A stretch of DNA of 64,000 nucleotides from Alphaproteobacteria bacterium (GTDB taxonomy: Bacteria > Pseudomonadota > Alphaproteobacteria > Micropepsales > Micropepsaceae), in assembly GCA_947474565.1 (NCBI GenBank), contig CANJIS010000002.1, positions 62,001-126,000 of the forward strand, written 5' to 3'. Below are positions 1-64,000 of this stretch, piece after piece. The notes below the pieces were generated by a model, which was not told where the DNA came from, did not search any database, and worked only from the letters and a program-made list of their open reading frames with translations. Numbering within the stretch: the stretch's first letter is position 1; each line of letters starts with the position of its first letter. A program made the position numbers and the translations under genes.

Positions 1-306
1 ACCCGTGACGCGATGCGTGTGTTCGATGAAGACCGGCCGATTCTGATCTTCCCCGAAGGCACCCGCAAAAAGCCGGGCGCGGCCCCCGACTACAAGCCGG
101 GCGTGGCCGGGCTGTATGCCATCCTGAAAAGGCCCTGCGTGCCGGTGGCGCTGAATTCGGGTTTGTTCTGGCGCGGCTTTTTCAAATATCCCGGACGGAT
201 CACGATCGCCTTCCTGGAGCAGATTTCCCCCGGCCTGAAGCGGGGTGAATTCATGGCCATGCTGGAAAGCCGCATCGAGCAGGGCACCGACGCCCTGTTG
301 CCCTAA
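1..306 (+). CDS. 1-acyl-sn-glycerol-3-phosphate acyltransferase, C-terminal part (PlsC family)
   Basis: The gene enters from the left edge, so only its last 101 codons are visible. The fragment contains FPEGTR (codons around 50-80), the acyl-acceptor/phosphate-binding motif III of PlsC-type acyltransferases, followed by a segment with VPVALNSG that fits motif IV. By family this enzyme transfers a fatty acyl group to lysophosphatidic acid at the inner face of the membrane, giving phosphatidic acid. The HX4D motif I lies outside the window, so catalytic completeness cannot be judged. A ribonucleotide reductase follows on the same strand about 115 bases downstream. A related PlsC-like acyltransferase with another acceptor is possible. 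Confidence 0.85.
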   Translation, partial: TRDAMRVFDEDRPILIFPEGTRKKPGAAPDYKPGVAGLYAILKRPCVPVALNSGLFWRGFFKYPGRITIAFLEQISPGLKRGEFMAMLESRIEQGTDALLP

Positions 307-419
307 AACGCTGCATTAAGGCTGTTTTTGGCGCGAAACCACCTCTGGAACGTTTGCAGAACATTTGCCATATTAGGGCGGTAGCGGAACCCCTATTGGA
401 CGTGATTGGTACTGTGTTG

Positions 420-2732
420 ATGAGCGAGATTTCCCGCCAGATCTGGGACATGAAATACCGCTTCAAGGCGCCAGAAGGCTTTGAAGGTGGCGGCGACCGC
501 GATGTCGCCGACAGCTGGACCCGCGTGGCCTATGCCCTGAGCCTGGCCGAAAAGCCGGCGGCGCGCCTGACCCATGCCAAGGACTTCGCGTCTGCCCTGG
601 CGGGTCACAAATTTCTGCCGGCGGGACGCATTCTGGCGGGCGCGGGCACGGGGCGCGCCGTCACCCTGTTCAACTGTTTTGTGATGGGCGCCATCCCTGA
701 TTCCATGGATGGGATTTTCGGAAGCCTGCGCGAGGCCGCTCTTACCCTGCAGCAGGGCGGCGGCATCGGTTATGACTTTTCCACGCTGCGGCCCAAGGGC
801 GCGCTGGTGAAAGGCGTGGGCGCGGATGCGTCCGGTCCCGTTTCCTTCATGGACGTATGGGACGCCATGTGCCGCACCATCATGAGTGCGGGCGCACGGC
901 GCGGCGCGATGATGGCGACCTTGCGCATCGACCATCCCGACATCGAGGAGTTCATCGACGCCAAGCGGACGAGCGGGCGGCTTTCCAATTTCAACCTGTC
1001 GGTGCTGGTGCCCAACACCTTCATGGAAGCGGTGAAGGCCGACCGCGACTGGAAGCTGCAATTCGGCGGCCGGGTTTTTTCTACCGTCAAGGCGCGGGCG
1101 TTGTGGGAGCGCATCATGCGCTCCACCTATGACTATGCCGAGCCGGGCGTGATTTTCATCGACCGCATCAACCAGGAAAACAATCTTTCCTATTGCGAGA
1201 GCATTCACGCCACCAATCCTTGCGGTGAACAGCCCTTGCCGCCTTATGGCGCCTGCCTGCTGGGTTCGATCAATCTGGCCAAGCTGGTGCGCAATGTTTT
1301 TGAAGACGGCGCATATCTGGACCTGGATGAGCTGGAGCGGCTGGTCACCATTGCCGTGCGTATGATGGATGACGCCATCGACGTGTCGCGCTTTCCGCTG
1401 GACGAACAGCGGCAGGAAGCTATTGCCAAGCGGCGGGTCGGGCTGGGCGTCACAGGCCTGGCCGACGCCCTGATCTTCTGCAAGACCCGGTATGGTTCGC
1501 CGGACAGCATTGCGCTGATCGAGCAATGGCTGTCAGCACTCAGTCACGCCGCCTATCGCGCTTCGGCGGCGCTGGCGGAGGAAAAGGGCGCCTTTCCCCT
1601 GTTCGAGCGCGAAGCCTATCTGGCGCGGCCGCATATCCAGGCCCTGCCGCGCGATATCCGTGATGCCATCGCCGCGCATGGGATCCGCAACGGGCTTCTC
1701 ACCTCCATCGCCCCCACCGGCACGATTTCGCTGTTCGCCGACAATGTCTCCAGCGGTATCGAGCCGGTCTTTGCCTTGAGCTACAGCCGCAAGGTACTGC
1801 AGCCGGATGGAGCCAAGCTTGAGGAAAGCGTGGAGGATTACGCGCTGCGCAAATTCCGGGCGCAGTTCGGCGCGGAAGCGGAACTGCCGGATTATTTCGT
1901 CACCGCCCAGACCATAAGCCCCGATGATCATTTGGCGGTGCAGGCGGCCTGCCAGCCCTTTATCGATTCGGCAATTTCCAAAACCATCAACGTGCCGCGC
2001 GAAATTTCCTTTGATGCCTTCAAGGATGTTTATCGCAAGGCCTATGAGGCGGGCTGCAAAGGCTGCACCACCTATCGGCCCAATGATGTCACCGGATCGG
2101 TGCTGCAGGTGGCGGACGTTCAAGAACCCAAGGACGTGGTGCCGGCGGAAGCCGTGATTGGCGCCGAGCCCGAATTGCCGCTGCCCTTGCCGGAACCGCG
2201 CTCGGCAAAAGGCGGCGTGGTCTATATGGCCAAGCCGCTGGATCGCCCGGAAGCGCTGCTGGGCCGCACTTACAAGATCAAATGGCTGGAAAGCGATCAC
2301 GCCTTCTACATCACCATCAACGACATTGAGAAAGACGGGCGGCGGCGGCCGTTCGAAGTGTTCATCAACTCCAAGAATATGGAAGCCTATGCCTGGGCCC
2401 TGGCGCTGACCCGCATGATCTCGGCGGTATTCCGGCGCGGCGGCGATGTGTCCTTTGTGGTGGAGGAGCTGAAGGCCATTTTCGATCCGCGCGGCGGGCA
2501 ATGGATGAACGGACGCTATGTGCCGTCCCTGCTGGCCGCCATTGGCGAAGTGATTGAGCGCCACATGATGGAGATCGGCTTTCTGGGCCAGCGCATACCG
2601 AATGTGGTTCCTGCACCGGTTCCCCGTGAGGGTGCGCCAGCGCATTTCTGCCCCCGCTGCGGCGAGGCCAGCTTTGTGCATGTGGAAGGCTGCGATTCCT
2701 GCTTGTCCTGCGGCTATTCCAAATGCGGCTAA
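420..2732 (+). CDS. nrdJ: Adenosylcobalamin-dependent (class II) ribonucleoside-diphosphate reductase
   Basis: This 770-residue protein reduces ribonucleotides to deoxyribonucleotides with a B12-derived radical, so DNA precursor supply would not depend on oxygen. It has the ten-stranded alpha/beta-barrel signatures: an early active-site cysteine in LFNCFVMG (about residue 86), the radical-site motif NPCGE (266-270), and the phosphate-binding segment SIAPTGTISLFADN. The C-terminus is cysteine-rich (CPRC, then CDSC, CGYSKCG) and fits the swinging-arm/zinc-ribbon tail that re-reduces the active site. I place the start at the ATG at 420. An in-frame ATG at 354 adds 22 residues that do not look conserved. 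No nrdA/nrdB is visible in this window. Confidence 0.93.
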   Translation: MSEISRQIWDMKYRFKAPEGFEGGGDRDVADSWTRVAYALSLAEKPAARLTHAKDFASALAGHKFLPAGRILAGAGTGRAVTLFNCFVMGAIPDSMDGIFGSLREAALTLQQGGGIGYDFSTLRPKGALVKGVGADASGPVSFMDVWDAMCRTIMSAGARRGAMMATLRIDHPDIEEFIDAKRTSGRLSNFNLSVLVPNTFMEAVKADRDWKLQFGGRVFSTVKARALWERIMRSTYDYAEPGVIFIDRINQENNLSYCESIHATNPCGEQPLPPYGACLLGSINLAKLVRNVFEDGAYLDLDELERLVTIAVRMMDDAIDVSRFPLDEQRQEAIAKRRVGLGVTGLADALIFCKTRYGSPDSIALIEQWLSALSHAAYRASAALAEEKGAFPLFEREAYLARPHIQALPRDIRDAIAAHGIRNGLLTSIAPTGTISLFADNVSSGIEPVFALSYSRKVLQPDGAKLEESVEDYALRKFRAQFGAEAELPDYFVTAQTISPDDHLAVQAACQPFIDSAISKTINVPREISFDAFKDVYRKAYEAGCKGCTTYRPNDVTGSVLQVADVQEPKDVVPAEAVIGAEPELPLPLPEPRSAKGGVVYMAKPLDRPEALLGRTYKIKWLESDHAFYITINDIEKDGRRRPFEVFINSKNMEAYAWALALTRMISAVFRRGGDVSFVVEELKAIFDPRGGQWMNGRYVPSLLAAIGEVIERHMMEIGFLGQRIPNVVPAPVPREGAPAHFCPRCGEASFVHVEGCDSCLSCGYSKCG

Positions 2733-2777
2733 TTCTATGGTACGCGCTGGACCGCACATGACGGACGGTATCCCCGC

Positions 2778-3611
2778 GTGAACTATTCCTCCCGCTTCTG
2801 GCTTTTCGCACCGATCGCCCTTCTTCTGGCTGTCGCCGCCACCGCCATGGCGCGTTGGTATACCGTGGCCGGCGCAGTCGAGAAGAAACTGGACGCCGCG
2901 AACGGCCATGAGATTGCGCCCGGCATTACCCTGTCTTTTGCCGGCAAGAAGGTTTCGGGGTTCCCGTTCAACATCGATGTCGTGTTCGAGAAACTCGCGG
3001 TGGAAGGCCAGGGCGCGCATGGGCCGTTCCGATGGACCAGCGAGAACTTTGCCCTGCATCGCCTCACCTATGGCCGTGACCAGGGCATCTATGAAGCGGC
3101 GGGCAAGCAGACTCTGAACTGGACCGATGCGGGGGGCAGAAGCCATGGGCTGAATTTCTTGCCGGCCATGCTGCACGCCAGCACCGTTGCCGATGCCAAG
3201 GGGCTGGTGCGTTTCGATCTGGAAGCGGTGAACGCAGGCGGGCAGGACAGCGCCGGTGTGGCGTTCACGGCCGCCGATACCCAGGTCCATTTTCGCCGCG
3301 ATCCCAAAGCCGATGCCGTGGATCTTCAGTTGAGCGGCAGTGAGATCAAGGCGGGCGGCAACATTGCCGGCCTGTTCGGCGATCACATCAGCCGCATTTC
3401 GGTCTATGCCACCTTGAGCAAGGGTTCGGCCTTTGCGCCATTGCTGGCGGGCACGGGATCATGGGCGGATGCGTCGGCCGATTGGCGCGCCAAGGAAGGT
3501 CAGGCGGTGATGGGGCCGGTGGAGATAAAGTCCACGGGACTGAACCTCAACGCCACGGCCTTTGCCGATACGGGCGGCGATCTGGCGGCCGTATTTGATC
3601 CACTTTACTAG
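2778..3611 (+). CDS. DUF2125 domain protein, membrane-anchored and exported
   Basis: This 277-residue protein starts with GTG. It has an N-terminal hydrophobic segment (residues about 8-26, rich in Leu and Ala) that is either an uncleaved anchor or a signal peptide. The rest is a periplasmic beta-rich region with the phrase SFAGKKVSGFPFNIDVVF. That pattern is typical of DUF2125, an alphaproteobacterial family of unknown function often found near the aromatic amino-acid genes. Here it converges on tyrA, which lies about 40 bases away on the other strand. The gene starts 45 bases after the ribonucleotide reductase, so co-transcription is possible. No catalytic residues can be named. The family call rests on overall pattern and neighbourhood. 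Confidence 0.75.
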   Translation: MNYSSRFWLFAPIALLLAVAATAMARWYTVAGAVEKKLDAANGHEIAPGITLSFAGKKVSGFPFNIDVVFEKLAVEGQGAHGPFRWTSENFALHRLTYGRDQGIYEAAGKQTLNWTDAGGRSHGLNFLPAMLHASTVADAKGLVRFDLEAVNAGGQDSAGVAFTAADTQVHFRRDPKADAVDLQLSGSEIKAGGNIAGLFGDHISRISVYATLSKGSAFAPLLAGTGSWADASADWRAKEGQAVMGPVEIKSTGLNLNATAFADTGGDLAAVFDPLY

Positions 3612-3652
3612 CTCTTTTTTGATGGTCGCGCGGCCGGACGGAAAACCGCTAC

Positions 3653-4579
3653 TCACTTTTCCTGGCCGTCGCTCCGCTTATCGCGCCCGAAATTCGGCGA
3701 CGCGGTGTCCTGGCCGGCGGTGATGATGCCGCGCCGGATGGCGCGGGTCTGGGTGAACAGATCGAACAGCGCATCGCCATTGCCGTCGCGCACCCAGCGC
3801 TGCAGGCGGCTGAGATCTTCATTGAAACGGCCCAGCACTTCCAGCACCGCTTCGCGGTTGTTGAGAAATACGTCGCGCCACATGGTGGGGTCTGAGGCGG
3901 CGATGCGGGTGAAGTCGCGGAAACCGCTGGCGGAGTATTTGATCACTTCGCCTTCGGTGACCTGTTCCAGATCATGCGCCGTGCCCACGATGTTATAGGC
4001 GATCAGATGCGGCACATGACTGGTCATGGCCAGCACCAGATCGTGATGGGCGATATCCATCACATCCACCTGGGCGCCAAGCCCTTCCCAGAATTGCCGC
4101 ACGTCGGCGACAGCTTTTTCATCAGCGCCAGGCGGCGGGGTCAGGATGGTCCAGCGGCCATCGAACAGGCTGGCGAAGCCCGCTTCCGGGCCGGAAAACT
4201 CGGTGCCGGCGATGGGATGGGCGGGAATGAAATGCACGCCCTTTGGCACCGACGGGGAAATATCGCGGGCCACTGCGCCCTTGACCGAGCCCACATCGGA
4301 CAGGATGGCGCCAGGCTTAAGATGCGCGGCGATGCTTTCGGCCAATGATTTATAGGCCCCGACCGGCGTCGCCAGAATCACCAGATCGGCATTCTTCACT
4401 GCGTCTTCCAAAGTGGAGGCGACGCGGTCGGTGAAGCCCAGCTTGGCGGAACGGGCGCGAACGTCCTCGCTGGCGTCGAAGCCGACGATTTCGCCGGCCA
4501 CCTTACCGCGCTTGGCGGCATGGCCGATGGATGAGCCGATCAGGCCCAAACCGATAATGGCGAGTTTGCCGAAACTCAT
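3653..4579 (-). CDS. tyrA: Prephenate/arogenate (cyclohexadienyl) dehydrogenase
   Basis: This 308-residue enzyme carries out NAD(P)-dependent oxidative decarboxylation of prephenate or arogenate on the way to tyrosine. The N-terminus holds a clear Rossmann dinucleotide fold (IIGLGLIGSSIG). Next come DVGSVKG and HPIAGTEFSGPEAG, the substrate-binding stretch with the conserved His and Gly residues of TyrA. The all-helical C-terminal dimerisation domain contains SHVPHLIAYN. There is no fused chorismate mutase or ACT domain, so feedback control by tyrosine through ACT is not expected. The start ATG overlaps the hisC stop by 4 bases, so the two genes are probably translationally coupled. The sequence does not show whether prephenate or arogenate is preferred. 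Confidence 0.95.
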   Translation of the reverse strand: MSFGKLAIIGLGLIGSSIGHAAKRGKVAGEIVGFDASEDVRARSAKLGFTDRVASTLEDAVKNADLVILATPVGAYKSLAESIAAHLKPGAILSDVGSVKGAVARDISPSVPKGVHFIPAHPIAGTEFSGPEAGFASLFDGRWTILTPPPGADEKAVADVRQFWEGLGAQVDVMDIAHHDLVLAMTSHVPHLIAYNIVGTAHDLEQVTEGEVIKYSASGFRDFTRIAASDPTMWRDVFLNNREAVLEVLGRFNEDLSRLQRWVRDGNGDALFDLFTQTRAIRRGIITAGQDTASPNFGRDKRSDGQEK

Positions 4580-5676
4580 GAGCCCATGAACTCCTTCAAC
4601 GCGGCCACCACCAATTCATTGGCTTCGGCGGGACCGACAGTCAGGCGCAAACATTGCGGCAGCTTGTAGCTGCCCACGCCGCGAAGGATCAAACCACGGG
4701 CGCAAAGAAATTCATCGACCGCCTTGGCGTTCTTCGGCCCTTCCGGAAAATGGATCAGGATGAAATTGGCGACGCTGTCATCGACACGAAGGCCGGTCTT
4801 GCGGATTTCATCCGTCAGCCAGCGTTTCCATTTTTCATTGTGCGCGACAGCCTTGGCGAGGTGATCGCGGTCGCCGATAGAGGCCGCGCCCACCCGCGCC
4901 TGCAGATTGCCGACGTTGAAGGGACCACGGATGCGGTTGAGGATGCCGGCCACTTCGGTGGGCACATAGGCCCAGCCAATGCGCAGACCGGCCAGACCAT
5001 GAATCTTGGAGAAGGTGCGGGTCATCACCACATTGTCGAATTCGGTGACCAGCTTTGTGCCGTCTTCATAATCGGACGCGGTGACATATTCGCTGTAAGC
5101 GGAATCGATCACCAGCAGCACATTCTTCGGCAGCCCGACATGCAGACGGCGAAGCTCGGCGCTTGTGAGATATGTGCCCGTGGGATTGTTGGGATTGGCG
5201 ATATAGACCAGTCGCGTCCTGGGCGTGACCGCCTTCAACATGGCATCGACATCGACCTTGATGCCGTGATTGGTCGTCTTCTCCGCAACTTCGACGGGAC
5301 GGGCGCTGTTGGCCAGGGTGGCGATTTTGTAAACCAGGAAGGCGTGGGCGCTGAACAACACTTCGTCGCCCGGCGTCAGATACGCCGCCGCCAGCATGGT
5401 GAGCAGATAGTCGGAGCCGTCGCCGCTGCCGATGATGCGATCCGGATCAAGGTTCTCAGCGCTGCCGATAGCTTCGCGCAGGATGCGGGCGGTGCCTTCT
5501 GGATAGGCGCTGACATCACTGGCTGCGGTCTTGAGTGCTTCCAGCGCGGCGGGGCTGGGGCCCAGCGGGCTTTCGTTGGAAGAGAGCTTCCAGACTTTCT
5601 CAACCCCAGGCACGCTGGAGCGCCCGCCGACATAGAGCGAGATGTCCAGAATTCCGGGCCGGGGTGTGAGTGTCAT
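4576..5676 (-). CDS. hisC: Histidinol-phosphate / aromatic aminotransferase
   Basis: This 366-residue PLP enzyme belongs to the fold-type I aminotransferases. Visible landmarks are KLSSNESPLG near residue 30, NPNNPTGTY in the middle (the cofactor and substrate asparagine), DSAYSEY, and the Schiff-base lysine in TFSKIHGLAGLRIGW. HisC-type enzymes convert imidazole-acetol phosphate to histidinol phosphate. Alphaproteobacterial copies beside tyrA often also transaminate prephenate or phenylpyruvate, and the tyrA overlap here favours a role in Tyr/Phe synthesis. I chose the ATG at 5676; an upstream ATG at 5727 would add 17 poorly fitting residues. Confidence 0.93.
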   Translation of the reverse strand: MTLTPRPGILDISLYVGGRSSVPGVEKVWKLSSNESPLGPSPAALEALKTAASDVSAYPEGTARILREAIGSAENLDPDRIIGSGDGSDYLLTMLAAAYLTPGDEVLFSAHAFLVYKIATLANSARPVEVAEKTTNHGIKVDVDAMLKAVTPRTRLVYIANPNNPTGTYLTSAELRRLHVGLPKNVLLVIDSAYSEYVTASDYEDGTKLVTEFDNVVMTRTFSKIHGLAGLRIGWAYVPTEVAGILNRIRGPFNVGNLQARVGAASIGDRDHLAKAVAHNEKWKRWLTDEIRKTGLRVDDSVANFILIHFPEGPKNAKAVDEFLCARGLILRGVGSYKLPQCLRLTVGPAEANELVVAALKEFMGS

Positions 5677-5794
5677 GGAAGGTCCAAAAAGGGCGGTATT
5701 GATAGTGGCAGCAAGGGTTAAAAGCAAAGCAGACCCGCCATTCGTTGACAGCGGGGGACAGCAGCCTTAGCTACATTTCCCAAGGATTACCCGC

Positions 5795-6952
5795 ATGTCT
5801 GAAGCCCCCGAATTCCTGCGCCCGGTCAAGGTTCACGCCGCCGACAAGGGCCAGACCGTGACCTTCGGGCCCGACAAGCCGCTGAAGCTGGATTGCGGCA
5901 AAAGCCTGTCGCCCTTCACGGTCGCCTATATGACCTATGGCACGCTGAACGCGGCCAAGAGCAATGCCGTGCTGGTGTGTCATGCCCTGACCGGCGATCA
6001 GTTCGTGGCTTCGGAAAATCCTGTCACCGGCAAGCCCGGCTGGTGGACCACCACGGTGGGGCCGGGCAAGCCCATCGATACGGATCGTTTCTTTGTCATC
6101 TGCGCCAATGTCATTGGCGGCTGCATGGGCTCGACCGGACCAGCCTCGATTGATCCGGCCACCGCCAAGCCATACGGCCTGTCATTTCCGCTGATCACCA
6201 TCCGCGACATGGTGCGGGCGCAAGGGATGCTGGTGGAGCATCTTGGTATCGCCAAATTGCTGGCGGTGGTGGGCGGCTCGATGGGCGGGATGCAGGCGTT
6301 GCAATGGGCAGCGGCTTATCCCGAGCGCGTGCGGGCGGTGATGCCGATTGCCAGCGCCGCACGCCATTCGGCGCAGAACATTGCCTTCCACGAAGTGGGG
6401 CGGCAGGCGATCATGGCCGATCCCGATTGGCGTGGCGGCGAGTATCAACTGCACAATGTCAGCCCGTCCAAAGGGCTGGCGGTGGCGCGCATGGCGGCGC
6501 ATATCACGTATCTGTCGGAAACGGCGCTGCAGCGCAAATTCGGCCGCAGCTTGCAGGACCGCGAAGCGCTGTCCTTCCAGTTCGCGCCCGACTTCCAGAT
6601 CGAATCCTATCTGCACCATCAGGGCCGCAGCTTCGTGGACCGGTTCGACGCCAATTCGTATCTCTATATCACCCGGGCGATGGACTATTTCGACCTGGCC
6701 GCGGACCATGACGGCAAGCTGGGGCACGCCTTTGGCGCCCATCCGCCGCGCTTCTGCATTATCTCGTTCACTTCTGACTGGCTGTTCCCGCCGGCGGAAA
6801 ACAAATCCGTCGCCCATGCCCTGAACGCGGTTGCGGCAAATGTGAGCTTTGTCGAAATCAAATCCGACAAGGGCCATGATGCCTTCCTGCTGGACGAGCC
6901 GGAAATGTTTCAGGCGGTGAAGGGCTTTTTGAACGCGCTGGCGGATTCATGA
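5795..6952 (+). CDS. metX: Homoserine O-acetyltransferase
   Basis: This 385-residue alpha/beta-hydrolase-fold enzyme acylates homoserine with acetyl-CoA, the entry step of methionine synthesis. The catalytic triad is visible: Ser162 in [12 protein letters not shown], Asp328 in SDWLFPP and His361 in [11 protein letters not shown]. The early motif [13 protein letters not shown] is typical of MetX. A good ribosome binding site (AAGGA) sits about 8 bases before the ATG. The metW start overlaps the metX stop by 4 bases, the usual metXW arrangement. Some MetX-family members use succinyl-CoA instead, and a residue-level model would be needed to decide. No recognisable SAM-II riboswitch could be seen in the short leader. 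Confidence 0.96.
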
Positions 6953-7584
6953 GCGCGAGCGGTTCAACCAGCGGTTCGACAACCCTGAGGCCCGATCTGG
7001 CCGCCATCGCGGCCATGATCCGGCCAGGCACGCGCATTCTGGACGTGGGTTGCGGCGACGGCGCGTTGCTGGAGCATCTGGTGCGCACCAAGCATGTTGA
7101 TGGCCGCGGCATCGAACTGTCTCAGCAAAACGTGAATGCCTGCGTGGCGCGCGGCCTTTCGGTGATGCAGGGCGATGCCGATACCGATCTGGTGGAATAT
7201 CCCAGCGGCGCGTTTGATGCCGTGATCCTGTCCAACACCATTCAGGCCACGGAAAAGCCGCGCGCGGTGCTGGAGCATCTCTTACGCATCGGGCGGCGCA
7301 CGGCGGTGTCGCTGCCCAATTTTGGCTATTGGAAAGTGCGCGGTTCTTTGGTGTTCAAAGGCAAGATGCCGCGCACCAAGAACCTGGATAACAGCTGGTT
7401 CGACACGCCCAACATCCATCTTTGTACTTTGTCGGATTTTCTGGATCTGACGCGGCTGTGCGGCGCGGTGGTGGTGGAAGCCCATGCGCTGAATGAAAAT
7501 GGCGAAACGCGGCCGATGAAGACCGATGCCTGGGGCCCCAATCTGTTGGCGCCGGGCGCGATTTTTCTACTGAAAAAATCCTGA
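6949..7584 (+). CDS. metW: Methionine biosynthesis protein MetW
   Basis: This 211-residue protein has a SAM-methyltransferase-like fold. The glycine-rich motif I is [15 protein letters not shown] near residue 30, and [40 protein letters not shown] is spread over the middle. MetW is required with MetX for efficient homoserine acylation in many alphaproteobacteria, though its exact role is unclear. The ATGA overlap with metX implies coupled translation. The N-terminus has a short Ser/Gly/Thr-rich lead before the fold. Downstream, a GC hairpin separates it from a convergent methyltransferase gene. Confidence 0.95.
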
Positions 7585-7597
7585 AACAGTTTTACAC

Positions 7598-7619
7598 GCG
7601 CCCGTTTTCTTTTGGGCGC
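7598..7619. terminator. Possible bidirectional hairpin between metW and the convergent methyltransferase gene
   Basis: GCGCCC (7598-7603) pairs with GGGCGC (7614-7619) around a T-rich 10-base loop. It lies between two convergent stop codons, where a shared terminator would be expected. No long U tract follows on either strand, so the assignment is weak. Confidence 0.4.
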
Positions 7620-7630
7620 CATCTTCTTGC

Positions 7631-8347
7631 TTAAAAAGGCGTAGGTTCGGACGTTACGCGCACGCCAGCGCGGGCCGGTGCCGTCGCCATGGGGCCGACA
7701 GGCGCATAAAGCGACTTGGTCGCTTCCACCAGATGCACCCCGCCCAGGCCATGCAGGAAGCGGCCACCCAAACGCTCCCAGCTCACGCCGGAACTGATCA
7801 GGGCTTTGGAATTGAAAGGCGGCATGAAAAGAGCGCGGTCCCAGAATGTAGGCTGGAACAGGACGTCGCGCAGAATTCTTTCCAGTTCACCGCGCGAGAA
7901 GGGACGGCCTTGACCAAAGGGCGACCATTCCACCTGGGCCCAAAGGCTGGCGCGATTGGGTGCCACCAGCAACAGCTTTCCTTCCGGGGCCAGCACCCGC
8001 CAAAGCTGGCGCAGCAGCGGGCGCAGGGATTCGGCGCTTTCCAGCCCATGCACCACCAGAACCCGGTCGAAAAATGCATCGGGAAAAGCGAGCGCGTCTT
8101 CTTCCACCAAAGCGGTAAGGCATCTGACGCCCGGCCAGGCGGTGACGCCCATATGGGCGGGCATGGCGGCGACACAGCGTTCCGCCTCAATCATGAAAGG
8201 CCGCAGATACGGCATGGCATAGCCGTAGCCCAGGACGCGCAGCCCTTCGACATCGGGCCAGGTCAGGCGGATGCGGCGCAGCAGGATGCGGCGGGCGACC
8301 GCGCCCAAATGGCCGTCATAGAATTCGTTGAGGTCACGGACCTGCAT
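7631..8347 (-). CDS. Class I SAM-dependent methyltransferase-like protein
   Basis: With the start at ATG 8347 the product is 238 residues. It carries a degenerate methyltransferase fold: VLGYGYAMPYLRPFM in place of a classical glycine loop, then DAFFDRVLVVHGLE and LLRQLWRVLAPEGKLLLVAPNRASLWA, which match motifs II-III of the Methyltransf_11 type. The substrate is unknown. It is divergent from gloB, sharing a short promoter region, an arrangement I recall from other alphaproteobacteria. An upstream in-frame start at 8449 would overlap gloB, so I rejected it. The loss of the GxGxG loop raises the possibility that it is a poor SAM binder. Confidence 0.75.
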   Translation of the reverse strand: MQVRDLNEFYDGHLGAVARRILLRRIRLTWPDVEGLRVLGYGYAMPYLRPFMIEAERCVAAMPAHMGVTAWPGVRCLTALVEEDALAFPDAFFDRVLVVHGLESAESLRPLLRQLWRVLAPEGKLLLVAPNRASLWAQVEWSPFGQGRPFSRGELERILRDVLFQPTFWDRALFMPPFNSKALISSGVSWERLGGRFLHGLGGVHLVEATKSLYAPVGPMATAPARAGVRVTSEPTPF

Positions 8348-8408
8348 CACACTATGGGTAATCCTGGATGCGTTATCATTCAACGCATAACCTGTTAAAA
8401 GGAGTTCC

Positions 8409-9164
8409 ATGTCGGTCGAAATCGTGGTCGTGCCCTGCCTCAGTGACAATTACGCCTATCTGGTGAAGGCGGGGGATGCCTGTGCCGTGGTGGACCCGTC
8501 CGAGCCGGGGCCGGTGACGGCGGCGCTGAGCGCACGCGGTTGGCGGCTGACCCATATCCTCAACACCCATCATCACCTGGACCATACCGGCGGCAACCTG
8601 GCGCTGAAGCAGGCGGCCGGAGCTATCGTGGTGGGGCCGGGCAAGGATGCGGCCCGGATTCCCGGGATTGATGTGGGCGTGGATGAATCCTCAGGCTGGG
8701 ACTTCGGAGGCCGTAAGGTTCAGGTGCTGGAAGTGCCGGCCCATACGCGCGGCTCCATCACCTTTGTGATCGATGGCAATGCCTTTACCGGCGACACGCT
8801 GTTCGCCATGGGCTGCGGGCGATTGTTTGAAGGCGATCCCGGCATGATGTGGGCCAGCCTTTCCAAGCTGATGCGGCTGCCCGACGCGACGAAGGTGTGG
8901 TGCGGCCACGAATATACGGAAAGTAACGGCCGCTTCGCGTTGACGCTGGAAGCCGGCAATCAGGCGCTGCAGGAGCGGATGAAACGCGTGCGGGCAGCGC
9001 GCGGTGCGGGCCAAACCAGCATGCCGTCAGACATGGGACTGGAAAAAGCCACCAACCCTTTCCTGCGCGTGTCATCGCCGGAAATTCGCAAATCGCTGGG
9101 AATGGAGCAGGCCGGTGATGTCGCTGTGTTCGGCGAGATCAGGCGGCGGAAGGACAGTTTTTAG
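8409..9164 (+). CDS. gloB: Hydroxyacylglutathione hydrolase (glyoxalase II)
   Basis: This 251-residue metallo-beta-lactamase-fold enzyme hydrolyses S-lactoylglutathione to lactate and glutathione, the second step of methylglyoxal detoxification. The binuclear metal motif THHHLDHTGGN supplies His54, His56, Asp58 and His59. Further ligands fit GDTLFAMGCGR and CGHEYTESN. The C-terminal region ends with EIRRRKDSF, typical of GloB and part of the glutathione-binding domain. A strong AAGGAG ribosome site lies just before the ATG. The stop overlaps the end of a small lipoprotein gene on the other strand. Confidence 0.96.
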   Translation: MSVEIVVVPCLSDNYAYLVKAGDACAVVDPSEPGPVTAALSARGWRLTHILNTHHHLDHTGGNLALKQAAGAIVVGPGKDAARIPGIDVGVDESSGWDFGGRKVQVLEVPAHTRGSITFVIDGNAFTGDTLFAMGCGRLFEGDPGMMWASLSKLMRLPDATKVWCGHEYTESNGRFALTLEAGNQALQERMKRVRAARGAGQTSMPSDMGLEKATNPFLRVSSPEIRKSLGMEQAGDVAVFGEIRRRKDSF

Positions 9165-9352
9165 TCTTTGTCCGAGTCCGATTTGTCGGAGCTGCCGAAA
9201 GGCGCGCTGACGACCGTGCCCGCGACGCTCGCCACCCCGCCCACAACACTCGTGGTAGCGCCGACCACCGTGGAGCCAACTTCGTAAACGGCGCAGCCGG
9301 AAAGGCAAAACCCCAACGCAACAACGGCAGAAATGCTGATCATGATCCGCAT
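9161..9352 (-). CDS. Small lipoprotein, function unknown
   Basis: This 63-residue protein has a hydrophobic signal ending in the lipobox LSGC (Cys around residue 20). The mature part is about 43 residues: a Val/Gly/Ala-rich stretch (SVVGGVASVAGTVVSAP) and an acidic Ser/Asp tail. Processing by signal peptidase II and lipid anchoring are inferred. An internal ATG (residue 4) could also be the start. It overlaps the gloB stop by 4 bases in convergent orientation. No enzymatic function is suggested; the glycine/valine pattern could pack against a membrane. Confidence 0.75.
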   Translation of the reverse strand: MRIMISISAVVALGFCLSGCAVYEVGSTVVGATTSVVGGVASVAGTVVSAPFGSSDKSDSDKD

Positions 9353-9424
9353 GGAGAACGCCGCTTTGACGGCGGCTTTATGCCATGCAATTGGTCAAAG
9401 AACCCCTAACCATTGGGTCATGAA

Positions 9425-10027
9425 ATGTCAGGCTTCCAGACACTTTTCCCAACCCGGTTCTACAGCGCGAAGGTCACGCCACCGCGCGGGCTAGCCGAAA
9501 CCTGCCTATCCATCGCGGCGGACGACAAGGCCGGACAGCGCTGGGCGAAAAGCCATGGCTATGGCGGTTACACCTCTTATGCCTCGCTGAACGACCTGCT
9601 GCTGCGGGCCAGTATTTTCGCCGATCTGGAAAAGGCCATTGCCAAGCATGTGGCGGCGTTCGCGCGCAAAAGCGAATTTGACCTTGGGTCACGCAAGCTG
9701 AAACTCGATTCCCTTTGGATCAATGTGATGGACAAGGGCGCAATCCATGCGCCGCATATACATCCGCATTCCGTGATCAGCGGCACCTATTATGTCACGG
9801 TGCCGCCCGGCAGCGGCGCGATCCGCTTTGAAGACCCGCGCCTGCCGATGCTGATGGCAGCGCCGCCGAAAAAGCAGAAGGCGAAATTGGAAAACCGCAG
9901 CTTTGTGGATGTGGCGCCCAAGCCCGGCCAGCTGTTGCTATGGGAAAGCTGGCTGCGGCATGGGGTTGAGCCCAACCGCGCCAAGGGCAAGCGGATTTCG
10001 GTGAGCTTCAATTACCGAGCGGATTAG
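9425..10027 (+). CDS. Putative 2OG-Fe(II) oxygenase, TIGR02466 family
   Basis: This 200-residue protein opens with FQTLFPTRFYSAKV. A double-stranded beta-helix core holds HAPHIHPHSVISGTYYV (a possible metal His cluster), then GAIRFEDPR, and near the end LLLWESWLRHGVEPN followed by RISVSFNY. This order fits the TIGR02466 putative 2-oxoglutarate/Fe(II) oxygenases: His...His with a closing Arg that would bind 2-oxoglutarate. The substrate is unknown. I use the ATG at 9425; a TTG at 9413 is the alternative. It is flanked by unrelated small genes, which gives no functional hint. Confidence 0.8.
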   Translation: MSGFQTLFPTRFYSAKVTPPRGLAETCLSIAADDKAGQRWAKSHGYGGYTSYASLNDLLLRASIFADLEKAIAKHVAAFARKSEFDLGSRKLKLDSLWINVMDKGAIHAPHIHPHSVISGTYYVTVPPGSGAIRFEDPRLPMLMAAPPKKQKAKLENRSFVDVAPKPGQLLLWESWLRHGVEPNRAKGKRISVSFNYRAD

Positions 10028-10035
10028 GCGCGCGG

Positions 10036-10254
10036 CTAAAGAGAAGTCTGGCGCTTGAGGATGGCGTTGAGCCGGTCCGCCATCCGCGGGACATGGAATT
10101 CCCGGTCCCAGGCAATCTTGGCTTCGGAGAGCAGCTTTTCCCGGGTTTCGCGCGGCAGACCTGCCCAGGAGACAACCACCGCGCTGCCCAGGCGGCGGAC
10201 CAGGCATTCTTCTTCGGCGGGGTATTTGAACTTGTGATCTTCGACAAACGGCAT
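10036..10254 (-). CDS. Small conserved-looking hypothetical protein
   Basis: This 72-residue soluble protein begins MPFVEDHKFKYP and ends LNAILKRQTSL. It is mixed in charge, has no signal or membrane segment, and is predicted by eye to be beta-strand then helical. Its codon use matches the neighbours, and a purine-rich GAGAGTGAG stretch precedes the ATG, which supports a real gene. I do not recognise a family. It ends 8 bases from the convergent oxygenase gene. Confidence 0.6.
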   Translation of the reverse strand: MPFVEDHKFKYPAEEECLVRRLGSAVVVSWAGLPRETREKLLSEAKIAWDREFHVPRMADRLNAILKRQTSL

Positions 10255-10430
10255 GCGGGCTCACTCTCGCTAAAAAAGTTTCTTATCGATCCGGGGCTGG
10301 CGGGGATACCAAACCGCGACGGAAGGCGGGGAGCCACGGGCTCAACCCCAGGCAACCCTAGAACGGACAACGGGAATTTGTGAACTGGAAAGTGAAGGTT
10401 CCTGAGGGAACTTCACGATGGGAGAAGCGC

Positions 10431-10820
10431 CTACCGCTTTTTCTTTCCGCGTTCCTTACGCGCCGCATACTTGGCGTCGCGCTTGGCCTTCTGCTCGATT
10501 TCCATTTCCGCCTGGCGCTTGACGGCGTCTTCGGCGGCCTGCTGGGCGGCGATCTTGGCTTCTTCCTCGGCCTTTTTGCGGGCGGCTTCGACCTGGGCCT
10601 TGTTCTTTTCCGCCTCGATAGCGGCGATGCGCTTTTCCTCGGCGCGCTGGGCCAGGCGCTCGTCACGCGCCTTGGCGATGGTGGCGCGCTCCTGGACGCG
10701 ATCATCCGCGCCGGCCTTGGCGGCTTCGGCACGGGCCTTGGCCTTGGCCAGCATTTCGAGGCGCGCTTTTTGGGCGTCTTCCAGGCGATTGGAGAATTTG
10801 GATTCGTCGCGGCGGGCCAT
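10431..10820 (-). CDS. DUF6481 family coiled-coil protein
   Basis: This 129-residue protein consists almost entirely of Ala, Lys, Arg and Glu in long helical heptads and ends in the basic tail RKERGKKKR. It has no signal peptide and no cysteine. The start MARRDESKFSNRLEDAQKAR matches the small alphaproteobacterial DUF6481 family as I remember it. The high charge suggests RNA or DNA binding or a ribosome-associated role, but that is inference. It lies about 65 bases downstream of rpoD on the same strand. Confidence 0.75.
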   Translation of the reverse strand: MARRDESKFSNRLEDAQKARLEMLAKAKARAEAAKAGADDRVQERATIAKARDERLAQRAEEKRIAAIEAEKNKAQVEAARKKAEEEAKIAAQQAAEDAVKRQAEMEIEQKAKRDAKYAARKERGKKKR

Positions 10821-10884
10821 TGTAAAAAAACCTTCGAATTATTGCTGCCCTCACCCTTCGACAGGCTCTGGATGAGGAAGAGAG

Positions 10885-13212
10885 TTAGTTATCCAGGAAG
10901 CTACGGAGTTTGCGGGAGCGGGAGGGATGCTTCAGCTTGCGCAGCGCCTTCGCCTCGATCTGGCGGATACGTTCGCGGGTTACGCTGAATTGCTGGCCGA
11001 CTTCTTCCAGCGTGTGGTCGGTGTTCATGCCGATGCCGAAGCGCATGCGCAGCACGCGCTCTTCACGCGGGGTGAGCGTCGCCAGCACGCGGGTGGTGGT
11101 TTCGCGCAAATTCGCCTGAATGGCGGCGTCGATCGGCAGGACCACATTGGGGTCCTGGATGAAATCGCCCAGATGCGAATCTTCCTCGTCGCCAATAGGC
11201 GTTTCGAGGCTGATCGGTTCCTTGGCGATCTTGAGGACCTTGCGCACCTTTTCCAGCGGCATGGCCAGGCGTTCGGCCAATTCTTCCGGTGTCGGTTCGC
11301 GGCCGATCTCATGCAACATCTGGCGCGAGGTGCGCACCAGCTTGTTGATGGTCTCGATCATGTGCACCGGAATACGGATGGTGCGCGCCTGATCGGCGAT
11401 GGAGCGGGTAATGGCCTGGCGAATCCACCAGGTGGCGTAAGTCGAGAATTTATAACCGCGGCGATATTCGAATTTATCGACCGCCTTCATCAGGCCGATA
11501 TTGCCTTCCTGGATCAGGTCGAGGAATTGCAGGCCGCGATTGGTGTATTTCTTGGCGATGGAAATCACGAGACGAAGATTGGCCTCGATCATTTCCTTTT
11601 TGGCGACGCCGGATTCGCGTTCGCCCTTCTGCACCGTCTGGACGTTGCGGCGGAATTCCAAAACCGACTGGCGGGTTTCCTGGGCCAGGGCCTGAATGTC
11701 TTCACGCAGGGTGCGGACCTTTTCCCGCTCCTCGGTGACGAATTCATGCCAGCCCAAACCGGTGAGGCGGCCGACGCGGCGCGCCCAGTTGGGGTCCAGC
11801 TCATTGCCGAAATACTGTTTGAGGAATTCGGCGCGATCGACGCCGTGGCTTTCGGCCAGGCGCAGCAGCTTGCCTTCCAGCGACACCAGACGGCGATTGA
11901 TGCCGTACATCTGGTCAACCAGGGCTTCGATGCGGTTGTTGTTGAGCTTGAGCGACTTGACCAGATCCATGGTCTCATTGCGAAGCTTCTTGAAGCGGCG
12001 TTCCTGACCGGTGGAGAGCTCATCACTGGCGAGCGCGGCTTCAACCGAGGCGTCCTGCAGCTTGCCCAGCTTCTTGTAGAGCGCGGCAATCGCGTCCAGC
12101 GATTCCAGCACCTGGGGCTTTAAGGCTGCTTCCATCGCCGACAAGGGCAGATTGCCTTCATCGTCGAAATCATCCCCGTCATCGGCAGGCGTTACAGGGG
12201 TTTCCCCGCCTTCGCCTTCTTCGCCTTCCGCCTTGGGTGCAGGCGCGGGTTTGGGCGGCGCCGGCTTCTTGAATTCCGGAAGGTGGGCGGCTTCCGGCGG
12301 ATTGAGCGGCTTGCCGTCCGGGCCCACAGGCGGCGGCACCGGCGCAGGGCTTCCATCGGGACCGGCGCTATACATGGCTTCCAGGTCGATAATATCGCGC
12401 AGCAGGACTTTGCCTTCGTTCAGCTCGTCGCGCCAAACCGTGAGCGCTTCAAAGGTGAGCGGGGATTCGCACAAGGCGCCGATCATCAATTCGCGGCCGG
12501 CCTCGATACGCTTGGCGATGGCGATTTCGCCTTCGCGCGACAGAAGCTCGACCGAACCCATTTCGCGCAGATACATGCGCACCGGATCATCGGTGCGATC
12601 ATATTGTTCGCCGGACTTGGCGGTGGTGGCGACGGCTTTGCTGCCGCTTTCGCCCAGCGCCGGCACGGCGCCTTCTTCGGCTTCTTCGGCTTCTTCGCTT
12701 TCGATGACGTTGATGCCCATTTCATTGAGCATCGCCATCGTGTCTTCGATCTGTTCCGAAGACGTTTTGTCGGAAGGCAGAACCTTGTTCAGCTCGTCAT
12801 AGGTGACGTAGCCGCGCTGCTTGGCGCGCGCGATCATCTTGCGGACGCCGACATCCGACATATCCAGCAGCGGACTGTCGGCATCACCGGGGGTTTCGGC
12901 CTCGCCTGGCTTCTTGGGCGGAATTTTCGCGCCGGGCTTGAGCAGGGTCGCGGCGCCTTTCTTGGCGTCGGCGGGAAGCAGCCCCTTCTTCTTCAGTTCG
13001 GCCTGAGCCTTGGCGGCCTTCTGCGCTTCAAACTTTTTGAGTTCGGCAGCGGTGAGCGGACGGCTTTTGACCTTGCCCGTTTTCTTGGGCGGCGGCGGCG
13101 GCTGTTTGGATTTCTTCACGGCCGCAGCTTTGGCGGTCGCGGGCTTGGCAGCCGCCTTCTTCGGCGCAAGCGCCTTTTTGGCAGATGTTTTCTTGGAGGC
13201 GGGCTTGGTCAC
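10885..13212 (-). CDS. rpoD: RNA polymerase primary sigma factor (sigma-70), with long basic N-terminal extension
   Basis: This is the housekeeping sigma factor. Region 1.1 lies near residues 117-175 and region 1.2 begins near 203 ([16 protein letters not shown]). The core includes [17 protein letters not shown] and [12 protein letters not shown] (region 2), region 3, and a region 4 helix-turn-helix, [21 protein letters not shown] place the start at the GTG at 13212, which has AGGAA 8 bases upstream, giving 775 residues. That is longer than the roughly 650-690 usual in the class. The extra length is a Lys/Ala/Pro-rich tail (about residues 1-105) and a Pro-rich, then acidic, insert at about 283-355 in the non-conserved region. 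It follows dnaG by about 60 bases, the classic dnaG-rpoD order. Confidence 0.97.
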
Positions 13213-13273
13213 CAAATCTCGTTCCTGTTGGACCCACCAAAATGGGTCGAAAATCCAAGGCTGGCGAGCCTTC

Positions 13274-15133
13274 TTACTCGCCGGAGGCACGCAAAGACCG
13301 CGTGGCTTGTAACCATTCTTCTTCGCTGGCCTCGCCCCCGAGACGCTGAAGGTCATGGGCACGTTCCGGCTCCCATTCCATCTTGCGCAGGTCGGACGCA
13401 GCGCGAAGGAAACGGGCTTCAGTTTCCTCCCCCGCTTCGGGTCCGGGTTCGGATTTGGGCGCCTCTTCCGAGACACCCAGACGGGTGAGCAATTCGGTCA
13501 TCCCCAGACGAACGAAATGGGTCAAAACATGCGGTTTTTCAAGGCTGGAGCCCGAGGCGGCGAGGTTTAAAAGTTCACGCCGCAGCCTGTCAAGCGAAGG
13601 GTCTTGGAAGGGCAGTCCCGCCAGCAGTTCCCCATGGGCCAGGGCCAGGTCCGGCCGGGCCGCCAAAAGGGTGGCAAGTTCCATTTCCTTGAGTTTCAGG
13701 GCCCCATCGCGGGCCTGCGCCTGCCCCTGGCGGGCCGCCCGGGCCAAAAGGCTCCCTTTCAGGGCGGAAGACACCGCCCCGGTGGCATAGGCCGGCTTGG
13801 GGGGACCGAAGCCGCGGCCGCCCCGCCGGGGGGCGGTCCCACTTTCCGGGGCCCGGGGTTTGCGGGCCTTGAAGGCATCGAACACCTTCTGATCGAAATC
13901 GCGGCGGTAGTAATCGGCGATCTTGCCATCGGTAATTTCACCGACGATGGCGGCCAGGGTGCGTTCCAGTCCGGCCCGGCGTTCGGGGGTGGAAAAATCA
14001 TGGCCTTCGGTTTCGGCGCGCCACAGCATTTCCGACAGCGGCAGCGCTGCTTCCAAAATCCTGCCCATGCCGGCGGCGCCGGTTTTGGCGATCAGGGTAT
14101 CGGGATCTTCGCCCGCTGGAAGAAACGCAAAACGCAGACTGTAACCGGCCTTGAGCTGCGGCAGCGCCAGATGGGCAGCGCGATGCGCCGCTTTCAATCC
14201 CGCGGCGTCGCCGTCAAACGCAAGAATGGGTTCAGGCGCAGTGCGCCACAGAAGATCGAGCTGGTCACCAGTGAGCGCGGTGCCCAGCGGCGCCACGGCA
14301 TGGGTGAACCCGGCGCGCACCAGAGCGATCACATCCATATAGCCTTCGGCCAGAATGATGGTGCCGGATTTGATCGCGGCCGCCCGCGCGGTGTGAAAAT
14401 TGTAGAGATTGGCACCCTTCGAAAATAGCGAGGATTCACCGCTATTAATGTATTTCGGCTTGGCGTCGGGCTGCAGCCCGCGGCCGCCAAAAGCGATGAT
14501 GCGGCCACGGCCGTCCGCGATGGGAAACATCAAGCGATCAAAGAAGAAATCGCGCATGGGACGATTGTCTTCGGAAGGCCGCGCCAGACCCGCGGCGATC
14601 ATATCGTCCTGGGTGACGTTCTTGGTTTTGAGAAATTCGATCAACCCCTGACCGCCTGCAGGGGCGTAACCCAAACGGAATTGCTTGGCGGTGGCGCCGT
14701 CGAGCCCGCGGGTTTTCAGATAATCGCGTGCGGCGCGGCCGGCGTCTTCACGCAATTGGGTTTCATAAAAACCGCAAGCCAGGTCCACAATGTCGTAGAG
14801 CGATTTCTTTTTCTGCTCGCGCGCCTCATCTTCCGGAGACCAGGCGGGAAGTTCGACGCCCGCTTCGCCTGCCAGCTTCTGCACCGCTTCCGGAAAAGAC
14901 AGGCCTTCGGTTTCGATCAGCCAGCGGAAACAGTCACCGCCCTTGCCGCAGCCGAAACATTTGTAGGTGCGGCGCTCATTTTCCACTTTGAAGCTGGGCG
15001 ATTTCTCGCCGTGGAAGGGGCAACAGCCCCACATCACCCGGCCCTTGCGGACAAGCTTCACCCGGCGGCCGACCAGTTGGACAAGGTCTGTCCGCCGCCG
15101 GATTTCCTCAAGCAAGCCTTCGCCATAGCGCAT
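13274..15133 (-). CDS. dnaG: DNA primase
   Basis: This 619-residue primase makes RNA primers at the replication fork. The N-terminal CHC2 zinc finger is intact (CPFH...CFGC, spanning [17 protein letters not shown]). The core has the Toprim motifs [12 protein letters not shown] and [17 protein letters not shown], whose acidic residues bind metal. The C-terminal third should be the DnaB-helicase-interacting domain. An Ala/Gly/Arg-rich linker precedes it (around [20 protein letters not shown]). I chose the ATG at 15133 because it gives the family-typical opening [22 protein letters not shown]; 43 upstream codons do not resemble primase. It is transcribed with rpoD. Confidence 0.97.
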
Positions 15134-15238
15134 GGCCCGGACCTTACGATAAAATCCGGGAATCGGGGGCTGGAATCTCCTGATTCCCCTGTGTATGAGC
15201 GTGAAAATGCCCGGTTTCTCCCGGTTTGAGGCTGTCTG

Positions 15239-15728
15239 ATGAACATTTTCGACGATCCCCACGACCCCCGCTGGAAATTGCTGGAGTGGCCGAGGAACGG
15301 CTGGAAAGCGCCTCAGACCGCGAGGCAGTCATCGAAGTGGTGCGGATTACCGCCCGGCACGCCTGTTCCGCCGACGGCGTCTGTTTCGTGCTGCGCGAAG
15401 GCGATCTTTGCCACTATGTCGAAGAGGACGCGATTGCGCCCCTGTGGAAGGCCAGCGTTTTCCCATGAGCGCCTGCATCTCCGGCTGGTCGATGCTCAAT
15501 GCCCAGACCGCGGTGATCACGGACGTGTTCGCGGATCCGCGCATTCCCCACGACGTCTATCGCCGGACCTTTGTGAAAAGCCTGATCATGACCCCGGTGG
15601 GAATGGATGGGCCAGTGGCCGCCATCGGCGCCTATTGGCAGGACAAGCGCTATTTCAGCGAGCGCGAAATCGCGGCGGTGAAGACGATGGCGCGGCTGGT
15701 TGGGCAGGCCTTGTCGGATATTCTGTAA
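15239..15728 (+). pseudogene. GAF-domain protein broken by two single-base frameshifts
   Basis: No single frame covers this gene, but three frames read in succession give one coherent GAF domain. It starts MNIFDDPHDPRWKLLEW (15239 to about 15289), continues in another frame as AEERLESASDREAVIEVVRITARH (to about 15450), then in the third frame as GQRFPMSACISGWSMLNAQTAV, ending LVGQALSDIL (stop 15726-15728). Restoring one G in TGG-CC at 15288-15291 and one G in AGG-CC near 15450-15453 would rebuild an open frame of about 163 codons. GAF domains bind small ligands or chromophores and usually sit in signalling proteins; no kinase or cyclase domain follows. It could be a true pseudogene or two sequencing errors. 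Confidence 0.75.
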
Positions 15729-15736
15729 GCGCGGTT

Positions 15737-16207
15737 TTAGGCCTTCGGAGCGCTGAGAGCGTCTTTGATGATGGATGATGCTTTGGCAAAATCCATCTGA
15801 CCGGCGAAGCGCTCTTTCATCGCGGCCATCACCTTGCCCATATCCTTGATCGAGGCAGCGCCGAGTTCGGCGATGATCGCCTGTGCCGCCGCCTTGACGC
15901 CGGCATCATCCATCTGCGCCGGCATGAAGGAGCGGATAATCGCAATTTCCTCGTGCTCGCCCGCCGCCAGTTCCGGCCGGTTTCCCGCATCGAACGCGAC
16001 AGCGGATTCGTCACGCTGCTTGATCATCTTGGCCATCAGGGAAAGAATTTCGTCATCGCCCAGAAGGTCGCGGCTGGTTTCGGTGCGAGCGGCGATATCG
16101 CGGTCTTTCAGGGCGGCCAACACCAAGCGCAGAGTGGCAAGACGCTTGGCGTCCTTGGCTTTCATCGCCTCTTTCATGGAGTCGTTGAGTTGCTCGCGCA
16201 AAGCCAT
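15737..16207 (-). CDS. GatB/YqeY domain protein
   Basis: This 156-residue protein starts MALREQLNDSMKEAMKAKDAKRLATLR. It carries the helical YqeY fold with LMAKMIKQRDESAVAFDAGNRPELAAGEHEEIAIIRSFMP spread over the middle, and ends with KDMGKVMAAMKERFAGQMDFAKASSIIK. The fold is shared with the tail of GatB, the amidotransferase subunit that binds misacylated tRNA, but stand-alone YqeY proteins have no settled function. It lies between dnaG and carA, a neighbourhood seen in many alphaproteobacteria, and is divergent from carA across about 150 bases. Confidence 0.93.
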   Translation of the reverse strand: MALREQLNDSMKEAMKAKDAKRLATLRLVLAALKDRDIAARTETSRDLLGDDEILSLMAKMIKQRDESAVAFDAGNRPELAAGEHEEIAIIRSFMPAQMDDAGVKAAAQAIIAELGAASIKDMGKVMAAMKERFAGQMDFAKASSIIKDALSAPKA

Positions 16208-16355
16208 GGAGAGCCGCCTTTGGAATTCGCAGGGAACCTATGCGAATCCGTGGATAAGTACAACCTGTTGAAAAGACAGGGTTTGTTTGGCCGGGCGGAC
16301 AGTTGACCCCAGCGCTTCGCATCCCTATTTTCGCGCAAATCCAAGGACACTTCCC

Positions 16356-17510
16356 ATGGCCGAAAATCAGCTCCCTTTTTCACGCGGGGGCGTGATGCTT
16401 GCCGACGGCACCTTCTTTGAAGGCGCGGGTTTCGGCGCGGTGGGAGCTACGGCGGGCGAAGTCTGCTTCAACACCGCCATGACCGGCTATCAGGAAATTC
16501 TGTCCGATCCGTCTTACGCAGGACAGATCGTGGCTTTCACGTTTCCCCATATCGGCATTGTCGGCACCAACAACGAAGACATTGAAACCTTGAACCCGGC
16601 GGTGCGCGGCATGATCGTGCGCGCCGATGCCGAGCATCCGTCCAACTATCGCAGCCTTGCGGACCTGGATCGCTGGTTGAAGGCGCACAACATTCCGGCG
16701 GTAGCGGGAATTGATACCCGCGCCCTCACCGCTATGATCCGCGAAAAAGGCATGCCGCATGGCGCCATCGTCAATTGCGGTGATGGCCAGTGCGACAAGC
16801 CCGCCCTGTTGAAACAGGCCAAGGAATTTCCCGGCTTGGTCGGTTTGGATTTGGCCAAGGACGTCACATCGCGCCAGATATATCGCTGGAGCGAGACGCC
16901 CTGGGCGTGGAATGAAGGCTATGGCGAAGAAGGCAAACCCACTTTCCGCGCCGTCGTGTTGGATTATGGCGTCAAGCGCAACATTTTGAGATTGCTTGCC
17001 GGCAAGGGCGCCGACATCACCGTGCTGCCGGCCGATGCCAAGCTGGACGAAGTGCTGCGGCATGAGCCGCATGGCGTCTTGCTGTCGAACGGCCCGGGCG
17101 ATCCGGCGGCCACCGGCGAATATGCCATTCCCACGATCAAGGGCATCGTGGACAAAGGCATTCCCACCTTCGGGATTTGCCTAGGCCATCAGATGCTGGG
17201 CCTGGCGCTGGGCGGAAAGACCAAGAAGATGGCGCAAGGCCATCATGGCGCCAATCATCCGGTGAAAGATCTGGAAACCGGCAAGGTCGAGATCGTGTCG
17301 ATGAATCACGGCTTCACCGTGGACACCGACACGCTGCCCAAGGGTGTAAAGCAGACTCACATCTCGCTGTTCGATTGCAGCAATTGCGGCCTGCGGCTGG
17401 AAGGCGCCGATGTCTTCAGCGTGCAGTATCACCCCGAAGCGTCGCCCGGGCCGATGGACTCGCACTATCTGTTCGACCGCTTTGCGGACGCCGCTAAGAA
17501 GCGTGCGTAA
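16356..17510 (+). CDS. carA: Carbamoyl-phosphate synthase small subunit
   Basis: This 384-residue glutaminase subunit supplies ammonia to CarB for carbamoyl phosphate, feeding pyrimidine and arginine synthesis. The N-terminal domain contains FNTAMTGYQEILSDPSYAGQI. The C-terminal class I amidotransferase domain has SNGPGDPAA, the nucleophile cysteine in FGICLGHQMLGLALGG, and the His-Glu pair in YHPEASPGPMDS. The start ATG at 16356 has AAGGA 8 bases upstream; an earlier in-frame ATG at 16287 has no such site. carB is not in this window. A palindromic repeat follows the stop directly and may act as its terminator. Confidence 0.97.
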   Translation: MAENQLPFSRGGVMLADGTFFEGAGFGAVGATAGEVCFNTAMTGYQEILSDPSYAGQIVAFTFPHIGIVGTNNEDIETLNPAVRGMIVRADAEHPSNYRSLADLDRWLKAHNIPAVAGIDTRALTAMIREKGMPHGAIVNCGDGQCDKPALLKQAKEFPGLVGLDLAKDVTSRQIYRWSETPWAWNEGYGEEGKPTFRAVVLDYGVKRNILRLLAGKGADITVLPADAKLDEVLRHEPHGVLLSNGPGDPAATGEYAIPTIKGIVDKGIPTFGICLGHQMLGLALGGKTKKMAQGHHGANHPVKDLETGKVEIVSMNHGFTVDTDTLPKGVKQTHISLFDCSNCGLRLEGADVFSVQYHPEASPGPMDSHYLFDRFADAAKKRA

Positions 17511-17512
17511 GG

Positions 17513-17540
17513 CTGGATTCCCGCTTTCGCGGGAATGACA
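17513..17540 (+). repeat. REP-like palindromic repeat, copy 1
   Basis: This 28-base element has a perfect 8-bp stem (ATTCCCGC / GCGGGAAT, loop TTTC, 17517-17536) and lies 2 bases after the carA stop. An identical 28-base copy occurs at 51317-51344 and a variant in opposite orientation at 51276-51303. The stem is followed by GTTTTAA, so it may also end carA transcription. Confidence 0.85.
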
Positions 17541-17543
17541 GTT

Positions 17544-18152
17544 TTAACGGACGAGCTGGATTGCATCGAATTCGGATTCTTCGGTGGCAGGGTCCGGCAG
17601 ATCGATGCGCAGCATGTTGCGGCCAATACCCACCAGCGCGCCGACCTGATCGTCAGGCGTGGTCACCGCGCCGACGGATGCGAAACGGCCGGAATAGCGA
17701 TGCCAGGGTTCGCCCTTGGCGCTTTGCGCGCCGAGATAGACCCACAGGCCACCATCTTCAGGATAGAGGTAACCCGCCATGCGCTGGGTGCCCTGTTTCT
17801 CAAACCACAGACTGCCATTGATGCGGCTGATGCTGCAGGGGAACCAGCTGAACACGGCATAACCGGTCATGCCGCCCAATTTCATCTGGCGGCAGCGCCA
17901 GCGGCCAATCAATACCTGTTCCGGGACGCCATGCGCTTCGGCGCCGAATGTTTCCTGAATGGCGCGGAAATCGCCGCTGCCGCCGCGCTGTTGCGCTTCC
18001 TTCACGCCCTGGGCGCGGGACTCTTCCAGATTGGTGAGGCGGTCGGCGTCGTAATTGCTGATTTGGTCACGCCAGCCAGCGAGAGCCGTTCCTGTCAGCG
18101 CGATCAGCGCGAGGAATGCAAAACCTGTCTTATGAAGCACCTTGTTCGTCAT
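17544..18152 (-). CDS. DUF4893 family exported protein
   Basis: This 202-residue protein has a clear signal peptide (basic start MTNKVLHK, hydrophobic core, likely cleavage after ALA near residue 25). The mature domain starts GWRDQISNYDADRLTNLEESR and includes LIGRWRCRQMKLGG, VFSWFPCSISR and GYLYPEDGGLWVYLG. This pattern fits DUF4893, an alphaproteobacterial periplasmic family without known activity. Two cysteines (RWRCR and FPCSIS) could form a disulfide. Its start overlaps the 3' end of fabI by 23 bases, so it is probably co-transcribed with fabA-fabB-fabI, though a link to fatty acid synthesis is only positional. Confidence 0.75.
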   Translation of the reverse strand: MTNKVLHKTGFAFLALIALTGTALAGWRDQISNYDADRLTNLEESRAQGVKEAQQRGGSGDFRAIQETFGAEAHGVPEQVLIGRWRCRQMKLGGMTGYAVFSWFPCSISRINGSLWFEKQGTQRMAGYLYPEDGGLWVYLGAQSAKGEPWHRYSGRFASVGAVTTPDDQVGALVGIGRNMLRIDLPDPATEESEFDAIQLVR

Positions 18153-19008
18153 GACCGTTCTCCGGGGGCGTCCAGCCCTTCAGATCCGTCGTCGGCGGCA
18201 TGCCGATGACGTTGAAGCCGGCGTCGACGAAATGCACTTCGCCGGTAACGCCGCCCGATAGGCCACTAAGCAAGTACAATGCCGCTCCGCCGACATGGTT
18301 AAGTTCCACGGAGCGTTTTAATGGGGCATGGCTTTTGTTCCACTTGAACACCATGCGGGCATCGCCCACCGCGCTGCCCGCAAGGGTGCGCATGGGGCCG
18401 GCCGAAATGGCGTTGACGCGGATATCGTCCCGGCCCAGATCGGCGGCGAGATAACGGACACTGGCTTCCAGCGCCGCCTTGGCCACGCCCATCACATTGT
18501 AGTTGGGCATCACGCGCTGCGCGCCCAGATAAGAGAGTGTCAGCATGGCGCCGCCGGGGTTCATCATCGCGGCGGCGCGGCGCGCCGCATCGGTGAAGGA
18601 AAAGCAGGAAATATCGAGGGTTTTGTGGAAATTGGTGCGGCTGGTTTCGATGTAGCGGCCCTTCAATTCCTTGGCGTCGGAGAACGCCAGGGAGTGCACC
18701 AGGAAATCCAGCTTGCCCCATTTCTTTGCCAGGGTGGCGAACACCGCATCCAATTGTGCTTCGTCTTCCACATCGCCCGGCAGCAGCAAGTCGGATCCAA
18801 CCGAATCCGCCAACGGCTTGAGGCGGCGGACATACGCTTCACCTTGATAGGTAAACGCTAGTTCCGCGCCATGGGAGGCCAGCATCTGGGCGATGCCCCA
18901 GGCAATGGAATGGTCGTTGGCGACGCCCATGATCAGGCCACGGCGTCCCGCCATCAGTCCCGTTTTGGCTTCAGCCATGATCGCCTCGCGCGGGGTTTTC
19001 TGTTCCAT
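18130..19008 (-). CDS. fabI: Enoyl-[acyl-carrier-protein] reductase (NADH)
   Basis: This 292-residue short-chain dehydrogenase reduces enoyl-ACP in the last step of each fatty-acid elongation cycle. The nucleotide-binding motif is GLIMGVANDHSIAWGIA, and the catalytic pair Tyr170-x6-Lys177 sits in NYNVMGVAKAALEASVRYLA, as in FabI rather than FabG-type reductases. RVNAISAGPMRTLAGSAVG is the substrate loop. The ATG at 19008 is 9 bases after fabB; an internal ATG at 18978 also has a plausible purine-rich site and gives the more usual FabI opening. It is the third gene of fabA-fabB-fabI. Confidence 0.96.
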   Translation of the reverse strand: MEQKTPREAIMAEAKTGLMAGRRGLIMGVANDHSIAWGIAQMLASHGAELAFTYQGEAYVRRLKPLADSVGSDLLLPGDVEDEAQLDAVFATLAKKWGKLDFLVHSLAFSDAKELKGRYIETSRTNFHKTLDISCFSFTDAARRAAAMMNPGGAMLTLSYLGAQRVMPNYNVMGVAKAALEASVRYLAADLGRDDIRVNAISAGPMRTLAGSAVGDARMVFKWNKSHAPLKRSVELNHVGGAALYLLSGLSGGVTGEVHFVDAGFNVIGMPPTTDLKGWTPPENGHDEQGAS

Positions 19009-19017
19009 TTTGAGACA

Positions 19018-20238
19018 TCACTTCTCTAGCCGCTGGAAAACCAGCGAGGCGTTGGTGCCGCCGAAGCCGAAGGAATTGGAAAGCGCGGTGTTGATCACGG
19101 CGTTATCGATCCGCTTGCGCACAATGTTGGCGCCTTCAACCGCCGGATCGAGTTCCTCGATATTGGCGCTTTCACAGATAAAGCCCGCCTGCATCATCAA
19201 CAGGCAGTAGATCGCTTCATGCACGCCGGCCGCACCCTGGCTGTGGCCCGTGAGGGATTTGGTGGCGCTGATGGGCGGGATCTTGTCGCCGAACACGATC
19301 TTGATGGCGTTGATTTCGGGGATGTCGCCAACCGGCGTCGAAGTGGCGTGGGGATTGATGTAATCCACCGGGCCCTTCACGTTCTGCAGCGCCATTTGCA
19401 TGCAGCGCACGGCGCCTTCGCCTGACGGCGCCACCATGTCAGCGCCATCGGCGGTTGCGCCATAGCCGACTATTTCGGCATAGATTTTCGCGCCGCGTGC
19501 GCGTGCGTGTTCCAGCTCTTCGAGAATCAGAATGCCGCCGCCGCCGGAAATGACAAAGCCGTCGCGATTCTTGTCATAGGCGCGCGAGGCCTTTTCCGGT
19601 GTGGCGTTGAATTTGGACGACATCGCGCCCATGGCATCGAACAATTCGCTGAGGGTCCAGTCCAGTTCTTCGCCGCCGCCGGCGAACATCATGTCCTGCT
19701 TGCCCCATTGAATCATTTCATAGGCATTGCCGATGCAATTGGCCGAGGTCGAGCAGGCGGACGAAATGGAATAATTCACGCCTTTGGTCTTGAACCAGGT
19801 CGAGAGATTGGCGGAGCAGGTGGAAGACATTGCCTTGGGCACCGCGAAAGGGCCGACCCGCTTGGGGCTTTTGTTTTCGCGGGTGGTGTCGGCGGCGGCG
19901 ACGATGGCTTTTGTGCTGGGGCCGCCGGATCCCACGATGAGGCCGGTGCGGGGATTGGAAATGTCATGCTCGGTCAGGCCGGCATCGGAGATGGCCTGTT
20001 GCATGGCGACCCAGCAATAACCGGCGCCATCGCCCTGAAAGCGCCGCGCCCTGCGATCCACCACTTCGTCGAGATTGATCTTGAGGCTGCCATGGACCTG
20101 GGAGCGGAAACCCAGGCGGACATAATCATCCGCCGTGACGATGCCGGATTTGGCATGACGCAGAGATTCTGTGACTTCCGATGCATTGTTGCCGATAGAC
20201 GAAACAATGCCGAGGCCGGTAACGACCACTCGTTTCAT
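19018..20238 (-). CDS. fabB: 3-oxoacyl-[acyl-carrier-protein] synthase I
   Basis: This 406-residue condensing enzyme elongates cis-3-enoyl-ACP in the FabA/FabB route to unsaturated fatty acids. The catalytic triad is visible: Cys162 in [12 protein letters not shown], a His in [11 protein letters not shown] near residue 298, and a His in [11 protein letters not shown] near 333. The C-terminal [15 protein letters not shown] is the usual KAS loop. It is paired with fabA, 22 bases upstream, which supports FabB rather than FabF. Transcription probably starts at the irr/fabA intergenic region and runs through fabI. Confidence 0.96.
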
Positions 20239-20260
20239 TTAAGACCTCGAAAACGCGAAG

Positions 20261-20818
20261 TTACGCGGACACAGGCGCGGTGGAGTTCTGGGCAAGCGCA
20301 GCAGCGGCGTCGGTGAACAGACCCACGCGCAGGCCCTTGGCTTCATAGATCACCTTACCATCAACTTTCATAACGCCGTCAGCGATGCCCAGCACCAGCC
20401 GCCGCATGATGACGCGCTTCAAGGTGACGATATAAGTGACCTTCTTGGCATTGGGCAGCACCATGCCGGTGAATTTGACTTCATCGACGCCAAGCGCCCG
20501 GCCCTTGCCGATGCCACCCATCCAGCCCAGGAAAAAACCGACCATCTGCCACAGCGCATCAAGCCCCAGGCAACCGGGCATCACCGGATCGCCTTCGAAA
20601 TGGCATTTGAAGAACCAGAGATTGGGATTCACATCGAGTTCGGCGATCACTTCGCCTTTGCCGTCCGCGCCGCCATCTTCCGTAATGGATGTGATGCGGT
20701 CGAACATCAGCATGGGCGGCATGGGCAGCTGGGCATTGCCGGGACCGAACAACTCGCCGCTGGCGCAGGACAAAAGTCCCGCCATATCAAAACTCGACCT
20801 TTTCACCGGCTTGTCCAA
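20261..20818 (-). CDS. fabA: 3-hydroxydecanoyl-ACP dehydratase/isomerase
   Basis: This 185-residue hot-dog-fold enzyme dehydrates 3-hydroxydecanoyl-ACP and isomerises the trans-2 product to cis-3, committing chains to unsaturated fatty acids. Catalytic His73 lies in [16 protein letters not shown] and the acidic partner Asp87 in [11 protein letters not shown], matching the FabA active site. It is the first gene of fabA-fabB-fabI and is divergent from the iron regulator irr. A perfect Irr-type inverted repeat lies about 88-102 bases upstream of its ATG, so iron- or heme-dependent control of membrane unsaturation is possible but unproven. Confidence 0.96.
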
Positions 20819-20900
20819 TGTCCTGTTCCCTTTAAAAACGGGGTCTTTTCAATAACGCCCCAGCCGGAAATGGGCGGCATGCCCGGCTTTTTTGCCTTTT

Positions 20901-20928
20901 CTTGCTTAGAAACGTTCTAATGTATAAT
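20901..20928 (+). promoter_or_regulatory. Probable irr promoter
   Basis: The -10 is a perfect TATAAT (20923-20928). A weak -35, CTTGCT (20901-20906), lies 16 bases upstream. The Irr box fills the spacer, so binding would occlude RNA polymerase. The irr ATG follows about 68 bases after the -10. Confidence 0.55.
20906..20920. promoter_or_regulatory. Irr box (iron control element) between fabA and irr
   Basis: TTAGAA-ACG-TTCTAA is a perfect 15-bp inverted repeat matching the inner core of the rhizobial iron control element bound by Irr (TTTAGAA-N3-TTCTAAA). It lies in the spacer of the likely irr promoter, just before the -10 TATAAT at 20923-20928. That position fits autorepression. It could also act on fabA in the opposite direction. 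Confidence 0.8.
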
Positions 20929-20996
20929 CTGCATTCACTCTAGCAGGGATCGGCGGCTTTGGCAGCGTCCCGGCTTTGATCAAGGAACCCGCCCCC

Positions 20997-21428
20997 ATGG
21001 GCAAAGCGACACGCGAGAATTCCAGCCCGGCACCGTTTGCGGCGGAGAAGTTGCGCACCGCCGGGCTTCGCCCCACCCGTCAGCGTATGGAATTGGCCGC
21101 GCATCTATTCTGTGGCGATGACCGGCATGTGACAGCGGAAAGCCTGCACGACGAAGTGGCCCGGGCCGGCATCAAAGTGTCGCTGGCCACGGTCTACAAC
21201 ACTCTGCACCAATTCACCGCCGCAGGCCTGCTGCGCCAGGTCGTTGTGGATGCGGTACGCGGCTATTTCGACACCAATACCGGCGATCACCAGCACTTCT
21301 TCCTTGAGGATGAAGGCACCCTGATCGACATTCCCGGCGAAGCCATTCAGGTCGCCGGGGTTCCGGCTGCCCCCGCCGGCATGGCGGTAGACCGGGTGGA
21401 TGTGGTCGTCCGGGTCAAACGGACCTGA
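20997..21428 (+). CDS. irr: Iron response regulator Irr (Fur family)
   Basis: This 143-residue Fur-superfamily regulator has the winged helix GLRPTRQRMELAAHLF...HVTAESLHDEVARAGIKVSLATVYNTLHQFTAAGLLRQ and a short dimerisation/metal domain beginning YFDTNTGDHQHFFLEDEGTLIDIPG. The GLRPTRQRM opening and the Asp-rich acidic stretch are Irr-like rather than Fur-like. Irr senses heme availability and controls iron and heme genes through iron control elements, two of which flank this gene. I see no N-terminal GLCP-type heme regulatory motif, and the usual HHH cluster reads DHQH. I chose the ATG at 20997, with AAGGA upstream, over a TTG at 20976. The irr-fabA-fabB-fabI order is conserved in other alphaproteobacteria. 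Confidence 0.9.
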   Translation: MGKATRENSSPAPFAAEKLRTAGLRPTRQRMELAAHLFCGDDRHVTAESLHDEVARAGIKVSLATVYNTLHQFTAAGLLRQVVVDAVRGYFDTNTGDHQHFFLEDEGTLIDIPGEAIQVAGVPAAPAGMAVDRVDVVVRVKRT

Positions 21429-21438
21429 TTCTATCTTC

Positions 21439-21455
21439 TTTAGAATTATTCTAAA
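21439..21455. promoter_or_regulatory. Irr box upstream of rubrerythrin
   Basis: TTTAGAA-TTA-TTCTAAA is an exact 17-bp match to the iron control element consensus. It sits 11 bases after the irr stop and ends 5 bases before a TTGACA -35. This spacing could support activation from upstream or repression by overlap. The same regulator gene lies immediately upstream. Confidence 0.88.
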
Positions 21456-21460
21456 AAATG

Positions 21461-21490
21461 TTGACAGGGCCTGTCGACAGGCCCAAGCTT
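21461..21490 (+). promoter_or_regulatory. Likely rubrerythrin promoter with an 18-bp palindrome in the spacer
   Basis: A consensus -35 TTGACA (21461-21466) is followed at the right distance only by weak -10 candidates (AAGCTT near 21485). Bases 21467-21484 form the perfect palindrome GGGCCTGTCGACAGGCCC, filling the -35/-10 spacer. It could be an operator for a second regulator or shape the transcript start. The poor -10 suggests the promoter may need an activator. Confidence 0.5.
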
Positions 21491-21519
21491 GTTCCCGGAT
21501 TTGAGCAAAGGAGGGCCCT

Positions 21520-21942
21520 ATGCCCGGACTGAAAGACACCAAGACCTGGGAAAACCTGAAAGAGGCGTTTGCCGGCGAAAGCCAGGCCAATCGCCGCTAC
21601 CTCTATTTCGCACAGAAGGCGGACGTGGAAGGCCATAACGATGTCGCCGCCGTGTTCCGCTCGACCGCGGAAGGCGAGACCGGCCATGCTCATGGCCATC
21701 TGGAATATCTCGAAGAAGTGGGCGATCCGGCGACCGGCGAACCCATCGGCGCCACCGATGCCAACCTCAAGGCTTCGATCGCGGGCGAGACCCACGAATA
21801 CACTGACATGTATCCGGGCATGGCCAAGACCGCCCGCACCGAAGGCTTTGACGAAATCGCCGACTGGTTCGAGACGCTTGCGAAAGCAGAGAAGAGTCAC
21901 GCCGGCCGCTTCCAAAAGGCGCTCGACAGCCTCGGTAAATAA
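21520..21942 (+). CDS. Rubrerythrin-family diiron protein (no rubredoxin domain)
   Basis: This 140-residue four-helix-bundle protein carries the ferritin-like diiron signatures in order: [13 protein letters not shown] (residues about 15-28), [16 protein letters not shown] (about 50-65), [15 protein letters not shown] (about 88-102) and [16 protein letters not shown] (about 121-136). The Glu/His residues of these motifs bind two irons. The rubredoxin-like FeS4 domain of classical rubrerythrin is absent. Family members reduce peroxide or handle iron. An exact Irr box precedes the gene and a strong terminator follows, so it is probably monocistronic and heme/iron-regulated. Its neighbours, an Fe-S/CCG protein and DUF3501, form a recurring trio of unknown joint function. 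Confidence 0.92.
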
Positions 21943-21959
21943 TATTCACCGCGCATAAC

Positions 21960-21998
21960 AATGGCCGCGCGGAATACTCTGCGCGGCCATTATTTTTT
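21960..21998 (+). terminator. Rho-independent terminator of the rubrerythrin gene
   Basis: AATGGCCGCGC (21960-21970) pairs perfectly with GCGCGGCCATT (21981-21991) around a 10-base loop, followed by ATTTTTT. This is the clearest intrinsic terminator in the window. It lies 18 bases after the stop. Confidence 0.92.
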
Positions 21999-22129
21999 CC
22001 AACCGGATATTGCATGGTTTCTCACACGGAGCAGCAGCCAGGAAAAGCGGGAACCGCTTTTCCGTCCGGCTGTGCGACCATCAAAAAACCGAGCGTGACG
22101 CCTCCGGCCTATAAAGATAGGCTCGCATC

Positions 22130-23467
22130 ATGACGTCACGCGAAGGCTCTCTGGACGCGCCGACCCGGCACATCATCGACTGGACGAATCCGGATTTTGC
22201 CGATCCGGTGAAGCTGGACGAAGAGATGCGGCGGGTGTTCGACATCTGTCATGGCTGCCGCCGCTGCTTCAATCTTTGCGATTCTTTTCCCCGCCTGTTC
22301 GACCTGATCGACAACAGCCCCAATGAAGAATTGGCGGATGTGACGTCGGAGGAATTCAAGCCCGTCGTCGAAGCCTGCACGCTTTGCGACATGTGCTTTA
22401 TGACAAAATGCCCCTATGTGCCGCCGCATCCGTTCCAGCTTGATTTTCCGCATCTGATGCTGCGCCACCGCTTCGTCGAGGCGAAGAAGGGTCATGTCGA
22501 TCACACCCAGCGGCAACTGGCGGAGATGGACCGCAACGGCACCTTGGCGCGTGCGGCATCGCCGGTGATCAACTGGGCCTCGGACAAATCCAACAAGCCG
22601 ATGCGCGCGATGATCGAAAATGTGGCGGGCATCGACCGCAACGCCGATCTGCCCAAATTCCACACCCGCACCTTCGTGTCGGCGGACAAGAGCCATCCGA
22701 TCACGCCCAATCCGGCGGCGCCGGCTTTCGCCAAGCGCAAGGCAGCGCTCTATGCCACCTGCTTCGTCAACTACAACAAGCCGGTCACCGGCATGGCGGC
22801 GCGCGCCGTGCTCAACCACATCGGCGTGGAAACCAAGGCCGCCTATCCCGGCTGTTGCGGCATGCCCTTCCTGGAACAGGCCGAACTTTCACGCGTGGCG
22901 GACAACGCCGCCAAAGTGTCCAAGGAATTGGTCAAGCTGATTGATGAGGGTTACGACATTGTCGCCCTCACCGCCTCTTGCGGGCTGATGCTGAAATTTG
23001 AATGGGCGCTGATCGCGCCAAACAATCCTGATGTGAAAAAAGTGGCGGACGCCACCTTCGACATTGACGAGTATGTGGTGGACATCGCCAAGAAAGAGGG
23101 CCTGCCGGAAGGTCTGGCGCCGCTGCCCGAAGGCGTCACTGTGCATCTGGCCTGTCACGCCAGGGCGCAGAATATGGGCCCCAAAGCGGCAGAAATGCTG
23201 AAGCTGATTCCGGGAACGCCGGTGGATGTGATCGAGCGCTGCTCCGGCCATGGCGGCACCTTCGGCGTGGTCAAGCCCACCCATGACGTGGCGGTGAAAG
23301 TCGGCCGCCCGGTCTATCGCACCACCAACACGGGGCAGCGCGGTCATATCGTGTCCGATTGCCCGCTGGCGGCGCAGCATATTTTCAACCACACCGAAAC
23401 CCCCGCGCGCGAACCGGAGCATCCGATTCAGATCATGGCGCGCAGCTATGGGTTGCTGGAGAGCTGA
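22130..23467 (+). CDS. Heterodisulfide reductase-related Fe-S protein (GlpC-like, two CCG domains)
   Basis: This 445-residue soluble protein has two [4Fe-4S] motifs near the N-terminus: CHGCRRCFNLC (about residues 42-52) and CTLCDMCFMTKCP (about 83-95). Two CCG-type cysteine domains follow: ATCFVNY...YPGCCGMPF in the middle and LACHARAQNMG...ERCSGHGG, where the second CCG reads CSGHGG. This matches GlpC/HdrB-type electron carriers that pass electrons between flavoproteins and quinones or thiols. There is no membrane segment. It is separated from the rubrerythrin gene by 187 bases containing a terminator. Its stop lies just before the ATG of the DUF3501 gene, so those two form an operon. The substrate is unknown; peroxide reduction through the rubrerythrin is a reasonable hypothesis. 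Confidence 0.88.
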   Translation: MTSREGSLDAPTRHIIDWTNPDFADPVKLDEEMRRVFDICHGCRRCFNLCDSFPRLFDLIDNSPNEELADVTSEEFKPVVEACTLCDMCFMTKCPYVPPHPFQLDFPHLMLRHRFVEAKKGHVDHTQRQLAEMDRNGTLARAASPVINWASDKSNKPMRAMIENVAGIDRNADLPKFHTRTFVSADKSHPITPNPAAPAFAKRKAALYATCFVNYNKPVTGMAARAVLNHIGVETKAAYPGCCGMPFLEQAELSRVADNAAKVSKELVKLIDEGYDIVALTASCGLMLKFEWALIAPNNPDVKKVADATFDIDEYVVDIAKKEGLPEGLAPLPEGVTVHLACHARAQNMGPKAAEMLKLIPGTPVDVIERCSGHGGTFGVVKPTHDVAVKVGRPVYRTTNTGQRGHIVSDCPLAAQHIFNHTETPAREPEHPIQIMARSYGLLES

Positions 23468-23468
23468 C

Positions 23469-24056
23469 ATGCCCGAAGCCGTCCGTAAAATTACCAGCGC
23501 CGATATTCTGTCCCTGAAGGAATATGACCAGCAGCGCGCCAATCTGAAAAAGAATCTGCTGCCGGTGAAAAAACTGCGTCGTGTGGAAGTCGGCCCGTTC
23601 GCCACGTTCTATTTCGAGAATTACGCGACCATGTGGCTGCAGGTGCAGGAAATGCTGCGCATCGAAAAAGGCGGCGAAGAACAGTTGGCGGGCGAGCTGG
23701 AAGCTTATAATCCGCTCATTCCCCAGGGCGATGAGCTGATCGCCACCATGATGCTGGAAATCGAAGACGCCGAGCGCCGCAGCAAGGTGCTGCTGACGCT
23801 GGGCGGTGTCGAAGAAACGGTGTTCATGGAAGTGGGCGGCGAGACCATCAAGGCGACGCCCACCGAATATGATGATCGCACCACGCCCGACGGCAAGACG
23901 TCATCGGTGCATTGGCTGCGCTTCAAGCTGACCAAGGAGCAGGTCGCGCGCTTCGCCAAGGAGCGGGTGGTGATCGGTGTCGGCCACAAGAATTATGGCC
24001 ATATGGCAGTGCTGGGCGATGACGCCAAAGCGGCGCTGGCAAAGGACTTTGATTAA
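23469..24056 (+). CDS. DUF3501 family protein
   Basis: This 195-residue soluble protein starts MPEAVRKITSADILSLKEYDQQR and includes RVEVGPFATFYFENYATMWLQVQEMLRIEKGGEEQLAGELEAYNPLIP across the N-terminal half. It ends FAKERVVIGVGHKNYGHMAVL. This fits DUF3501, which is nearly always next to a rubrerythrin and a GlpC-like Fe-S protein; no biochemical role is established. The ATG is 1 base after the upstream stop, so translation is coupled. The start at 23469 is preferred over one seven codons upstream that overlaps the Fe-S gene. The stop overlaps the end of the convergent acyl-CoA synthetase gene. Confidence 0.85.
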   Translation: MPEAVRKITSADILSLKEYDQQRANLKKNLLPVKKLRRVEVGPFATFYFENYATMWLQVQEMLRIEKGGEEQLAGELEAYNPLIPQGDELIATMMLEIEDAERRSKVLLTLGGVEETVFMEVGGETIKATPTEYDDRTTPDGKTSSVHWLRFKLTKEQVARFAKERVVIGVGHKNYGHMAVLGDDAKAALAKDFD

Positions 24057-25825
24057 AGCTTGACGTGATCCGCGACGATGTCGGCATAGATCGCGGGCGT
24101 CAGGTTTTCATAACGGTCGGTGTTGGGATTGAGCCAATAGACTGGATCGGGCAGCTCGGATGGATCAAAGCCGTCTTTCACCAGCTCCACCTTGCGCTGC
24201 TTGAACGTGCCGGTAACGGCGATCTCAGGCTGAAGCCTTAGAAAGACTGGCTTGCCATAATGCGGCAGGCGCAAGCGGGGCGAGAGCGCCAAGACATCGA
24301 AATCGCCATCCACCACCAACGCCACCATGCCGGCGCGCCCGTCCATGCCCGGCACCTTCACGCCATAGACATTGGCTTCCCGCACACCGGGAATAACGGA
24401 GAGAGCCTGGGTGACTTCGCTGGTGGCGACATTCTCGCCCTTCCAGCGATAGGTATCGCCAATGCGGTCCACGAAATAGAAATAGCCCAGCGCATCACGG
24501 CGCATCAGGTCGCCGGTGCGAAACCAGGAATCGCCTTTCTTGAAAACATCGTGGAGGATTTTCTTCTCGGTGTCGGCGGCCTTGGTGTAGCCCTCGAAAT
24601 TCCGCCCGGCTTTGGTGGAGATGCCGCCGATCGCTTCGCCCACTTCGTTGAATTCGCATTCGATGCAAAGGCCATTGGGCCCACGCACCGGGATTTCCTT
24701 TTCCACATCAAACCGCACCACGCGCGTGGGCAGCATATGCTCGATATACTCCGGCACCCGGCCCACCGCCCCCACGGTGCCGTCATAATTCAGCATGGAA
24801 ACATTGCCTTCGGTGGCGCCGTAAAATTCCACGATGCGGGGAATGGCGAAGCGTTTCTGGAATTGGGGCCATACTTCGGGCCGAAGCCCGTTACCGGTGA
24901 TGGCGCGAACATGATGATCCTGCTCATGCGGACCTTCCGGCGCATTGAGCAGATAGCGGCACATTTCGCCGATATAGACAAACATGGTGGCGTCATATTT
25001 GTGGATGTCGCTCCAGAATTCGCTGACCGAGAAACGCTTCTTGATGATCAGCGATGCACCCGAAAGCAGCGCGATCCCCACGGCGCAAACGCCGCCGGTG
25101 GCGTGATACAGCGGCAGGGCGTCATAGAGCCGGTCGCCGGGCTTTGGCTGAAGCGCGCCCAGAAAGCCGCTCATCATGAACAGCATCCGCATATGGCTGA
25201 AATTGGCGGCCTTGGGCAGCCCGGTGGTGCCGGAAGTATAGATATAAAAGGCGCGGTCTTTCTGGCGCACATGCTCGCGCGGCGTACACCCGGGCGATGA
25301 GGCAGACGTGGCCGACAAAGCACGATCGAAATCGCTGTCGCTGCCTTCGATCCAGAATTGCGGTTTAACGGTGAAGAAGCTTTCGGTTTCCGGCAGGCAT
25401 GACGCCAACTCAGCGCCCGCGATCAGATGGCGAGCACCCACAATCTCAATCGAATGTGCCAGAGCCTGGCCGCGCTGATTGGTATTGATCAGGGCGGCGC
25501 AAAGACCGGCCTTGAACAGCCCCAGCCAGGCGCAGACGAAATCCGTCCGGTTTTCCATGAACAGGGCAACCGGGTCGCCCGGTTTCAAACCCAGCGTAAG
25601 CGCCCAATTGGCGTATTGATTGGCGCGGGCATCCAGCGCCGCATAACTCATCACCGTGTCGAGATAATAAAGCGCAGGCGCGTTCGGGGTTTTCTGCGCC
25701 CATCCTTCCACCACATCGACAATGGTGCGCCGGGCCTCGGGCTTGAGGCGGCGGATCATCAGCACCGTGCGCAGCACGGAGGACAGATAAATATATTCCC
25801 TGCGGATCGCGTCCCATACGCTCAT
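24053..25825 (-). CDS. Long/very-long-chain acyl-CoA synthetase (FATP type)
   Basis: This 590-residue AMP-forming ligase activates fatty acids to acyl-CoA. It shows the ANL-superfamily AMP-binding motif YIYTSGTTGLPKAANFSH, then ALPLYHATGG, FYGATEGN and TGDLMRRDALGYFYFVDRIGDTYRWKGENVAT. This pattern is closest to the fatty-acid transport/very-long-chain synthetase (SLC27-like) branch rather than FadD. A mildly hydrophobic N-terminal stretch (YIYLSSVLRTVLMI) may associate with the membrane. I use the ATG at 25825; an upstream ATG adds 12 residues. Its end overlaps the DUF3501 stop in convergent orientation. A bile-acid or other carboxylate substrate cannot be excluded. Confidence 0.9.
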   Translation of the reverse strand: MSVWDAIRREYIYLSSVLRTVLMIRRLKPEARRTIVDVVEGWAQKTPNAPALYYLDTVMSYAALDARANQYANWALTLGLKPGDPVALFMENRTDFVCAWLGLFKAGLCAALINTNQRGQALAHSIEIVGARHLIAGAELASCLPETESFFTVKPQFWIEGSDSDFDRALSATSASSPGCTPREHVRQKDRAFYIYTSGTTGLPKAANFSHMRMLFMMSGFLGALQPKPGDRLYDALPLYHATGGVCAVGIALLSGASLIIKKRFSVSEFWSDIHKYDATMFVYIGEMCRYLLNAPEGPHEQDHHVRAITGNGLRPEVWPQFQKRFAIPRIVEFYGATEGNVSMLNYDGTVGAVGRVPEYIEHMLPTRVVRFDVEKEIPVRGPNGLCIECEFNEVGEAIGGISTKAGRNFEGYTKAADTEKKILHDVFKKGDSWFRTGDLMRRDALGYFYFVDRIGDTYRWKGENVATSEVTQALSVIPGVREANVYGVKVPGMDGRAGMVALVVDGDFDVLALSPRLRLPHYGKPVFLRLQPEIAVTGTFKQRKVELVKDGFDPSELPDPVYWLNPNTDRYENLTPAIYADIVADHVKL

Positions 25826-25883
25826 GGCGGCAAGATTGGTCCGTCCATTTGCGTGGCGCAAGAGAGCTGCCTAAATTCAAGGC

Positions 25884-26111
25884 ATGGACGAAGACATTCT
25901 GGATTTGAAGGGCCTGAAATGCCCACTTCCCGCGCTGCTGGCGCGCAAGGCGCTTGCCGCTGCACCGCCGGGAAAAATTCTAATTGTGCTCGCCAGCGAT
26001 CGGCTCGCGGTGGTGGACATTCCCCATATGTGCAACGAGGAAGGCCATAACGTAGAGAGCGTGACACGTCTGGACGGTCACGCTCTCTTCCGTATTCAAC
26101 GCAAAGCCTGA
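25884..26111 (+). CDS. TusA family sulfurtransferase
   Basis: This 75-residue protein has the TusA/SirA fold with the catalytic cysteine in LKGLKCPLPALLARKAL (Cys13). TusA-type proteins carry persulfide sulfur for tRNA thiolation or other sulfur relays. The second half, VDIPHMCNEEGHNV, contains another cysteine in the position common to non-canonical TusA paralogs. No tus partners lie nearby, so the acceptor is unknown. It is divergent from the acyl-CoA synthetase gene and convergent with a lipoprotein gene. Confidence 0.92.
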   Translation: MDEDILDLKGLKCPLPALLARKALAAAPPGKILIVLASDRLAVVDIPHMCNEEGHNVESVTRLDGHALFRIQRKA

Positions 26112-26115
26112 TTTA

Positions 26116-26703
26116 TCAGGGACGCGGCGGCGGGGGCGGCGGCATCAGATGCCGCACCACCGATTTGGCATCCACCGCACGTGGTTCGTCTTTTGCCTGT
26201 TCGTCGGTGAGGACGATGATCTCGGCGAAAGCCTGATAGCGGTTGGTGGTGACGATATCCATGCCACCGCCATAGCCAAATCCGCCGCCAAACCCGCCGC
26301 CGAAATAGCCGCCATAGGGATAATAGCCGCCCCAACGCGAGCCGAAGCCCCAGCCGCGGCCCCAAAAAGCCCCGGGGCCATAGTAACCGCTGGAAAAGGC
26401 AGTGGTGCGAGTCTGGGTTTGGGTATCGCGGGTGTCGAAGCGGAAATAATTATGCCCGGAGTCCAGTGTCACTTCGGCGGCGCGCAGCATCAGATAATCT
26501 TCGACCTGGTCACGCGCGGTGACGGAATTGCCGGTAAAGGTTACCCGCCAACGGGTGTCCGTCAGTTGCCGGTCGGTATAGCCGTTCTGCTGGTAGCGGT
26601 CGGCCGGGGCATAGGGGGTGGGGGTGGCGCACCCGGCCAATGCCAGAAGAAAAGCGGCGGCAACCGCCAATTTTGGGAGATTTGAGGCTTTGGGCACGGG
26701 CAT
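26116..26703 (-). CDS. CC0125/CC1285-family lipoprotein
   Basis: This 195-residue protein has a signal peptide ending in the lipobox LAGC (Cys near residue 25). The mature part starts ATPTPYAPADRYQQNGYTDRQLTDTRWRVTF and includes TARDQVEDYLMLRAAEVTLDSGHNYFRF, typical of a small alphaproteobacterial lipoprotein family first named from Caulobacter loci. A Gly/Tyr/Trp-rich low-complexity segment (about residues 108-150) and a proline-rich C-terminus follow, suggesting a flexible, possibly cell-wall-facing region. The function is unknown. Confidence 0.8.
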   Translation of the reverse strand: MPVPKASNLPKLAVAAAFLLALAGCATPTPYAPADRYQQNGYTDRQLTDTRWRVTFTGNSVTARDQVEDYLMLRAAEVTLDSGHNYFRFDTRDTQTQTRTTAFSSGYYGPGAFWGRGWGFGSRWGGYYPYGGYFGGGFGGGFGYGGGMDIVTTNRYQAFAEIIVLTDEQAKDEPRAVDAKSVVRHLMPPPPPPRP

Positions 26704-26931
26704 TCTCCATCAGACACTTCTGTTAATAGGATAACCGCTGAAACCCCCACAAAGTTGCCGGGGATCACGGCACCTTTCGGGGCGATTTTTTCCTTTCCGA
26801 TCAAGCCCCCTTGCTAATAGTCCCGGGGCATAAGAATGTCGGCTGCGTGCATTGCAGCACGGCCCGACCGGGCTGGATCGTCCACCGCAATGGGGACGGA
26901 AATAAGACGCCTTGGGGTCTGAACCTTCGTC

Positions 26932-28374
26932 ATGCTCGGCTACTTCCTTTCCTCCTGCCTCGCCCTCATTCTGATCGCAGTCAGCATGCTGTCGGTCCAG
27001 CTGGTGGTGCTGGCCTGGGTGCGCCTTTTCCGCACCGCCCCCCCGGTGCCGTTGGCGCAGCTTTCCGATTCCGATCTGCCACATGTCCTGGTGCAATTGC
27101 CGGTCTGCAATGAAGGTTATCTGGCGCTGCGCGTTGCGGCCGCCGCCTCTGCGCTGGACTGGCCACGCAACCGCCTCACCATCCAGATTCTAGACGACGG
27201 CACGGAGGAAAATCACGCCGCGCTGGCCGCCGGCCTGGTGGGCCTGGCCCCGGAAGGCGTCAATCTTCAACTGCTGCGCCGCGGCGACCGCAAGGGCTTC
27301 AAGGCGGGCAATTTGGCTTTTGGCCTGTCGCATTGCGATGCCCCCTATGTCGCAATCTTTGATGCCGATTTTGTCCCGTCACCCGATTTCCTGCGCCGCA
27401 CCGTGCCGGCGCTGATCGCCGACAATGGTCTGGCCTTTGTGCAGGCGCGCTGGGGTCACAACAATCGCAATCTGAATTGGCTGACGCGCGTGCAGGGCCT
27501 GTTGCTGGATTCGCATTTCGCGGTCGAGCAGGAAGCACGCTTCCGCGCCGGACTGCCGCTGAGCTTCAACGGCAGCGCCGGCGTATGGTCGCGCACCGCA
27601 ATTGAAGAAGCCGGCGGCTGGATTGGCGACACGCTGACGGAAGACCTGGATCTTTCCATGCGCTGCGCGATGAAGGGCTGGCGCGGCGCCATGGTGTCCG
27701 ACGTGGTGGTGCCCGGTGAGCTGCCGCCGACCGCTGCCGCCTGGCGCGCACAACAGGCGCGTTGGACCAAAGGTCATGCGCAATGCGCACGCAAATTGCT
27801 GCCGCTGGTATGGAAGAGTGTGTTGCCGGCTCACCACAAGTTGGCGATGACCATGCAGATGTGCCAATTCGCTTTCTACACGTTGGCCTTCGCCAGTGCG
27901 GCCATCTCGCTTTTCATGATGTCGGTTGGGCTTCCGCCCTATCCCGCCGTCGCGATCCTAGGTCTGATCGTGACCTTTCTGGGATTGTCCTGCTCGGTCG
28001 GTTATCTGTGGCTGGGCCAGCGCATGCTGGGCCAGGAAGAGGCGAAAAAACTTTATCGCGCGCTGGTGCTGGCGGTGGTGTTTCCGTCCGGCCTGATCCT
28101 AGCCAACACCCGCGCCACCTTCGAAGCCTTCTTCAGCACCCGAATGGATTTTACCCGCACCCTGCGCGCTGGCGAGCTTAATGTTGGCGGCTGGCGCGGT
28201 GCGCCCGAACTGATGGTGGGAGTTTTCGTCGCGAGCGTCGCACTGGCGGAATCCGCCAACTGGAGCGCCTTGTTCTTTGTCTTTGCCGTCTCGGGCCTGG
28301 TTTCCATCGGCGCCATGGGCATGGTTTCGGGCCTGGGCGAGCCGGTGCGGCAGCGCATTACGCCGGGCGAGTAG
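26932..28374 (+). CDS. Processive GT2 glycosyltransferase (cellulose/mannan synthase-like)
   Basis: This 480-residue membrane glycosyltransferase starts with a transmembrane segment (about residues 5-28). The GT-A domain has VCNEGYLALRVA, IQILDDGTE, the metal motif FDADFVPSPDFL, TEDLDLSMRC and the processivity motif QQARWTKGHAQ. Three or more C-terminal membrane helices follow. The D, DxD, TED and QxxRW set is that of processive beta-glycan synthases; the sequence looks closer to CslA/mannan-type enzymes than to BcsA, since no PilZ domain is present. No export or regulator genes adjoin it, so the polymer is unknown. Confidence 0.88.
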   Translation: MLGYFLSSCLALILIAVSMLSVQLVVLAWVRLFRTAPPVPLAQLSDSDLPHVLVQLPVCNEGYLALRVAAAASALDWPRNRLTIQILDDGTEENHAALAAGLVGLAPEGVNLQLLRRGDRKGFKAGNLAFGLSHCDAPYVAIFDADFVPSPDFLRRTVPALIADNGLAFVQARWGHNNRNLNWLTRVQGLLLDSHFAVEQEARFRAGLPLSFNGSAGVWSRTAIEEAGGWIGDTLTEDLDLSMRCAMKGWRGAMVSDVVVPGELPPTAAAWRAQQARWTKGHAQCARKLLPLVWKSVLPAHHKLAMTMQMCQFAFYTLAFASAAISLFMMSVGLPPYPAVAILGLIVTFLGLSCSVGYLWLGQRMLGQEEAKKLYRALVLAVVFPSGLILANTRATFEAFFSTRMDFTRTLRAGELNVGGWRGAPELMVGVFVASVALAESANWSALFFVFAVSGLVSIGAMGMVSGLGEPVRQRITPGE

Positions 28375-28549
28375 CAGCCTTTTCAGCAAGGCTAATTTCT
28401 CTTTACCAAAGAAACCCAAGCGCGCCGCCGCGCAAGCGGTGCAGCGTTATTTGATTAAAAGTCTAATGATTCAAATTTGAAGCAAAGGCCTAACGCCGCC
28501 TTTGTGGCCGCTGCCCTAATTTCCCAGCATGGGTTCTGGGTCTGGGGTC

Positions 28550-29556
28550 ATGCATAAAAAACTTTGGAGCGTTGCCGCTCTTATCGCTCCACTTCTGGCG
28601 GGTTGCGCGTCAAGCTTCGACGACACTGATATCGCGTATAACGACAGCAAGCCTTCCTATGACGGCGTACTGCCACGCGAGACCGGAAAAAGCCGCATCG
28701 AAGAGAACGGCCAGTCGCCGCTGGAATGCGTGCCCTTTGCCCGCGATCATTCCGGCGTGCAGATTTTCGGCGACGCCTATACCTGGTGGGACCGGGCGGC
28801 CGCCAAGTATGAACGCAGCGAAAAACCGGAAAGCGGCGCGGTGATGGTGCTGGCCGGTTATGCCGGGCCGGACCGCGGCCATGTCGCGGTGGTGCAGAAG
28901 ATTATTTCCAGGCGCGAAATCCGCGTCGATCACGCCAATTGGCTGGATGACGGCGGGGTCTATATCAATGATCCAGTGGCGGATGTCAGTGCCGATAATG
29001 ACTGGAGCCAGGTGCGCGTCTTCAACATCCAGACCGGCGCCTGGGGCGGCAACGTCTATCCGGTGAAAGGCTTCATCTTGGCCCCGGGCGGAGCCGCGCC
29101 AGATGCCGATGCACCTGCGCCGGTATTGGCGACGCATGTTCAAAAGCCATGGCCCAAGCCACGCCCCTCGCGAGCCGTCGCGCCCAAGACCGCCGACCGC
29201 TGGAGCCGCATGATTTGACGCCGGACGATCGTGACTTGGAGCAATCACAGGATACGAACGCACCCGTGGCGGCACACGTGACGACACAGGGCCAAAAACC
29301 ATTGCCCAAGCCGCGCTCGGCAGCACCGCAAGCAACGCAGCCCTTGGGGCAGCATGACCTGACGCCGGAAGATATGGAGCTGGAACCCGAATCGCCGGCC
29401 AATACCGGCCCGGTGGCGATGGCCGAAACACCAAAAAAGCCTGGTAAACCGAGATTTTTGCCGGACCTGTGCAGCCCTGCGCCCCTGCCACTTGCGTTGG
29501 GAGGGCGGAGGCATATTGTCCGCGACCTTTCGCATTCGGCCGATCCCCGGCCATGA
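28550..29556 (+). pseudogene. CHAP-domain lipoprotein with repeat tail, frameshifted
   Basis: The first frame (28550-29218) codes for a lipoprotein (lipobox LLAGC) with a CHAP amidase/peptidase domain: the catalytic Cys in SPLECVPFARDHSG, His in RGHVAVVQ, and HANW. CHAP enzymes cut peptidoglycan cross-bridges or amide bonds. The tail in that frame stops after KTADRWSRMI. The next frame continues the same repeat unit (KPxPKPR, then PL-x-x-HDLTPxDxxLE), which recurs once more downstream. Adding one C near 29197 (GACC to GACCC) joins both frames and restores the repeat phase. The extended frame ends at 29556, though its last 30 residues look unlike the repeats. It may be a functional shorter protein or a sequence error. 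Confidence 0.7.
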
Positions 29557-29614
29557 GAGTTTTACTTGCTGAAATTCCCTTTCAGGCGCCATCACAAGTG
29601 ACCCGGCGAGCCGC

Positions 29615-31579
29615 GTGAACCCCGAGCAGCCTCTGCCGAGTTTGCAGCCTGATCCGCAGGCAGGCGCAATCGTGCAAGCGCCGCTGGCGGCCCCCGCCGA
29701 TGCCAACGATCCCGCCAATGACAAGCGCGGCATGTCCGGCCTGATGCTGGGCGCGCTGGGCGTGGTGTTCGGCGATATCGGCACCAGCCCGCTTTACGCC
29801 TTGCGCCAGACCGTGCTTGCCACCGAAGGCGGGCTGCCCAATCACGTGGCGGTGATGGGTTCGCTTTCCATGATCTTCTGGGCGCTGATCCTGGTGGTGA
29901 CGGTCAAGTATGTCCTGATCATCATGCGCGCCGACAATAACGGCGAAGGCGGCACCCTGGCGCTGGCGGCGCTGGCGCATCGTTCGGCGGGCCTGACGCG
30001 CAAAATGAAAACCGGCATCGGCATCGGTGCGATTGTCGGCCTGGCGCTGTTCTTCGGCGACGGCATGCTGACGCCTGCCATTACCGTGTTGTCGGCCGTG
30101 GAAGGCCTGACGGTGGAAACGCCGCGCTTTTCGGGGCTGGTGGTGCCGCTGGTGTTGGTGATCATGGCCGGGCTCTTTGCGATACAAAGCCGCGGCACCC
30201 ATCGGCTGGGGAAATTGTTCGGGCCGGTGATGTGCGTCTGGTTCCTGGCGCTGGCCTGGTTCGGGCTGGTCTCACTGATCCGCAATCCTGTGATCCTGAC
30301 GGCGGTCAATCCGCTCTATGCGGTGGAAATGTTCATCCATGCGCCCTGGGTGGCATTCGTCAGCCTGGGCGCGGTGGTGTTGGCGGTAACGGGCTGCGAA
30401 GCGCTGTACGCCGATATGGGCCATTTCGGAAAGAAGCCAATTCAATATGCCTGGCTGCTGGTGGCGCTGCCCTCTCTGATGCTGAATTATTTCGGCCAGG
30501 GCGCCGCTCTGTTGCGCCAGCCCAGCGACGCCGGCATCGCTTTTTTCTCGGTGATCCCGCATTGGGCGCATTACCCGATGGTGGCGCTGGCGACACTGGC
30601 CGCCATCATCGCCAGCCAGGCAGTGATCACCGGCGTCTTTTCCATGACCCAGCAGGCGGTGCAGCTGGGCCAGTTGCCGCGCATGGAGATACGCCACACC
30701 TCGGCGACCGATTACGGCCAGATCTATGTACCGCGCATGAACGCCTTCCTGGCGGTGGGCGTGGTGCTGATCGTGCTGATCTTCAAGTCTTCCGGCGCGC
30801 TGGCGGCGGCCTATGGCATCGCGGTGACCGGGGTCATGGTGATCGACACCATGAACGCCTCGCTGGTGGCGCGCCGGCAATGGCGCTGGAATCGGATGTT
30901 GGTGCTTGTCCTGTTCGGCGGCATGGGATTGAGCGACCTGATTTTCTTCACCTCCAACTCCCTCAAAATTCCCGAAGGCGGCTGGCTGCCGCTTCTGATC
31001 GCCGCCGCGGTGTTCATCGGCATGGATACCTGGCGGCGCGGGCGCCGGGTGCATCTGGAAAAAGTACGCTCCGAATCCCTGCCGCTGAATCTGTTCCTGG
31101 AGCGGGCCGACAAAACCGCCCTGCGGGTTGCGGGCCTGGGCGTGTTCCTGGCGTCGCGCATCGATGTGGTGCCCGGCGCGCTGCTGCACAATCTCAAGCA
31201 CAACAAGATCCTGCATGAGCGCGTGGTGATCGCCAATGTCGTGGTCCAGGACACGCCCCTGGTGCCGGCCGCCAAGCGCGTCGAAGTGGAGAAGCTGGGC
31301 AAGGGCTTTTACACCATGCGCATCCTGCATGGATTTTTCGAGACGCCGGATGTGCCGCGGGCGATGGAAGACGCCCGCCGTTTCGGCCTGGCGCTGGATA
31401 CCTCCACCGTGACCTTCTTCATCGGGCGCGAAACCGTGGTGCCCGATCCACAATCCGAACTGGGCCGCTGGCGCAACTGGATGTACCGCATCATGGCGAG
31501 TACCGCCTTGTCACCTGCCCGCTTTTACCGTTTACCGCCAAACCGCGTGGTCGAGCTTGGAACACAAACTACAATATAA
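29615..31579 (+). CDS. kup: Low-affinity potassium transport protein Kup
   Basis: This 654-residue K+/H+ symporter starts at a GTG. The first about 38 residues are a Pro/Ala-rich cytoplasmic leader. About 12 transmembrane helices follow, opened by the Kup signature LGALGVVFGDIGTSPLYALRQ, and continue with MRADNNGEGGTLALAAL and NAFLAVGVVLIVLIFKSSGALAAAYGIAVTG. The C-terminal cytoplasmic domain (from about residue 520) includes GALLHNLKHNKILHERVV and ends ALSPARFYRLPPNRVVELGTQTTI. Bacterial Kup proteins are typically about 620-650 residues, so the length is normal. Directly downstream lies a remnant of a second kup C-terminus. Confidence 0.96.
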   Translation: MNPEQPLPSLQPDPQAGAIVQAPLAAPADANDPANDKRGMSGLMLGALGVVFGDIGTSPLYALRQTVLATEGGLPNHVAVMGSLSMIFWALILVVTVKYVLIIMRADNNGEGGTLALAALAHRSAGLTRKMKTGIGIGAIVGLALFFGDGMLTPAITVLSAVEGLTVETPRFSGLVVPLVLVIMAGLFAIQSRGTHRLGKLFGPVMCVWFLALAWFGLVSLIRNPVILTAVNPLYAVEMFIHAPWVAFVSLGAVVLAVTGCEALYADMGHFGKKPIQYAWLLVALPSLMLNYFGQGAALLRQPSDAGIAFFSVIPHWAHYPMVALATLAAIIASQAVITGVFSMTQQAVQLGQLPRMEIRHTSATDYGQIYVPRMNAFLAVGVVLIVLIFKSSGALAAAYGIAVTGVMVIDTMNASLVARRQWRWNRMLVLVLFGGMGLSDLIFFTSNSLKIPEGGWLPLLIAAAVFIGMDTWRRGRRVHLEKVRSESLPLNLFLERADKTALRVAGLGVFLASRIDVVPGALLHNLKHNKILHERVVIANVVVQDTPLVPAAKRVEVEKLGKGFYTMRILHGFFETPDVPRAMEDARRFGLALDTSTVTFFIGRETVVPDPQSELGRWRNWMYRIMASTALSPARFYRLPPNRVVELGTQTTI

Positions 31580-31593
31580 AAAAATACCCGGGA

Positions 31594-32019
31594 GAAACGC
31601 CTCGGATTGCACCCAACGCCCTGCTGCACAGTTTGAAACACTACAAAGTTCTGCATGAGCGCATGGTGCTGGCGACCGTGACCGTGGCCGATACGCCTTT
31701 TGTGCCCATCGGCCGGCGGGTGACGGTGGAAAAGCTGGGCAAGGGCTTTTTCGCGGTGCGCTTTGTCTATGGCTTTTTTGAAAGCCCCGACATTCCCCAG
31801 GACTTCGCCTTGGCGCGGCCGCTGGGATTGGCGCTGGAGATGGATAGCGCCACCTTCTTTCTGGGGCGCGAAACTTTGGTGCCGGGGCAGAATCCCAGCC
31901 TGCCGCGCTGGCAGGTGGCGCTCTATATGTGGCTGGCGTCGAACGCGCTGTCGCCGGCGCGCTTCTATCACCTGCCGCCGGGGCGTGTGGTGGAGTTGGG
32001 AACGCAAGTCACGATTTAA
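31594..32019 (+). pseudogene. Remnant of a second kup gene (C-terminal cytoplasmic domain only)
   Basis: From about 31594 the sequence reads TPRIAPNALLHSLKHYKVLHERM and goes on for about 130 residues to ALSPARFYHLPPGRVVELGTQVTI. It aligns throughout with the last about 140 residues of the complete Kup just upstream, but is clearly diverged in both bases and residues. No membrane part precedes it: the 14 bases between the intact kup stop and this homology have no ATG. A TTG at 31633 could start a 128-residue product, but it has no obvious ribosome site. The simplest reading is a former tandem kup pair whose second copy lost its transmembrane part. A stand-alone regulatory domain is a less likely alternative. 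Confidence 0.85.
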
Positions 32020-33194
32020 TCGAGCGCGAAAACCAGCGACTTTAAATAAGCGCTTTCCGGCAGCATGGGATGCACCGGGTGATCGGGGCCGGCCCCTGCA
32101 GCACGGATCAGGCTGGCTTTGCGCCCGGTGCGCAAAATTCCCGCCCCGCATTCAGACGCGAAGCGGTCGGCCGGAATATTGTGGGAGCAGGAGGCGAGCA
32201 ACAGCATGCCGCCCTTTGCCGTGACCGCAGCCCCCAGCCGCGCCAGCTTGCGATAGGCTTTGGCGCCCGGCTCAAGGTCCTTTTTGGATTTCACAAAGGG
32301 CGGCGGGTCGGCCACCACAATGTCGAAGACTTCTTTTTGTGCTGATAGACGCTCCAGCTCTTCAAACACATCGCCTTTGACGGCGCGGATGCTCGCCTTG
32401 TTGGCGGCGGCGCTTTCTTCCACCAGCGTCAAGGCGGGGGCAGAACTATCCACGCACATGACTTCGGACGCGCCCGCCCTGGCGGCCAGGATGCCGAAGC
32501 CGCCGGTATAAGAGTAAGCGTCCAGGACCGACTTGCCCTTGGCCAGGCCGGCGATGAAAGCGCGATTGTCACGCTGGTCATAATACCAGCCGGTCTTCTG
32601 GCCCTGGCCCAGATCGGCGAAATAGCGGGCGCCGTTTTCTTCCACCGCGATGCGGCCCATGGCGCCTTTTTCGGCGCGGACATAAAGCTCAAGCCCTTCC
32701 AGACTGCGAGCGGGCGCGTCGTTGCGTAGAACTATGCTTTGCGGTGAAAGCACAGTCTCCAGCGCCATGGTCAGCGGCGTGAGCAGGCTTTCCATGCCGG
32801 CAGTGGTGATCTGCAGCACCAGGGTTTCACCGAAGCGGTCAATGGTGAGACCGGGAAGGCCGTCGCCTTCGGCATGCACCAGCCGGTAGAACGGCTTGTC
32901 ATAAAGCGTCTGGCGCAGCTTGAGGGCGCGGGTGAGATGCTGGGTGAAGAACGCGGCATCTACGGCTGAGCCGCATTCCCGCGACAGCAGCCGGACCGCG
33001 ATCAGGCTTTTGGGATTGAAGTAGCCGGTACCAAAATCCTGGCCGTCATCACCTTTCACGTCCACCAACTGGCCGGGGGTCAACGCCTTGGCGGCGGCGT
33101 CCATCGCCACCTCGTTGGAAAAGATCCAGGGGGCGCCGGCGCGGGCCTTGCGGCCTTCCCGGGGTTTGAGGGCGATGATGGGGCGTTTTTTCAT
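32016..33194 (-). CDS. Class I SAM-dependent rRNA methyltransferase, RlmI-like
   Basis: This 392-residue protein has an N-terminal PUA domain (about residues 5-85, GAPWIFSNEV) and a Rossmann methyltransferase domain. The latter includes VLDAYSYTGGFGILAARAGASEV (motif I), VADPPPFVKSKKDLE (the catalytic Asp-Pro-Pro motif IV) and LLLASCSHNI. This matches RlmI (23S rRNA m5C1962 methyltransferase) and its paralogs. The motif VI cysteine is present in SCSHN. The stop overlaps the kup remnant by 4 bases in convergent orientation. The target base is inferred from the family. Confidence 0.9.
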   Translation of the reverse strand: MKKRPIIALKPREGRKARAGAPWIFSNEVAMDAAAKALTPGQLVDVKGDDGQDFGTGYFNPKSLIAVRLLSRECGSAVDAAFFTQHLTRALKLRQTLYDKPFYRLVHAEGDGLPGLTIDRFGETLVLQITTAGMESLLTPLTMALETVLSPQSIVLRNDAPARSLEGLELYVRAEKGAMGRIAVEENGARYFADLGQGQKTGWYYDQRDNRAFIAGLAKGKSVLDAYSYTGGFGILAARAGASEVMCVDSSAPALTLVEESAAANKASIRAVKGDVFEELERLSAQKEVFDIVVADPPPFVKSKKDLEPGAKAYRKLARLGAAVTAKGGMLLLASCSHNIPADRFASECGAGILRTGRKASLIRAAGAGPDHPVHPMLPESAYLKSLVFALD

Positions 33195-33232
33195 GGGCTG
33201 GCGTTAGCACGCCCGGGGAAAAATTGCGCCGT

Positions 33233-33403
33233 TCAATGTCCGGTGGAGCGGTCCGAAGGCTGGGGCGCCGGGGCCGGCGTTGGCGCGGGCGGCAGCGGGT
33301 CATACACCACCGTCACGCCCACGCTCATGGTGGCGTGCGCGGTATCGGCAAAAGCCGGTGTGGCGCTGAACAAGACCAGCGCTGCAAGGATCAAACGCGA
33401 CAT
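33233..33403 (-). CDS. Small exported proline-rich protein
   Basis: Starting at ATG 33403 this 56-residue protein has a textbook signal peptide (MSRLILAALVLFSATPAFA, cleaved before DTAHA). The mature peptide is about 37 residues: a beta-prone stretch TMSVGVTVVYDP, then PLPPAPTPAPAPQP. A longer start at 33454 would add 17 residues before the signal and is unlikely. No family is recognised. The beta stretch is reminiscent of the start of spore-coat/pilus-like secreted domains, which is only an impression. Confidence 0.6.
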   Translation of the reverse strand: MSRLILAALVLFSATPAFADTAHATMSVGVTVVYDPLPPAPTPAPAPQPSDRSTGH

Positions 33404-33649
33404 CAAAAATGCCCTTCGACAACGGGCGGCTTCTAGGCAGGACGATAATTTCAAACAAGCGAAACCTTTATAAGCTTTTGAATTAAATGGTAAATATCAG
33501 CCTTGGCCGCGGCTTTCCGGACTACGTAAGGCGTTGGTTTGCCGCACGGGCGGGAGAAGTTCCGCAATCGCAGCCGCCCGCGAAAGCGCGAGCTTCCTTG
33601 TCTTGAACCCGGGCCGCGCTTTAGATGCGCGGCAAACAGGGAGACACGC

Positions 33650-33946
33650 ATGGCCATCGACGGCAATTGGGAAATCACCATCAATTCGCCCATGGGCGCG
33701 CAAAAGGCCAAGCTGGAATTGCAGAGCAGCGGCGGCGACCTGACCGGCACCCAGCATGCCCAGGGCTCCTCTCAGCCCTTGGCCAACGGCAAGGTGGACG
33801 GCAACAATGTGAGCTGGTCGGCCAACATCACTTCGCCCATGCCCATGACCCTGGAATTCAGCGGCGCCGTCGAAGGCGATGCGATCAAGGGCAGCGTCAA
33901 GGCCGGCGCTTTCGGATCGTTTCCCTTCGCGGGCGCGCGGGTCTAA
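33650..33946 (+). CDS. Small beta-rich protein, function unknown
   Basis: This 98-residue cytoplasmic protein reads as alternating beta-strands (GNWEITINSPMG, KLELQSSGGDLTG, NVSWSANITSPMPMTLEFSG, IKGSVKAGAFGSFPFAG), like a small calycin/lipocalin-type barrel. There is no signal peptide and no cysteine. GGGAG-like bases precede the ATG at 33650. Similar short proteins occur in alphaproteobacteria and actinobacteria, but I know no tested function. It lies upstream of psd by about 80 bases. Confidence 0.65.
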   Translation: MAIDGNWEITINSPMGAQKAKLELQSSGGDLTGTQHAQGSSQPLANGKVDGNNVSWSANITSPMPMTLEFSGAVEGDAIKGSVKAGAFGSFPFAGARV

Positions 33947-34029
33947 AATAGACCACGTTATTGGGGGAGCGGCGGATTCCACGCCGCTCCTTCTTTTATT
34001 CAGGCCATCTTTTAATCAGGGAAGTGCGA

Positions 34030-34677
34030 ATGCCGATTCACAAGGAAGGTTGGCCATTTATCGCCCTCTTCGCGGGGATGAATCTGATCGCTTTCCTGAT
34101 CGCCTTCTGGCTGGGCATTTTGCTGTTGCCGCTCACCATCTGGTGCGTGGCGTTCTTCCGTGATCCCGAACGCGCCGCCCCCGATGCGCCCGGCCTGATC
34201 ATCTGCCCGGCCGACGGCAAGCTGTTGCCGCTGGTCGAAGCCGTGCCGCCGGAAGAATTGGGCCTGGGGCCAACCCCACGCACCCGGCTTTCCGTCTTCA
34301 TGAACGTATTCAATGTGCATGTGAACCGCAGCCCGGTGAGCGGCACGGTGATCGGAAAATCCTATCGTCCGGGAAAATTCTTCAACGCCTCGTTCGACAA
34401 GGCCAGTCTATTCAATGAGCGCATGTCGTTGCGCATAAGGCCGGCGGGTGAGAGCAGCGAAGCACGCGACCTGGCAGTGGTGCAGATCGCCGGCCTGCTG
34501 GCGCAGCGCATCGTCTGCGAAGTCGGCCCCGGCCAGGGGGTTGAGCGGGGCGGCCGTTTTGGCATTATCCGTTTTGGCAGCCGGGTTGACGTTTATCTTC
34601 CGCCGGGCTGCAGCGTTCTGGCGGCGCCCGGCACCATGGTGCGAGCGGGCGAAACCATTCTGGCGAGGTTCGGATGA
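34030..34677 (+). CDS. psd: Phosphatidylserine decarboxylase proenzyme, short type
   Basis: This 215-residue enzyme converts phosphatidylserine to phosphatidylethanolamine using a pyruvoyl group. An N-terminal hydrophobic segment (about residues 8-40) anchors it. Conserved parts are FFRDPERAAP, ICPADGKLLP, FMNVFNVHVNRSPVSG and NERMSLRI. The self-cleavage site is Gly183-Ser184 in IRFGSRVDVYLPPG, giving a short alpha chain of about 32 residues. I use the ATG at 34030; an earlier GTG-like start at 33961 lacks support. pssA overlaps its stop by 4 bases, so the two steps of PE synthesis are coupled. Confidence 0.96.
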   Translation: MPIHKEGWPFIALFAGMNLIAFLIAFWLGILLLPLTIWCVAFFRDPERAAPDAPGLIICPADGKLLPLVEAVPPEELGLGPTPRTRLSVFMNVFNVHVNRSPVSGTVIGKSYRPGKFFNASFDKASLFNERMSLRIRPAGESSEARDLAVVQIAGLLAQRIVCEVGPGQGVERGGRFGIIRFGSRVDVYLPPGCSVLAAPGTMVRAGETILARFG

Positions 34678-35600
34678 ATCTGGACGAAACGGCCAAGCCG
34701 AAAGCCCGTGGTACACGGCGCGCACGCGCCCGCCAGATGGTGGCGGACCGGCTGGAAAAGCTGGAAGACCTTTCCATCAGCAAGCTGGTGCCTTCGACCC
34801 TGACCTTGCTGGGATTGGCCAGCGGCGCCACCGCCATCCGCTTTGACTTGGCTGGCGACTGGACCCATGCGGTTGCCAGCGTGATCTGCGCCGCCATTTT
34901 CGACATGCTGGACGGACGTGCGGCGCGGCTGCTCGGCGCCGATACGCGCTTTGGCGCGCAGCTCGACAGCCTGGCCGATCTGGTGAGCTTCGGCATGGCG
35001 CCTGCCATCATCATATATAGCTGGAGCCTGTCGCAGATGGGCGTGGCAGGCTGGATCGCCGCGCTTATCTTTATCGCCGCCAGCGCCATTCGCTTGGCCC
35101 GTTTCAATGTTCAAAGCGTGCGCGACGAAGGCGCCACCAAGGCCGATCCGTATTTCACCGGCCTGCCCACGCCCGCTGCCGCTTGCGTGATGCTGTTGCC
35201 GCTGGTGCTGAGCTTCCAGCACCAGGGCGCTTGGGCCCCCGCCCTGCAATCGCCGGTGCTGATGCTGGTGGTCGTGGCGATTACGTCGGCGATGATGGTC
35301 AGCCGATTGCCCACCCCTTCAATCAAGCATATGCGCCTGTCGCGCGAACACCGCCTGGCCGCCGGTTTCTGTGGCGGCGTGCTGGCGATGCTGTTGATCG
35401 TATGGCCCTGGGCCACCCTGACCGGCGCGCTGTTGGTCTATATCGCCACCATTCCCGTGGCGATCTACAACCACCATCCCCGCACCAAGGCGTTTCGCGC
35501 CGCCCGCTCCACGCCGCTGAACGGCATCATTCTGGGCGGCCATGATCACATCATCGAAGTCGGCGTGGATGTCATTCCGGCCACCGACACCCATGAATAG
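34674..35600 (+). CDS. pssA: CDP-diacylglycerol-serine O-phosphatidyltransferase
   Basis: This 308-residue membrane enzyme joins CDP-diacylglycerol and serine. The CDP-alcohol phosphotransferase motif is exact: DMLDGRAARLLGADTRFGAQLDSLADLVSFG (Asp-Gly-x2-Ala-Arg-x8-Gly-x3-Asp-x3-Asp), spread near residues 80-110. About eight hydrophobic segments follow. The N-terminal about 45 residues are basic and cytosolic. It is translationally coupled to psd, and the ZIP transporter start overlaps its stop by 8 bases. Confidence 0.96.
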   Translation: MNLDETAKPKARGTRRARARQMVADRLEKLEDLSISKLVPSTLTLLGLASGATAIRFDLAGDWTHAVASVICAAIFDMLDGRAARLLGADTRFGAQLDSLADLVSFGMAPAIIIYSWSLSQMGVAGWIAALIFIAASAIRLARFNVQSVRDEGATKADPYFTGLPTPAAACVMLLPLVLSFQHQGAWAPALQSPVLMLVVVAITSAMMVSRLPTPSIKHMRLSREHRLAAGFCGGVLAMLLIVWPWATLTGALLVYIATIPVAIYNHHPRTKAFRAARSTPLNGIILGGHDHIIEVGVDVIPATDTHE

Positions 35601-36315
35601 CTCTCTGATCATGGGCATTGCCGTGCTTACTTGCGGCGCCACCATGCTGGGCGGATTGCTGGCGCTGACGCTTAAGCGCCAGGTCGCGCTGATGCTGGGC
35701 TTTTCCGCCGGCGCGGTTTTGGGCGTCGCGCTGTTCGACCTTCTGCCCGAAGCCTTGAGGCTGGGCGAAAATCATTTCGGCTGGAGCGCGATTGGTGCGG
35801 CGGCGGCGGCGGGCTTTCTGCTCTACGGCTTGTTCGACCGGCTGGTGACGCGCCACGACAAGCCGGGCTGCGGCCCCGATCCGGCGCTGGGTTTTATCGG
35901 CGCAGGAAGTTTCTCGTTCCATTCCATGCTGGATGGCTTTGGCATCGGCGTCGCGTTCCAGGTGAGCCATGAAGCGGGACTTGTGGTGGCCGCGGCGGTG
36001 CTGGCGCATGACTTCGCCGACGGTCTCAACACCGTCAATGTGGTGGTGAAGAATGGCGGCTCCAAAGCGCAAGCATTGCGCTGGCTGTTGACCGATGCCC
36101 TGGCGCCCCTGGTCGGCGCGGGCTTGAGCCTGTTCGTGTCCCTGCCCCCCGATATGCTGGCTTTGCTGCTGGCGGGCATTGCCGGATTTTTCCTTTATAT
36201 CGGCGGGCTTGATCTGCTGCCTGAGAGCCAGCGCGCCGGGCCGCGCTGGGCCAGTGGCGCGGCCACGCTTCTGGGCGCGGCGTTTTTGTTTGCCGTGGTG
36301 CAGTTGGCCGGCTGA
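35593..36315 (+). CDS. ZIP family metal transporter
   Basis: This 240-residue inner membrane protein has about eight transmembrane helices. The metal-binding motifs are in the middle: SFSFHSMLDGFGIGVAF (His-x3-Asp-Gly) and AVLAHDFADGLNTVNVV (His-Asp-Phe-x-Asp-Gly), the helix IV/V pair of ZIP proteins that line the path for Zn2+ or Fe2+. The start ATG at 35593 overlaps pssA, so it is the third gene of psd-pssA-zip. A long His-rich cytosolic loop, common in eukaryotic ZIPs, is absent. Which metal it carries is not shown by the sequence. Confidence 0.88.
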   Translation: MNSSLIMGIAVLTCGATMLGGLLALTLKRQVALMLGFSAGAVLGVALFDLLPEALRLGENHFGWSAIGAAAAAGFLLYGLFDRLVTRHDKPGCGPDPALGFIGAGSFSFHSMLDGFGIGVAFQVSHEAGLVVAAAVLAHDFADGLNTVNVVVKNGGSKAQALRWLLTDALAPLVGAGLSLFVSLPPDMLALLLAGIAGFFLYIGGLDLLPESQRAGPRWASGAATLLGAAFLFAVVQLAG

Positions 36316-37893
36316 TTAAGCGAAGTACTGATAGATCCAGGTCTCGCTGAGCGTTTTGTCGCCCAATTGCATGAAGCAGCGCAGATCAATCGGCGCCTTG
36401 CCCGTCACCGGCACGTCGAACACAGCGCGCCAGCGGTTGGTGCCTACCACTTTGGTGACATAAGCGCCTGTCGCCGCGCCGCTGGAACAGGTGACCACCG
36501 GCTTGATGTCAAAGCGCGGCTGCATGGCGGCAATTTCGCCGCCTTCGAAATCAATGGAGAATTTGCGCGCATTGGCATCCCAGCTTTCCGCACCCGGCGG
36601 ACCGGCGCGGCCGATGCGGGTGGCAACCACGCGGGCGATGTCCGCGGGATAATTGAAGTCCTGATTCTGCCAATAGAGCCTGTAATCGAAGGACAGTGCT
36701 TGGCCCGGCTTGGGCGCGTTCGCCGGCCGCCAATAGGCGACGATATTGTCATGCACTTCGTCGTTGGTAGGGATCTCTACCAGCTCAACCGCACCGGCAC
36801 CCCAGTTGCCCTTGGGTTCAACCCAGATGCCCGGACGCTTGTGATAAAAAGCGCCGTCGTCCTGATAGTCGGCAAAATCACGGTCGCGCTGGATCAGGCC
36901 GAAACCCTTGGGAGCCTGATCGGCGAAAGCGTTGACCTGGACCGTGGGCGGATTGACCAGCGGCCGCCAGATGCGTTCGCCCTTGCCGTTCCACAGCGCC
37001 AGCCCGTCATTGTCATGAATCTCGGGCCGCCAGTCGGGCGCGCGGTCGCGCTGATTTTCGCCATACCAGTACATGCTGGTGAGCGGCGCGATGCCCACCC
37101 GCCCCGGCGTGGCGCGGAAGAACAGATCGCAATGCACATCCATCACCACCCCATCCTTGCGGACGCAATCGAAGCGATAAGCGCCGGAGACCGAAGGCCC
37201 GTCGAGCAGGGCGTAGACGGTAAGCATCTGGCCGTCTTCCGCCAGCCAGAATTGCGTGAAGCGGGGAAACTCTTCCGGCGCGGGCAAGGCGGTGTTGATG
37301 GCGATGCCCCGCGCGGAGGCGCCATACTGGTCGTCGGCCCCGGCGGTGCGGAAATAACTGGCGCCCTGGAATGCCAGCCAGTCACTCTGATTGTTCTGAG
37401 CGTTGTTGGCGCGGAAGCCGGAAAAACCCAGCGGCCCCAGATCGGCGGGATCAAGACCGGAATCGGCATATTCGAAATACGTGGGCGACCACAGAATCTC
37501 ATGCGCCATCAATTTTTCCGGCAGCCCATCGAGAGCGAAAATCTTCACCGGCTGCAGGGAGTATTTGTTGAGATGAAAGAACGACACCGGATAGGGCATG
37601 TCGGCGTTCAGCCACAGCGCCTGACCGGGGCGGAAGCGGATCTTCTGGACCTTGTCGAAATCGATATCGGCCAAGGCGGTGTTGGGGGCCGGCGGCGCCT
37701 TGTAAGGACTGGCCGCCAGGGCCTTGGCCTGGTCTTTGAGCACATCGAAGCTGAAAGCCTTGGCCGGGCCCAGACGCAGGGCGCTGGAGGTGAGGCCAGA
37801 TGTCGCGGCCCAAACGGCCGTGGAATTCAAAGTTCCCAAGGCAGCGCCCAAAGCCGCCAGGATTTCGCGGCGGTCGAAAGAAAACATTGTCAT
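36316..37893 (-). CDS. opgG: Glucan biosynthesis protein G/D (periplasmic OPG branching/processing)
   Basis: This 525-residue periplasmic protein belongs to the MdoG/OpgG family, needed to make osmoregulated periplasmic glucans. The N-terminus MTMFSFDRREILAALGAALG carries an RR pair in a Tat-like signal, as in the paralog OpgD. Family segments include RFRPGQALWLNADMPYPVSFFHLNKYS, EILWSPTYFEY and TSMYWYGENQRDRAPDWRPEIHDNDGLALWNGKGERIWRP. It is divergent from opgH rather than in the usual opgG-opgH operon. OpgG versus OpgD cannot be decided firmly. The recently described glycoside hydrolase activity of the family is known for other members. Confidence 0.9.
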   Translation of the reverse strand: MTMFSFDRREILAALGAALGTLNSTAVWAATSGLTSSALRLGPAKAFSFDVLKDQAKALAASPYKAPPAPNTALADIDFDKVQKIRFRPGQALWLNADMPYPVSFFHLNKYSLQPVKIFALDGLPEKLMAHEILWSPTYFEYADSGLDPADLGPLGFSGFRANNAQNNQSDWLAFQGASYFRTAGADDQYGASARGIAINTALPAPEEFPRFTQFWLAEDGQMLTVYALLDGPSVSGAYRFDCVRKDGVVMDVHCDLFFRATPGRVGIAPLTSMYWYGENQRDRAPDWRPEIHDNDGLALWNGKGERIWRPLVNPPTVQVNAFADQAPKGFGLIQRDRDFADYQDDGAFYHKRPGIWVEPKGNWGAGAVELVEIPTNDEVHDNIVAYWRPANAPKPGQALSFDYRLYWQNQDFNYPADIARVVATRIGRAGPPGAESWDANARKFSIDFEGGEIAAMQPRFDIKPVVTCSSGAATGAYVTKVVGTNRWRAVFDVPVTGKAPIDLRCFMQLGDKTLSETWIYQYFA

Positions 37894-38074
37894 TGCTCCA
37901 GGCCCCGGCAGTTTTGATAGGAAATGATAAGCCGCAAAGGCGGATTGGTAAAAGCGTGCGTGAAACCGCTGTGAACCGCCATCAAACCGCCCTTAAGTCT
38001 CTGTGATCGGTCCATTATTTCGCCGCAATGTTCGTCGAAATTGAAATTGCGTTCTTCCTGGGTTCTCCAAGAGC

Positions 38075-38284
38075 ATGGATTCCGAAGCTTCGGCTTTCCA
38101 GTCTGGTCTGACGGTTCTTCCGTTCGCCAATTTACCGGCGCGTGCGCCTCTAACCATGGTGCCGGGCGAAATTGTGGCCTGGACTCCCGCCCGGATGGCA
38201 AATGCCATCGGCGCCTGGATGATGGAAGAAACCAAGTTGCCGCCCCTCGCCGCATCCGTGAACGCGCCCAAGCGCCATGCCTGA
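38075..38284 (+). CDS. Short frame overlapping opgH; probable displaced OpgH N-terminus
   Basis: This 69-codon frame ends 8 bases into opgH (the opgH ATG lies before its TGA). It reads LPFANLPARAPLTMVPGEIVAW, resembling the LPPEAPLxMP stretch I recall at the N-terminus of alphaproteobacterial OpgH proteins. The annotated opgH frame begins abruptly at its first membrane helix. Either one extra base near 38250-38280 split a single gene, or the two frames are translationally coupled by the overlap. The codons look normal for the neighbourhood. Confidence 0.5.
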   Translation: MDSEASAFQSGLTVLPFANLPARAPLTMVPGEIVAWTPARMANAIGAWMMEETKLPPLAASVNAPKRHA

Positions 38285-40208
38285 TGCCGGCCTCGCCTTC
38301 CGGCGATGGCTTTTCCTGTTCCTCACCCTGTCGTCCACCGCCGCCGCGGTGACAAAACTCGGCTCCGTGCTGCACGCGGGCGGGCTGTCCATCGGTGAAG
38401 CCTGTTTTCTTTTCCTGTTCGCCATCCTGTTCGGGTGGATCAGCATGTCGTTCTGGCTGGTGCTGTTCGGCGTGGTGGCGCGGCTGGAGAGCGTGAAGCT
38501 GTTGCCCCTGGCGGAAGCGCCGTGCAGTGACACACGCACTGCAGTTCTGATGCCGGTCTACAACGAAGACGTCACGCGCGTCTTTTCCGGTGTGCGGGCA
38601 ATTTATGATTCCGTGCGCGACGCCGGTGAAGACGGATTTGATTTTTATATCTTGAGCGATTCCACCGACCCGGCCAATTGGGTTGCCGAGGAAGTCGCGT
38701 GGGAAAAACTGCGTCAGGCATTGCCGGATGCGAAAATATTCTACCGCCATCGCCACCGCAACGTCGGACGCAAGAGCGGCAACATCCAGGACTTCTGTGA
38801 GAATTGGGGCTCGCTTTACACTTATATGGTGGTGCTGGACGCCGACAGCTTGATGACCGGCGAAACGCTGGGGCATGTGCGCCGCCTGATGGATGCCAAT
38901 CCCAGAGCCGGATTGATCCAGGTGCCGGCGCAATTGGTCGGACGCCATTCGCTGTTCGCCCGCATCCAGCAATTCTCATCATCTATCTATGGTCCCACTT
39001 TCGCGTCTGGCCTGGCTTTCCTGCAGGGGCCGGACGGCAATTACTGGGGCCACAACGCCATCATCCGCATGCGCGCCTTCCTGCAGCATGGTGCGCTGCC
39101 AAAGCTTCCCGGCAAGGCGCCGTTCGGCGGCGAGATCATGAGCCATGATTTTGTCGAGGCCGCATTCCTGCGCCGCGCCGGCTGGGATGTATGGATGGCG
39201 CCCGACCTGGGCGGTTCGTTTGAGGAACCGCCGCCTTCGATTTACGATTACCTCAAGCGCGACAGGCGCTGGGCGCAAGGCAATCTGCAACATGCGCGGG
39301 TCCTGATCGCGCAAGGCATCAAACTTCCCAGCCGCCTGCACATGCTGGTCGGGCTGATGTCCTATCTGGCATCGCCCTTGTGGCTGCTGATGCTTATCGT
39401 CTCCGCCACGGTTCTGGCGCCTTATCGCGCCTCCGACGCCGACAAGCTGGCGCAGTTGCAGCTGGTGCTGGCCACATTGATCTTGCTGTATGCGCCGAAA
39501 TTTCTGGCGATGGGCATCTTCCTGCGCGATGGCAACGATGTGCGCGCCCATGGCGGCACCGGCGCGGTGTTGCGATCGGTGCTGTACGAAACGCTGTTTG
39601 CCACGCTGTTCGCGCCGGTGGTGATGCTGGCCCATAGCTGGTTCGTGCTGTCCATTCTGTCCGGCATCTCCAGTGGCTGGGCGGCACAGACCCGCGATGA
39701 CCGCTCGTTGCCGCTGTGGTTTGTGATCCGGCGTTACTGGCCGCACACACTGATCGGCATCGGCTGTACCTTTTTGCTGTGGCGGTTCAGGCCGGACGAT
39801 CTTTATTGGTATGGCGTGCTGCTGGGTGGCCTTTGGCTGGCGGTTCCCATTGTGCGGATCACCTCCAGCTTCAGCCTGGGTGAGCGGGCGGCGCGGCGCG
39901 GATTGTTTCTTGTGCCCAGCGAAACGGTGAAGCTGCCCGTTCTGGAGCGGGCCCATCGCCTGCGCACGGCGCAAGGAGAAGACAATCGGGACTTCCGCCG
40001 CCTGGTGCTGGACGATGAAAATGTGCGGCGCCTGCATCTGGCGATGCTGCAGGAATCACTGCCCGCCCTGGATATGCCCTGGGAAAAGCTTCAGGCCCTG
40101 GCGGAAGCGGCACGGCGCAAAGACACCGGCGCCTTTTCCCGTGCCGACTGGATTGCTCTTTTGTCCGATCCCGACAGTATCGCCGCCGCTAGCCAGCCAA
40201 GGATTTGA
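38277..40208 (+). CDS. opgH: Glucans biosynthesis glucosyltransferase H
   Basis: This 643-residue inner-membrane GT2 enzyme polymerises glucose from UDP-glucose into the backbone of osmoregulated periplasmic glucans. Two N-terminal membrane helices lead to the catalytic domain: [36 protein letters not shown] (the DxD metal site), [15 protein letters not shown] and the processive motif [10 protein letters not shown]. Several C-terminal membrane segments follow. It is shorter than enterobacterial MdoH (about 850), mostly at the N-terminus, where an overlapping short frame upstream may hold missing sequence. Its 3' end overlaps an aldo/keto reductase gene on the other strand by 20 bases. opgG is divergent. 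Confidence 0.93.
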
Positions 40209-41034
40209 ATTCCGCTTCGCTGAGCGTGATTTCGGCGCCTTCGGTATTTTCCTTCAAATGTGCGCGGCTGGAGGTGCCGGGAATGGGCAGCATCACGGGG
40301 CTGCGCTTCAGCAGCCAGGCCAACGCCACCGCGCCGTGCGGAGCATTATGCGCCTTGGCGATTTTGTCCAACACGCCACCTTCTTTGGCCAGATCGCCCG
40401 CCGCCAGCGGATACCAGGGTATGAATCCGATACTCTGCTTTTCGCAGTAATCCAGAACATCTTCGCTTTGACGGTCGGCGAGATTGTAGCGGTTCTGCAC
40501 CGTGGCGACGGGAAAGACTTTCTGCGCCGCTTTTATATCTGCCACCGAAACTTCGCTGAGGCCGGCATGGCGGATCACGCCGCTATCGATCAGCGACTTG
40601 ACCGCCGCGAATTGCTCATCGCGAGCGACTTTCGGATCAATGCGATGCAACTGCCAAAGATCAATCCTTTCGACCTTAAGCCGGTCGCGGCTGTGGTGGG
40701 CGGCTTTCACCAGATAATCCGGATTGCCATTGGGCGACCACACATTGGGGCCGGAACGGGTGAGCCCGCCTTTGGTAGCGATGACAACACCCTTGTAAGG
40801 ATGCAGCGCTTCCTGAATCAGGTCTTCCGAGACGTCCGGGCCATAGGCATCGGCGGTGTCGATAAAATCAATTCCCAGACCGGCCAGGTCTTTGAGCACG
40901 CCCAAGGCTTCGGACTTGTTTTCCGGCGGACCCCAGACGCCCTTGCCGGTGATGCGCATGGCGCCAAAGCCCAGGCGATGGACCGGCAGATCGCCACCGA
41001 TTTTGAAGATGCCGCTTTTGGCCGCGTTGGGCAT
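40189..41034 (-). CDS. Aldo/keto reductase
   Basis: This 281-residue TIM-barrel oxidoreductase uses NADPH to reduce aldehydes or ketones. The catalytic tetrad fits [11 protein letters not shown] (Asp and Tyr), [11 protein letters not shown] (Lys) and [11 protein letters not shown] (His). The cofactor end is [17 protein letters not shown]. It resembles the YdbC/'oxidoreductase' subgroup of single-domain bacterial AKRs. The substrate is unknown. It is convergent with opgH and divergent from the S46 peptidase gene. Confidence 0.9.
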
Positions 41035-41097
41035 GAGGGGTTCCTTTCACTGTCTGAAACGGCAATGATAGAACGTGTTTTCCGCCAGGGGACAGGC

Positions 41098-43161
41098 ATG
41101 AATAAGATTTTTGCAGCCCTGATCGCAGCAGGGTTATTGGTTCCCGCCGCCGCCCTGGCTGATGAAGGCATGTGGACCTTCGACAATTTCCCCGCGGGCA
41201 CGGTCAAAACCAAATATGGCGTCACCATCGATAAAGCCTGGCTGGATCGCGTTCAGGGCGCGGCGGTGCGGCTGTCTTCCGGCTGTTCGGCCTCCATTGT
41301 CAGCGCCAATGGCCTGGTTCTCACCAATCATCATTGTGTGCGCGACTGCGCCCAGGCGCTGTCCACCACCGGGCGGGATTATGTCGAAGGCGGCTTTATC
41401 ACTGCCAAGCATGAAGAGGAAAAACTCTGCCCCGGCATGCAGGCGGAAGTTCTGGCTTCGATTTCCGAAGTTACCGGGCGTGTCACCAAAGCGGCAGCGG
41501 GCAAGGCGGGCCAGGATTACGTCAAGGCGCGCGATGGCGAAATCGCCGGGATTGAAAAGCAGAGCTGTGCCGGGCGCGAAGACAAGTTCCGCTGCCAAGT
41601 GATCACGCTTTATCAGGGCGGCCAGTACAAGCTTTACACCTATCGCAAATATGACGATGTGCGGCTGGTGTTCGCGGTGGAAGGCCCTACCGCTTTCTTT
41701 GGAGGCGATCCGGACAATTTCAACTTTCCCCGTTATGACCTGGATTGCTCGTTTGTACGGCTTTACGAAGGCGGCAAGCCCGTCGCCACGCCCACGCACC
41801 TGACGTGGAGCGCCGATGCACCGAAAGACGGCCAACCCATCTTTGTCGCGGGCAATCCCGGCTCTACGCAACGGCTTTTGACTGCGCGGCAGCTTGAGAC
41901 CTTGCGCGATGTGAATCTGCCGGAGATTCTGATCCTGTATTCGGAATTGCGCGGACGCCTGTTCCGCTTCGCTTCGGAAAGCCCCGAGCATACCCGCATC
42001 GCCGATGATCTTCTGTTCGGCATTGAGAACAGCTTCAAGGCGCTGCGTGGCCAGGAAAAGGCGCTGGTCGATCCCGCGTTGATCACCGCCAAGCGCAAAG
42101 CCGATCAAGACCTGAAAGCGCGTGTGGCGAAAGATCCCAAGCTGGCTGCCGCCACTGGCGATCCCTGGAGCGATATCGCAAAGGCGCAAGGGAGCCTGAA
42201 AGCGCTTTACTGGCGCTATGGCATGATGGAAACACGCGCCGCTATCGGCTCAGACCTGTTCCGCTATGGCCGGCAATTGGTGCGGGCGGCGGCGGAAAAA
42301 TCCAAGACCAACACGGAACGTTTGCCAGAGTATACCGACAGCCGGTTGGCGCTTTTGTCCAAGAACCTGCTGGACGCCCATCCGGTTTATCCCGAGCTGG
42401 AGCAGGTGGCGCTGGAATTCTGGCTGAGCAAGCTGCGCGAGAATCTCACTGTCGATTCCGCCGGCACCAAATTGTTCTTAGGCAAAGATTCTCCGGAAAT
42501 GCTGGGGGCGCGGCTGGCCAAATCGCAGCTGCGCGATCCCAAGGTGCGCAAGGCGTTGTGGGATGGCGGCATGGCTGCGATCCAGGCCTCGGGCGATCCC
42601 ATGATCAAATTCATCCTGGCGACCGACGCCATGAGCCGGTCGGTGCGCAAGGATTATGAGACCCTGGTCACCGGACCGGTGGACCGCGCCGCCCAGAAAA
42701 TTGCCGCCGCCCGCTTCCAGATTTACGGCAGCAGCGTCTATCCCGACGCCACCTTCAGTCTGCGGCTGAGCTACGGCAAGGTTACCGGTTGGACCAACAA
42801 TGGCGTCACGGTCGCCCCTTTCACTTATTACAAAGGGCTGTGGGAGCGGGCGACGGGGCAATTCCCCTTCGCGCTGACGCCGCGCTGGAAGACCGCGCAA
42901 GCCAAAGTAAACCAAGGCACGGTGTTCGACTTTGCTTCCGATAACGACATTATCGGCGGCAATTCCGGCTCGCCGGCCATCACCGCGGACGGACACGTGG
43001 TCGGCGCCATCTTCGACGGCAATATAGAAAGCCTGGGCGGCGCCTTTGGCTTCGATGGCCGGACCAACCGTGCCGTGTCGGTTTCCACCGCCGCCATCAC
43101 CGAAGCGCTGAAAAATATCTATGGCGCGCAAAGCCTGGTGGCCGAATTGATGCAAAAATAG
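41098..43161 (+). CDS. S46 family dipeptidyl-peptidase, DPP7-like
   Basis: This 687-residue exported peptidase removes dipeptides from peptide N-termini. The signal peptide MNKIFAALIAAGLLVPAAALA is cleaved before DEGMW, and mature DEGMWTFDNFPAG is the family hallmark. The chymotrypsin-type triad is His in LTNHHC (about residue 78), Asp214 in NFPRYDLDCSF and Ser623 in GGNSGSPA. The residue that sets P1 preference, 18 positions after the Ser, is Gly (FDGN), as in DPP7 enzymes that take hydrophobic P1 residues; DPP11 has Arg there. A start at 41098 with AGGGGAC upstream is firm. S46 enzymes are typically about 700-720 residues. Confidence 0.95.
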   Translation: MNKIFAALIAAGLLVPAAALADEGMWTFDNFPAGTVKTKYGVTIDKAWLDRVQGAAVRLSSGCSASIVSANGLVLTNHHCVRDCAQALSTTGRDYVEGGFITAKHEEEKLCPGMQAEVLASISEVTGRVTKAAAGKAGQDYVKARDGEIAGIEKQSCAGREDKFRCQVITLYQGGQYKLYTYRKYDDVRLVFAVEGPTAFFGGDPDNFNFPRYDLDCSFVRLYEGGKPVATPTHLTWSADAPKDGQPIFVAGNPGSTQRLLTARQLETLRDVNLPEILILYSELRGRLFRFASESPEHTRIADDLLFGIENSFKALRGQEKALVDPALITAKRKADQDLKARVAKDPKLAAATGDPWSDIAKAQGSLKALYWRYGMMETRAAIGSDLFRYGRQLVRAAAEKSKTNTERLPEYTDSRLALLSKNLLDAHPVYPELEQVALEFWLSKLRENLTVDSAGTKLFLGKDSPEMLGARLAKSQLRDPKVRKALWDGGMAAIQASGDPMIKFILATDAMSRSVRKDYETLVTGPVDRAAQKIAAARFQIYGSSVYPDATFSLRLSYGKVTGWTNNGVTVAPFTYYKGLWERATGQFPFALTPRWKTAQAKVNQGTVFDFASDNDIIGGNSGSPAITADGHVVGAIFDGNIESLGGAFGFDGRTNRAVSVSTAAITEALKNIYGAQSLVAELMQK

Positions 43162-43208
43162 CGGCAACATTAAAGACCCGCTAACGCTGGCCGTGCCAAT
43201 TTTCCGGC

Positions 43209-43511
43209 ATGAGCCAATCCTTCGGCCGCCGCACAGCAAACCAGCCTTCCAAACCGCCCTTGCCGGCGGTGAGCAAATTCGCCCGCCCTGTGGTCAAACC
43301 CGAGGCCACGCCATCGGTGGACGAGGAACTGCGGCAATGGAAAAGCACGCGCCGCTCCACTTTTCCGATTCGGACGCTGGCGCTGGTGGCTTCGCTGTCC
43401 TTCGGGATTGCCTCTTTCGCGCTGCCGAAAGAAATCAATGAAGGCGTGCAATACCCGCTTTATGCCCTTTCCCTGGCCAGCCTCTATGCCGGGTTGCGCC
43501 GCAAGCGCTAA
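43209..43511 (+). CDS. Small membrane protein, unknown
   Basis: This 100-residue protein has a basic, Pro-rich cytosolic N-terminal half (residues 1-53). Two short hydrophobic segments follow: TLALVASLSFGIASFAL and YALSLASLYAGL, ending with LRRKR. The positive-inside rule puts both ends in the cytoplasm. It lies between the S46 peptidase and a convergent RnfD-like gene. No family is recognised, but codon use and the hydrophobic design support a real gene. Confidence 0.6.
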   Translation: MSQSFGRRTANQPSKPPLPAVSKFARPVVKPEATPSVDEELRQWKSTRRSTFPIRTLALVASLSFGIASFALPKEINEGVQYPLYALSLASLYAGLRRKR

Positions 43512-44350
43512 GTGGTATGGGCCACCGCGCGTTGCAAAGCGACAAAGCGGCGGCGGCGCCATTTGACTGCGGCGGCAAAAAGATTGCCCATCAGCAAAGC
43601 GATTTCCGGCGAGAAACGCAGGCTGCCGAAATGGGTCGCCGGGGCGTAGAAAATTCCCACCAGCACGCCGAACGCGATCCGCCAGCCCCAGCCCAGCGGC
43701 ATGGTGCGCGGTTCTGTGAGCATCACAAAAGCAAAGAACATCATGGCGGACCGGGTGACGATTTCCGAATCGAACATCCAGGCGTAACCGGCAGGCGCCA
43801 AAAGCGTGGAAACCACGAGCACGCTCCCGCAGAAGGAAAGCACCAGATCAAAGCAGCGCATCTTGCGCAGCAGAAAAAACCCGCCAACCAGCACCAAACC
43901 GAACAACCAGTAATTTCCCACCCACCAGCTAGCAGCGCTTTTGGTAAGAAGACCGGCGCAAAAAACGCCAAAAGCAGCGGGATTGAACAAGAGGCGCCGC
44001 CCAAAAAGATATTTCGACGCCATGGCCCAGAGGCCGGCAAGCAGCGGCAGCTCCAGCCCCGCCCAGGATAGCTGCCCCGATGGCGAAATGATCAGGGCGA
44101 GAATCAACGCGGATATCAGGACCGATTCCGGATTGCTCTTGGCATGGAAAGCTCGGGAAAAAGCGAGGTTGCCCAGCCAACACACGGCCAGCAGCAGACT
44201 GATATGCGCGGCGAGCGGCAGTGGTGATTGCGGAATGGCCCTCAGACATGAGAGCGTCAGCGACGCTGTCAGCAGCAGCGCCAGGAAAAACAGCATCAGA
44301 CGTCCTGGACTGTGACACTCCAACACATCGTCCAGGACGGGAATTCTCAC
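43508..44350 (-). CDS. NQR2/RnfD-like membrane subunit
   Basis: This 280-residue protein has about nine transmembrane helices in the layout of NqrB/RnfD subunits: LLLTASLTLSCLRAIPQSPL, ALILALIISPSGQLSWAG, ASKYLFGRRLLFNPAAFGVFCAGLL and MMFFAFVMLTEPRTMPLGWGWRIAFGVLVG. In Rnf and Nqr these subunits move electrons across the membrane. I see no clear S/T-GATxT flavinylation site here; its partner gene, overlapping by 4 bases, supplies one. No other rnf or nqr genes are present, so it looks like a two-protein extracytoplasmic electron-transfer module rather than a full Rnf complex. Confidence 0.8.
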   Translation of the reverse strand: MRIPVLDDVLECHSPGRLMLFFLALLLTASLTLSCLRAIPQSPLPLAAHISLLLAVCWLGNLAFSRAFHAKSNPESVLISALILALIISPSGQLSWAGLELPLLAGLWAMASKYLFGRRLLFNPAAFGVFCAGLLTKSAASWWVGNYWLFGLVLVGGFFLLRKMRCFDLVLSFCGSVLVVSTLLAPAGYAWMFDSEIVTRSAMMFFAFVMLTEPRTMPLGWGWRIAFGVLVGIFYAPATHFGSLRFSPEIALLMGNLFAAAVKWRRRRFVALQRAVAHTT

Positions 44351-44667
44351 GGCGGGCTTACGGCGGCCTGGGCCAGCGCCGTGGAGAGCGAAAGGCGAAA
44401 ACCCAAAGCGGTGAAGGTCGCGCCGGTTATAAGGTCCGCCTGGGACTTCTGCGCCGCGATAGCTTCGCGCGTCAGTTTGGGCATGGCGTCCTGATTAATC
44501 TGCCGGGACAGATCAATGTCTTCCGGATCCTGCAGCCATTTTATATCCGTGATCTGCCCATCACGAATGATGGCGCTGACCTGGACCAGTCCATATTCGA
44601 TATCCACGGGATTGCCGGTGAACGCGCCGTCCTTGTAGGGCGACGGAGGACGCGGTTTTGCCGCCAC
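44347..44667 (-). CDS. FMN-binding domain protein, N-terminus uncertain
   Basis: The visible 106 residues form one FMN-binding domain: YKDGAFTGNPVDIEYGLVQVSAIIRDGQITDIKWLQ early, INQDAMPKLTREAIAAQ, and the covalent flavinylation site LITGATFTALGF, where the final Thr would carry FMN. Such domains normally have an N-terminal signal or membrane anchor. Here only a GTG at 44667 starts the frame. Upstream the frame stays open through a Pro/Ala/Lys linker to a TAG at 44785-44787, with no start or signal. A frameshift may have removed the real 5' end. No apbE flavin transferase is near. It overlaps the RnfD-like gene by 4 bases. Confidence 0.78.
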   Translation of the reverse strand: MAAKPRPPSPYKDGAFTGNPVDIEYGLVQVSAIIRDGQITDIKWLQDPEDIDLSRQINQDAMPKLTREAIAAQKSQADLITGATFTALGFRLSLSTALAQAAVSPP

Positions 44668-45028
44668 GCGCTTTTTGGGCTTCTCCGCTTGCGGGGCCGC
44701 GTTGCTGTTTTCCTCTGCTGGCGCAGCAGGTGGCGACGGCGCGTAAAAACCGGGGGAAAAAACGGGTTTTGATAGCGAACCTGCCTACAGGAGAGGCTGT
44801 TGTTTTGGCGAGACGCGAGAAGTCCCGATTAAAAACCCGGCATTGCGATCAAATAACGGGCGCGCTGCAGTGCACAATGAAGATCAACGGATTGATACCG
44901 CTGCTGGGCGGGCATAGGATAACCCCAAGAAGTAAGAACAAGTGTTTCAGGGTTTTCCGGGCCTTTTCCATCAACCATCGCGGCATGGAATCATCCATGT
45001 CGTGAGCTTTAACTCCAGGGGTGCGCCC

Positions 45029-46951
45029 ATGACGAAATTCTCGACTGCGTCTTGCGTAAAAAGCTTTGTGGGACTGGCGATGCTGGCCGGTTCGGCGCTG
45101 GCGATTACCGCCGGGCCCGGACTAAGCGCTGACCTTGCTTCCCAAAATTGCAGCACCAAACCGGGCGCTAAGAATCCACCTTTCTGCGCCGCGCCGCGCG
45201 GCGATCGTTCGCAAGGCTGGCTGGGACAAAGCCGTCCTGAAGTCATGGCGCGCAACGGCATCGTCGCCACCAGCCAACCGCTGGCGGCGCAAGCCGGTCT
45301 GGACATGATGAAGCGGGGCGGCAACGCGATCGATGCGGCGGTGGCCGCCGCCGCTGTGCTCAACCTGGTCGAGCCGATGAATGAAGGCATGGCGGGCGAT
45401 CTGTTCGCCATCATCTACACCGCCAAGGACCACAAGCTGCATGCCCTGAACGCATCCGGCATCACGCCGGGCGGCCAGACGCTCAAATTCATGAACGACC
45501 ATGGCTACAAATGGGACCCGAAGAACATCAATCCGGGTTCGGGCATGCCCAAGGGCGTGCTGCAGGTGACCGTGCCGGGCGCGGCGTGGGGCTGGCAGGA
45601 AGTGCTGGATAAATACGGCACCATGAAATTCAAGGATGTGCTGGCGCCCGCGGCGGAATATGCCGACAAGGGTTTCCCGATTTCCGAACGCATCGCCTAT
45701 GACTGGCATCTGCCGATTGCGGTGAATGACGATGTCACCCAGGTGGAGCATTGCTGCACCAAGATGGATCAGGACTCGGTCAAGACCTGGTACATCAATG
45801 GCAAGCAGCCGGTGCCGGGACAGATTTATCGCAATCCCGACCTGGCCAAGAGCTTCCGCATCCTGATGGCCAAGGGCCGTGATGGCTTCTACAAGGGCGA
45901 AGTGGCCCAGGCCGCCGTCGCCAAGATGCGCAAGCTGGGCAGCCCCGTCACCATGCAGGACTTCGCCGATTATAAGGGCGAGTGGGTCGAGCCGGTGACC
46001 AGTGATTATCACGGCTACACGCTGGCCGAATTGCCGCCGCCATCCAACGGCTTCGGCGCCAATGAAATGCTCAGCATTCTGGCGGCCTGCACCGGCAAGG
46101 TTTATCCGGGGCAGACCCTGGCCTCGCTGGGAACGAAAGATCCGCGCTACTGGCACATGCTGATCGAAGCCAAGGCGCTGGCCTATGCCGACCTCAATGC
46201 CTACAACGGCGATCCCAACCAGAATAAGGGCATGGGCGAGAAGGTGAAGATGCTCACCAGCGCCGCGCATGCCAACAGCCTGTGCAACCGTATCAGCCCG
46301 ACCAAGGCGATGCAGCTGACCAGCGCCGGCCCGGGTGCGGGTGATACCATCGTGCTGACCGCCGCCGATCGCTGGGGCAATGTCGTCTCCTGGGTCAATT
46401 CCAACTTCGCTTCGTTCGGCTCGGGCATCACCGTTCCGGGTTATGGCTTCGTGCTGCATAACCGTGGCGGATTGTTCACCCTGGACCCCAACAGCCCCAA
46501 CGTGATGGCGCCCCACAAGCGGCCTTACAACACGCTTGAGGCCGCCATTGTTCTGCAGAACGGGCGCACCGATGGGCAGATCATGGCGCTGACCCTGATG
46601 GGCGGCGACATGCAGGCCCAGGGCCATGCCCAGATGATGGTCAACATGGTGGATCTGGGAGCCAATGTGCAGGCCGCCACCGACATGGCGCGTTTCCATC
46701 ACAGCCAGAATAACGGCAAGATTCAGATGGAAAGCGAAGCCTTCAAGCTGGTGGGACCGCAACTGAAAGCCATGGGCCATGACATCGCCTCAGCCAATGG
46801 TGGGCCGATGGGCGGTTATCAGGCGCTGTTATTCACGCCTGATCCCAGCCTGCCCAAACCCAGCATGGCGGCAAACAGCAAAGAGCCGGTGAATGGCTTT
46901 TATCGGGCCGGCACCGATCATCGCAAAGATGGCATGGTCACCGGCTGGTAG
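45029..46951 (+). CDS. ggt: Gamma-glutamyltransferase family protein
   Basis: This 640-residue exported protein has a signal peptide (MTKFSTASCVKSFVGLAMLAGSALA) and the Ntn-hydrolase GGT fold: GIVATSQPLAAQAGLDMMKRGGNAIDAAVAAAAVLNLVEP early, and HKRPYNTLEAAIVLQNG late. GGTs hydrolyse or transfer gamma-glutamyl groups from glutathione in the periplasm and self-cleave before a Thr. The likely nucleophile is Thr440 in GAGDTIVLTAADRWGN. The canonical TTHxSVVD reads TIVLTAAD here, so the second Thr and the His are missing. This suggests a divergent branch, possibly with other acyl substrates. A GC terminator follows the stop. Confidence 0.88.
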   Translation: MTKFSTASCVKSFVGLAMLAGSALAITAGPGLSADLASQNCSTKPGAKNPPFCAAPRGDRSQGWLGQSRPEVMARNGIVATSQPLAAQAGLDMMKRGGNAIDAAVAAAAVLNLVEPMNEGMAGDLFAIIYTAKDHKLHALNASGITPGGQTLKFMNDHGYKWDPKNINPGSGMPKGVLQVTVPGAAWGWQEVLDKYGTMKFKDVLAPAAEYADKGFPISERIAYDWHLPIAVNDDVTQVEHCCTKMDQDSVKTWYINGKQPVPGQIYRNPDLAKSFRILMAKGRDGFYKGEVAQAAVAKMRKLGSPVTMQDFADYKGEWVEPVTSDYHGYTLAELPPPSNGFGANEMLSILAACTGKVYPGQTLASLGTKDPRYWHMLIEAKALAYADLNAYNGDPNQNKGMGEKVKMLTSAAHANSLCNRISPTKAMQLTSAGPGAGDTIVLTAADRWGNVVSWVNSNFASFGSGITVPGYGFVLHNRGGLFTLDPNSPNVMAPHKRPYNTLEAAIVLQNGRTDGQIMALTLMGGDMQAQGHAQMMVNMVDLGANVQAATDMARFHHSQNNGKIQMESEAFKLVGPQLKAMGHDIASANGGPMGGYQALLFTPDPSLPKPSMAANSKEPVNGFYRAGTDHRKDGMVTGW

Positions 46952-46992
46952 CGTTCAATGCGTTCATAATAAAAAACGACACAAGGGAAACT

Positions 46993-47025
46993 CGGGCGGT
47001 GCGCAAGCGCCGCCCGTTTTGTTTT
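46993..47025 (+). terminator. Rho-independent terminator of ggt
   Basis: CGGGCGG (46993-46999) pairs with CCGCCCG (47010-47016); an alternative pairing extends the stem with GCGC/GCGC. TTTTGTTTT follows. It lies about 42 bases after the ggt stop. Confidence 0.85.
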
Positions 47026-47052
47026 GAGAGTGTGGCTTGTTGGAAGAGGGCC

Positions 47053-47099
47053 AGTGTCGTCGCCTGACGCGGGCGACACTACGCTGACGCTAGTCGCCC
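47053..47099. repeat. Two overlapping hairpins between ggt and tRNA-Thr
   Basis: AGTGTCG (47053-47059) can pair with CGACACT (47074-47080). GGGCGAC (47071-47077) can instead pair with GTCGCCC (47093-47099). The two stems share bases 47074-47077 and so exclude each other. There is no clear U tract. The function is unknown. Confidence 0.55.
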
Positions 47100-47104
47100 T
47101 TTGT

Positions 47105-47142
47105 CATTCATATCAATGCGCCATGGCGCATTGATATGAATG
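47105..47142. repeat. Perfect 38-bp palindrome abutting the tRNA-Thr 3' end
   Basis: Each 19-base half is the exact reverse complement of the other, centred on CCATGG, with no loop. On the minus strand it starts within the encoded CCA of the tRNA and runs downstream. It could be a processing/termination hairpin or a dimeric protein site. It is not followed by a U tract. Confidence 0.9.
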
Positions 47143-47216
47143 GTGCCGCCTAGGTGACTCGAACACCTGACCCCATCATTACGAATGATGTGCTCTACCG
47201 ACTGAGCTAAGGCGGC
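47141..47216 (-). tRNA. tRNA-Thr (anticodon CGU)
   Basis: The 76-base gene folds as a cloverleaf: acceptor stem GCCGCCT/AGGCGGC, D arm GCTC...GAGC, anticodon stem CATCA/TGATG with loop TTCGTAA (anticodon CGU, reading ACG), and T arm AGGTG-TTCGAGT-CACCT. The discriminator is A and the CCA end is encoded. Its 3' end overlaps a 38-bp palindrome by two bases. Confidence 0.97.
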
Positions 47217-47229
47217 CCAAAGACCCGGG

Positions 47230-47258
47230 TTTATTGCCGGAACAGGGCCTGACTTCAA
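47230..47258 (-). promoter_or_regulatory. Promoter of tRNA-Thr
   Basis: On the minus strand TTGAAG (47253-47258) and AATAAA (47230-47235) are 17 bases apart, ideal sigma-70 spacing. Transcription would start about 6 bases before the mature tRNA, which begins at 47216. Confidence 0.65.
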
Positions 47259-47395
47259 CAGGAAATGCTTGAAAAATCACCAAGATCAGGGGTTTTGGCC
47301 TTGATATTTCTTGGGTTTGCGTGCCGCTCGCCCAAGCTCGCGGCGCTCGGCCGTTTTCGCAGGTCCCTCGCTAGCGGCAGCGTGGCGAGACCTGC

Positions 47396-48316
47396 TCATC
47401 CGCTTTGCGGACCACGGCCTCTCGGATGGGCCTTTTCATAAACCGCCAGAAGCTGGCTGGTTTCGATGGCGGTGTAGGTCTGGGTGGTGGAAAGCGAGGC
47501 GTGGCCGAGGAGTTCCTGGACACTGCGCAAGTCACCGCCGCCGGCAAGGATGTGGGTGGCGAAGGAATGGCGCAGCGCATGGGGCGTGGCGCGTTCGGAT
47601 AGCCCCAACCTTCCGCGCAAGCGTTGCATCAAGGCCTGGGCCTCGCGCGGGCTCATCGGCTTGCCGCGGCGGGACAGGAATAGCGGCGTGGCCGGTGCGC
47701 CGGTGAACGGAATTTGTTGGGCGTACAGATCTATTGCCTGGCGCAACAGCGGCAGCACCGGCACCAGTCTTTCCTTGCGGCCCTTGCCCAGAATGGTGAG
47801 GGTTTCGGCCAACGGCACGTCACCGCGCTTAAGCGAGAGGGCTTCGGAAATGCGCAGGCCCGCGCCATAGAGCAGCGTGATCAGCGCGGAATCACGCGCG
47901 CCCAACCATTCTACCTCATGCTCGCCTGCTTCTTCGATAACCCGTGCTGCGTCGTCGGGCGTGAGCGGGCGCGGCAGGCGGCGTTTGAGGCGCGGAGTGC
48001 GGATGGCGCGGGGTGCGGCATTTTCCAGAATGCCTTCGCGCGCTAGGAAGCGATAAAAGCTGCGCACCGCCGCCAGCGCCCGCTGCACCCCGCCGCCGCC
48101 CAGTCCTTCGCCACGGCGGGCGGCGATGAAGGCCCGGATATCGGACGTTTTCAGCGAGGCGAGGGTTTTTTCGCTTAACTCTTTCCCCAAATGGCCCTGC
48201 TGGAAGCCCAGGAAACGCGAAACATCATCGCCATAAGCACGCAGCGTGTTGGGGCTGGCGCGCTTTTCATGACGCAGCCAGTCATACCATTGCTTCTGCA
48301 GATGTTCCGCGGCCAT
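47396..48316 (-). CDS. xerC: Tyrosine recombinase XerC
   Basis: This 306-residue recombinase resolves chromosome dimers at dif with XerD. The N-terminal SAM-like core-binding domain spans residues about 1-100. The catalytic domain shows Arg in LYGAGLRISEALSL, Lys in ILGKGRKERLVP, HALRHSFATH (His-x2-Arg), His in LLGHASLSTTQTYT and the nucleophile Tyr in the same segment. The neighbourhood (transaldolase and priA next door) and the length fit chromosomal XerC, not a phage or island integrase. The adjacent tRNA-Thr is therefore not evidence of an island. Confidence 0.93.
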   Translation of the reverse strand: MAAEHLQKQWYDWLRHEKRASPNTLRAYGDDVSRFLGFQQGHLGKELSEKTLASLKTSDIRAFIAARRGEGLGGGGVQRALAAVRSFYRFLAREGILENAAPRAIRTPRLKRRLPRPLTPDDAARVIEEAGEHEVEWLGARDSALITLLYGAGLRISEALSLKRGDVPLAETLTILGKGRKERLVPVLPLLRQAIDLYAQQIPFTGAPATPLFLSRRGKPMSPREAQALMQRLRGRLGLSERATPHALRHSFATHILAGGGDLRSVQELLGHASLSTTQTYTAIETSQLLAVYEKAHPRGRGPQSG

Positions 48317-48330
48317 GAGCCGCTTTTACA

Positions 48331-48987
48331 CTATGTCTTGATGGTGACGTTGGCCTTTTTGGCGTCGGCGGCGAAGGCGGCCAGGCCCTTGTCGGTCAAA
48401 GGGTGGTCCATCAGCTTCTTGAAGATATCGGCGGGCATGGTGACGACATCGGCCCCCGCCAACGCAGCCTCGCGCACATGGCTGACGCTGCTGATAGAAG
48501 CGGCCAAAATCTCGGTCTTGAAGCCGTAATTGTCATAGATGGCGCGGATATCGCGGATCAGGCCCATGCCGTCTTCGCCGACATCATCCACCCGGCCGAT
48601 AAACGGCGAAATAAACCCGGCCCCTGCCTTGGCCGCCAACATGGCCTGCACCGGCGAGAAGCAAAGCGTGACATTGACCGTCAGGCCTTCATCGGCAAAA
48701 GCGCGGCAGGCGCGCAACCCGTCCCAGGTCGAAGGAACCTTGACCGCGATATTCTTGGCGATTTTGGCGACGGCGCGGCCTTCTTTCAGCATGCCCTCAT
48801 ATTCGGTTGAAAGAACTTCGGCGCTGACCGAGCCTTTGATAATGGACGTGATCTCTTTCAGCGATTCGGCGTAATCCTTGCCGGTCTTGGCGGCCAGAGA
48901 GGGATTGGTGGTGACGCCGTCCACCAGTCCGCTTTGCGCATATTTGCGGATTTCAGCCACATCGGCGGTGTCGAGAAAAATTTTCAT
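48331..48987 (-). CDS. tal: Transaldolase / fructose-6-phosphate aldolase (TalC-type)
   Basis: This 218-residue short transaldolase belongs to the MipB/TalC group. It shows [31 protein letters not shown], the Schiff-base Lys in NIAVKVPST, and [23 protein letters not shown]. Such enzymes transfer dihydroxyacetone units in the pentose phosphate pathway; some members instead cleave fructose 6-phosphate. Sequence alone does not separate the two activities. It is divergent from priA with about 57 bases between the starts. Confidence 0.94.
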
Positions 48988-49044
48988 GGGCGTATCGGAC
49001 CTTTTTGTTGACCCCCGGCGCCCTGGGGAGCGAATGGTAGAGCC

Positions 49045-51264
49045 ATGAGACCGGCCCGCCTGAAGCCCCAGAATCCAGAGGTTGCTCCAGAGCTTGCGCC
49101 CCTGGAACGCGCCGGCATTCTGCTGCCTTTGCCGCTGGCCGGAGCCTATGACTACAAGCTGCCTCGTGGCGTAAACGCAGCGCGGGGACTGGTGGTTGCC
49201 GCACCCCTGGGCAACCGCGAAACCATGGGTGTGATCTGGGGCGCTGCCGAAGGCGCGGTAGGCGACAATCGCCTGAAAGTGGCCGAACCGCTGGCGGGCG
49301 CCCCTGCCCTGCCCCTTGGCCTTTGCGATTTTGTGGATTGGGTGGCCGATTACACCTTAAGCCCGCCGGGTGCGATTTTGGCGATGGCGCTGCGCTCGCG
49401 CGGCGCGTTTGAGCCGGAAGCGCTGCGCACCGCCTATATAAAAGGTGACACCGTCCCGTCCCGCATGTCGGAAGCGCGCAAGCGTGTACTGGCCGTGGCT
49501 GAGGATGGATTGGCGCGCAGTGTTTCCGGCCTGGCCGAAGACGCCAATGTGACACCCGCTGTGGTGCGCGGACTGATCACAGCGGGCGCGCTGGTGACGA
49601 CACAATTGCCGGAGTTTTCCTCCTTCAAAGATCCCGAGCCGGATTACGCCGCGCCGGTGTTGAACGACGATCAGGCGCAAGCCGCGAAGCGCTTGCGCGA
49701 GGCGGTAGCGCAGAAAAGTTTTTCTGCCCATCTGCTGGATGGCGTCACCGGATCGGGCAAGACCGAAGTCTATTTCGAGGCCTTGGCGCAAACGCTGCGC
49801 CAAGGCAAACAGGCGCTGATCCTGTTGCCGGAAATCGCGCTGACGGTGCAATTCCTGGAACGCTTCGCCGCCCGCTTTGGGGTGCGGCCCGCGGAATGGC
49901 ACAGCGATCTTTCCGCGCGCGAGCGGCGGCGCACCTATCGCGCGGTGATGAAGGGCGAGGTGAAAGTTCTGGTCGGCGCGCGGTCCGCCCTGTTCCTGCC
50001 CTTCACCGAGCTGGGCTTGATCATCGTGGATGAAGAACACGAACAGGCTTTCAAACAACAGGAAGGCGCGATTTATCATGCCCGTGACATGGCGGTGGTG
50101 CGCGCGCGCATCGAAAAATGCCCGCTGGTTCTTTCCAGCGCCACGCCGTCACTGGAAAGCTTTCTCAATGCCGGCAGCGGGCGCTACACCCACCTGAAGT
50201 TGCTGGCGCGGCATGGCGCGGCGGAAATGCCGAAAGTTCAGATCGTGGATTTGCGGCAAGAGAATAATGAAGAGGGCGCCAAATGGCTGTCAGCGCCGTT
50301 GCGCGCGGCAATCACGCAAACATTGGCAGCGGGGGAGCAGGCGATGCTGTTCCTCAATCGGCGGGGCTATGCGCCGCTGACCTTGTGCCAGAGCTGCGGC
50401 CACAAACTCACCTGCCCCCATTGTTCGTCCTGGCTGGTTGAGCATCGCTACAGAAAGCGGCTGGCCTGTCATCAGTGCGGTTATGAAATCGCCGCTCCCA
50501 ACGCCTGCCCGGAATGCAAAGCCGAAGGCGCGCTGATTGCCTGCGGCCCCGGCGTCGAGCGCGTGGCGGAAGAGTTTGCGCATTTCTTTCCCGAGGCGCG
50601 CTATGCCATCGCGTCGTCGGACATGATGCACGGCCCGGCCGAAACCCAGAGCGCCATTCGGGCCATGGGCAGGCAAGAAATTGACGTGCTGATCGGCACC
50701 CAGATCGTGGCCAAGGGGCATCATTTTCCGCAGCTGACATTGGTGGGCATCATCGATGCTGATCTCGGCGGATCGGATGGCGATTTGCGCGCGCGCGAAC
50801 GCACCTTCCAATTGCTGCATCAGGTATCGGGCCGCGCTGGACGGGCGGAAAAACCGGGACTGGTTCTGCTGCAGACCAGAAATCCAGCCGATGCGGTGAT
50901 GCAGGCTTTAGCCTCCAACAACCGCGATGATTTTTATGCCCAGGAAGCTGAATTCCGCGAGCGTGCGGGCGCGCCGCCGTATGGGCGGCTGGCGGCGGTC
51001 ATTGTCTCTGGTTACGACGCCGAAAAAGTGCGCGAAACTGCGCGCCAATTGGGCCAGGCCGCGCCGGCCGCAAAAGATGTGAAAGTATGGGGGCCGACAC
51101 CGGCTTTCTATGCCCTGCTGCGCGGACAGACCCGCGAAAGGCTGCTGGTTTCCGCCGCCAAAAGCGTGGATGTGCAGGCTTATATGCGAGCGTGGCTGAC
51201 ACAGGTCAAAACGCCCACGCAAGTTCGCGTGACCGTGGACGTGGACCCGATCAGCTTTTTCTGA
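49045..51264 (+). CDS. priA: Primosomal protein N' (replication restart helicase)
   Basis: This 739-residue superfamily 2 helicase reloads the replisome at stalled forks. After an N-terminal DNA-binding domain (residues about 20-110, GAYDYKLP) it has Walker [16 protein letters not shown], the Walker B box [23 protein letters not shown], and the zinc-binding cysteine set [13 protein letters not shown]...CHQCGYE...CPECKAEG. Motifs V-VI are [15 protein letters not shown] and [16 protein letters not shown]. All eight zinc cysteines are present. Two inverted REP-like repeats separate it from convergent leuC. Confidence 0.97.
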
Positions 51265-51275
51265 ACATGCCCAAC

Positions 51276-51303
51276 TGTCATGCCCGCGTAAGCGGGCATC
51301 CAG
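51276..51303 (-). repeat. REP-like palindromic repeat, variant copy
   Basis: Read on the minus strand, this 28-base element differs from the other two copies at only three positions. Two of the changes are compensatory (T to G and A to C on opposite sides of the stem), so the hairpin is kept. It forms an inverted pair with the copy at 51317-51344. Confidence 0.85.
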
Positions 51304-51316
51304 CGACTGCTTAAGT

Positions 51317-51344
51317 CTGGATTCCCGCTTTCGCGGGAATGACA
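51317..51344 (+). repeat. REP-like palindromic repeat, copy 2
   Basis: This 28-base element is identical to 17513-17540, with stem ATTCCCGC/GCGGGAAT. With the inverted variant 13 bases away it forms a two-element unit between the convergent priA and leuC genes. It ends directly before the leuC stop. Confidence 0.9.
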
Positions 51345-52739
51345 TCAGAGCGTGCGAACGTCGGTGAGATGGCCGGTGATGGCGGCAGCGGCTGCCATGG
51401 CCGGTGAGACGAGGTGCGTGCGGCCACCGCGGCCCTGACGGCCTTCGAAATTGCGGTTGGAGGTGGAGGCGCAGCGTTCGCCTTCCTTGAGCTTGTCGGC
51501 ATTCATCGCCAGGCACATGGAGCAGCCCGGATCGCGCCATTCAAAGCCGGCATCCAGAAAGACCTTATCCAGGCCTTCTTCTTCCGCCTGTTCTTTCACC
51601 AGGCCGGAGCCCGGCACCACGATGGCATTGACGCCCGAGGACACCTTCTTGCCGCGCGCAATGGCGGCGGCGGCGCGCAGATCTTCGATGCGGCCATTGG
51701 TGCAGGAGCCGATAAAGACATGATCGACCTTGATGTCGGTCAGCTTCATGCCGGCTTGCAGGCCCATATAGTCGAGGGCGCGTTCGGCGGCAGCGCGCTT
51801 GTGTTCTTCCATCTTGGCGGGGTCCGGCACATTGCCGGTCACCGGCAGCGCCTGTTCCGGCGACGTGCCCCACGTCACCATCGGCACGATGTCGCGCGCA
51901 TCCAGCACGATTTCGGCATCGAACTTGGCGTCGGCATCGGACTTCAAGGTGCGCCAGAAATTCGCGGCGGCTTCAAACGCTGCGGCTTTGGGCGCACGCG
52001 GGCGGCCCTTGATGTATTCGATGGTGGTCTCGTCCGCCGCGATCAGGCCGGCGCGAGCACCGCCTTCAATGGTCAGATTGCACAGGGTCATGCGGCCTTC
52101 CATGGAAAGCGCGCGCACCGCATCACCGGCATACTCGATGACATAGCCCGTGCCGCCGGCAGTGCCGATCTTGGCGATCACTGCCAGCGCAATATCTTTC
52201 GCGGTGACGCCGTCCGGCAGCTTGCAGTTGACGTTGACCCGCATATTTTTCGACTTGGGCATCAGCAAGGTCTGGGTCGCCAGCACATGCTCGACATCGG
52301 AGGTGCCGATACCGAAAGCAATCGCGCCGAACGCGCCATGGGTGGAGGTGTGGCTGTCACCGCAGACGATGGTGGTGCCGGGCAAAGTCCAGCCCTGTTC
52401 CGGGCCGATGATGTGCACGATGCCGGCGCGGATATCGTCCATGGCAAAATATTCGATGCCAAAGTCTTTGGTGTTCTTCGCCAGCGCGGCAACCTGTTCG
52501 CGGCTTTCCGGATCGGTGATGCCCTTGTCGCGGTCCTTGGTCGGCACGTTGTGGTCGGCCACCGCCAGAGTCAGTTCCGGGCGGCGTACTTTGCGGCCGG
52601 TGTTGCGCAGGCCTTCAAACGCCTGGGGGCTGGTGACTTCATGCACCAGATGGCGATCGATATAGATCAGCGGGGTTTCACCCCGCTTTTCTTCCACCAG
52701 ATGGGCGTCCCAGATCTTGTCGTAGAGGGTCTTGGCCAT
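51345..52739 (-). CDS. leuC: 3-isopropylmalate dehydratase large subunit
   Basis: This 464-residue aconitase-family protein isomerises 2- to 3-isopropylmalate in leucine synthesis. It starts [18 protein letters not shown] and has [20 protein letters not shown]. The three [4Fe-4S] cysteines are visible: [32 protein letters not shown] and [11 protein letters not shown]. leuD is not in this window. Upstream lies a short region without a recognisable leader peptide. Confidence 0.97.
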
Positions 52740-52851
52740 GTGAAAACTCTTTGAAAGTTTATTGCGCAGGTAGGCCTGCGAGGTGGCTTACATATAAGGA
52801 GGGGGCGGAATCTTCAACGCTGGCGGGTGCATACCCGTTAGAAGCCCAGAA

Positions 52852-53043
52852 TCAGTGGCTTTGGCCGAAGTAAAGCACCGCCAGGATGATCAGAATGGCG
52901 ATGAACTGGGCCAGGACACGCAGGCGCATCAGCCTGTTGGACCAGCTGGCGGCGACCTGGCCGCCCCGGAACAGGGTCCAAAGCCCCAGGCACAGGACCA
53001 CAAAAACGATGCCGATGGCGATGGCGACGATCAGCTTGCCCAT
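52852..53043 (-). CDS. Small twin-transmembrane protein
   Basis: This 63-residue protein has two hydrophobic helices (residues about 3-25 and 43-60) around a basic loop, RGGQVAASWSNRLMRLRVLAQF. This layout is typical of the short HIG1-like/'twin transmembrane' proteins of alphaproteobacteria, some of which associate with respiratory oxidases. That association is by family only. It is 18 bases downstream of the stress-protein gene on the same strand. Confidence 0.75.
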   Translation of the reverse strand: MGKLIVAIAIGIVFVVLCLGLWTLFRGGQVAASWSNRLMRLRVLAQFIAILIILAVLYFGQSH

Positions 53044-53061
53044 GGCGGTTCTTTCGACCTT

Positions 53062-53523
53062 TTAAGCGAGAGCGTCAATCTGATCGTTGGTGAAATTGCC
53101 CGGCACGATGGTGACCGGGATCGCCTGCACCGCGCTGGTGAACATGGCGACCAGGGGGCCGGGGCCTTCCTTGGCCGTCGCCGAAGCCAGCACCAGAATG
53201 GAAATGTCCCCGTCTTCCTTGATCAACTTCGCAAGACAATCGGTGACGGTGCCGAAAGGGATCACCAGTTCGGGAATGATGCCGGACAGATCGTTGACGA
53301 TCTTGGCGGCGGCATGCAGCAGCGCTTCGGCTTCGGCATGGGCTTCGTCCTTCATGATCTCTTCCACCCCGCGCCATTGCTGAAACTCACCGGGCGTGGC
53401 GGGCGACATCAGCGTGACGCGGCCGCCGGTATGCTGGGCCCGGCGGGTGGCAAAGCGCAGCGCCATATGACACTCCGGCGTCTTGTCGATCACCACCAGG
53501 AATTTACGCGGTTGGACGGCCAT
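53062..53523 (-). CDS. Universal stress protein (UspA family)
   Basis: This 153-residue single Usp domain starts RKFLVVIDKTPECHMALRFATRRA and ends VPVTIVPGNFTNDQ. The nucleotide-binding G-2x-G-9x-G(S/T) motif is not clear (it reads GPGPLVAMFTSAVQ), so ATP binding is uncertain. Usp proteins help survival under starvation or redox stress by unclear means. It follows mutS on the same strand with only about 10 bases between, suggesting one transcript. Confidence 0.85.
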   Translation of the reverse strand: MAVQPRKFLVVIDKTPECHMALRFATRRAQHTGGRVTLMSPATPGEFQQWRGVEEIMKDEAHAEAEALLHAAAKIVNDLSGIIPELVIPFGTVTDCLAKLIKEDGDISILVLASATAKEGPGPLVAMFTSAVQAIPVTIVPGNFTNDQIDALA

Positions 53524-53532
53524 GCCCCGATG

Positions 53533-56190
53533 CTAGGACAATTTTTTCTTCAAGTCATATAGCGCTTCCAGCGCCTGTTTGGGCGTCAGCGTATCGGGCT
53601 CAATCGCGGCCAAAGCCTCTTCCACGGCATTGATTTTGGGCTTGGGCGCGGTGGCGCCGAACAGCGGCAATTCATCAATATGGGCCAGCGGGGTATGGCC
53701 TTCGCGGCCTTCTTCCAGCGCCGCCAGCACTTCTTCGGCCCGCAGCACCACGCTTTGCGGCAGGCCCGCCAGCTTGGCGACATGAATGCCGTAGGAGCGA
53801 TCGGCGGCGCCCGGCGTCACTTCATGCAGGAAGACGATAGTGTCGTTCCATTCCTTCACCTTCATGGTGACGGGCGCCATGGAGGAAAGCCTTTCGCACA
53901 GCGCCACCATCTCATGATAGTGCGTGGCGAACAGGGCGCGGCTTTTGTTGGTCTCGTGCAGATGTTCTGCCGCTGCCCAGGCAATCGCCAAACCGTCATA
54001 GGTGGCCGTGCCGCGGCCGATCTCGTCCAATATCACCAGGCTCTTTTCCGTTGCCTGATTGAGAATGGCGGAGGTCTCCACCATTTCGACCATGAAGGTG
54101 GAGCGGCCGGCGGCCAGATCATCGCCTGCGCCCACGCGGCTGAACAGCCGATCCACAATACCGATATGCGCCGCTTCGGCCGGAACGAAGCTTCCCATCT
54201 GGGCGAGAATGGCGATCAGCGCGTTCTGGCGCAGAAAGGTGGATTTGCCCGCCATGTTCGGGCCGGTCACCAGCCACAAGCGGCCTTTTGAATTGGCCGA
54301 GAGATCGCAATCATTCGGCACGAAAGCCCGCGCCGACGAGGATTTCAAAACCGCTTCCACCACCGGATGGCGGCCGCGCTGAATCTTGAACGACAGGCCA
54401 TTGTCCATCGTTGGGCGGACGTAAGCCGCCACCACCGAAAGTTCAGCCAGCGATATGGATACGTCCAAGGCCGCCAGCGCGCCGGCGATGGCGGCCAGGG
54501 GCTCGCTGTTTTCCAGCGCCAGCGCTGTCATCTCGTCAAACAGCGCCTTTTCCAGCGCGAGCGATTGCTCTGCGGCTTCGGCGATGCGGCTGGCAAGACT
54601 GGCCAGCTCATCGGTGGAAAAACGCACCGCCCCGGCCATGGTCTGGCGATGGCGGAACAGATCCTTGTTCGCCATCAGCTTGTCGGCATGTTGCTGTGTC
54701 ACTTCGATGAAGTAACCCAAGACGCCGTTATGCTTGATCTTGAGCTGGGCCACGCCGCTTTCCTGGCGATAGCGGCTTTCCAATGTGGCGATTACCCGGC
54801 GGGATTCATCGCGCAGGGCCCGCACTTCATCCAAAGGCGCATGCACGCCCGCGCGGACAAAGCCGCCGTCGCGGGTGAAGAACGGCGGCTCATCCACCAG
54901 CAGCAGATTGAGCTTGTCGGCCAGGGTGGAGACCGCAACCAGGCTTTGGGTGATGGCGTCGCTGGCGGCCACCGCTTCGCCGGTGAGCGCAATGCCGGAA
55001 AGTCCATCGCGCAAGGCGCGCGCCGCTTTGACGGCATCGCGGATATTGGAGAGATCGCGCGGGCCGCCGCGCTGCACCGACAATCGGCTCAGGCCACGCG
55101 ACAGATCGAGCGCGGCGCGGAGCGCTTCCCGCAAGCGGCGGCGCAGCTCCGGATTTTTGGCGAACAATTCCACCGCATCATGCCGTGCCGCGATGGTCTT
55201 CACATCGGTGAGCGGGGCTGCCAGCCGCGAGGCCAGTTCGCGCGCGCCGGCCGCCGTCACGGTGAAATCAATGGTGGCAAGAAGGGTGCCGGCGCGGCCG
55301 CCCGAAAGCGTTTCCGTGAGTTCCAGATTGCGACGGGTGGCGGCGTCAATCGCCATGAAATGCGAAGGCGCAACTTTGGCCAACCGCCCCAGCGCGACGC
55401 GCTTACCTTTCTGGGTAAGATCGAGATAGGCGACCAGGGCGCCCGCCGCCGACAATTCCGCGCGCGAAAAGCTGCCAAGGCCATCGAGCGATATCAAGCC
55501 GTAATGGCCCGTGAGCGCGCGTTCACCCGCAGCAGAGTCAAACCGCGATGACGGCAACGGCGATAGCGCCGGGCCCAGCGACTTCAGCAACGGCGCCAGC
55601 GCCTCATGGGCCAGCAGCGCATCGGGGACCAAAAGCTCGCGCGGATTGATGCGAGCCAATTCGGCGGCGATATCATTTTCACGTAAGCCCGAAACCTGGA
55701 ACAGGCCGGTGGACATGTCGGCGCAGGCCAGCGCGAAATCATTTCCCGCGCGGCCCAGCGCGGCCAGCATATTGGCGGCGCGTGCTTCCAGCAGGGAATC
55801 TTCCGTCAGCGTGCCGGGTGTCACCAACCGCACGACATCGCGGCGCACCACCGATTTGGAGCCGCGCTTTTTGGCTTCGGCCGGGTCTTCCTGCTGTTCG
55901 CACACCGCCACCCGGAAACCCTTACGGATCAGTTTTTCCAGGTAGCTTTCGGCGGCATGGACCGGCACGCCGCACATGGGAATGTCTTCGCCCTGATGCT
56001 TGCCGCGTTTGGTCAGCGCGATGTCGAGGGCTTCCGAGGCGCGTACGGCGTCGTCGAAAAACAGCTCATAGAAATCGCCCATGCGATAGAACAGCAGATA
56101 ATCGGTATGCGCCTGCTTGATGCCCAGATACTGGGCCATCATGGGGGTGGCTTCCGCTTGCCCCAGTACAAAATCCGGCTGCTCGTTCAT
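53533..56190 (-). CDS. mutS: DNA mismatch repair protein MutS
   Basis: This 885-residue mismatch sensor has all domains in order. The mismatch-binding N-terminal domain contains [18 protein letters not shown] (the Phe-x-Glu wedge near residue 39). The connector and lever domains follow, then the ATPase with Walker [16 protein letters not shown], Walker [17 protein letters not shown] and [13 protein letters not shown]-terminal dimer region follows. The length is normal (850-900). It is divergent from the M20 peptidase gene. Confidence 0.97.
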
Positions 56191-56272
56191 GGGCCGGAAC
56201 CTAGCAAGGCCCCGCCCCCAGGGCGAGTTTCCGGCCCTCCCGATATTGTGGATGGGCTGGTATCATGTGGCC

Positions 56273-57679
56273 ATGGACGCCCAAAAAACCGCCCGCTTTA
56301 TGGAAAGCATCTGGGATAACGCGATCATTCCGGCACTGACCGATTATATCGCCATCCCTGCCAAGAGCCCGGCCTTCGATCCCGATTGGGAGAAAAACGG
56401 CCATATGGAAAAGGCGGTGAAACTGTTCGAGGCCTGGGCCACGGAAAAACTCAAAGCCCTGCCCGGCGCGACGCTGGAGGTAATCCGCCAAGCCGGGCGC
56501 ACGCCGCTGCTCTTTATCGAAGTGCCGGGAGAAGCCCGCGGTACTATTCTTATGTATGGCCATCTCGACAAACAGCCGGAGATGAAAGGCTGGAGCACTG
56601 GGCCGTGGGAGCCGGTGATCCGGAACGGAAAACTATATGGCCGCGGCGGCGCGGATGATGGCTACGCCATGTTCGCCAGCCTGTCGGCATTGTTGGCGCT
56701 GAAAGATCAAGGGGCCGCGCACGCCCGGGTCGTCATTCTGATCGAAGCATCGGAAGAATCCGGTTCGCCCGATCTGCCTTTTTATGTCGACCATCTCGCC
56801 ACGCGGATCGACACGCCGGATCTGGTTGTGTGTCTGGATTCCGGTTGCGGCAATTACGAGCAGCTTTGGCTCACCACATCCTTGCGCGGCAACCTGATTG
56901 GCAATCTCACCGTCAAGGTTCTGACCGAAGGCGTGCATTCCGGCGCCGCCAGCGGCATCGTGCCGTCATCCTTCCGCATCGCCCGCCAACTTTTGTCGCG
57001 CATCGAAGACGAAGAGACCGGCGCCATGACATTGCAGCCCTTGTTCGCGGACATCCCGCCGGAGCGGATCGAACAGGCGCGGGCAACCGCGAAAATACTG
57101 GGCGACACGGTGTGGCGTGAAATGCCGTTCGACGGCGGCACGCGGCCGATGGGCGAAGACAATGTCGAATTGATCCTGAACCGCACCTGGCGGCCACAAC
57201 TGGCCGTCACCGGGATGGATGGTTATCCCCTGCCGGAGAATGGCGGCAATGTGCTTTTGCCTTATTCCACGCTGAAATTATCGCTGCGCCTGCCGCCCAC
57301 CGTTCACGCCGATATCGCGATTCAGGCGATGAAAAAGGCGCTGGAGGAAAACCCGCCTTATCACGCCGAAGTAAATTTCGACGATCCGGCCGCCGATAAT
57401 GGGTGGAACGCACCCACGCTTTCGCCCTGGCTGGCCAAGGCGCTGGACAAGGCCAGCATGGAAGCCTTCGGCAAACCGGCAGGCTTTATCGGCGAAGGCG
57501 GCTCGATTCCCTTCATGGCAATGCTGGGCGCGAAATTTCCTCAGACCCAATTTGTCGTGACTGGCGTGTTGGGACCGCATTCCAATGCTCATGGGCCGAA
57601 CGAATTCCTGCATATCGCGTTTGCCAAGAAGCTGTCCGCCTGTATTGCTTCCATCCTAGCGGACCATGGAGCGCACTGA
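56273..57679 (+). CDS. M20 family metallopeptidase
   Basis: This 468-residue cytosolic enzyme has the di-zinc motifs YGHLDKQPEMKGW (His and Asp), GRGGADDGYAMF (bridging Asp), EASEESGSPDL (catalytic Glu and ligand), CLDSGCGNY and GPHSNAHGPNE (last His). A lid/dimerisation domain sits in the middle. It resembles bacterial dipeptidases close to carnosinase/CNDP. The substrate is unknown; dipeptides are likely. The start ATG at 56273 is preferred over one 52 codons upstream that overlaps mutS. The stop shares one base with the tspO start. Confidence 0.9.
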   Translation: MDAQKTARFMESIWDNAIIPALTDYIAIPAKSPAFDPDWEKNGHMEKAVKLFEAWATEKLKALPGATLEVIRQAGRTPLLFIEVPGEARGTILMYGHLDKQPEMKGWSTGPWEPVIRNGKLYGRGGADDGYAMFASLSALLALKDQGAAHARVVILIEASEESGSPDLPFYVDHLATRIDTPDLVVCLDSGCGNYEQLWLTTSLRGNLIGNLTVKVLTEGVHSGAASGIVPSSFRIARQLLSRIEDEETGAMTLQPLFADIPPERIEQARATAKILGDTVWREMPFDGGTRPMGEDNVELILNRTWRPQLAVTGMDGYPLPENGGNVLLPYSTLKLSLRLPPTVHADIAIQAMKKALEENPPYHAEVNFDDPAADNGWNAPTLSPWLAKALDKASMEAFGKPAGFIGEGGSIPFMAMLGAKFPQTQFVVTGVLGPHSNAHGPNEFLHIAFAKKLSACIASILADHGAH

Positions 57680-58173
57680 TGTTTCTGGATCGTGGTGAAG
57701 ACGTAAAACACGCAGAGAACCGGCCCTTGCTGGCCTTCATTCTGGTGACGCTGTTTATCGGCGCAGGCGCCACGGTGTTCACCGAACCGTCCATTCCCAC
57801 CTGGTATGCCGGGCTCAACCACCCGTCCTACGCGCCTCCCAACTGGGTTTTCGCGCCGGTCTGGACCACGCTTTATGTTCTGATGGCGGTGGCGGCCTGG
57901 CGGGTGTGGCGCAAGACCGGCATGAACAGTAACCCGCTCATCGCCTATGCCGTGCAGCTGGTGCTGAACTTCGCCTGGAGTGGAATTTTCTTTGCCCTGC
58001 ATCAGATCGGCTGGGCGCTGGTGGAAATTCTGACACTGGATCTGGCGATCCTGGTGACCACCATTCTGTTCTTCCGCCGCGACCGGCTGGCAGGTTTGCT
58101 GTTCCTGCCCTATCTGGCCTGGTCCTTGTTCGCGAGCTTTTTGACCTGTGGCTTCTGGCAGCTAAACGGCTGA
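57679..58173 (+). CDS. tspO: TspO/MBR family protein
   Basis: This 164-residue membrane protein has five transmembrane helices and the tryptophan-rich TspO signature: WYAGLNHPSYAPPNWVFAPVWTTLYVLMAVAAWRVWR, then NFAWSGIFFALHQIGWALVEI and LPYLAWSLFASFLTCGFW. TspO binds porphyrins and cholesterol-like ligands and tunes tetrapyrrole and stress responses. The TGATG overlap couples it to the M20 peptidase gene. Confidence 0.94.
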   Translation: MFLDRGEDVKHAENRPLLAFILVTLFIGAGATVFTEPSIPTWYAGLNHPSYAPPNWVFAPVWTTLYVLMAVAAWRVWRKTGMNSNPLIAYAVQLVLNFAWSGIFFALHQIGWALVEILTLDLAILVTTILFFRRDRLAGLLFLPYLAWSLFASFLTCGFWQLNG

Positions 58174-58195
58174 AAAGATTCCGCTGTTTCCGGCA

Positions 58196-58224
58196 CTTGG
58201 CATTGGCCGAAACCTTCCTATATA
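58196..58224 (+). promoter_or_regulatory. RpoH (sigma-32) heat-shock promoter of dnaK
   Basis: CTTG (58196-58199), 17 bases, then CCTATAT (58217-58223) matches the alphaproteobacterial RpoH consensus CTTG-N17-CYTATNT exactly. It is about 118 bases upstream of the dnaK ATG, leaving a long 5' leader. Confidence 0.85.
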
Positions 58225-58320
58225 CCCCCAGTCGTCAGTGCGGGCTTTTGCCAACATCTGATTTTATTAATATTTTCAAAGGGATGGGCCGGAAGACGCC
58301 GTCAGGGTCAGGACCCCATG

Positions 58321-58333
58321 CCCCAAGAAGGGG
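58321..58333 (+). promoter_or_regulatory. Hairpin covering the dnaK ribosome binding site
   Basis: CCCC (58321-58324) can pair with GGGG (58330-58333), hiding the AAGGGG ribosome site that lies 8 bases before the ATG. A second small stem, GGGT/ACCC (58305-58316), sits just upstream. This could be a simple RNA thermometer, but the stem is short. Confidence 0.4.
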
Positions 58334-58341
58334 AATAACCC

Positions 58342-60273
58342 ATGGCTAAAGTAATCGGCATCGATCTGGGCACCACCAATAGCTGCGTTGCGGTGATGGA
58401 GGGATCGGCCCCCAAAGTGATCGAGAACGCGGAAGGCGCGCGCACCACGCCCTCCATCGTGGCTTTCGCCCCGGATGGCGAACGCCTGATCGGCCAGCCC
58501 GCCAAGCGGCAGGGCGTTACCAATCCCGAATTCACCTTCTTCGCGATCAAGCGGCTGATCGGCCGCCGCTTTGACGATCCCATGACCAAGAAGGACATGG
58601 GCATGGTGCCCTACACCATCGTCAAAGCCGACAATGGCGATGCCTGGGTCGCGGGCCGCGAGAACAAGAAGTTCAGCCCCTCGGAAATTTCCGCCTTCAC
58701 GCTCATCAAGATGAAGGAAACCGCCGAAGCCCATCTGGGTGAGAAAGTCACCCAGGCGGTCATCACTGTTCCCGCCTATTTCAATGACGCCCAGCGCCAA
58801 GCAACCAAGGACGCCGGCAAAGTCGCGGGCCTGGAAGTGCTTCGCATCATCAACGAGCCCACCGCCGCGGCGCTGGCGTACGGCCTGGACAAGAAACAGT
58901 CCGGCACCATCGCGGTCTATGACCTTGGCGGCGGCACCTTCGACGTGTCGGTGCTGGAAATCGGCGACGGCGTGTTCGAAGTGAAATCCACCAACGGCGA
59001 TACCTTCCTGGGCGGCGAAGACTTTGACATTCGTGTCGTCAATTTCCTGGCTGATGAATTCAAGAAGGAAAACGGCATTGACCTGCGCAGCGACCGCCTG
59101 GCGTTGCAGCGCCTGAAGGACGCCGCTGAAAAGGCCAAGATCGAACTGTCTTCGGCGCAGCAAACCGAAGTGAATCTGCCCTTCATCACCGCCGATGCTT
59201 CAGGCCCCAAGCATCTGACCATCAAGATCACGCGCGCCAAGCTGGAATCGCTGGTGGATGACCTGATCCAGAAGACTCTCGGCCCCGTGAAGCAGGCGCT
59301 GAAGGATGCCGGTGTTACCAACAGCCAGATCGACGAAGTGATCCTGGTTGGCGGCATGACCCGCATGCCCAAGGTACAAGAAGCGGTGAAGGCGCTGTTC
59401 GGCAAGGAGCCGCACAAGGGTGTCAATCCCGATGAAGTGGTCGCCATTGGCGCTGCGATTCAAGGCGGCGTGCTGAAGGGCGAAGTCAAAGACGTGCTGC
59501 TGCTGGACGTCACCCCGCTGTCGCTGGGCATTGAAACCCTGGGCGGCGTGTTCACGCGCCTGATCGACCGTAACACCACCATCCCGACCAAGAAGAGCCA
59601 GATCTTCTCGACCGCGGAGGACAACCAGACGGCCGTCACCATCAATGTGTTCCAGGGCGAACGTGAAATGGCGGTTGATAACAAATCGCTGGGCCGTTTC
59701 GACCTGCAGGGCATTCCGCCCGCGCCGCGTGGCGTGCCGCAGATCGAGGTGACTTTTGACATCGACGCCAACGGCATTGTCAGCGTCACCGCCAAGGACA
59801 AGGCCACCAGCAAAGAGCAGCAGATCCGCATCCAGGCCAGCGGCGGCCTTTCCGACGCCGACATCCAGAAGATGGTCAAGGAAGCCGAGGCACACGCCGG
59901 CGAGGACAAATCGCGCCGCGAAGCGGTAGAAGCCAAGAACCAGGCCGACGCGCTGGTGCATTCGACCGAGAAGGCGATGGCCGAGCATGGCGACAAGGTG
60001 GACGCCGGCACCAAGACGGAAATTGAAGGCGCGCTTGCCAGCCTGAAAAAGGCGATCAAGGGCGACGATGCCGAAGACATCAAGGCCAAGACCAACACCC
60101 TGGCCCAGGCTTCGATGAAGCTGGGCGAGGCCATGTACAAGGCGCAGCAGGCGGAAGGCGCGGCCGGCGATGCCGCCGCCGATGGCGCAGGCAACGCGCC
60201 CAAGCCGGACGACAATGTCGTGGACGCCGACTTCGAAGAAGTCGACGACAACGACAAGAAGGGCTCGGCGTAA
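58342..60273 (+). CDS. dnaK: Molecular chaperone DnaK (Hsp70)
   Basis: This 643-residue Hsp70 has the ATPase motifs [32 protein letters not shown] and [14 protein letters not shown], the EEVD-like acidic end ([15 protein letters not shown]), and a substrate domain ([18 protein letters not shown]). The length and order are normal. An RpoH promoter and a possible thermosensor precede it. A hairpin between dnaK and dnaJ may reduce dnaJ expression. GrpE is not in this window. Confidence 0.98.
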
Positions 60274-60281
60274 CAAGCACC

Positions 60282-60310
60282 GGCCTCTGCGCGGATCGCG
60301 CGCAGAGGCC
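60282..60310 (+). terminator. Hairpin between dnaK and dnaJ
   Basis: GGCCTCTGCGCG (60282-60293) pairs perfectly over 12 bp with CGCGCAGAGGCC (60299-60310) around a 5-base loop. Only a broken U tract (GTTTATT) follows. It may attenuate rather than stop transcription into dnaJ. Confidence 0.75.
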
Positions 60311-60339
60311 GTTTATTATCCGGGGGCGGGTTTGGCGTC

Positions 60340-61476
60340 ATGAAGCGGTGTTACTACGAGACCCTGGAGTGCCAGAAAGGCGCGACCGTCGAGATTCTCA
60401 AAACCAGCTATCGCAAGCTGGCGATGCAATTCCATCCCGACCGCAATCCCGGCGACGCCACTGCCGAAGGCAAATTCAAGGAAATCAACGAAGCCTATGA
60501 CGTCCTGAAGGACGATCAGAAGCGCGCCGCGTATGACCGTTTCGGTCATGCCGCCTTCGAAGCCGGCATGGGCGCGCGCGCCGGCGCTGGCGGCAACCCG
60601 TTCGATTTTGCCGGAAGCTTCTCGGATGTGTTCGAGGATTTCTTCGGCGATCTGATGGGCGGCGAACGCAAGACACGGCGCGGCAATCGCGGCCAGGATC
60701 TGCGCTACAATCTTTCCATCAGCCTGGAAGACGCCTTCCGTGGCCGCAACGCCGAAATCAAAGTGCCCACCACCGTGGCCTGCGAGACCTGCCACGGCTC
60801 AGGCTCGGAGCCCGGTCACAACCCCGAGACCTGCACCACCTGTTCCGGGCATGGCAAGGTGCGCGCCAGCAAGGGCTTCTTCACCATCGAACGCAGCTGC
60901 GGCGCCTGCCGCGGCAGCGGCAAAATCATTCGCCACCCCTGCAAGACCTGCCGCGGCGCGGGCGCGGTGCAGAAAGATCGCCTGCTGAATGTGGATGTGC
61001 CGCCGGGCGTGGAGGAAGGCACGCGCATCCGCCTGTCGGGCGAAGGCGCGGCTGGTTTGGGCGGCGGGCCCAGCGGCGATCTTTATATTTTCCTGTCGGT
61101 GGAGGAACACCCGATCTTCCAGCGCGACGCGCATGACCTGCATTGCCGCGCGCCGGTGTCATTCGTCACTGCCGCCCTGGGCGGCAGCGTCGAAGTGCCC
61201 ACCCTGGATGGGGGCCGCGCCAAGGTGGCGATCCCGGAGGGCGCCCAGAGCGGGCGTCAATTCCGCCTCAAAGACAAGGGCATGCCGGTGCTGCGCTCCA
61301 GCCAGCGGGGCGACCTTTATATCGAAGTGGCGGTTGAGACCCCGGTCAAGCTGACCAAGCGCCAAAAGGAATTGCTGCGTGAATTCGAGAGCGGCAGCCA
61401 GGCGGGGACCCATCCCGAAGCCGAAGGCTTCCTGGCCCGGCTGAAAGAGTTTTGGAACGGCGGCGATCCCGCTTAA
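60340..61476 (+). CDS. dnaJ: Chaperone DnaJ (Hsp40)
   Basis: This 378-residue co-chaperone has the J domain with HPD in [13 protein letters not shown], a Gly-rich linker ([13 protein letters not shown]) and four zinc-finger repeats: [30 protein letters not shown] and [10 protein letters not shown]. The C-terminal substrate domains follow. It stimulates DnaK ATPase and hands over clients. The opening [21 protein letters not shown] is slightly unusual in the first helix, but the fold signatures are complete. It starts 66 bases after dnaK. Confidence 0.97.
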
Positions 61477-61486
61477 GCTGGGTTCC

Positions 61487-62062
61487 GTGACAGCCCCCGC
61501 TGAACTGCTCGCTGACAATCTGAGATTTTTGCGCGCCTTGATGGCGCGGCCGAAGAATATTGGCGCCATCGTGCCATCCAGCCGCGCCCTTGCGCGCGCC
61601 ATCGGCCGCGAGCTCGACCCCAGCCGGCCCGGTGCTGTGCTCGAACTGGGCCCCGGCACCGGCGTGATCACGGAAGCCTTGCTGGAGCGCGGTGTGGCGG
61701 CAGAGCGGCTGACCCTGGTGGAGTTCGATGGAGACATGGCCGCCAACCTGACGCGCCGCTTTCCCGGCGTGACTGTGATTCAAGGCGATGCCTTCGATCT
61801 TGGTCACACCTTGGGCGCCAGGACGGAGCAGAATTTCAGCGCCATTGTTTCCGGTTTGCCGCTGCTGAATTTTCCCGCGCCGCGCCGTCACAGCTTTATG
61901 GATGGTGTTTGCCGGCGGCTGGCGCCGGGCGCGCCCTTTGTCCAGTTTTCTTATGGCGTGAATGCTCCGGTCAACGCGCCGTCCGGCTTCAACGTCCGGC
62001 GGACGGCCATGGTCTGGGCCAATCTGCCCCCTGCCCGGGTTTGGGTTTATCGCAAAATCTAA
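61487..62062 (+). CDS. Phospholipid N-methyltransferase-like protein (PmtA family)
   Basis: This 191-residue SAM enzyme starts at a GTG. It has FLRALMARPKNIGAIVPSSRALARAIG, typical of the PmtA/rRNA-dimethylase-like family, then AVLELGPGTGVITEALLERG (motif I) and AIVSGLPLLNFP (the catalytic region). PmtA methylates phosphatidylethanolamine toward phosphatidylcholine, which would suit the PE pathway (psd-pssA) elsewhere in this window. Other SAM substrates are possible. It starts about 10 bases after dnaJ. Confidence 0.8.
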   Translation: MTAPAELLADNLRFLRALMARPKNIGAIVPSSRALARAIGRELDPSRPGAVLELGPGTGVITEALLERGVAAERLTLVEFDGDMAANLTRRFPGVTVIQGDAFDLGHTLGARTEQNFSAIVSGLPLLNFPAPRRHSFMDGVCRRLAPGAPFVQFSYGVNAPVNAPSGFNVRRTAMVWANLPPARVWVYRKI

Positions 62063-62082
62063 GGCAAGCTTATATCTAGGCC

Positions 62083-62835
62083 ATGACCCTGAACGACGAA
62101 GAGCTGGAGCGTTATGCCCGCCACTTGGCGTTGCGAGAGGTTGGCGGCCCCGGCCAGGCCAAGATCCGCAACGCGCGGGTGCTCGTGATCGGCGCGGGCG
62201 GACTGGGCAGCCCCATGGCGCTTTATCTGGCGGCGGCGGGCGTAGGCACGCTGGGATTGGTGGATGACGATGCGGTGTCGCTTTCCAATCTGCAGCGCCA
62301 GATTCTGTTCAAGACCGGGGATGTCGGCCGTTCCAAGACCGAAGCGGCGGCAGAGGCCCTGCAGGCGCTCAACCCGGGCGTCACGGTCGTGCCCCACCCA
62401 GTCCGGCTGACGGCGGAAAACGCCAAAGAGCTGATCGGGGCGTACGACATCATCGCCGACGGCTCGGACAATTTCGAAACCCGCTTTCTGGTCAATGACA
62501 CGTGCAGCGCCTTGAAGAAGACCCTGGTGTTCGCGGCGGTGACGGAATTTGAAGGCCAGCTGGCCACGTTCAAGCCGCATGCCGGCAACTACCCCTGCTA
62601 TCGCTGCCTGAACCCGGCCCTGCCGCCGCCCGGCACCATCCCCAATTGCTCCGAGATCGGCGTGCTGGGAGCCGCAGCCGGGGTGATGGGTTCGCTGGCG
62701 GCCCTGGAAGTCTTGAAGGAAGTGGCGGGCATTGGCGAAGGCCTGGCCGGAAAGCTGCTGGTTTACGAGGCCCTAACTGCCCGCTTCCGCACCATTATAT
62801 TGAACCCCGATCCGGCCTGTCCCCATCTGGGTTAA
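62083..62835 (+). CDS. moeB: MoeB/ThiF-type adenylyltransferase
   Basis: This 250-residue E1-like enzyme adenylates the C-terminus of a small ubiquitin-like sulfur carrier (MoaD or ThiS). It has RNARVLVIGAGGLGSPMALYLAAAGVG, the Arg-finger phrase NLQRQILF, DGSDNFETRFLVNDTC, and the zinc cysteines in YPCYRCLNP. The second zinc pair near the C-terminus reads CPHLG instead of CPxC, so zinc binding may differ. There is no rhodanese domain. Whether it serves molybdopterin or thiamine synthesis is not decided here. Confidence 0.9.
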   Translation: MTLNDEELERYARHLALREVGGPGQAKIRNARVLVIGAGGLGSPMALYLAAAGVGTLGLVDDDAVSLSNLQRQILFKTGDVGRSKTEAAAEALQALNPGVTVVPHPVRLTAENAKELIGAYDIIADGSDNFETRFLVNDTCSALKKTLVFAAVTEFEGQLATFKPHAGNYPCYRCLNPALPPPGTIPNCSEIGVLGAAAGVMGSLAALEVLKEVAGIGEGLAGKLLVYEALTARFRTIILNPDPACPHLG

Positions 62836-62892
62836 CCCAGGTTTAAGCGCGAACAATGCAAACTTCAGGCGCTTCCCGTGCTCTTGGGAGGC

Positions 62893-64000
62893 ATGGGGGA
62901 TTTGCACGTGGGCAGAGAGATTCATTACGAGGTTTTCCGCCGTGTCGGCGCCAAGGGCGGCTGGACGCTGCACGATGTGCGCTCAGACCGCGACAGCGCC
63001 ATCGAGATGGCGCAAGGCCTGATGAAGGCGGAGAAGGCCACCGGCGTAAAGGTGGTCAAGGAAACCTACAATGACGACACCGGCGACTATCTTACCCTGA
63101 AGATTTTCGAAGAGGGCCATAACCAGGTCCAGGTGCCGGTGGCGCAGGAAGATGCGCCCCACGCCATTCCCTGTTTCAAGCCGGAAGATCTTTATTCCTA
63201 TCATGCCCGCGCCACCATTCGCCGGCTGATGCCGGACTTTCTGGCGCGCAACAAGATCACCGTCACCGAACTGATCCATCGCGCCGACATGCTGGAAAAA
63301 CTGGAGGCCACCGGCACGGTCTATCAGCACGCCATCCAGAAAGTTGCCGTGGCGCAGGCCGCGTCGACGTCGGCCAATGTGCAGCAGATCGTCAAAAGCC
63401 TGAATGAGCTGGCGACCCAATCCATCCAGCGCGTCTATCGCGACCAGCGCAAGGGCCTGTTTCCCAATCCTGGCGCCAATCAATTTGCCGAGCTGGCGAT
63501 CAAGCTGGCGCCGCAAGGTGACGCTTCCTACATTTTCAATGCCGCGCTGGCCAATCACCTGAAAGACGCGCGCGGCTGGGATCAGAAAGTGGAAATGCTG
63601 CTCACCGTGATGGAGCATGCGCCGCAGGAAGAAGCTCCGCGCAAGCTGGTGCTGTCATCCGTGGACGCCATCCTGTCGGAAGCGATGGGCGGTTCGGCGG
63701 CTTTGCATGAATTGATGGGCAAGACCGAAACCCTGGCGGAATCGCAGGGCCTGCTGATCGAGACGTTCCTGGGCCGCGCGCCCAAGAACGCCAAGGGCGG
63801 CCTTTCGATGCTGACCCAGCATTTCGCCAAGGATGATCTGGCGGAAGCGCGCACCGCCGTGGCGGACCGCATTGTGGCGGAATTCAAAAGCACCAAGCGG
63901 CTGATGCCCGATTCGCTGGTGGAAGAGTTGAAAGCCCTGCGCAGCCTGGCCAACAAGGTGGTGATGGGCGTGGGCAAATATCTGTCTCACGAAGACCTGG
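62893..64000 (+). CDS. Hypothetical cytosolic protein, incomplete at the window edge
   Basis: An open frame of at least 369 codons runs off the right edge. It starts MGDLHVGREIHYEVFRRVGAKGGWTLHDVRSDRDSAIEMAQGLM, with an in-frame GTG at 62908 as an alternative. The first 75 residues look like a small beta-alpha domain. The rest is mostly helical, with repeated hydrophobic heptads (FKPEDLYSYHARATIRRLMPDFLARN, LLTVMEHAPQEEAPRKLVLSSVDAILSEAMGG). No signal peptide, membrane segment or enzyme motif is seen. I do not recognise the family. Good codon use and GGGAGG near the start support it. Confidence 0.75.
   Translation, partial: MGDLHVGREIHYEVFRRVGAKGGWTLHDVRSDRDSAIEMAQGLMKAEKATGVKVVKETYNDDTGDYLTLKIFEEGHNQVQVPVAQEDAPHAIPCFKPEDLYSYHARATIRRLMPDFLARNKITVTELIHRADMLEKLEATGTVYQHAIQKVAVAQAASTSANVQQIVKSLNELATQSIQRVYRDQRKGLFPNPGANQFAELAIKLAPQGDASYIFNAALANHLKDARGWDQKVEMLLTVMEHAPQEEAPRKLVLSSVDAILSEAMGGSAALHELMGKTETLAESQGLLIETFLGRAPKNAKGGLSMLTQHFAKDDLAEARTAVADRIVAEFKSTKRLMPDSLVEELKALRSLANKVVMGVGKYLSHEDL

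Follow-up and report, generated by a model that had tools for sequence, protein, structure and literature searches.

Irr is generally read as an iron/heme regulator, with bacterioferritin as a textbook target, and in Brucella it reportedly regulates its own gene. The Irr regulons of Bradyrhizobium japonicum and Rhizobium leguminosarum are centered on heme synthesis, bacterioferritin, the membrane protein MbfA, and iron uptake. The B. japonicum protein is described as oxidizing itself in dependence on heme and iron; it conserves the five metal ligands of PerR, of which H63, the equivalent of PerR H37, is oxidized (Kitatsuji et al. 2016, PMC4700492). For Rhodobacter sphaeroides, Irr boxes are described at mbfA and ccpA, together with an irr mutant that is more resistant to H2O2 and a low affinity of about 800 nM (PMC3413700), and in D. 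shibae, the Irr protein generally falls under oxidative stress (PMC8007024). Irr, its iron control element (ICE), and links between Irr and peroxide are therefore already known in parts. The PerR regulon of Bacillus subtilis is described as comprising katA, ahpCF, mrgA/dps, fur, and the hem operon (PMC8115020); the word Irr is absent from this review of peroxide sensing, as judged by a word search. In the literature searched, we found no description of a peroxide regulon under Irr, and the 2006 computational regulon of Rodionov et al., which lies outside this comparison, may list parts of one.

Here, we analyzed a window of 64,000 nucleotides (the whole stretch of DNA under study), in which irr lies between genes for fatty acid synthesis and a gene for a rubrerythrin. 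In all counts given below, "the genus" refers to Rhizomicrobium-like alphaproteobacteria, with a main sample of 60 genomes. From the distribution of Irr boxes in these genomes, we consider it probable that Irr acts here as an autorepressed, PerR-like repressor of a small peroxide-defense regulon.

In the window, irr (20997–21428, forward strand; ATG at 20997, alternative TTG at 20976) encodes an IrrA-type regulator of the Fur family (Pfam FUR). It is divergent from fabA (20261–20818, reverse strand), which encodes a 3-hydroxydecanoyl-ACP dehydratase (NCBIfam TIGR01749, 281.9 bits, cut-off 238); beyond fabA lie fabB (19018–20238; NF005935, 727 bits) and, further on the same side, fabI (18130–19008; PRK06505, 440 bits, just below the cut-off of 446). 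In the other direction, irr is followed on the forward strand by the rubrerythrin gene rbr (21520–21942; Pfam PF02915, 102 bits), a gene for a GlpC/HdrD-like Fe-S protein with a CCG domain (22130–23467; Pfam CCG), and a gene for a protein of DUF3501 (23469–24056; Pfam PF12007, 197 bits), a family without known function. The latter two genes likely belong to the rbr operon, and their order is kept in relatives. Two boxes flank irr: box 1, TTAGAA-ACG-TTCTAA (TTAGAAACGTTCTAA, 20906–20920), between fabA and irr, and box 2, TTTAGAA-TTA-TTCTAAA (TTTAGAATTATTCTAAA, 21439–21455), 3' of irr and upstream of rbr. This order, in which fabA-fabB-fabI lead away from the first box and rbr, the CCG protein gene, and the DUF3501 gene follow the second, was found across the genus.

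Box 1 is surrounded by a candidate -35 element, TCTTGC (20900–20905, forward strand), and a candidate -10 element, TATAAT (20923–20928, forward strand), so that it falls exactly within the 17-base spacer of a candidate irr promoter, as an earlier note on this DNA had proposed; a consensus built from 60 distinct irr-side boxes shows bases resembling tTcTt ahead of the box. Behind box 2 lies TTGACA (21461–21466, forward strand), a candidate -35 element of rbr. The same note had placed it 6 bases after the box, which holds when counted from the 15-mer core, while the distance from the 17-mer is 5 bases. In 46 of 50 distinct rbr-side boxes, the 15-mer is followed after 4 to 6 bases by a TTGACA matching in at least 5 of 6 positions.

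The two exact boxes that had been reported to bracket irr are thus present at these places, and they stand far above chance. The exact 15-mer TTAGAA-N3-TTCTAA has 2 sites in the whole 2.18-Mb genome, both at irr and 534 bp apart, against a chance expectation of 0.007 to 0.016 sites calculated from the base composition of the window. A looser search for the 17-mer at up to 3 mismatches gave 2 matches in the 64-kb window, a weak count equaled in 10 of 100 shuffles, and the exact genome-wide and genus-wide counts were used instead. At up to 1 mismatch, 4 sites were found in the same genome, the only further ones lying ahead of katG (92 bp from the start) and of a Dps-like gene (20 bp). Since a reversed control pattern also gave 4 sites at this threshold, the katG and dps sites count only through the genes they precede. 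The KatG of this genome scores above its cut-offs, and the Dps-like protein carries the ferritin-like domain of Pfam and matches Dps models best, with scores under the NCBIfam cut-offs.

Both boxes are conserved in the genus. With 1 mismatch allowed, the irr-side box was found at all 33 main irr loci of a first genus set (L001–L031, L034, and L036), 32 times exactly, and the rbr-side box at each of the 28 loci in this set with an adjacent rbr gene (26 exact), the other 5 of 33 being without one. With its box in the irr promoter region at 33 of 33 loci, autoregulation is likely, and with 28 of 28 loci so is control of the rbr operon by Irr, both of which the earlier note had inferred. Exceptions for rbr are 2 other genus loci, L110 and L359, which have no rbr-side box at up to 1 mismatch and count against the reading we favor. 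No box was found at 3 extra loci with Irr paralogs (L035, L043, and L044). In L035 (6032–9734), the paralog forms a cluster with katG, and an oxyR-like gene is divergent from it.

The rbr product itself is a 140-aa rubrerythrin with a ferritin-like domain only and no rubredoxin domain; against the NCBIfam rubrerythrin model it falls below the cut-off, and the match reaches only position 144 of 194. Speculatively, the CCG Fe-S protein and the DUF3501 protein encoded downstream (21520–24056 for the 3 genes) may donate electrons to this rubredoxin-less enzyme. As a soluble protein, it differs from blr7895, the Bradyrhizobium target of Irr called "rubrerythrin-like", which is described as an MbfA homolog (PMC3413700). 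A perfect 18-bp palindrome, GGGCCTGTCGACAGGCCC (21467–21484), lies directly behind the TTGACA of the rbr promoter and is, by eye, only partly kept in relatives. Just upstream of the rbr-side box, relatives carry a palindrome like TGAGAATNATTCTCA (1982–1996 in L010, 1459–1473 in L019, and others), for which a loose pattern matches 15 of 50 distinct rbr promoters; sites of a similar kind, resembling TGACAATCATTCTCA, occur upstream of bacterioferritin genes. The palindrome near rbr may be a site of the other Fur protein, adding an iron input.

Across the 60 genus genomes, the exact pattern occurred 124 times in forward orientation, against 4 times for the reversed control. At least 1 exact site is present in 56 genomes, and the 4 genomes without one count against the favored reading. 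When sites were assigned to genes by hand, 94 belonged to the irr cassette (upstream of irr itself or within the rbr slot), 13 fell at peroxiredoxin genes, 13 at katG (in G001, the contig fits just a 45-residue katG fragment), and 2 at poxB-like genes. Only 2 sites (G032:C98 and G065:C11) were left without a gene assignment, and 120 of the 124 lie at irr, the rbr slot, katG, or a peroxiredoxin gene. Among the 122 exact sites with an assignment, none was located at a gene for heme synthesis or iron uptake. The poxB-like genes, which encode a quinone-dependent pyruvate dehydrogenase, have their boxes at 3042 in L149 (identified by model) and at 2972 in L164 (by resemblance).

A gene-centered test, in which a box with up to 2 of 12 mismatches was sought within about 250 bp upstream and compared with shuffles that keep base composition only, pointed to 3 gene families. 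All 30 loci of an AhpC-type peroxiredoxin carried a box (28 of them with up to 1 mismatch; 0.13 expected), as did 18 of 25 katG loci (0.09 expected) and 8 of 28 dps loci (0.12 expected). The dps boxes were concentrated among closer homologs, with 7 of 13 boxed at 63% identity or more and 1 of 15 among more distant ones. No site at up to 2 mismatches was found in the downstream control regions. The loci without a box at this threshold (7 of the 25 for katG and 6 among the 13 closer ones for dps) count against the favored reading; the boxless katG loci are L200, L201, L204, L207 (short upstream region), L208 and L223 (each adjoining an oxyR or oxyR-like gene), and L218. For katG, 26 of 30 rows were given, leaving out the partial L215, L216, L217, and L222, and 25 were scored, the 45-residue fragment L219 having no match; for dps, 28 of 30 were scored (L282 and L283 had no match); for peroxiredoxin, all 30 given were scored, with 2 fragments (G081 and G032) left out. 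The peroxiredoxin family was named from a relative, L285 (Pfam AhpC-TSA; 67% identical), and a close copy is missing from the genome of the window (best match 7.6e-19, 37% identity). In L156, L161, L167, L173, and L179, a gene divergent from katG, ilvD, which encodes an Fe-S dehydratase, lies on the far side of the katG box and might be affected too. Bacterioferritin, which served as a negative control, was rejected as an Irr target in the genus, as none of 29 promoters, scanned from the likely start, had a box at up to 2 mismatches (one of the 29 offers 81 bases only). The katG, peroxiredoxin, and dps genes had been missed by the earlier note, and their boxes point to a peroxide-defense regulon rather than an iron/heme regulon.

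Outside the genus, the peroxide theme appears to continue in a less pure form. The exact 17-mer was found in 35 of 240 sampled alphaproteobacterial genomes. Among 30 loci from this class-wide set, one per genome, 19 are at peroxide-type genes: 9 at rbr (two of them in the genus), 5 at dps, 3 at peroxiredoxin, and 1 each at a catalase and a CCP/MauG-type peroxidase. This suggests that the theme reaches beyond the genus, which presents it in nearly pure form. The other loci, 3 at sufB-type genes and 8 at genes that are unclear or of other kinds, count against the favored reading; the sufB-type genes preceded by exact 17-mers belong to other alphaproteobacterial families (L288, identified by model, and L287 and L289, by resemblance).

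Several genomes offer natural experiments. In L346 (genome G069; 2265–5557), katG occupies the slot of rbr and the CCG protein gene behind the same box and TTGACA, and a DUF3501 gene (40% identical) comes next; judging from this arrangement, one peroxide scavenger is exchanged for another under what is predicted to be the same control. Among 37 genus genomes searched, 3 have no Irr match. Two of these, G003 (91% complete) and G018 (89% complete), are free of boxes even when 1 mismatch is allowed, although the reversed pattern gives 4 and 3 sites, respectively. In the third, G011 (75% complete), a single exact box precedes a peroxiredoxin gene, which counts against the favored reading, but its irr may merely be missing from the assembly. 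Near putative target promoters, the TTAGAA-N3-TTCTAA palindrome thus appears to track the presence of irr, as described for the ICE. In G003, katG is divergent from an adjoining oxyR-like gene, which lies in two frames and is 64–65% identical to that of G034; in G034, katG likewise has no box and a divergent oxyR-like gene, and an Irr paralog lies directly 3' of it.

OxyR-like genes, scored at 200 bits or more, are rare in the genus: they were detected in 2 of 60 genomes (3 with the two-frame gene of G003), compared to 30 of 94 other members of the class, many of them with small genomes. The cut-off of 200 bits is our own choice, as no genome in either sample reaches the family cut-off of 329. 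It was set by the gap that separates scores of about 200–294 bits from the bulk of LysR proteins, under about 140 bits; a few proteins of 168–191 bits fall into this gap, all in genomes that already have a higher OxyR-like score.

The Irr of the window is classed as such by 2 family models (NCBIfam NF045678, IrrA, 199.9 bits, cut-off 150; NF045677, 185.4 bits, cut-off 170), and misses the cut-offs of the PerR models (PerRB, 69.7 bits of 250; PerRA, 50.1 of 200), so that it may work like PerR yet is classed as Irr. Numbered from the ATG at 20997, its residues H44, D92, H98, H100, and D111 align with the ligands H37, D85, H91, H93, and D104 of PerR (2fe3), and each of these five PerR-type ligands is kept in 107–108 of 110 Irr sequences. 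The HxH heme site reads HQH at residues 98–100 in the same numbering; HxH is present in 107 of the 110 sequences, 89 of which have HQH. Two further motifs are missing from the window Irr. The Cys-Pro (CP) heme motif occurs in 8 of the 110 sequences, at varying places and in some cases perhaps in over-extended N-termini, and CxxC motifs, typical of the structural zinc site of PerR, in 1. The CP motif, of the B. japonicum type, is described as not needed for the Irr family overall (PMC7762939).

Compared with the systems introduced above, this Irr shares its NCBIfam family, its box, the HxH site, and the five PerR-type ligands with those of B. japonicum and R. leguminosarum, but in this lineage boxes stand at irr, rbr, katG, peroxiredoxin, and dps and not at bacterioferritin, and the window protein has no CP motif. 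Its predicted targets, by box positions, resemble those of B. subtilis PerR in comprising a catalase, a peroxiredoxin, Dps, and the regulator's own gene, and the five metal ligands and a palindromic box are common to both, whereas the window protein is an Irr by family models and lacks the CxxC motifs. The PerR box, TTATAAT-N-ATTATAA, differs by one base per half from TTAGAAT-N-ATTCTAA, the form read in 23 of 50 rbr-side boxes. The 2 predicted box targets of R. sphaeroides Irr are both oxidative-defense genes as well. Unlike in the window lineage, peroxide stress is handled by OxyR in that species (PMC8007024), and boxes at rbr, katG, peroxiredoxin, and dps are not described in the available part of the R. 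sphaeroides study (PMC3413700).

The list of boxed genes as predicted Irr targets is strongly supported by the comparison of genomes. From the box positions, the genes behind them, their conservation, the rarity of OxyR, and the kept ligands, all of which can be read off the genomes, we infer that Irr is the protein that binds the boxes, that it represses, and that peroxide is its main signal. Under this model, Irr dimers would bind TTAGAA-N3-TTCTAA boxes at irr, at the rbr-CCG-DUF3501 operon, and, where present, at katG, peroxiredoxin, and dps, holding these promoters low. A rise in H2O2 would inactivate Irr, probably by iron-catalyzed oxidation at the H/D/H/H/D site and/or via heme, upon which the scavengers and the iron-sequestering Dps would be produced. 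As more Irr would be produced too, repression would be restored, and autorepression would reset the system. The box ends about 16–70 bp before the start codon at many katG, peroxiredoxin, and dps genes, and box 1 lies in the core of the irr promoter, which fits repression.

An alternative, which we hold to be rather doubtful, is that Irr acts in the classical way, with heme or iron as the signal: under iron limitation, it would repress rbr, katG, and dps, thereby sparing iron, and peroxide would be a side effect. KatG is a heme enzyme, Rbr a di-iron protein, and Dps an iron store, so that all 3 are iron related, and the HxH heme site is nearly universal among the sequences compared. AhpC-type peroxiredoxins, on the other hand, are a family of iron-free thiol enzymes, and yet this gene has the most consistent box of all; iron sparing leaves that box unexplained. 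Irr of Bradyrhizobium and Rhizobium is described as sensing heme and repressing iron-storage genes (PMC7762939), while in the genus bacterioferritin is unboxed, no assigned exact site lies at a heme synthesis or iron uptake gene, and the CP heme motif is missing from the window Irr and most others. It is also hardly probable that the boxes are bound mainly by a second Fur-family protein of the Fur/Mur type. Such a homolog is present in the genome of the window and in the other genus genomes of the 37-genome sample, boxes of Fur-family proteins look alike, and the box in G011 comes without an Irr match, though in an assembly only three-quarters complete. Against this, G003 and G018 retain this Fur homolog but have neither Irr nor box, and the box, which borders irr itself, fits the published ICE of Irr.

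Two other proposals would be compatible with the preferred reading of Irr as a peroxide-responsive repressor. One, which we regard as unlikely though worth keeping in view, is that Irr activates rbr from a box upstream of the -35 element, the sign of its action varying by target. The spacing of 4–6 bases between this box and TTGACA in 46 of 50 promoters would suit activation, and Rudolph is said to have reported positive ICE action in 2006. ICE action is described as possibly positive in a position-dependent manner (PMC7762939), and rubrerythrin of Pelagibacter as up 1.57-fold under iron limitation (PMC2864753). The positions of the boxes at katG, peroxiredoxin, dps, and irr argue for repression instead, as does the takeover of the rbr promoter in L346 by KatG, a scavenger. 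The other, very unlikely in our judgment, is that Irr also controls fabA-fabB-fabI through box 1 and couples unsaturated fatty acid synthesis to heme/iron, which the earlier note had brought up. Box 1 lies between the divergent genes, just 87 bp from the fabA start, in a conserved neighborhood, and an effect on fabA is conceivable given how short the intergenic region is. In relatives, the box is 55–142 bp from fabA and 40–157 bp from irr, and with distances this variable on both sides, distance alone does not decide. The window box sits amid the -35- and -10-like elements of irr, and matches to TATAAT in at least 5 of 6 positions within about 34 bp of the box were found towards irr in 15 of 60 boxes (7 of them 2 bp after the box) and towards fabA in 1 of 60, which weakly favors the irr side. 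Outside the genus, none of 35 loci with divergent fabA and irr has a box at up to 1 mismatch between the genes; 4 of these loci are of the PS1-clade/Rhodobiaceae type, and the rest are from Rhizobiales, mostly Brucella/Ochrobactrum, with two from one genome. The four PS1-clade-type loci (L111, L113, L114, and L128) carry an exact rbr-side box, and among 4 further non-genus fabA-irr loci (L033, L037, L041, and L042), L042 alone has a site between the genes, with 2 mismatches. Distant relatives keep fabA next to irr without the box, so that control of the fatty acid genes is not supported. Rather, fabA-fabB-fabI appear to be an old neighbor of irr and no evident target.

As far as the literature was searched, what appears to be new is the near-exclusive set of peroxide genes behind Irr boxes in an OxyR-poor lineage. 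A bolder version of the peroxide-repressor reading, tentative and somewhat short of an even chance in our estimation, is that Irr is the primary H2O2 sensor of this lineage: a direct, CP-less, PerR-like sensor using non-heme iron, which arose within the heme-responsive Irr family, assumed control of the entire peroxide regulon, and trades places with OxyR from genome to genome, for instance at katG in G003 and G034. If the regulon is almost purely one of peroxide defense in this soil and freshwater lineage, most members of which have no OxyR, annotations as "iron regulation" would be misleading there. If true, it would also provide a testable answer to what substitutes for OxyR and PerR when both are missing, and the natural series of genomes with Irr only, Irr plus OxyR, or OxyR only at katG would allow the exchange of regulator signal and regulon to be studied. 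Taken at the level of genomic patterns, the data suggest that Irr is the peroxide alarm of the cell rather than a controller of fatty acid synthesis.
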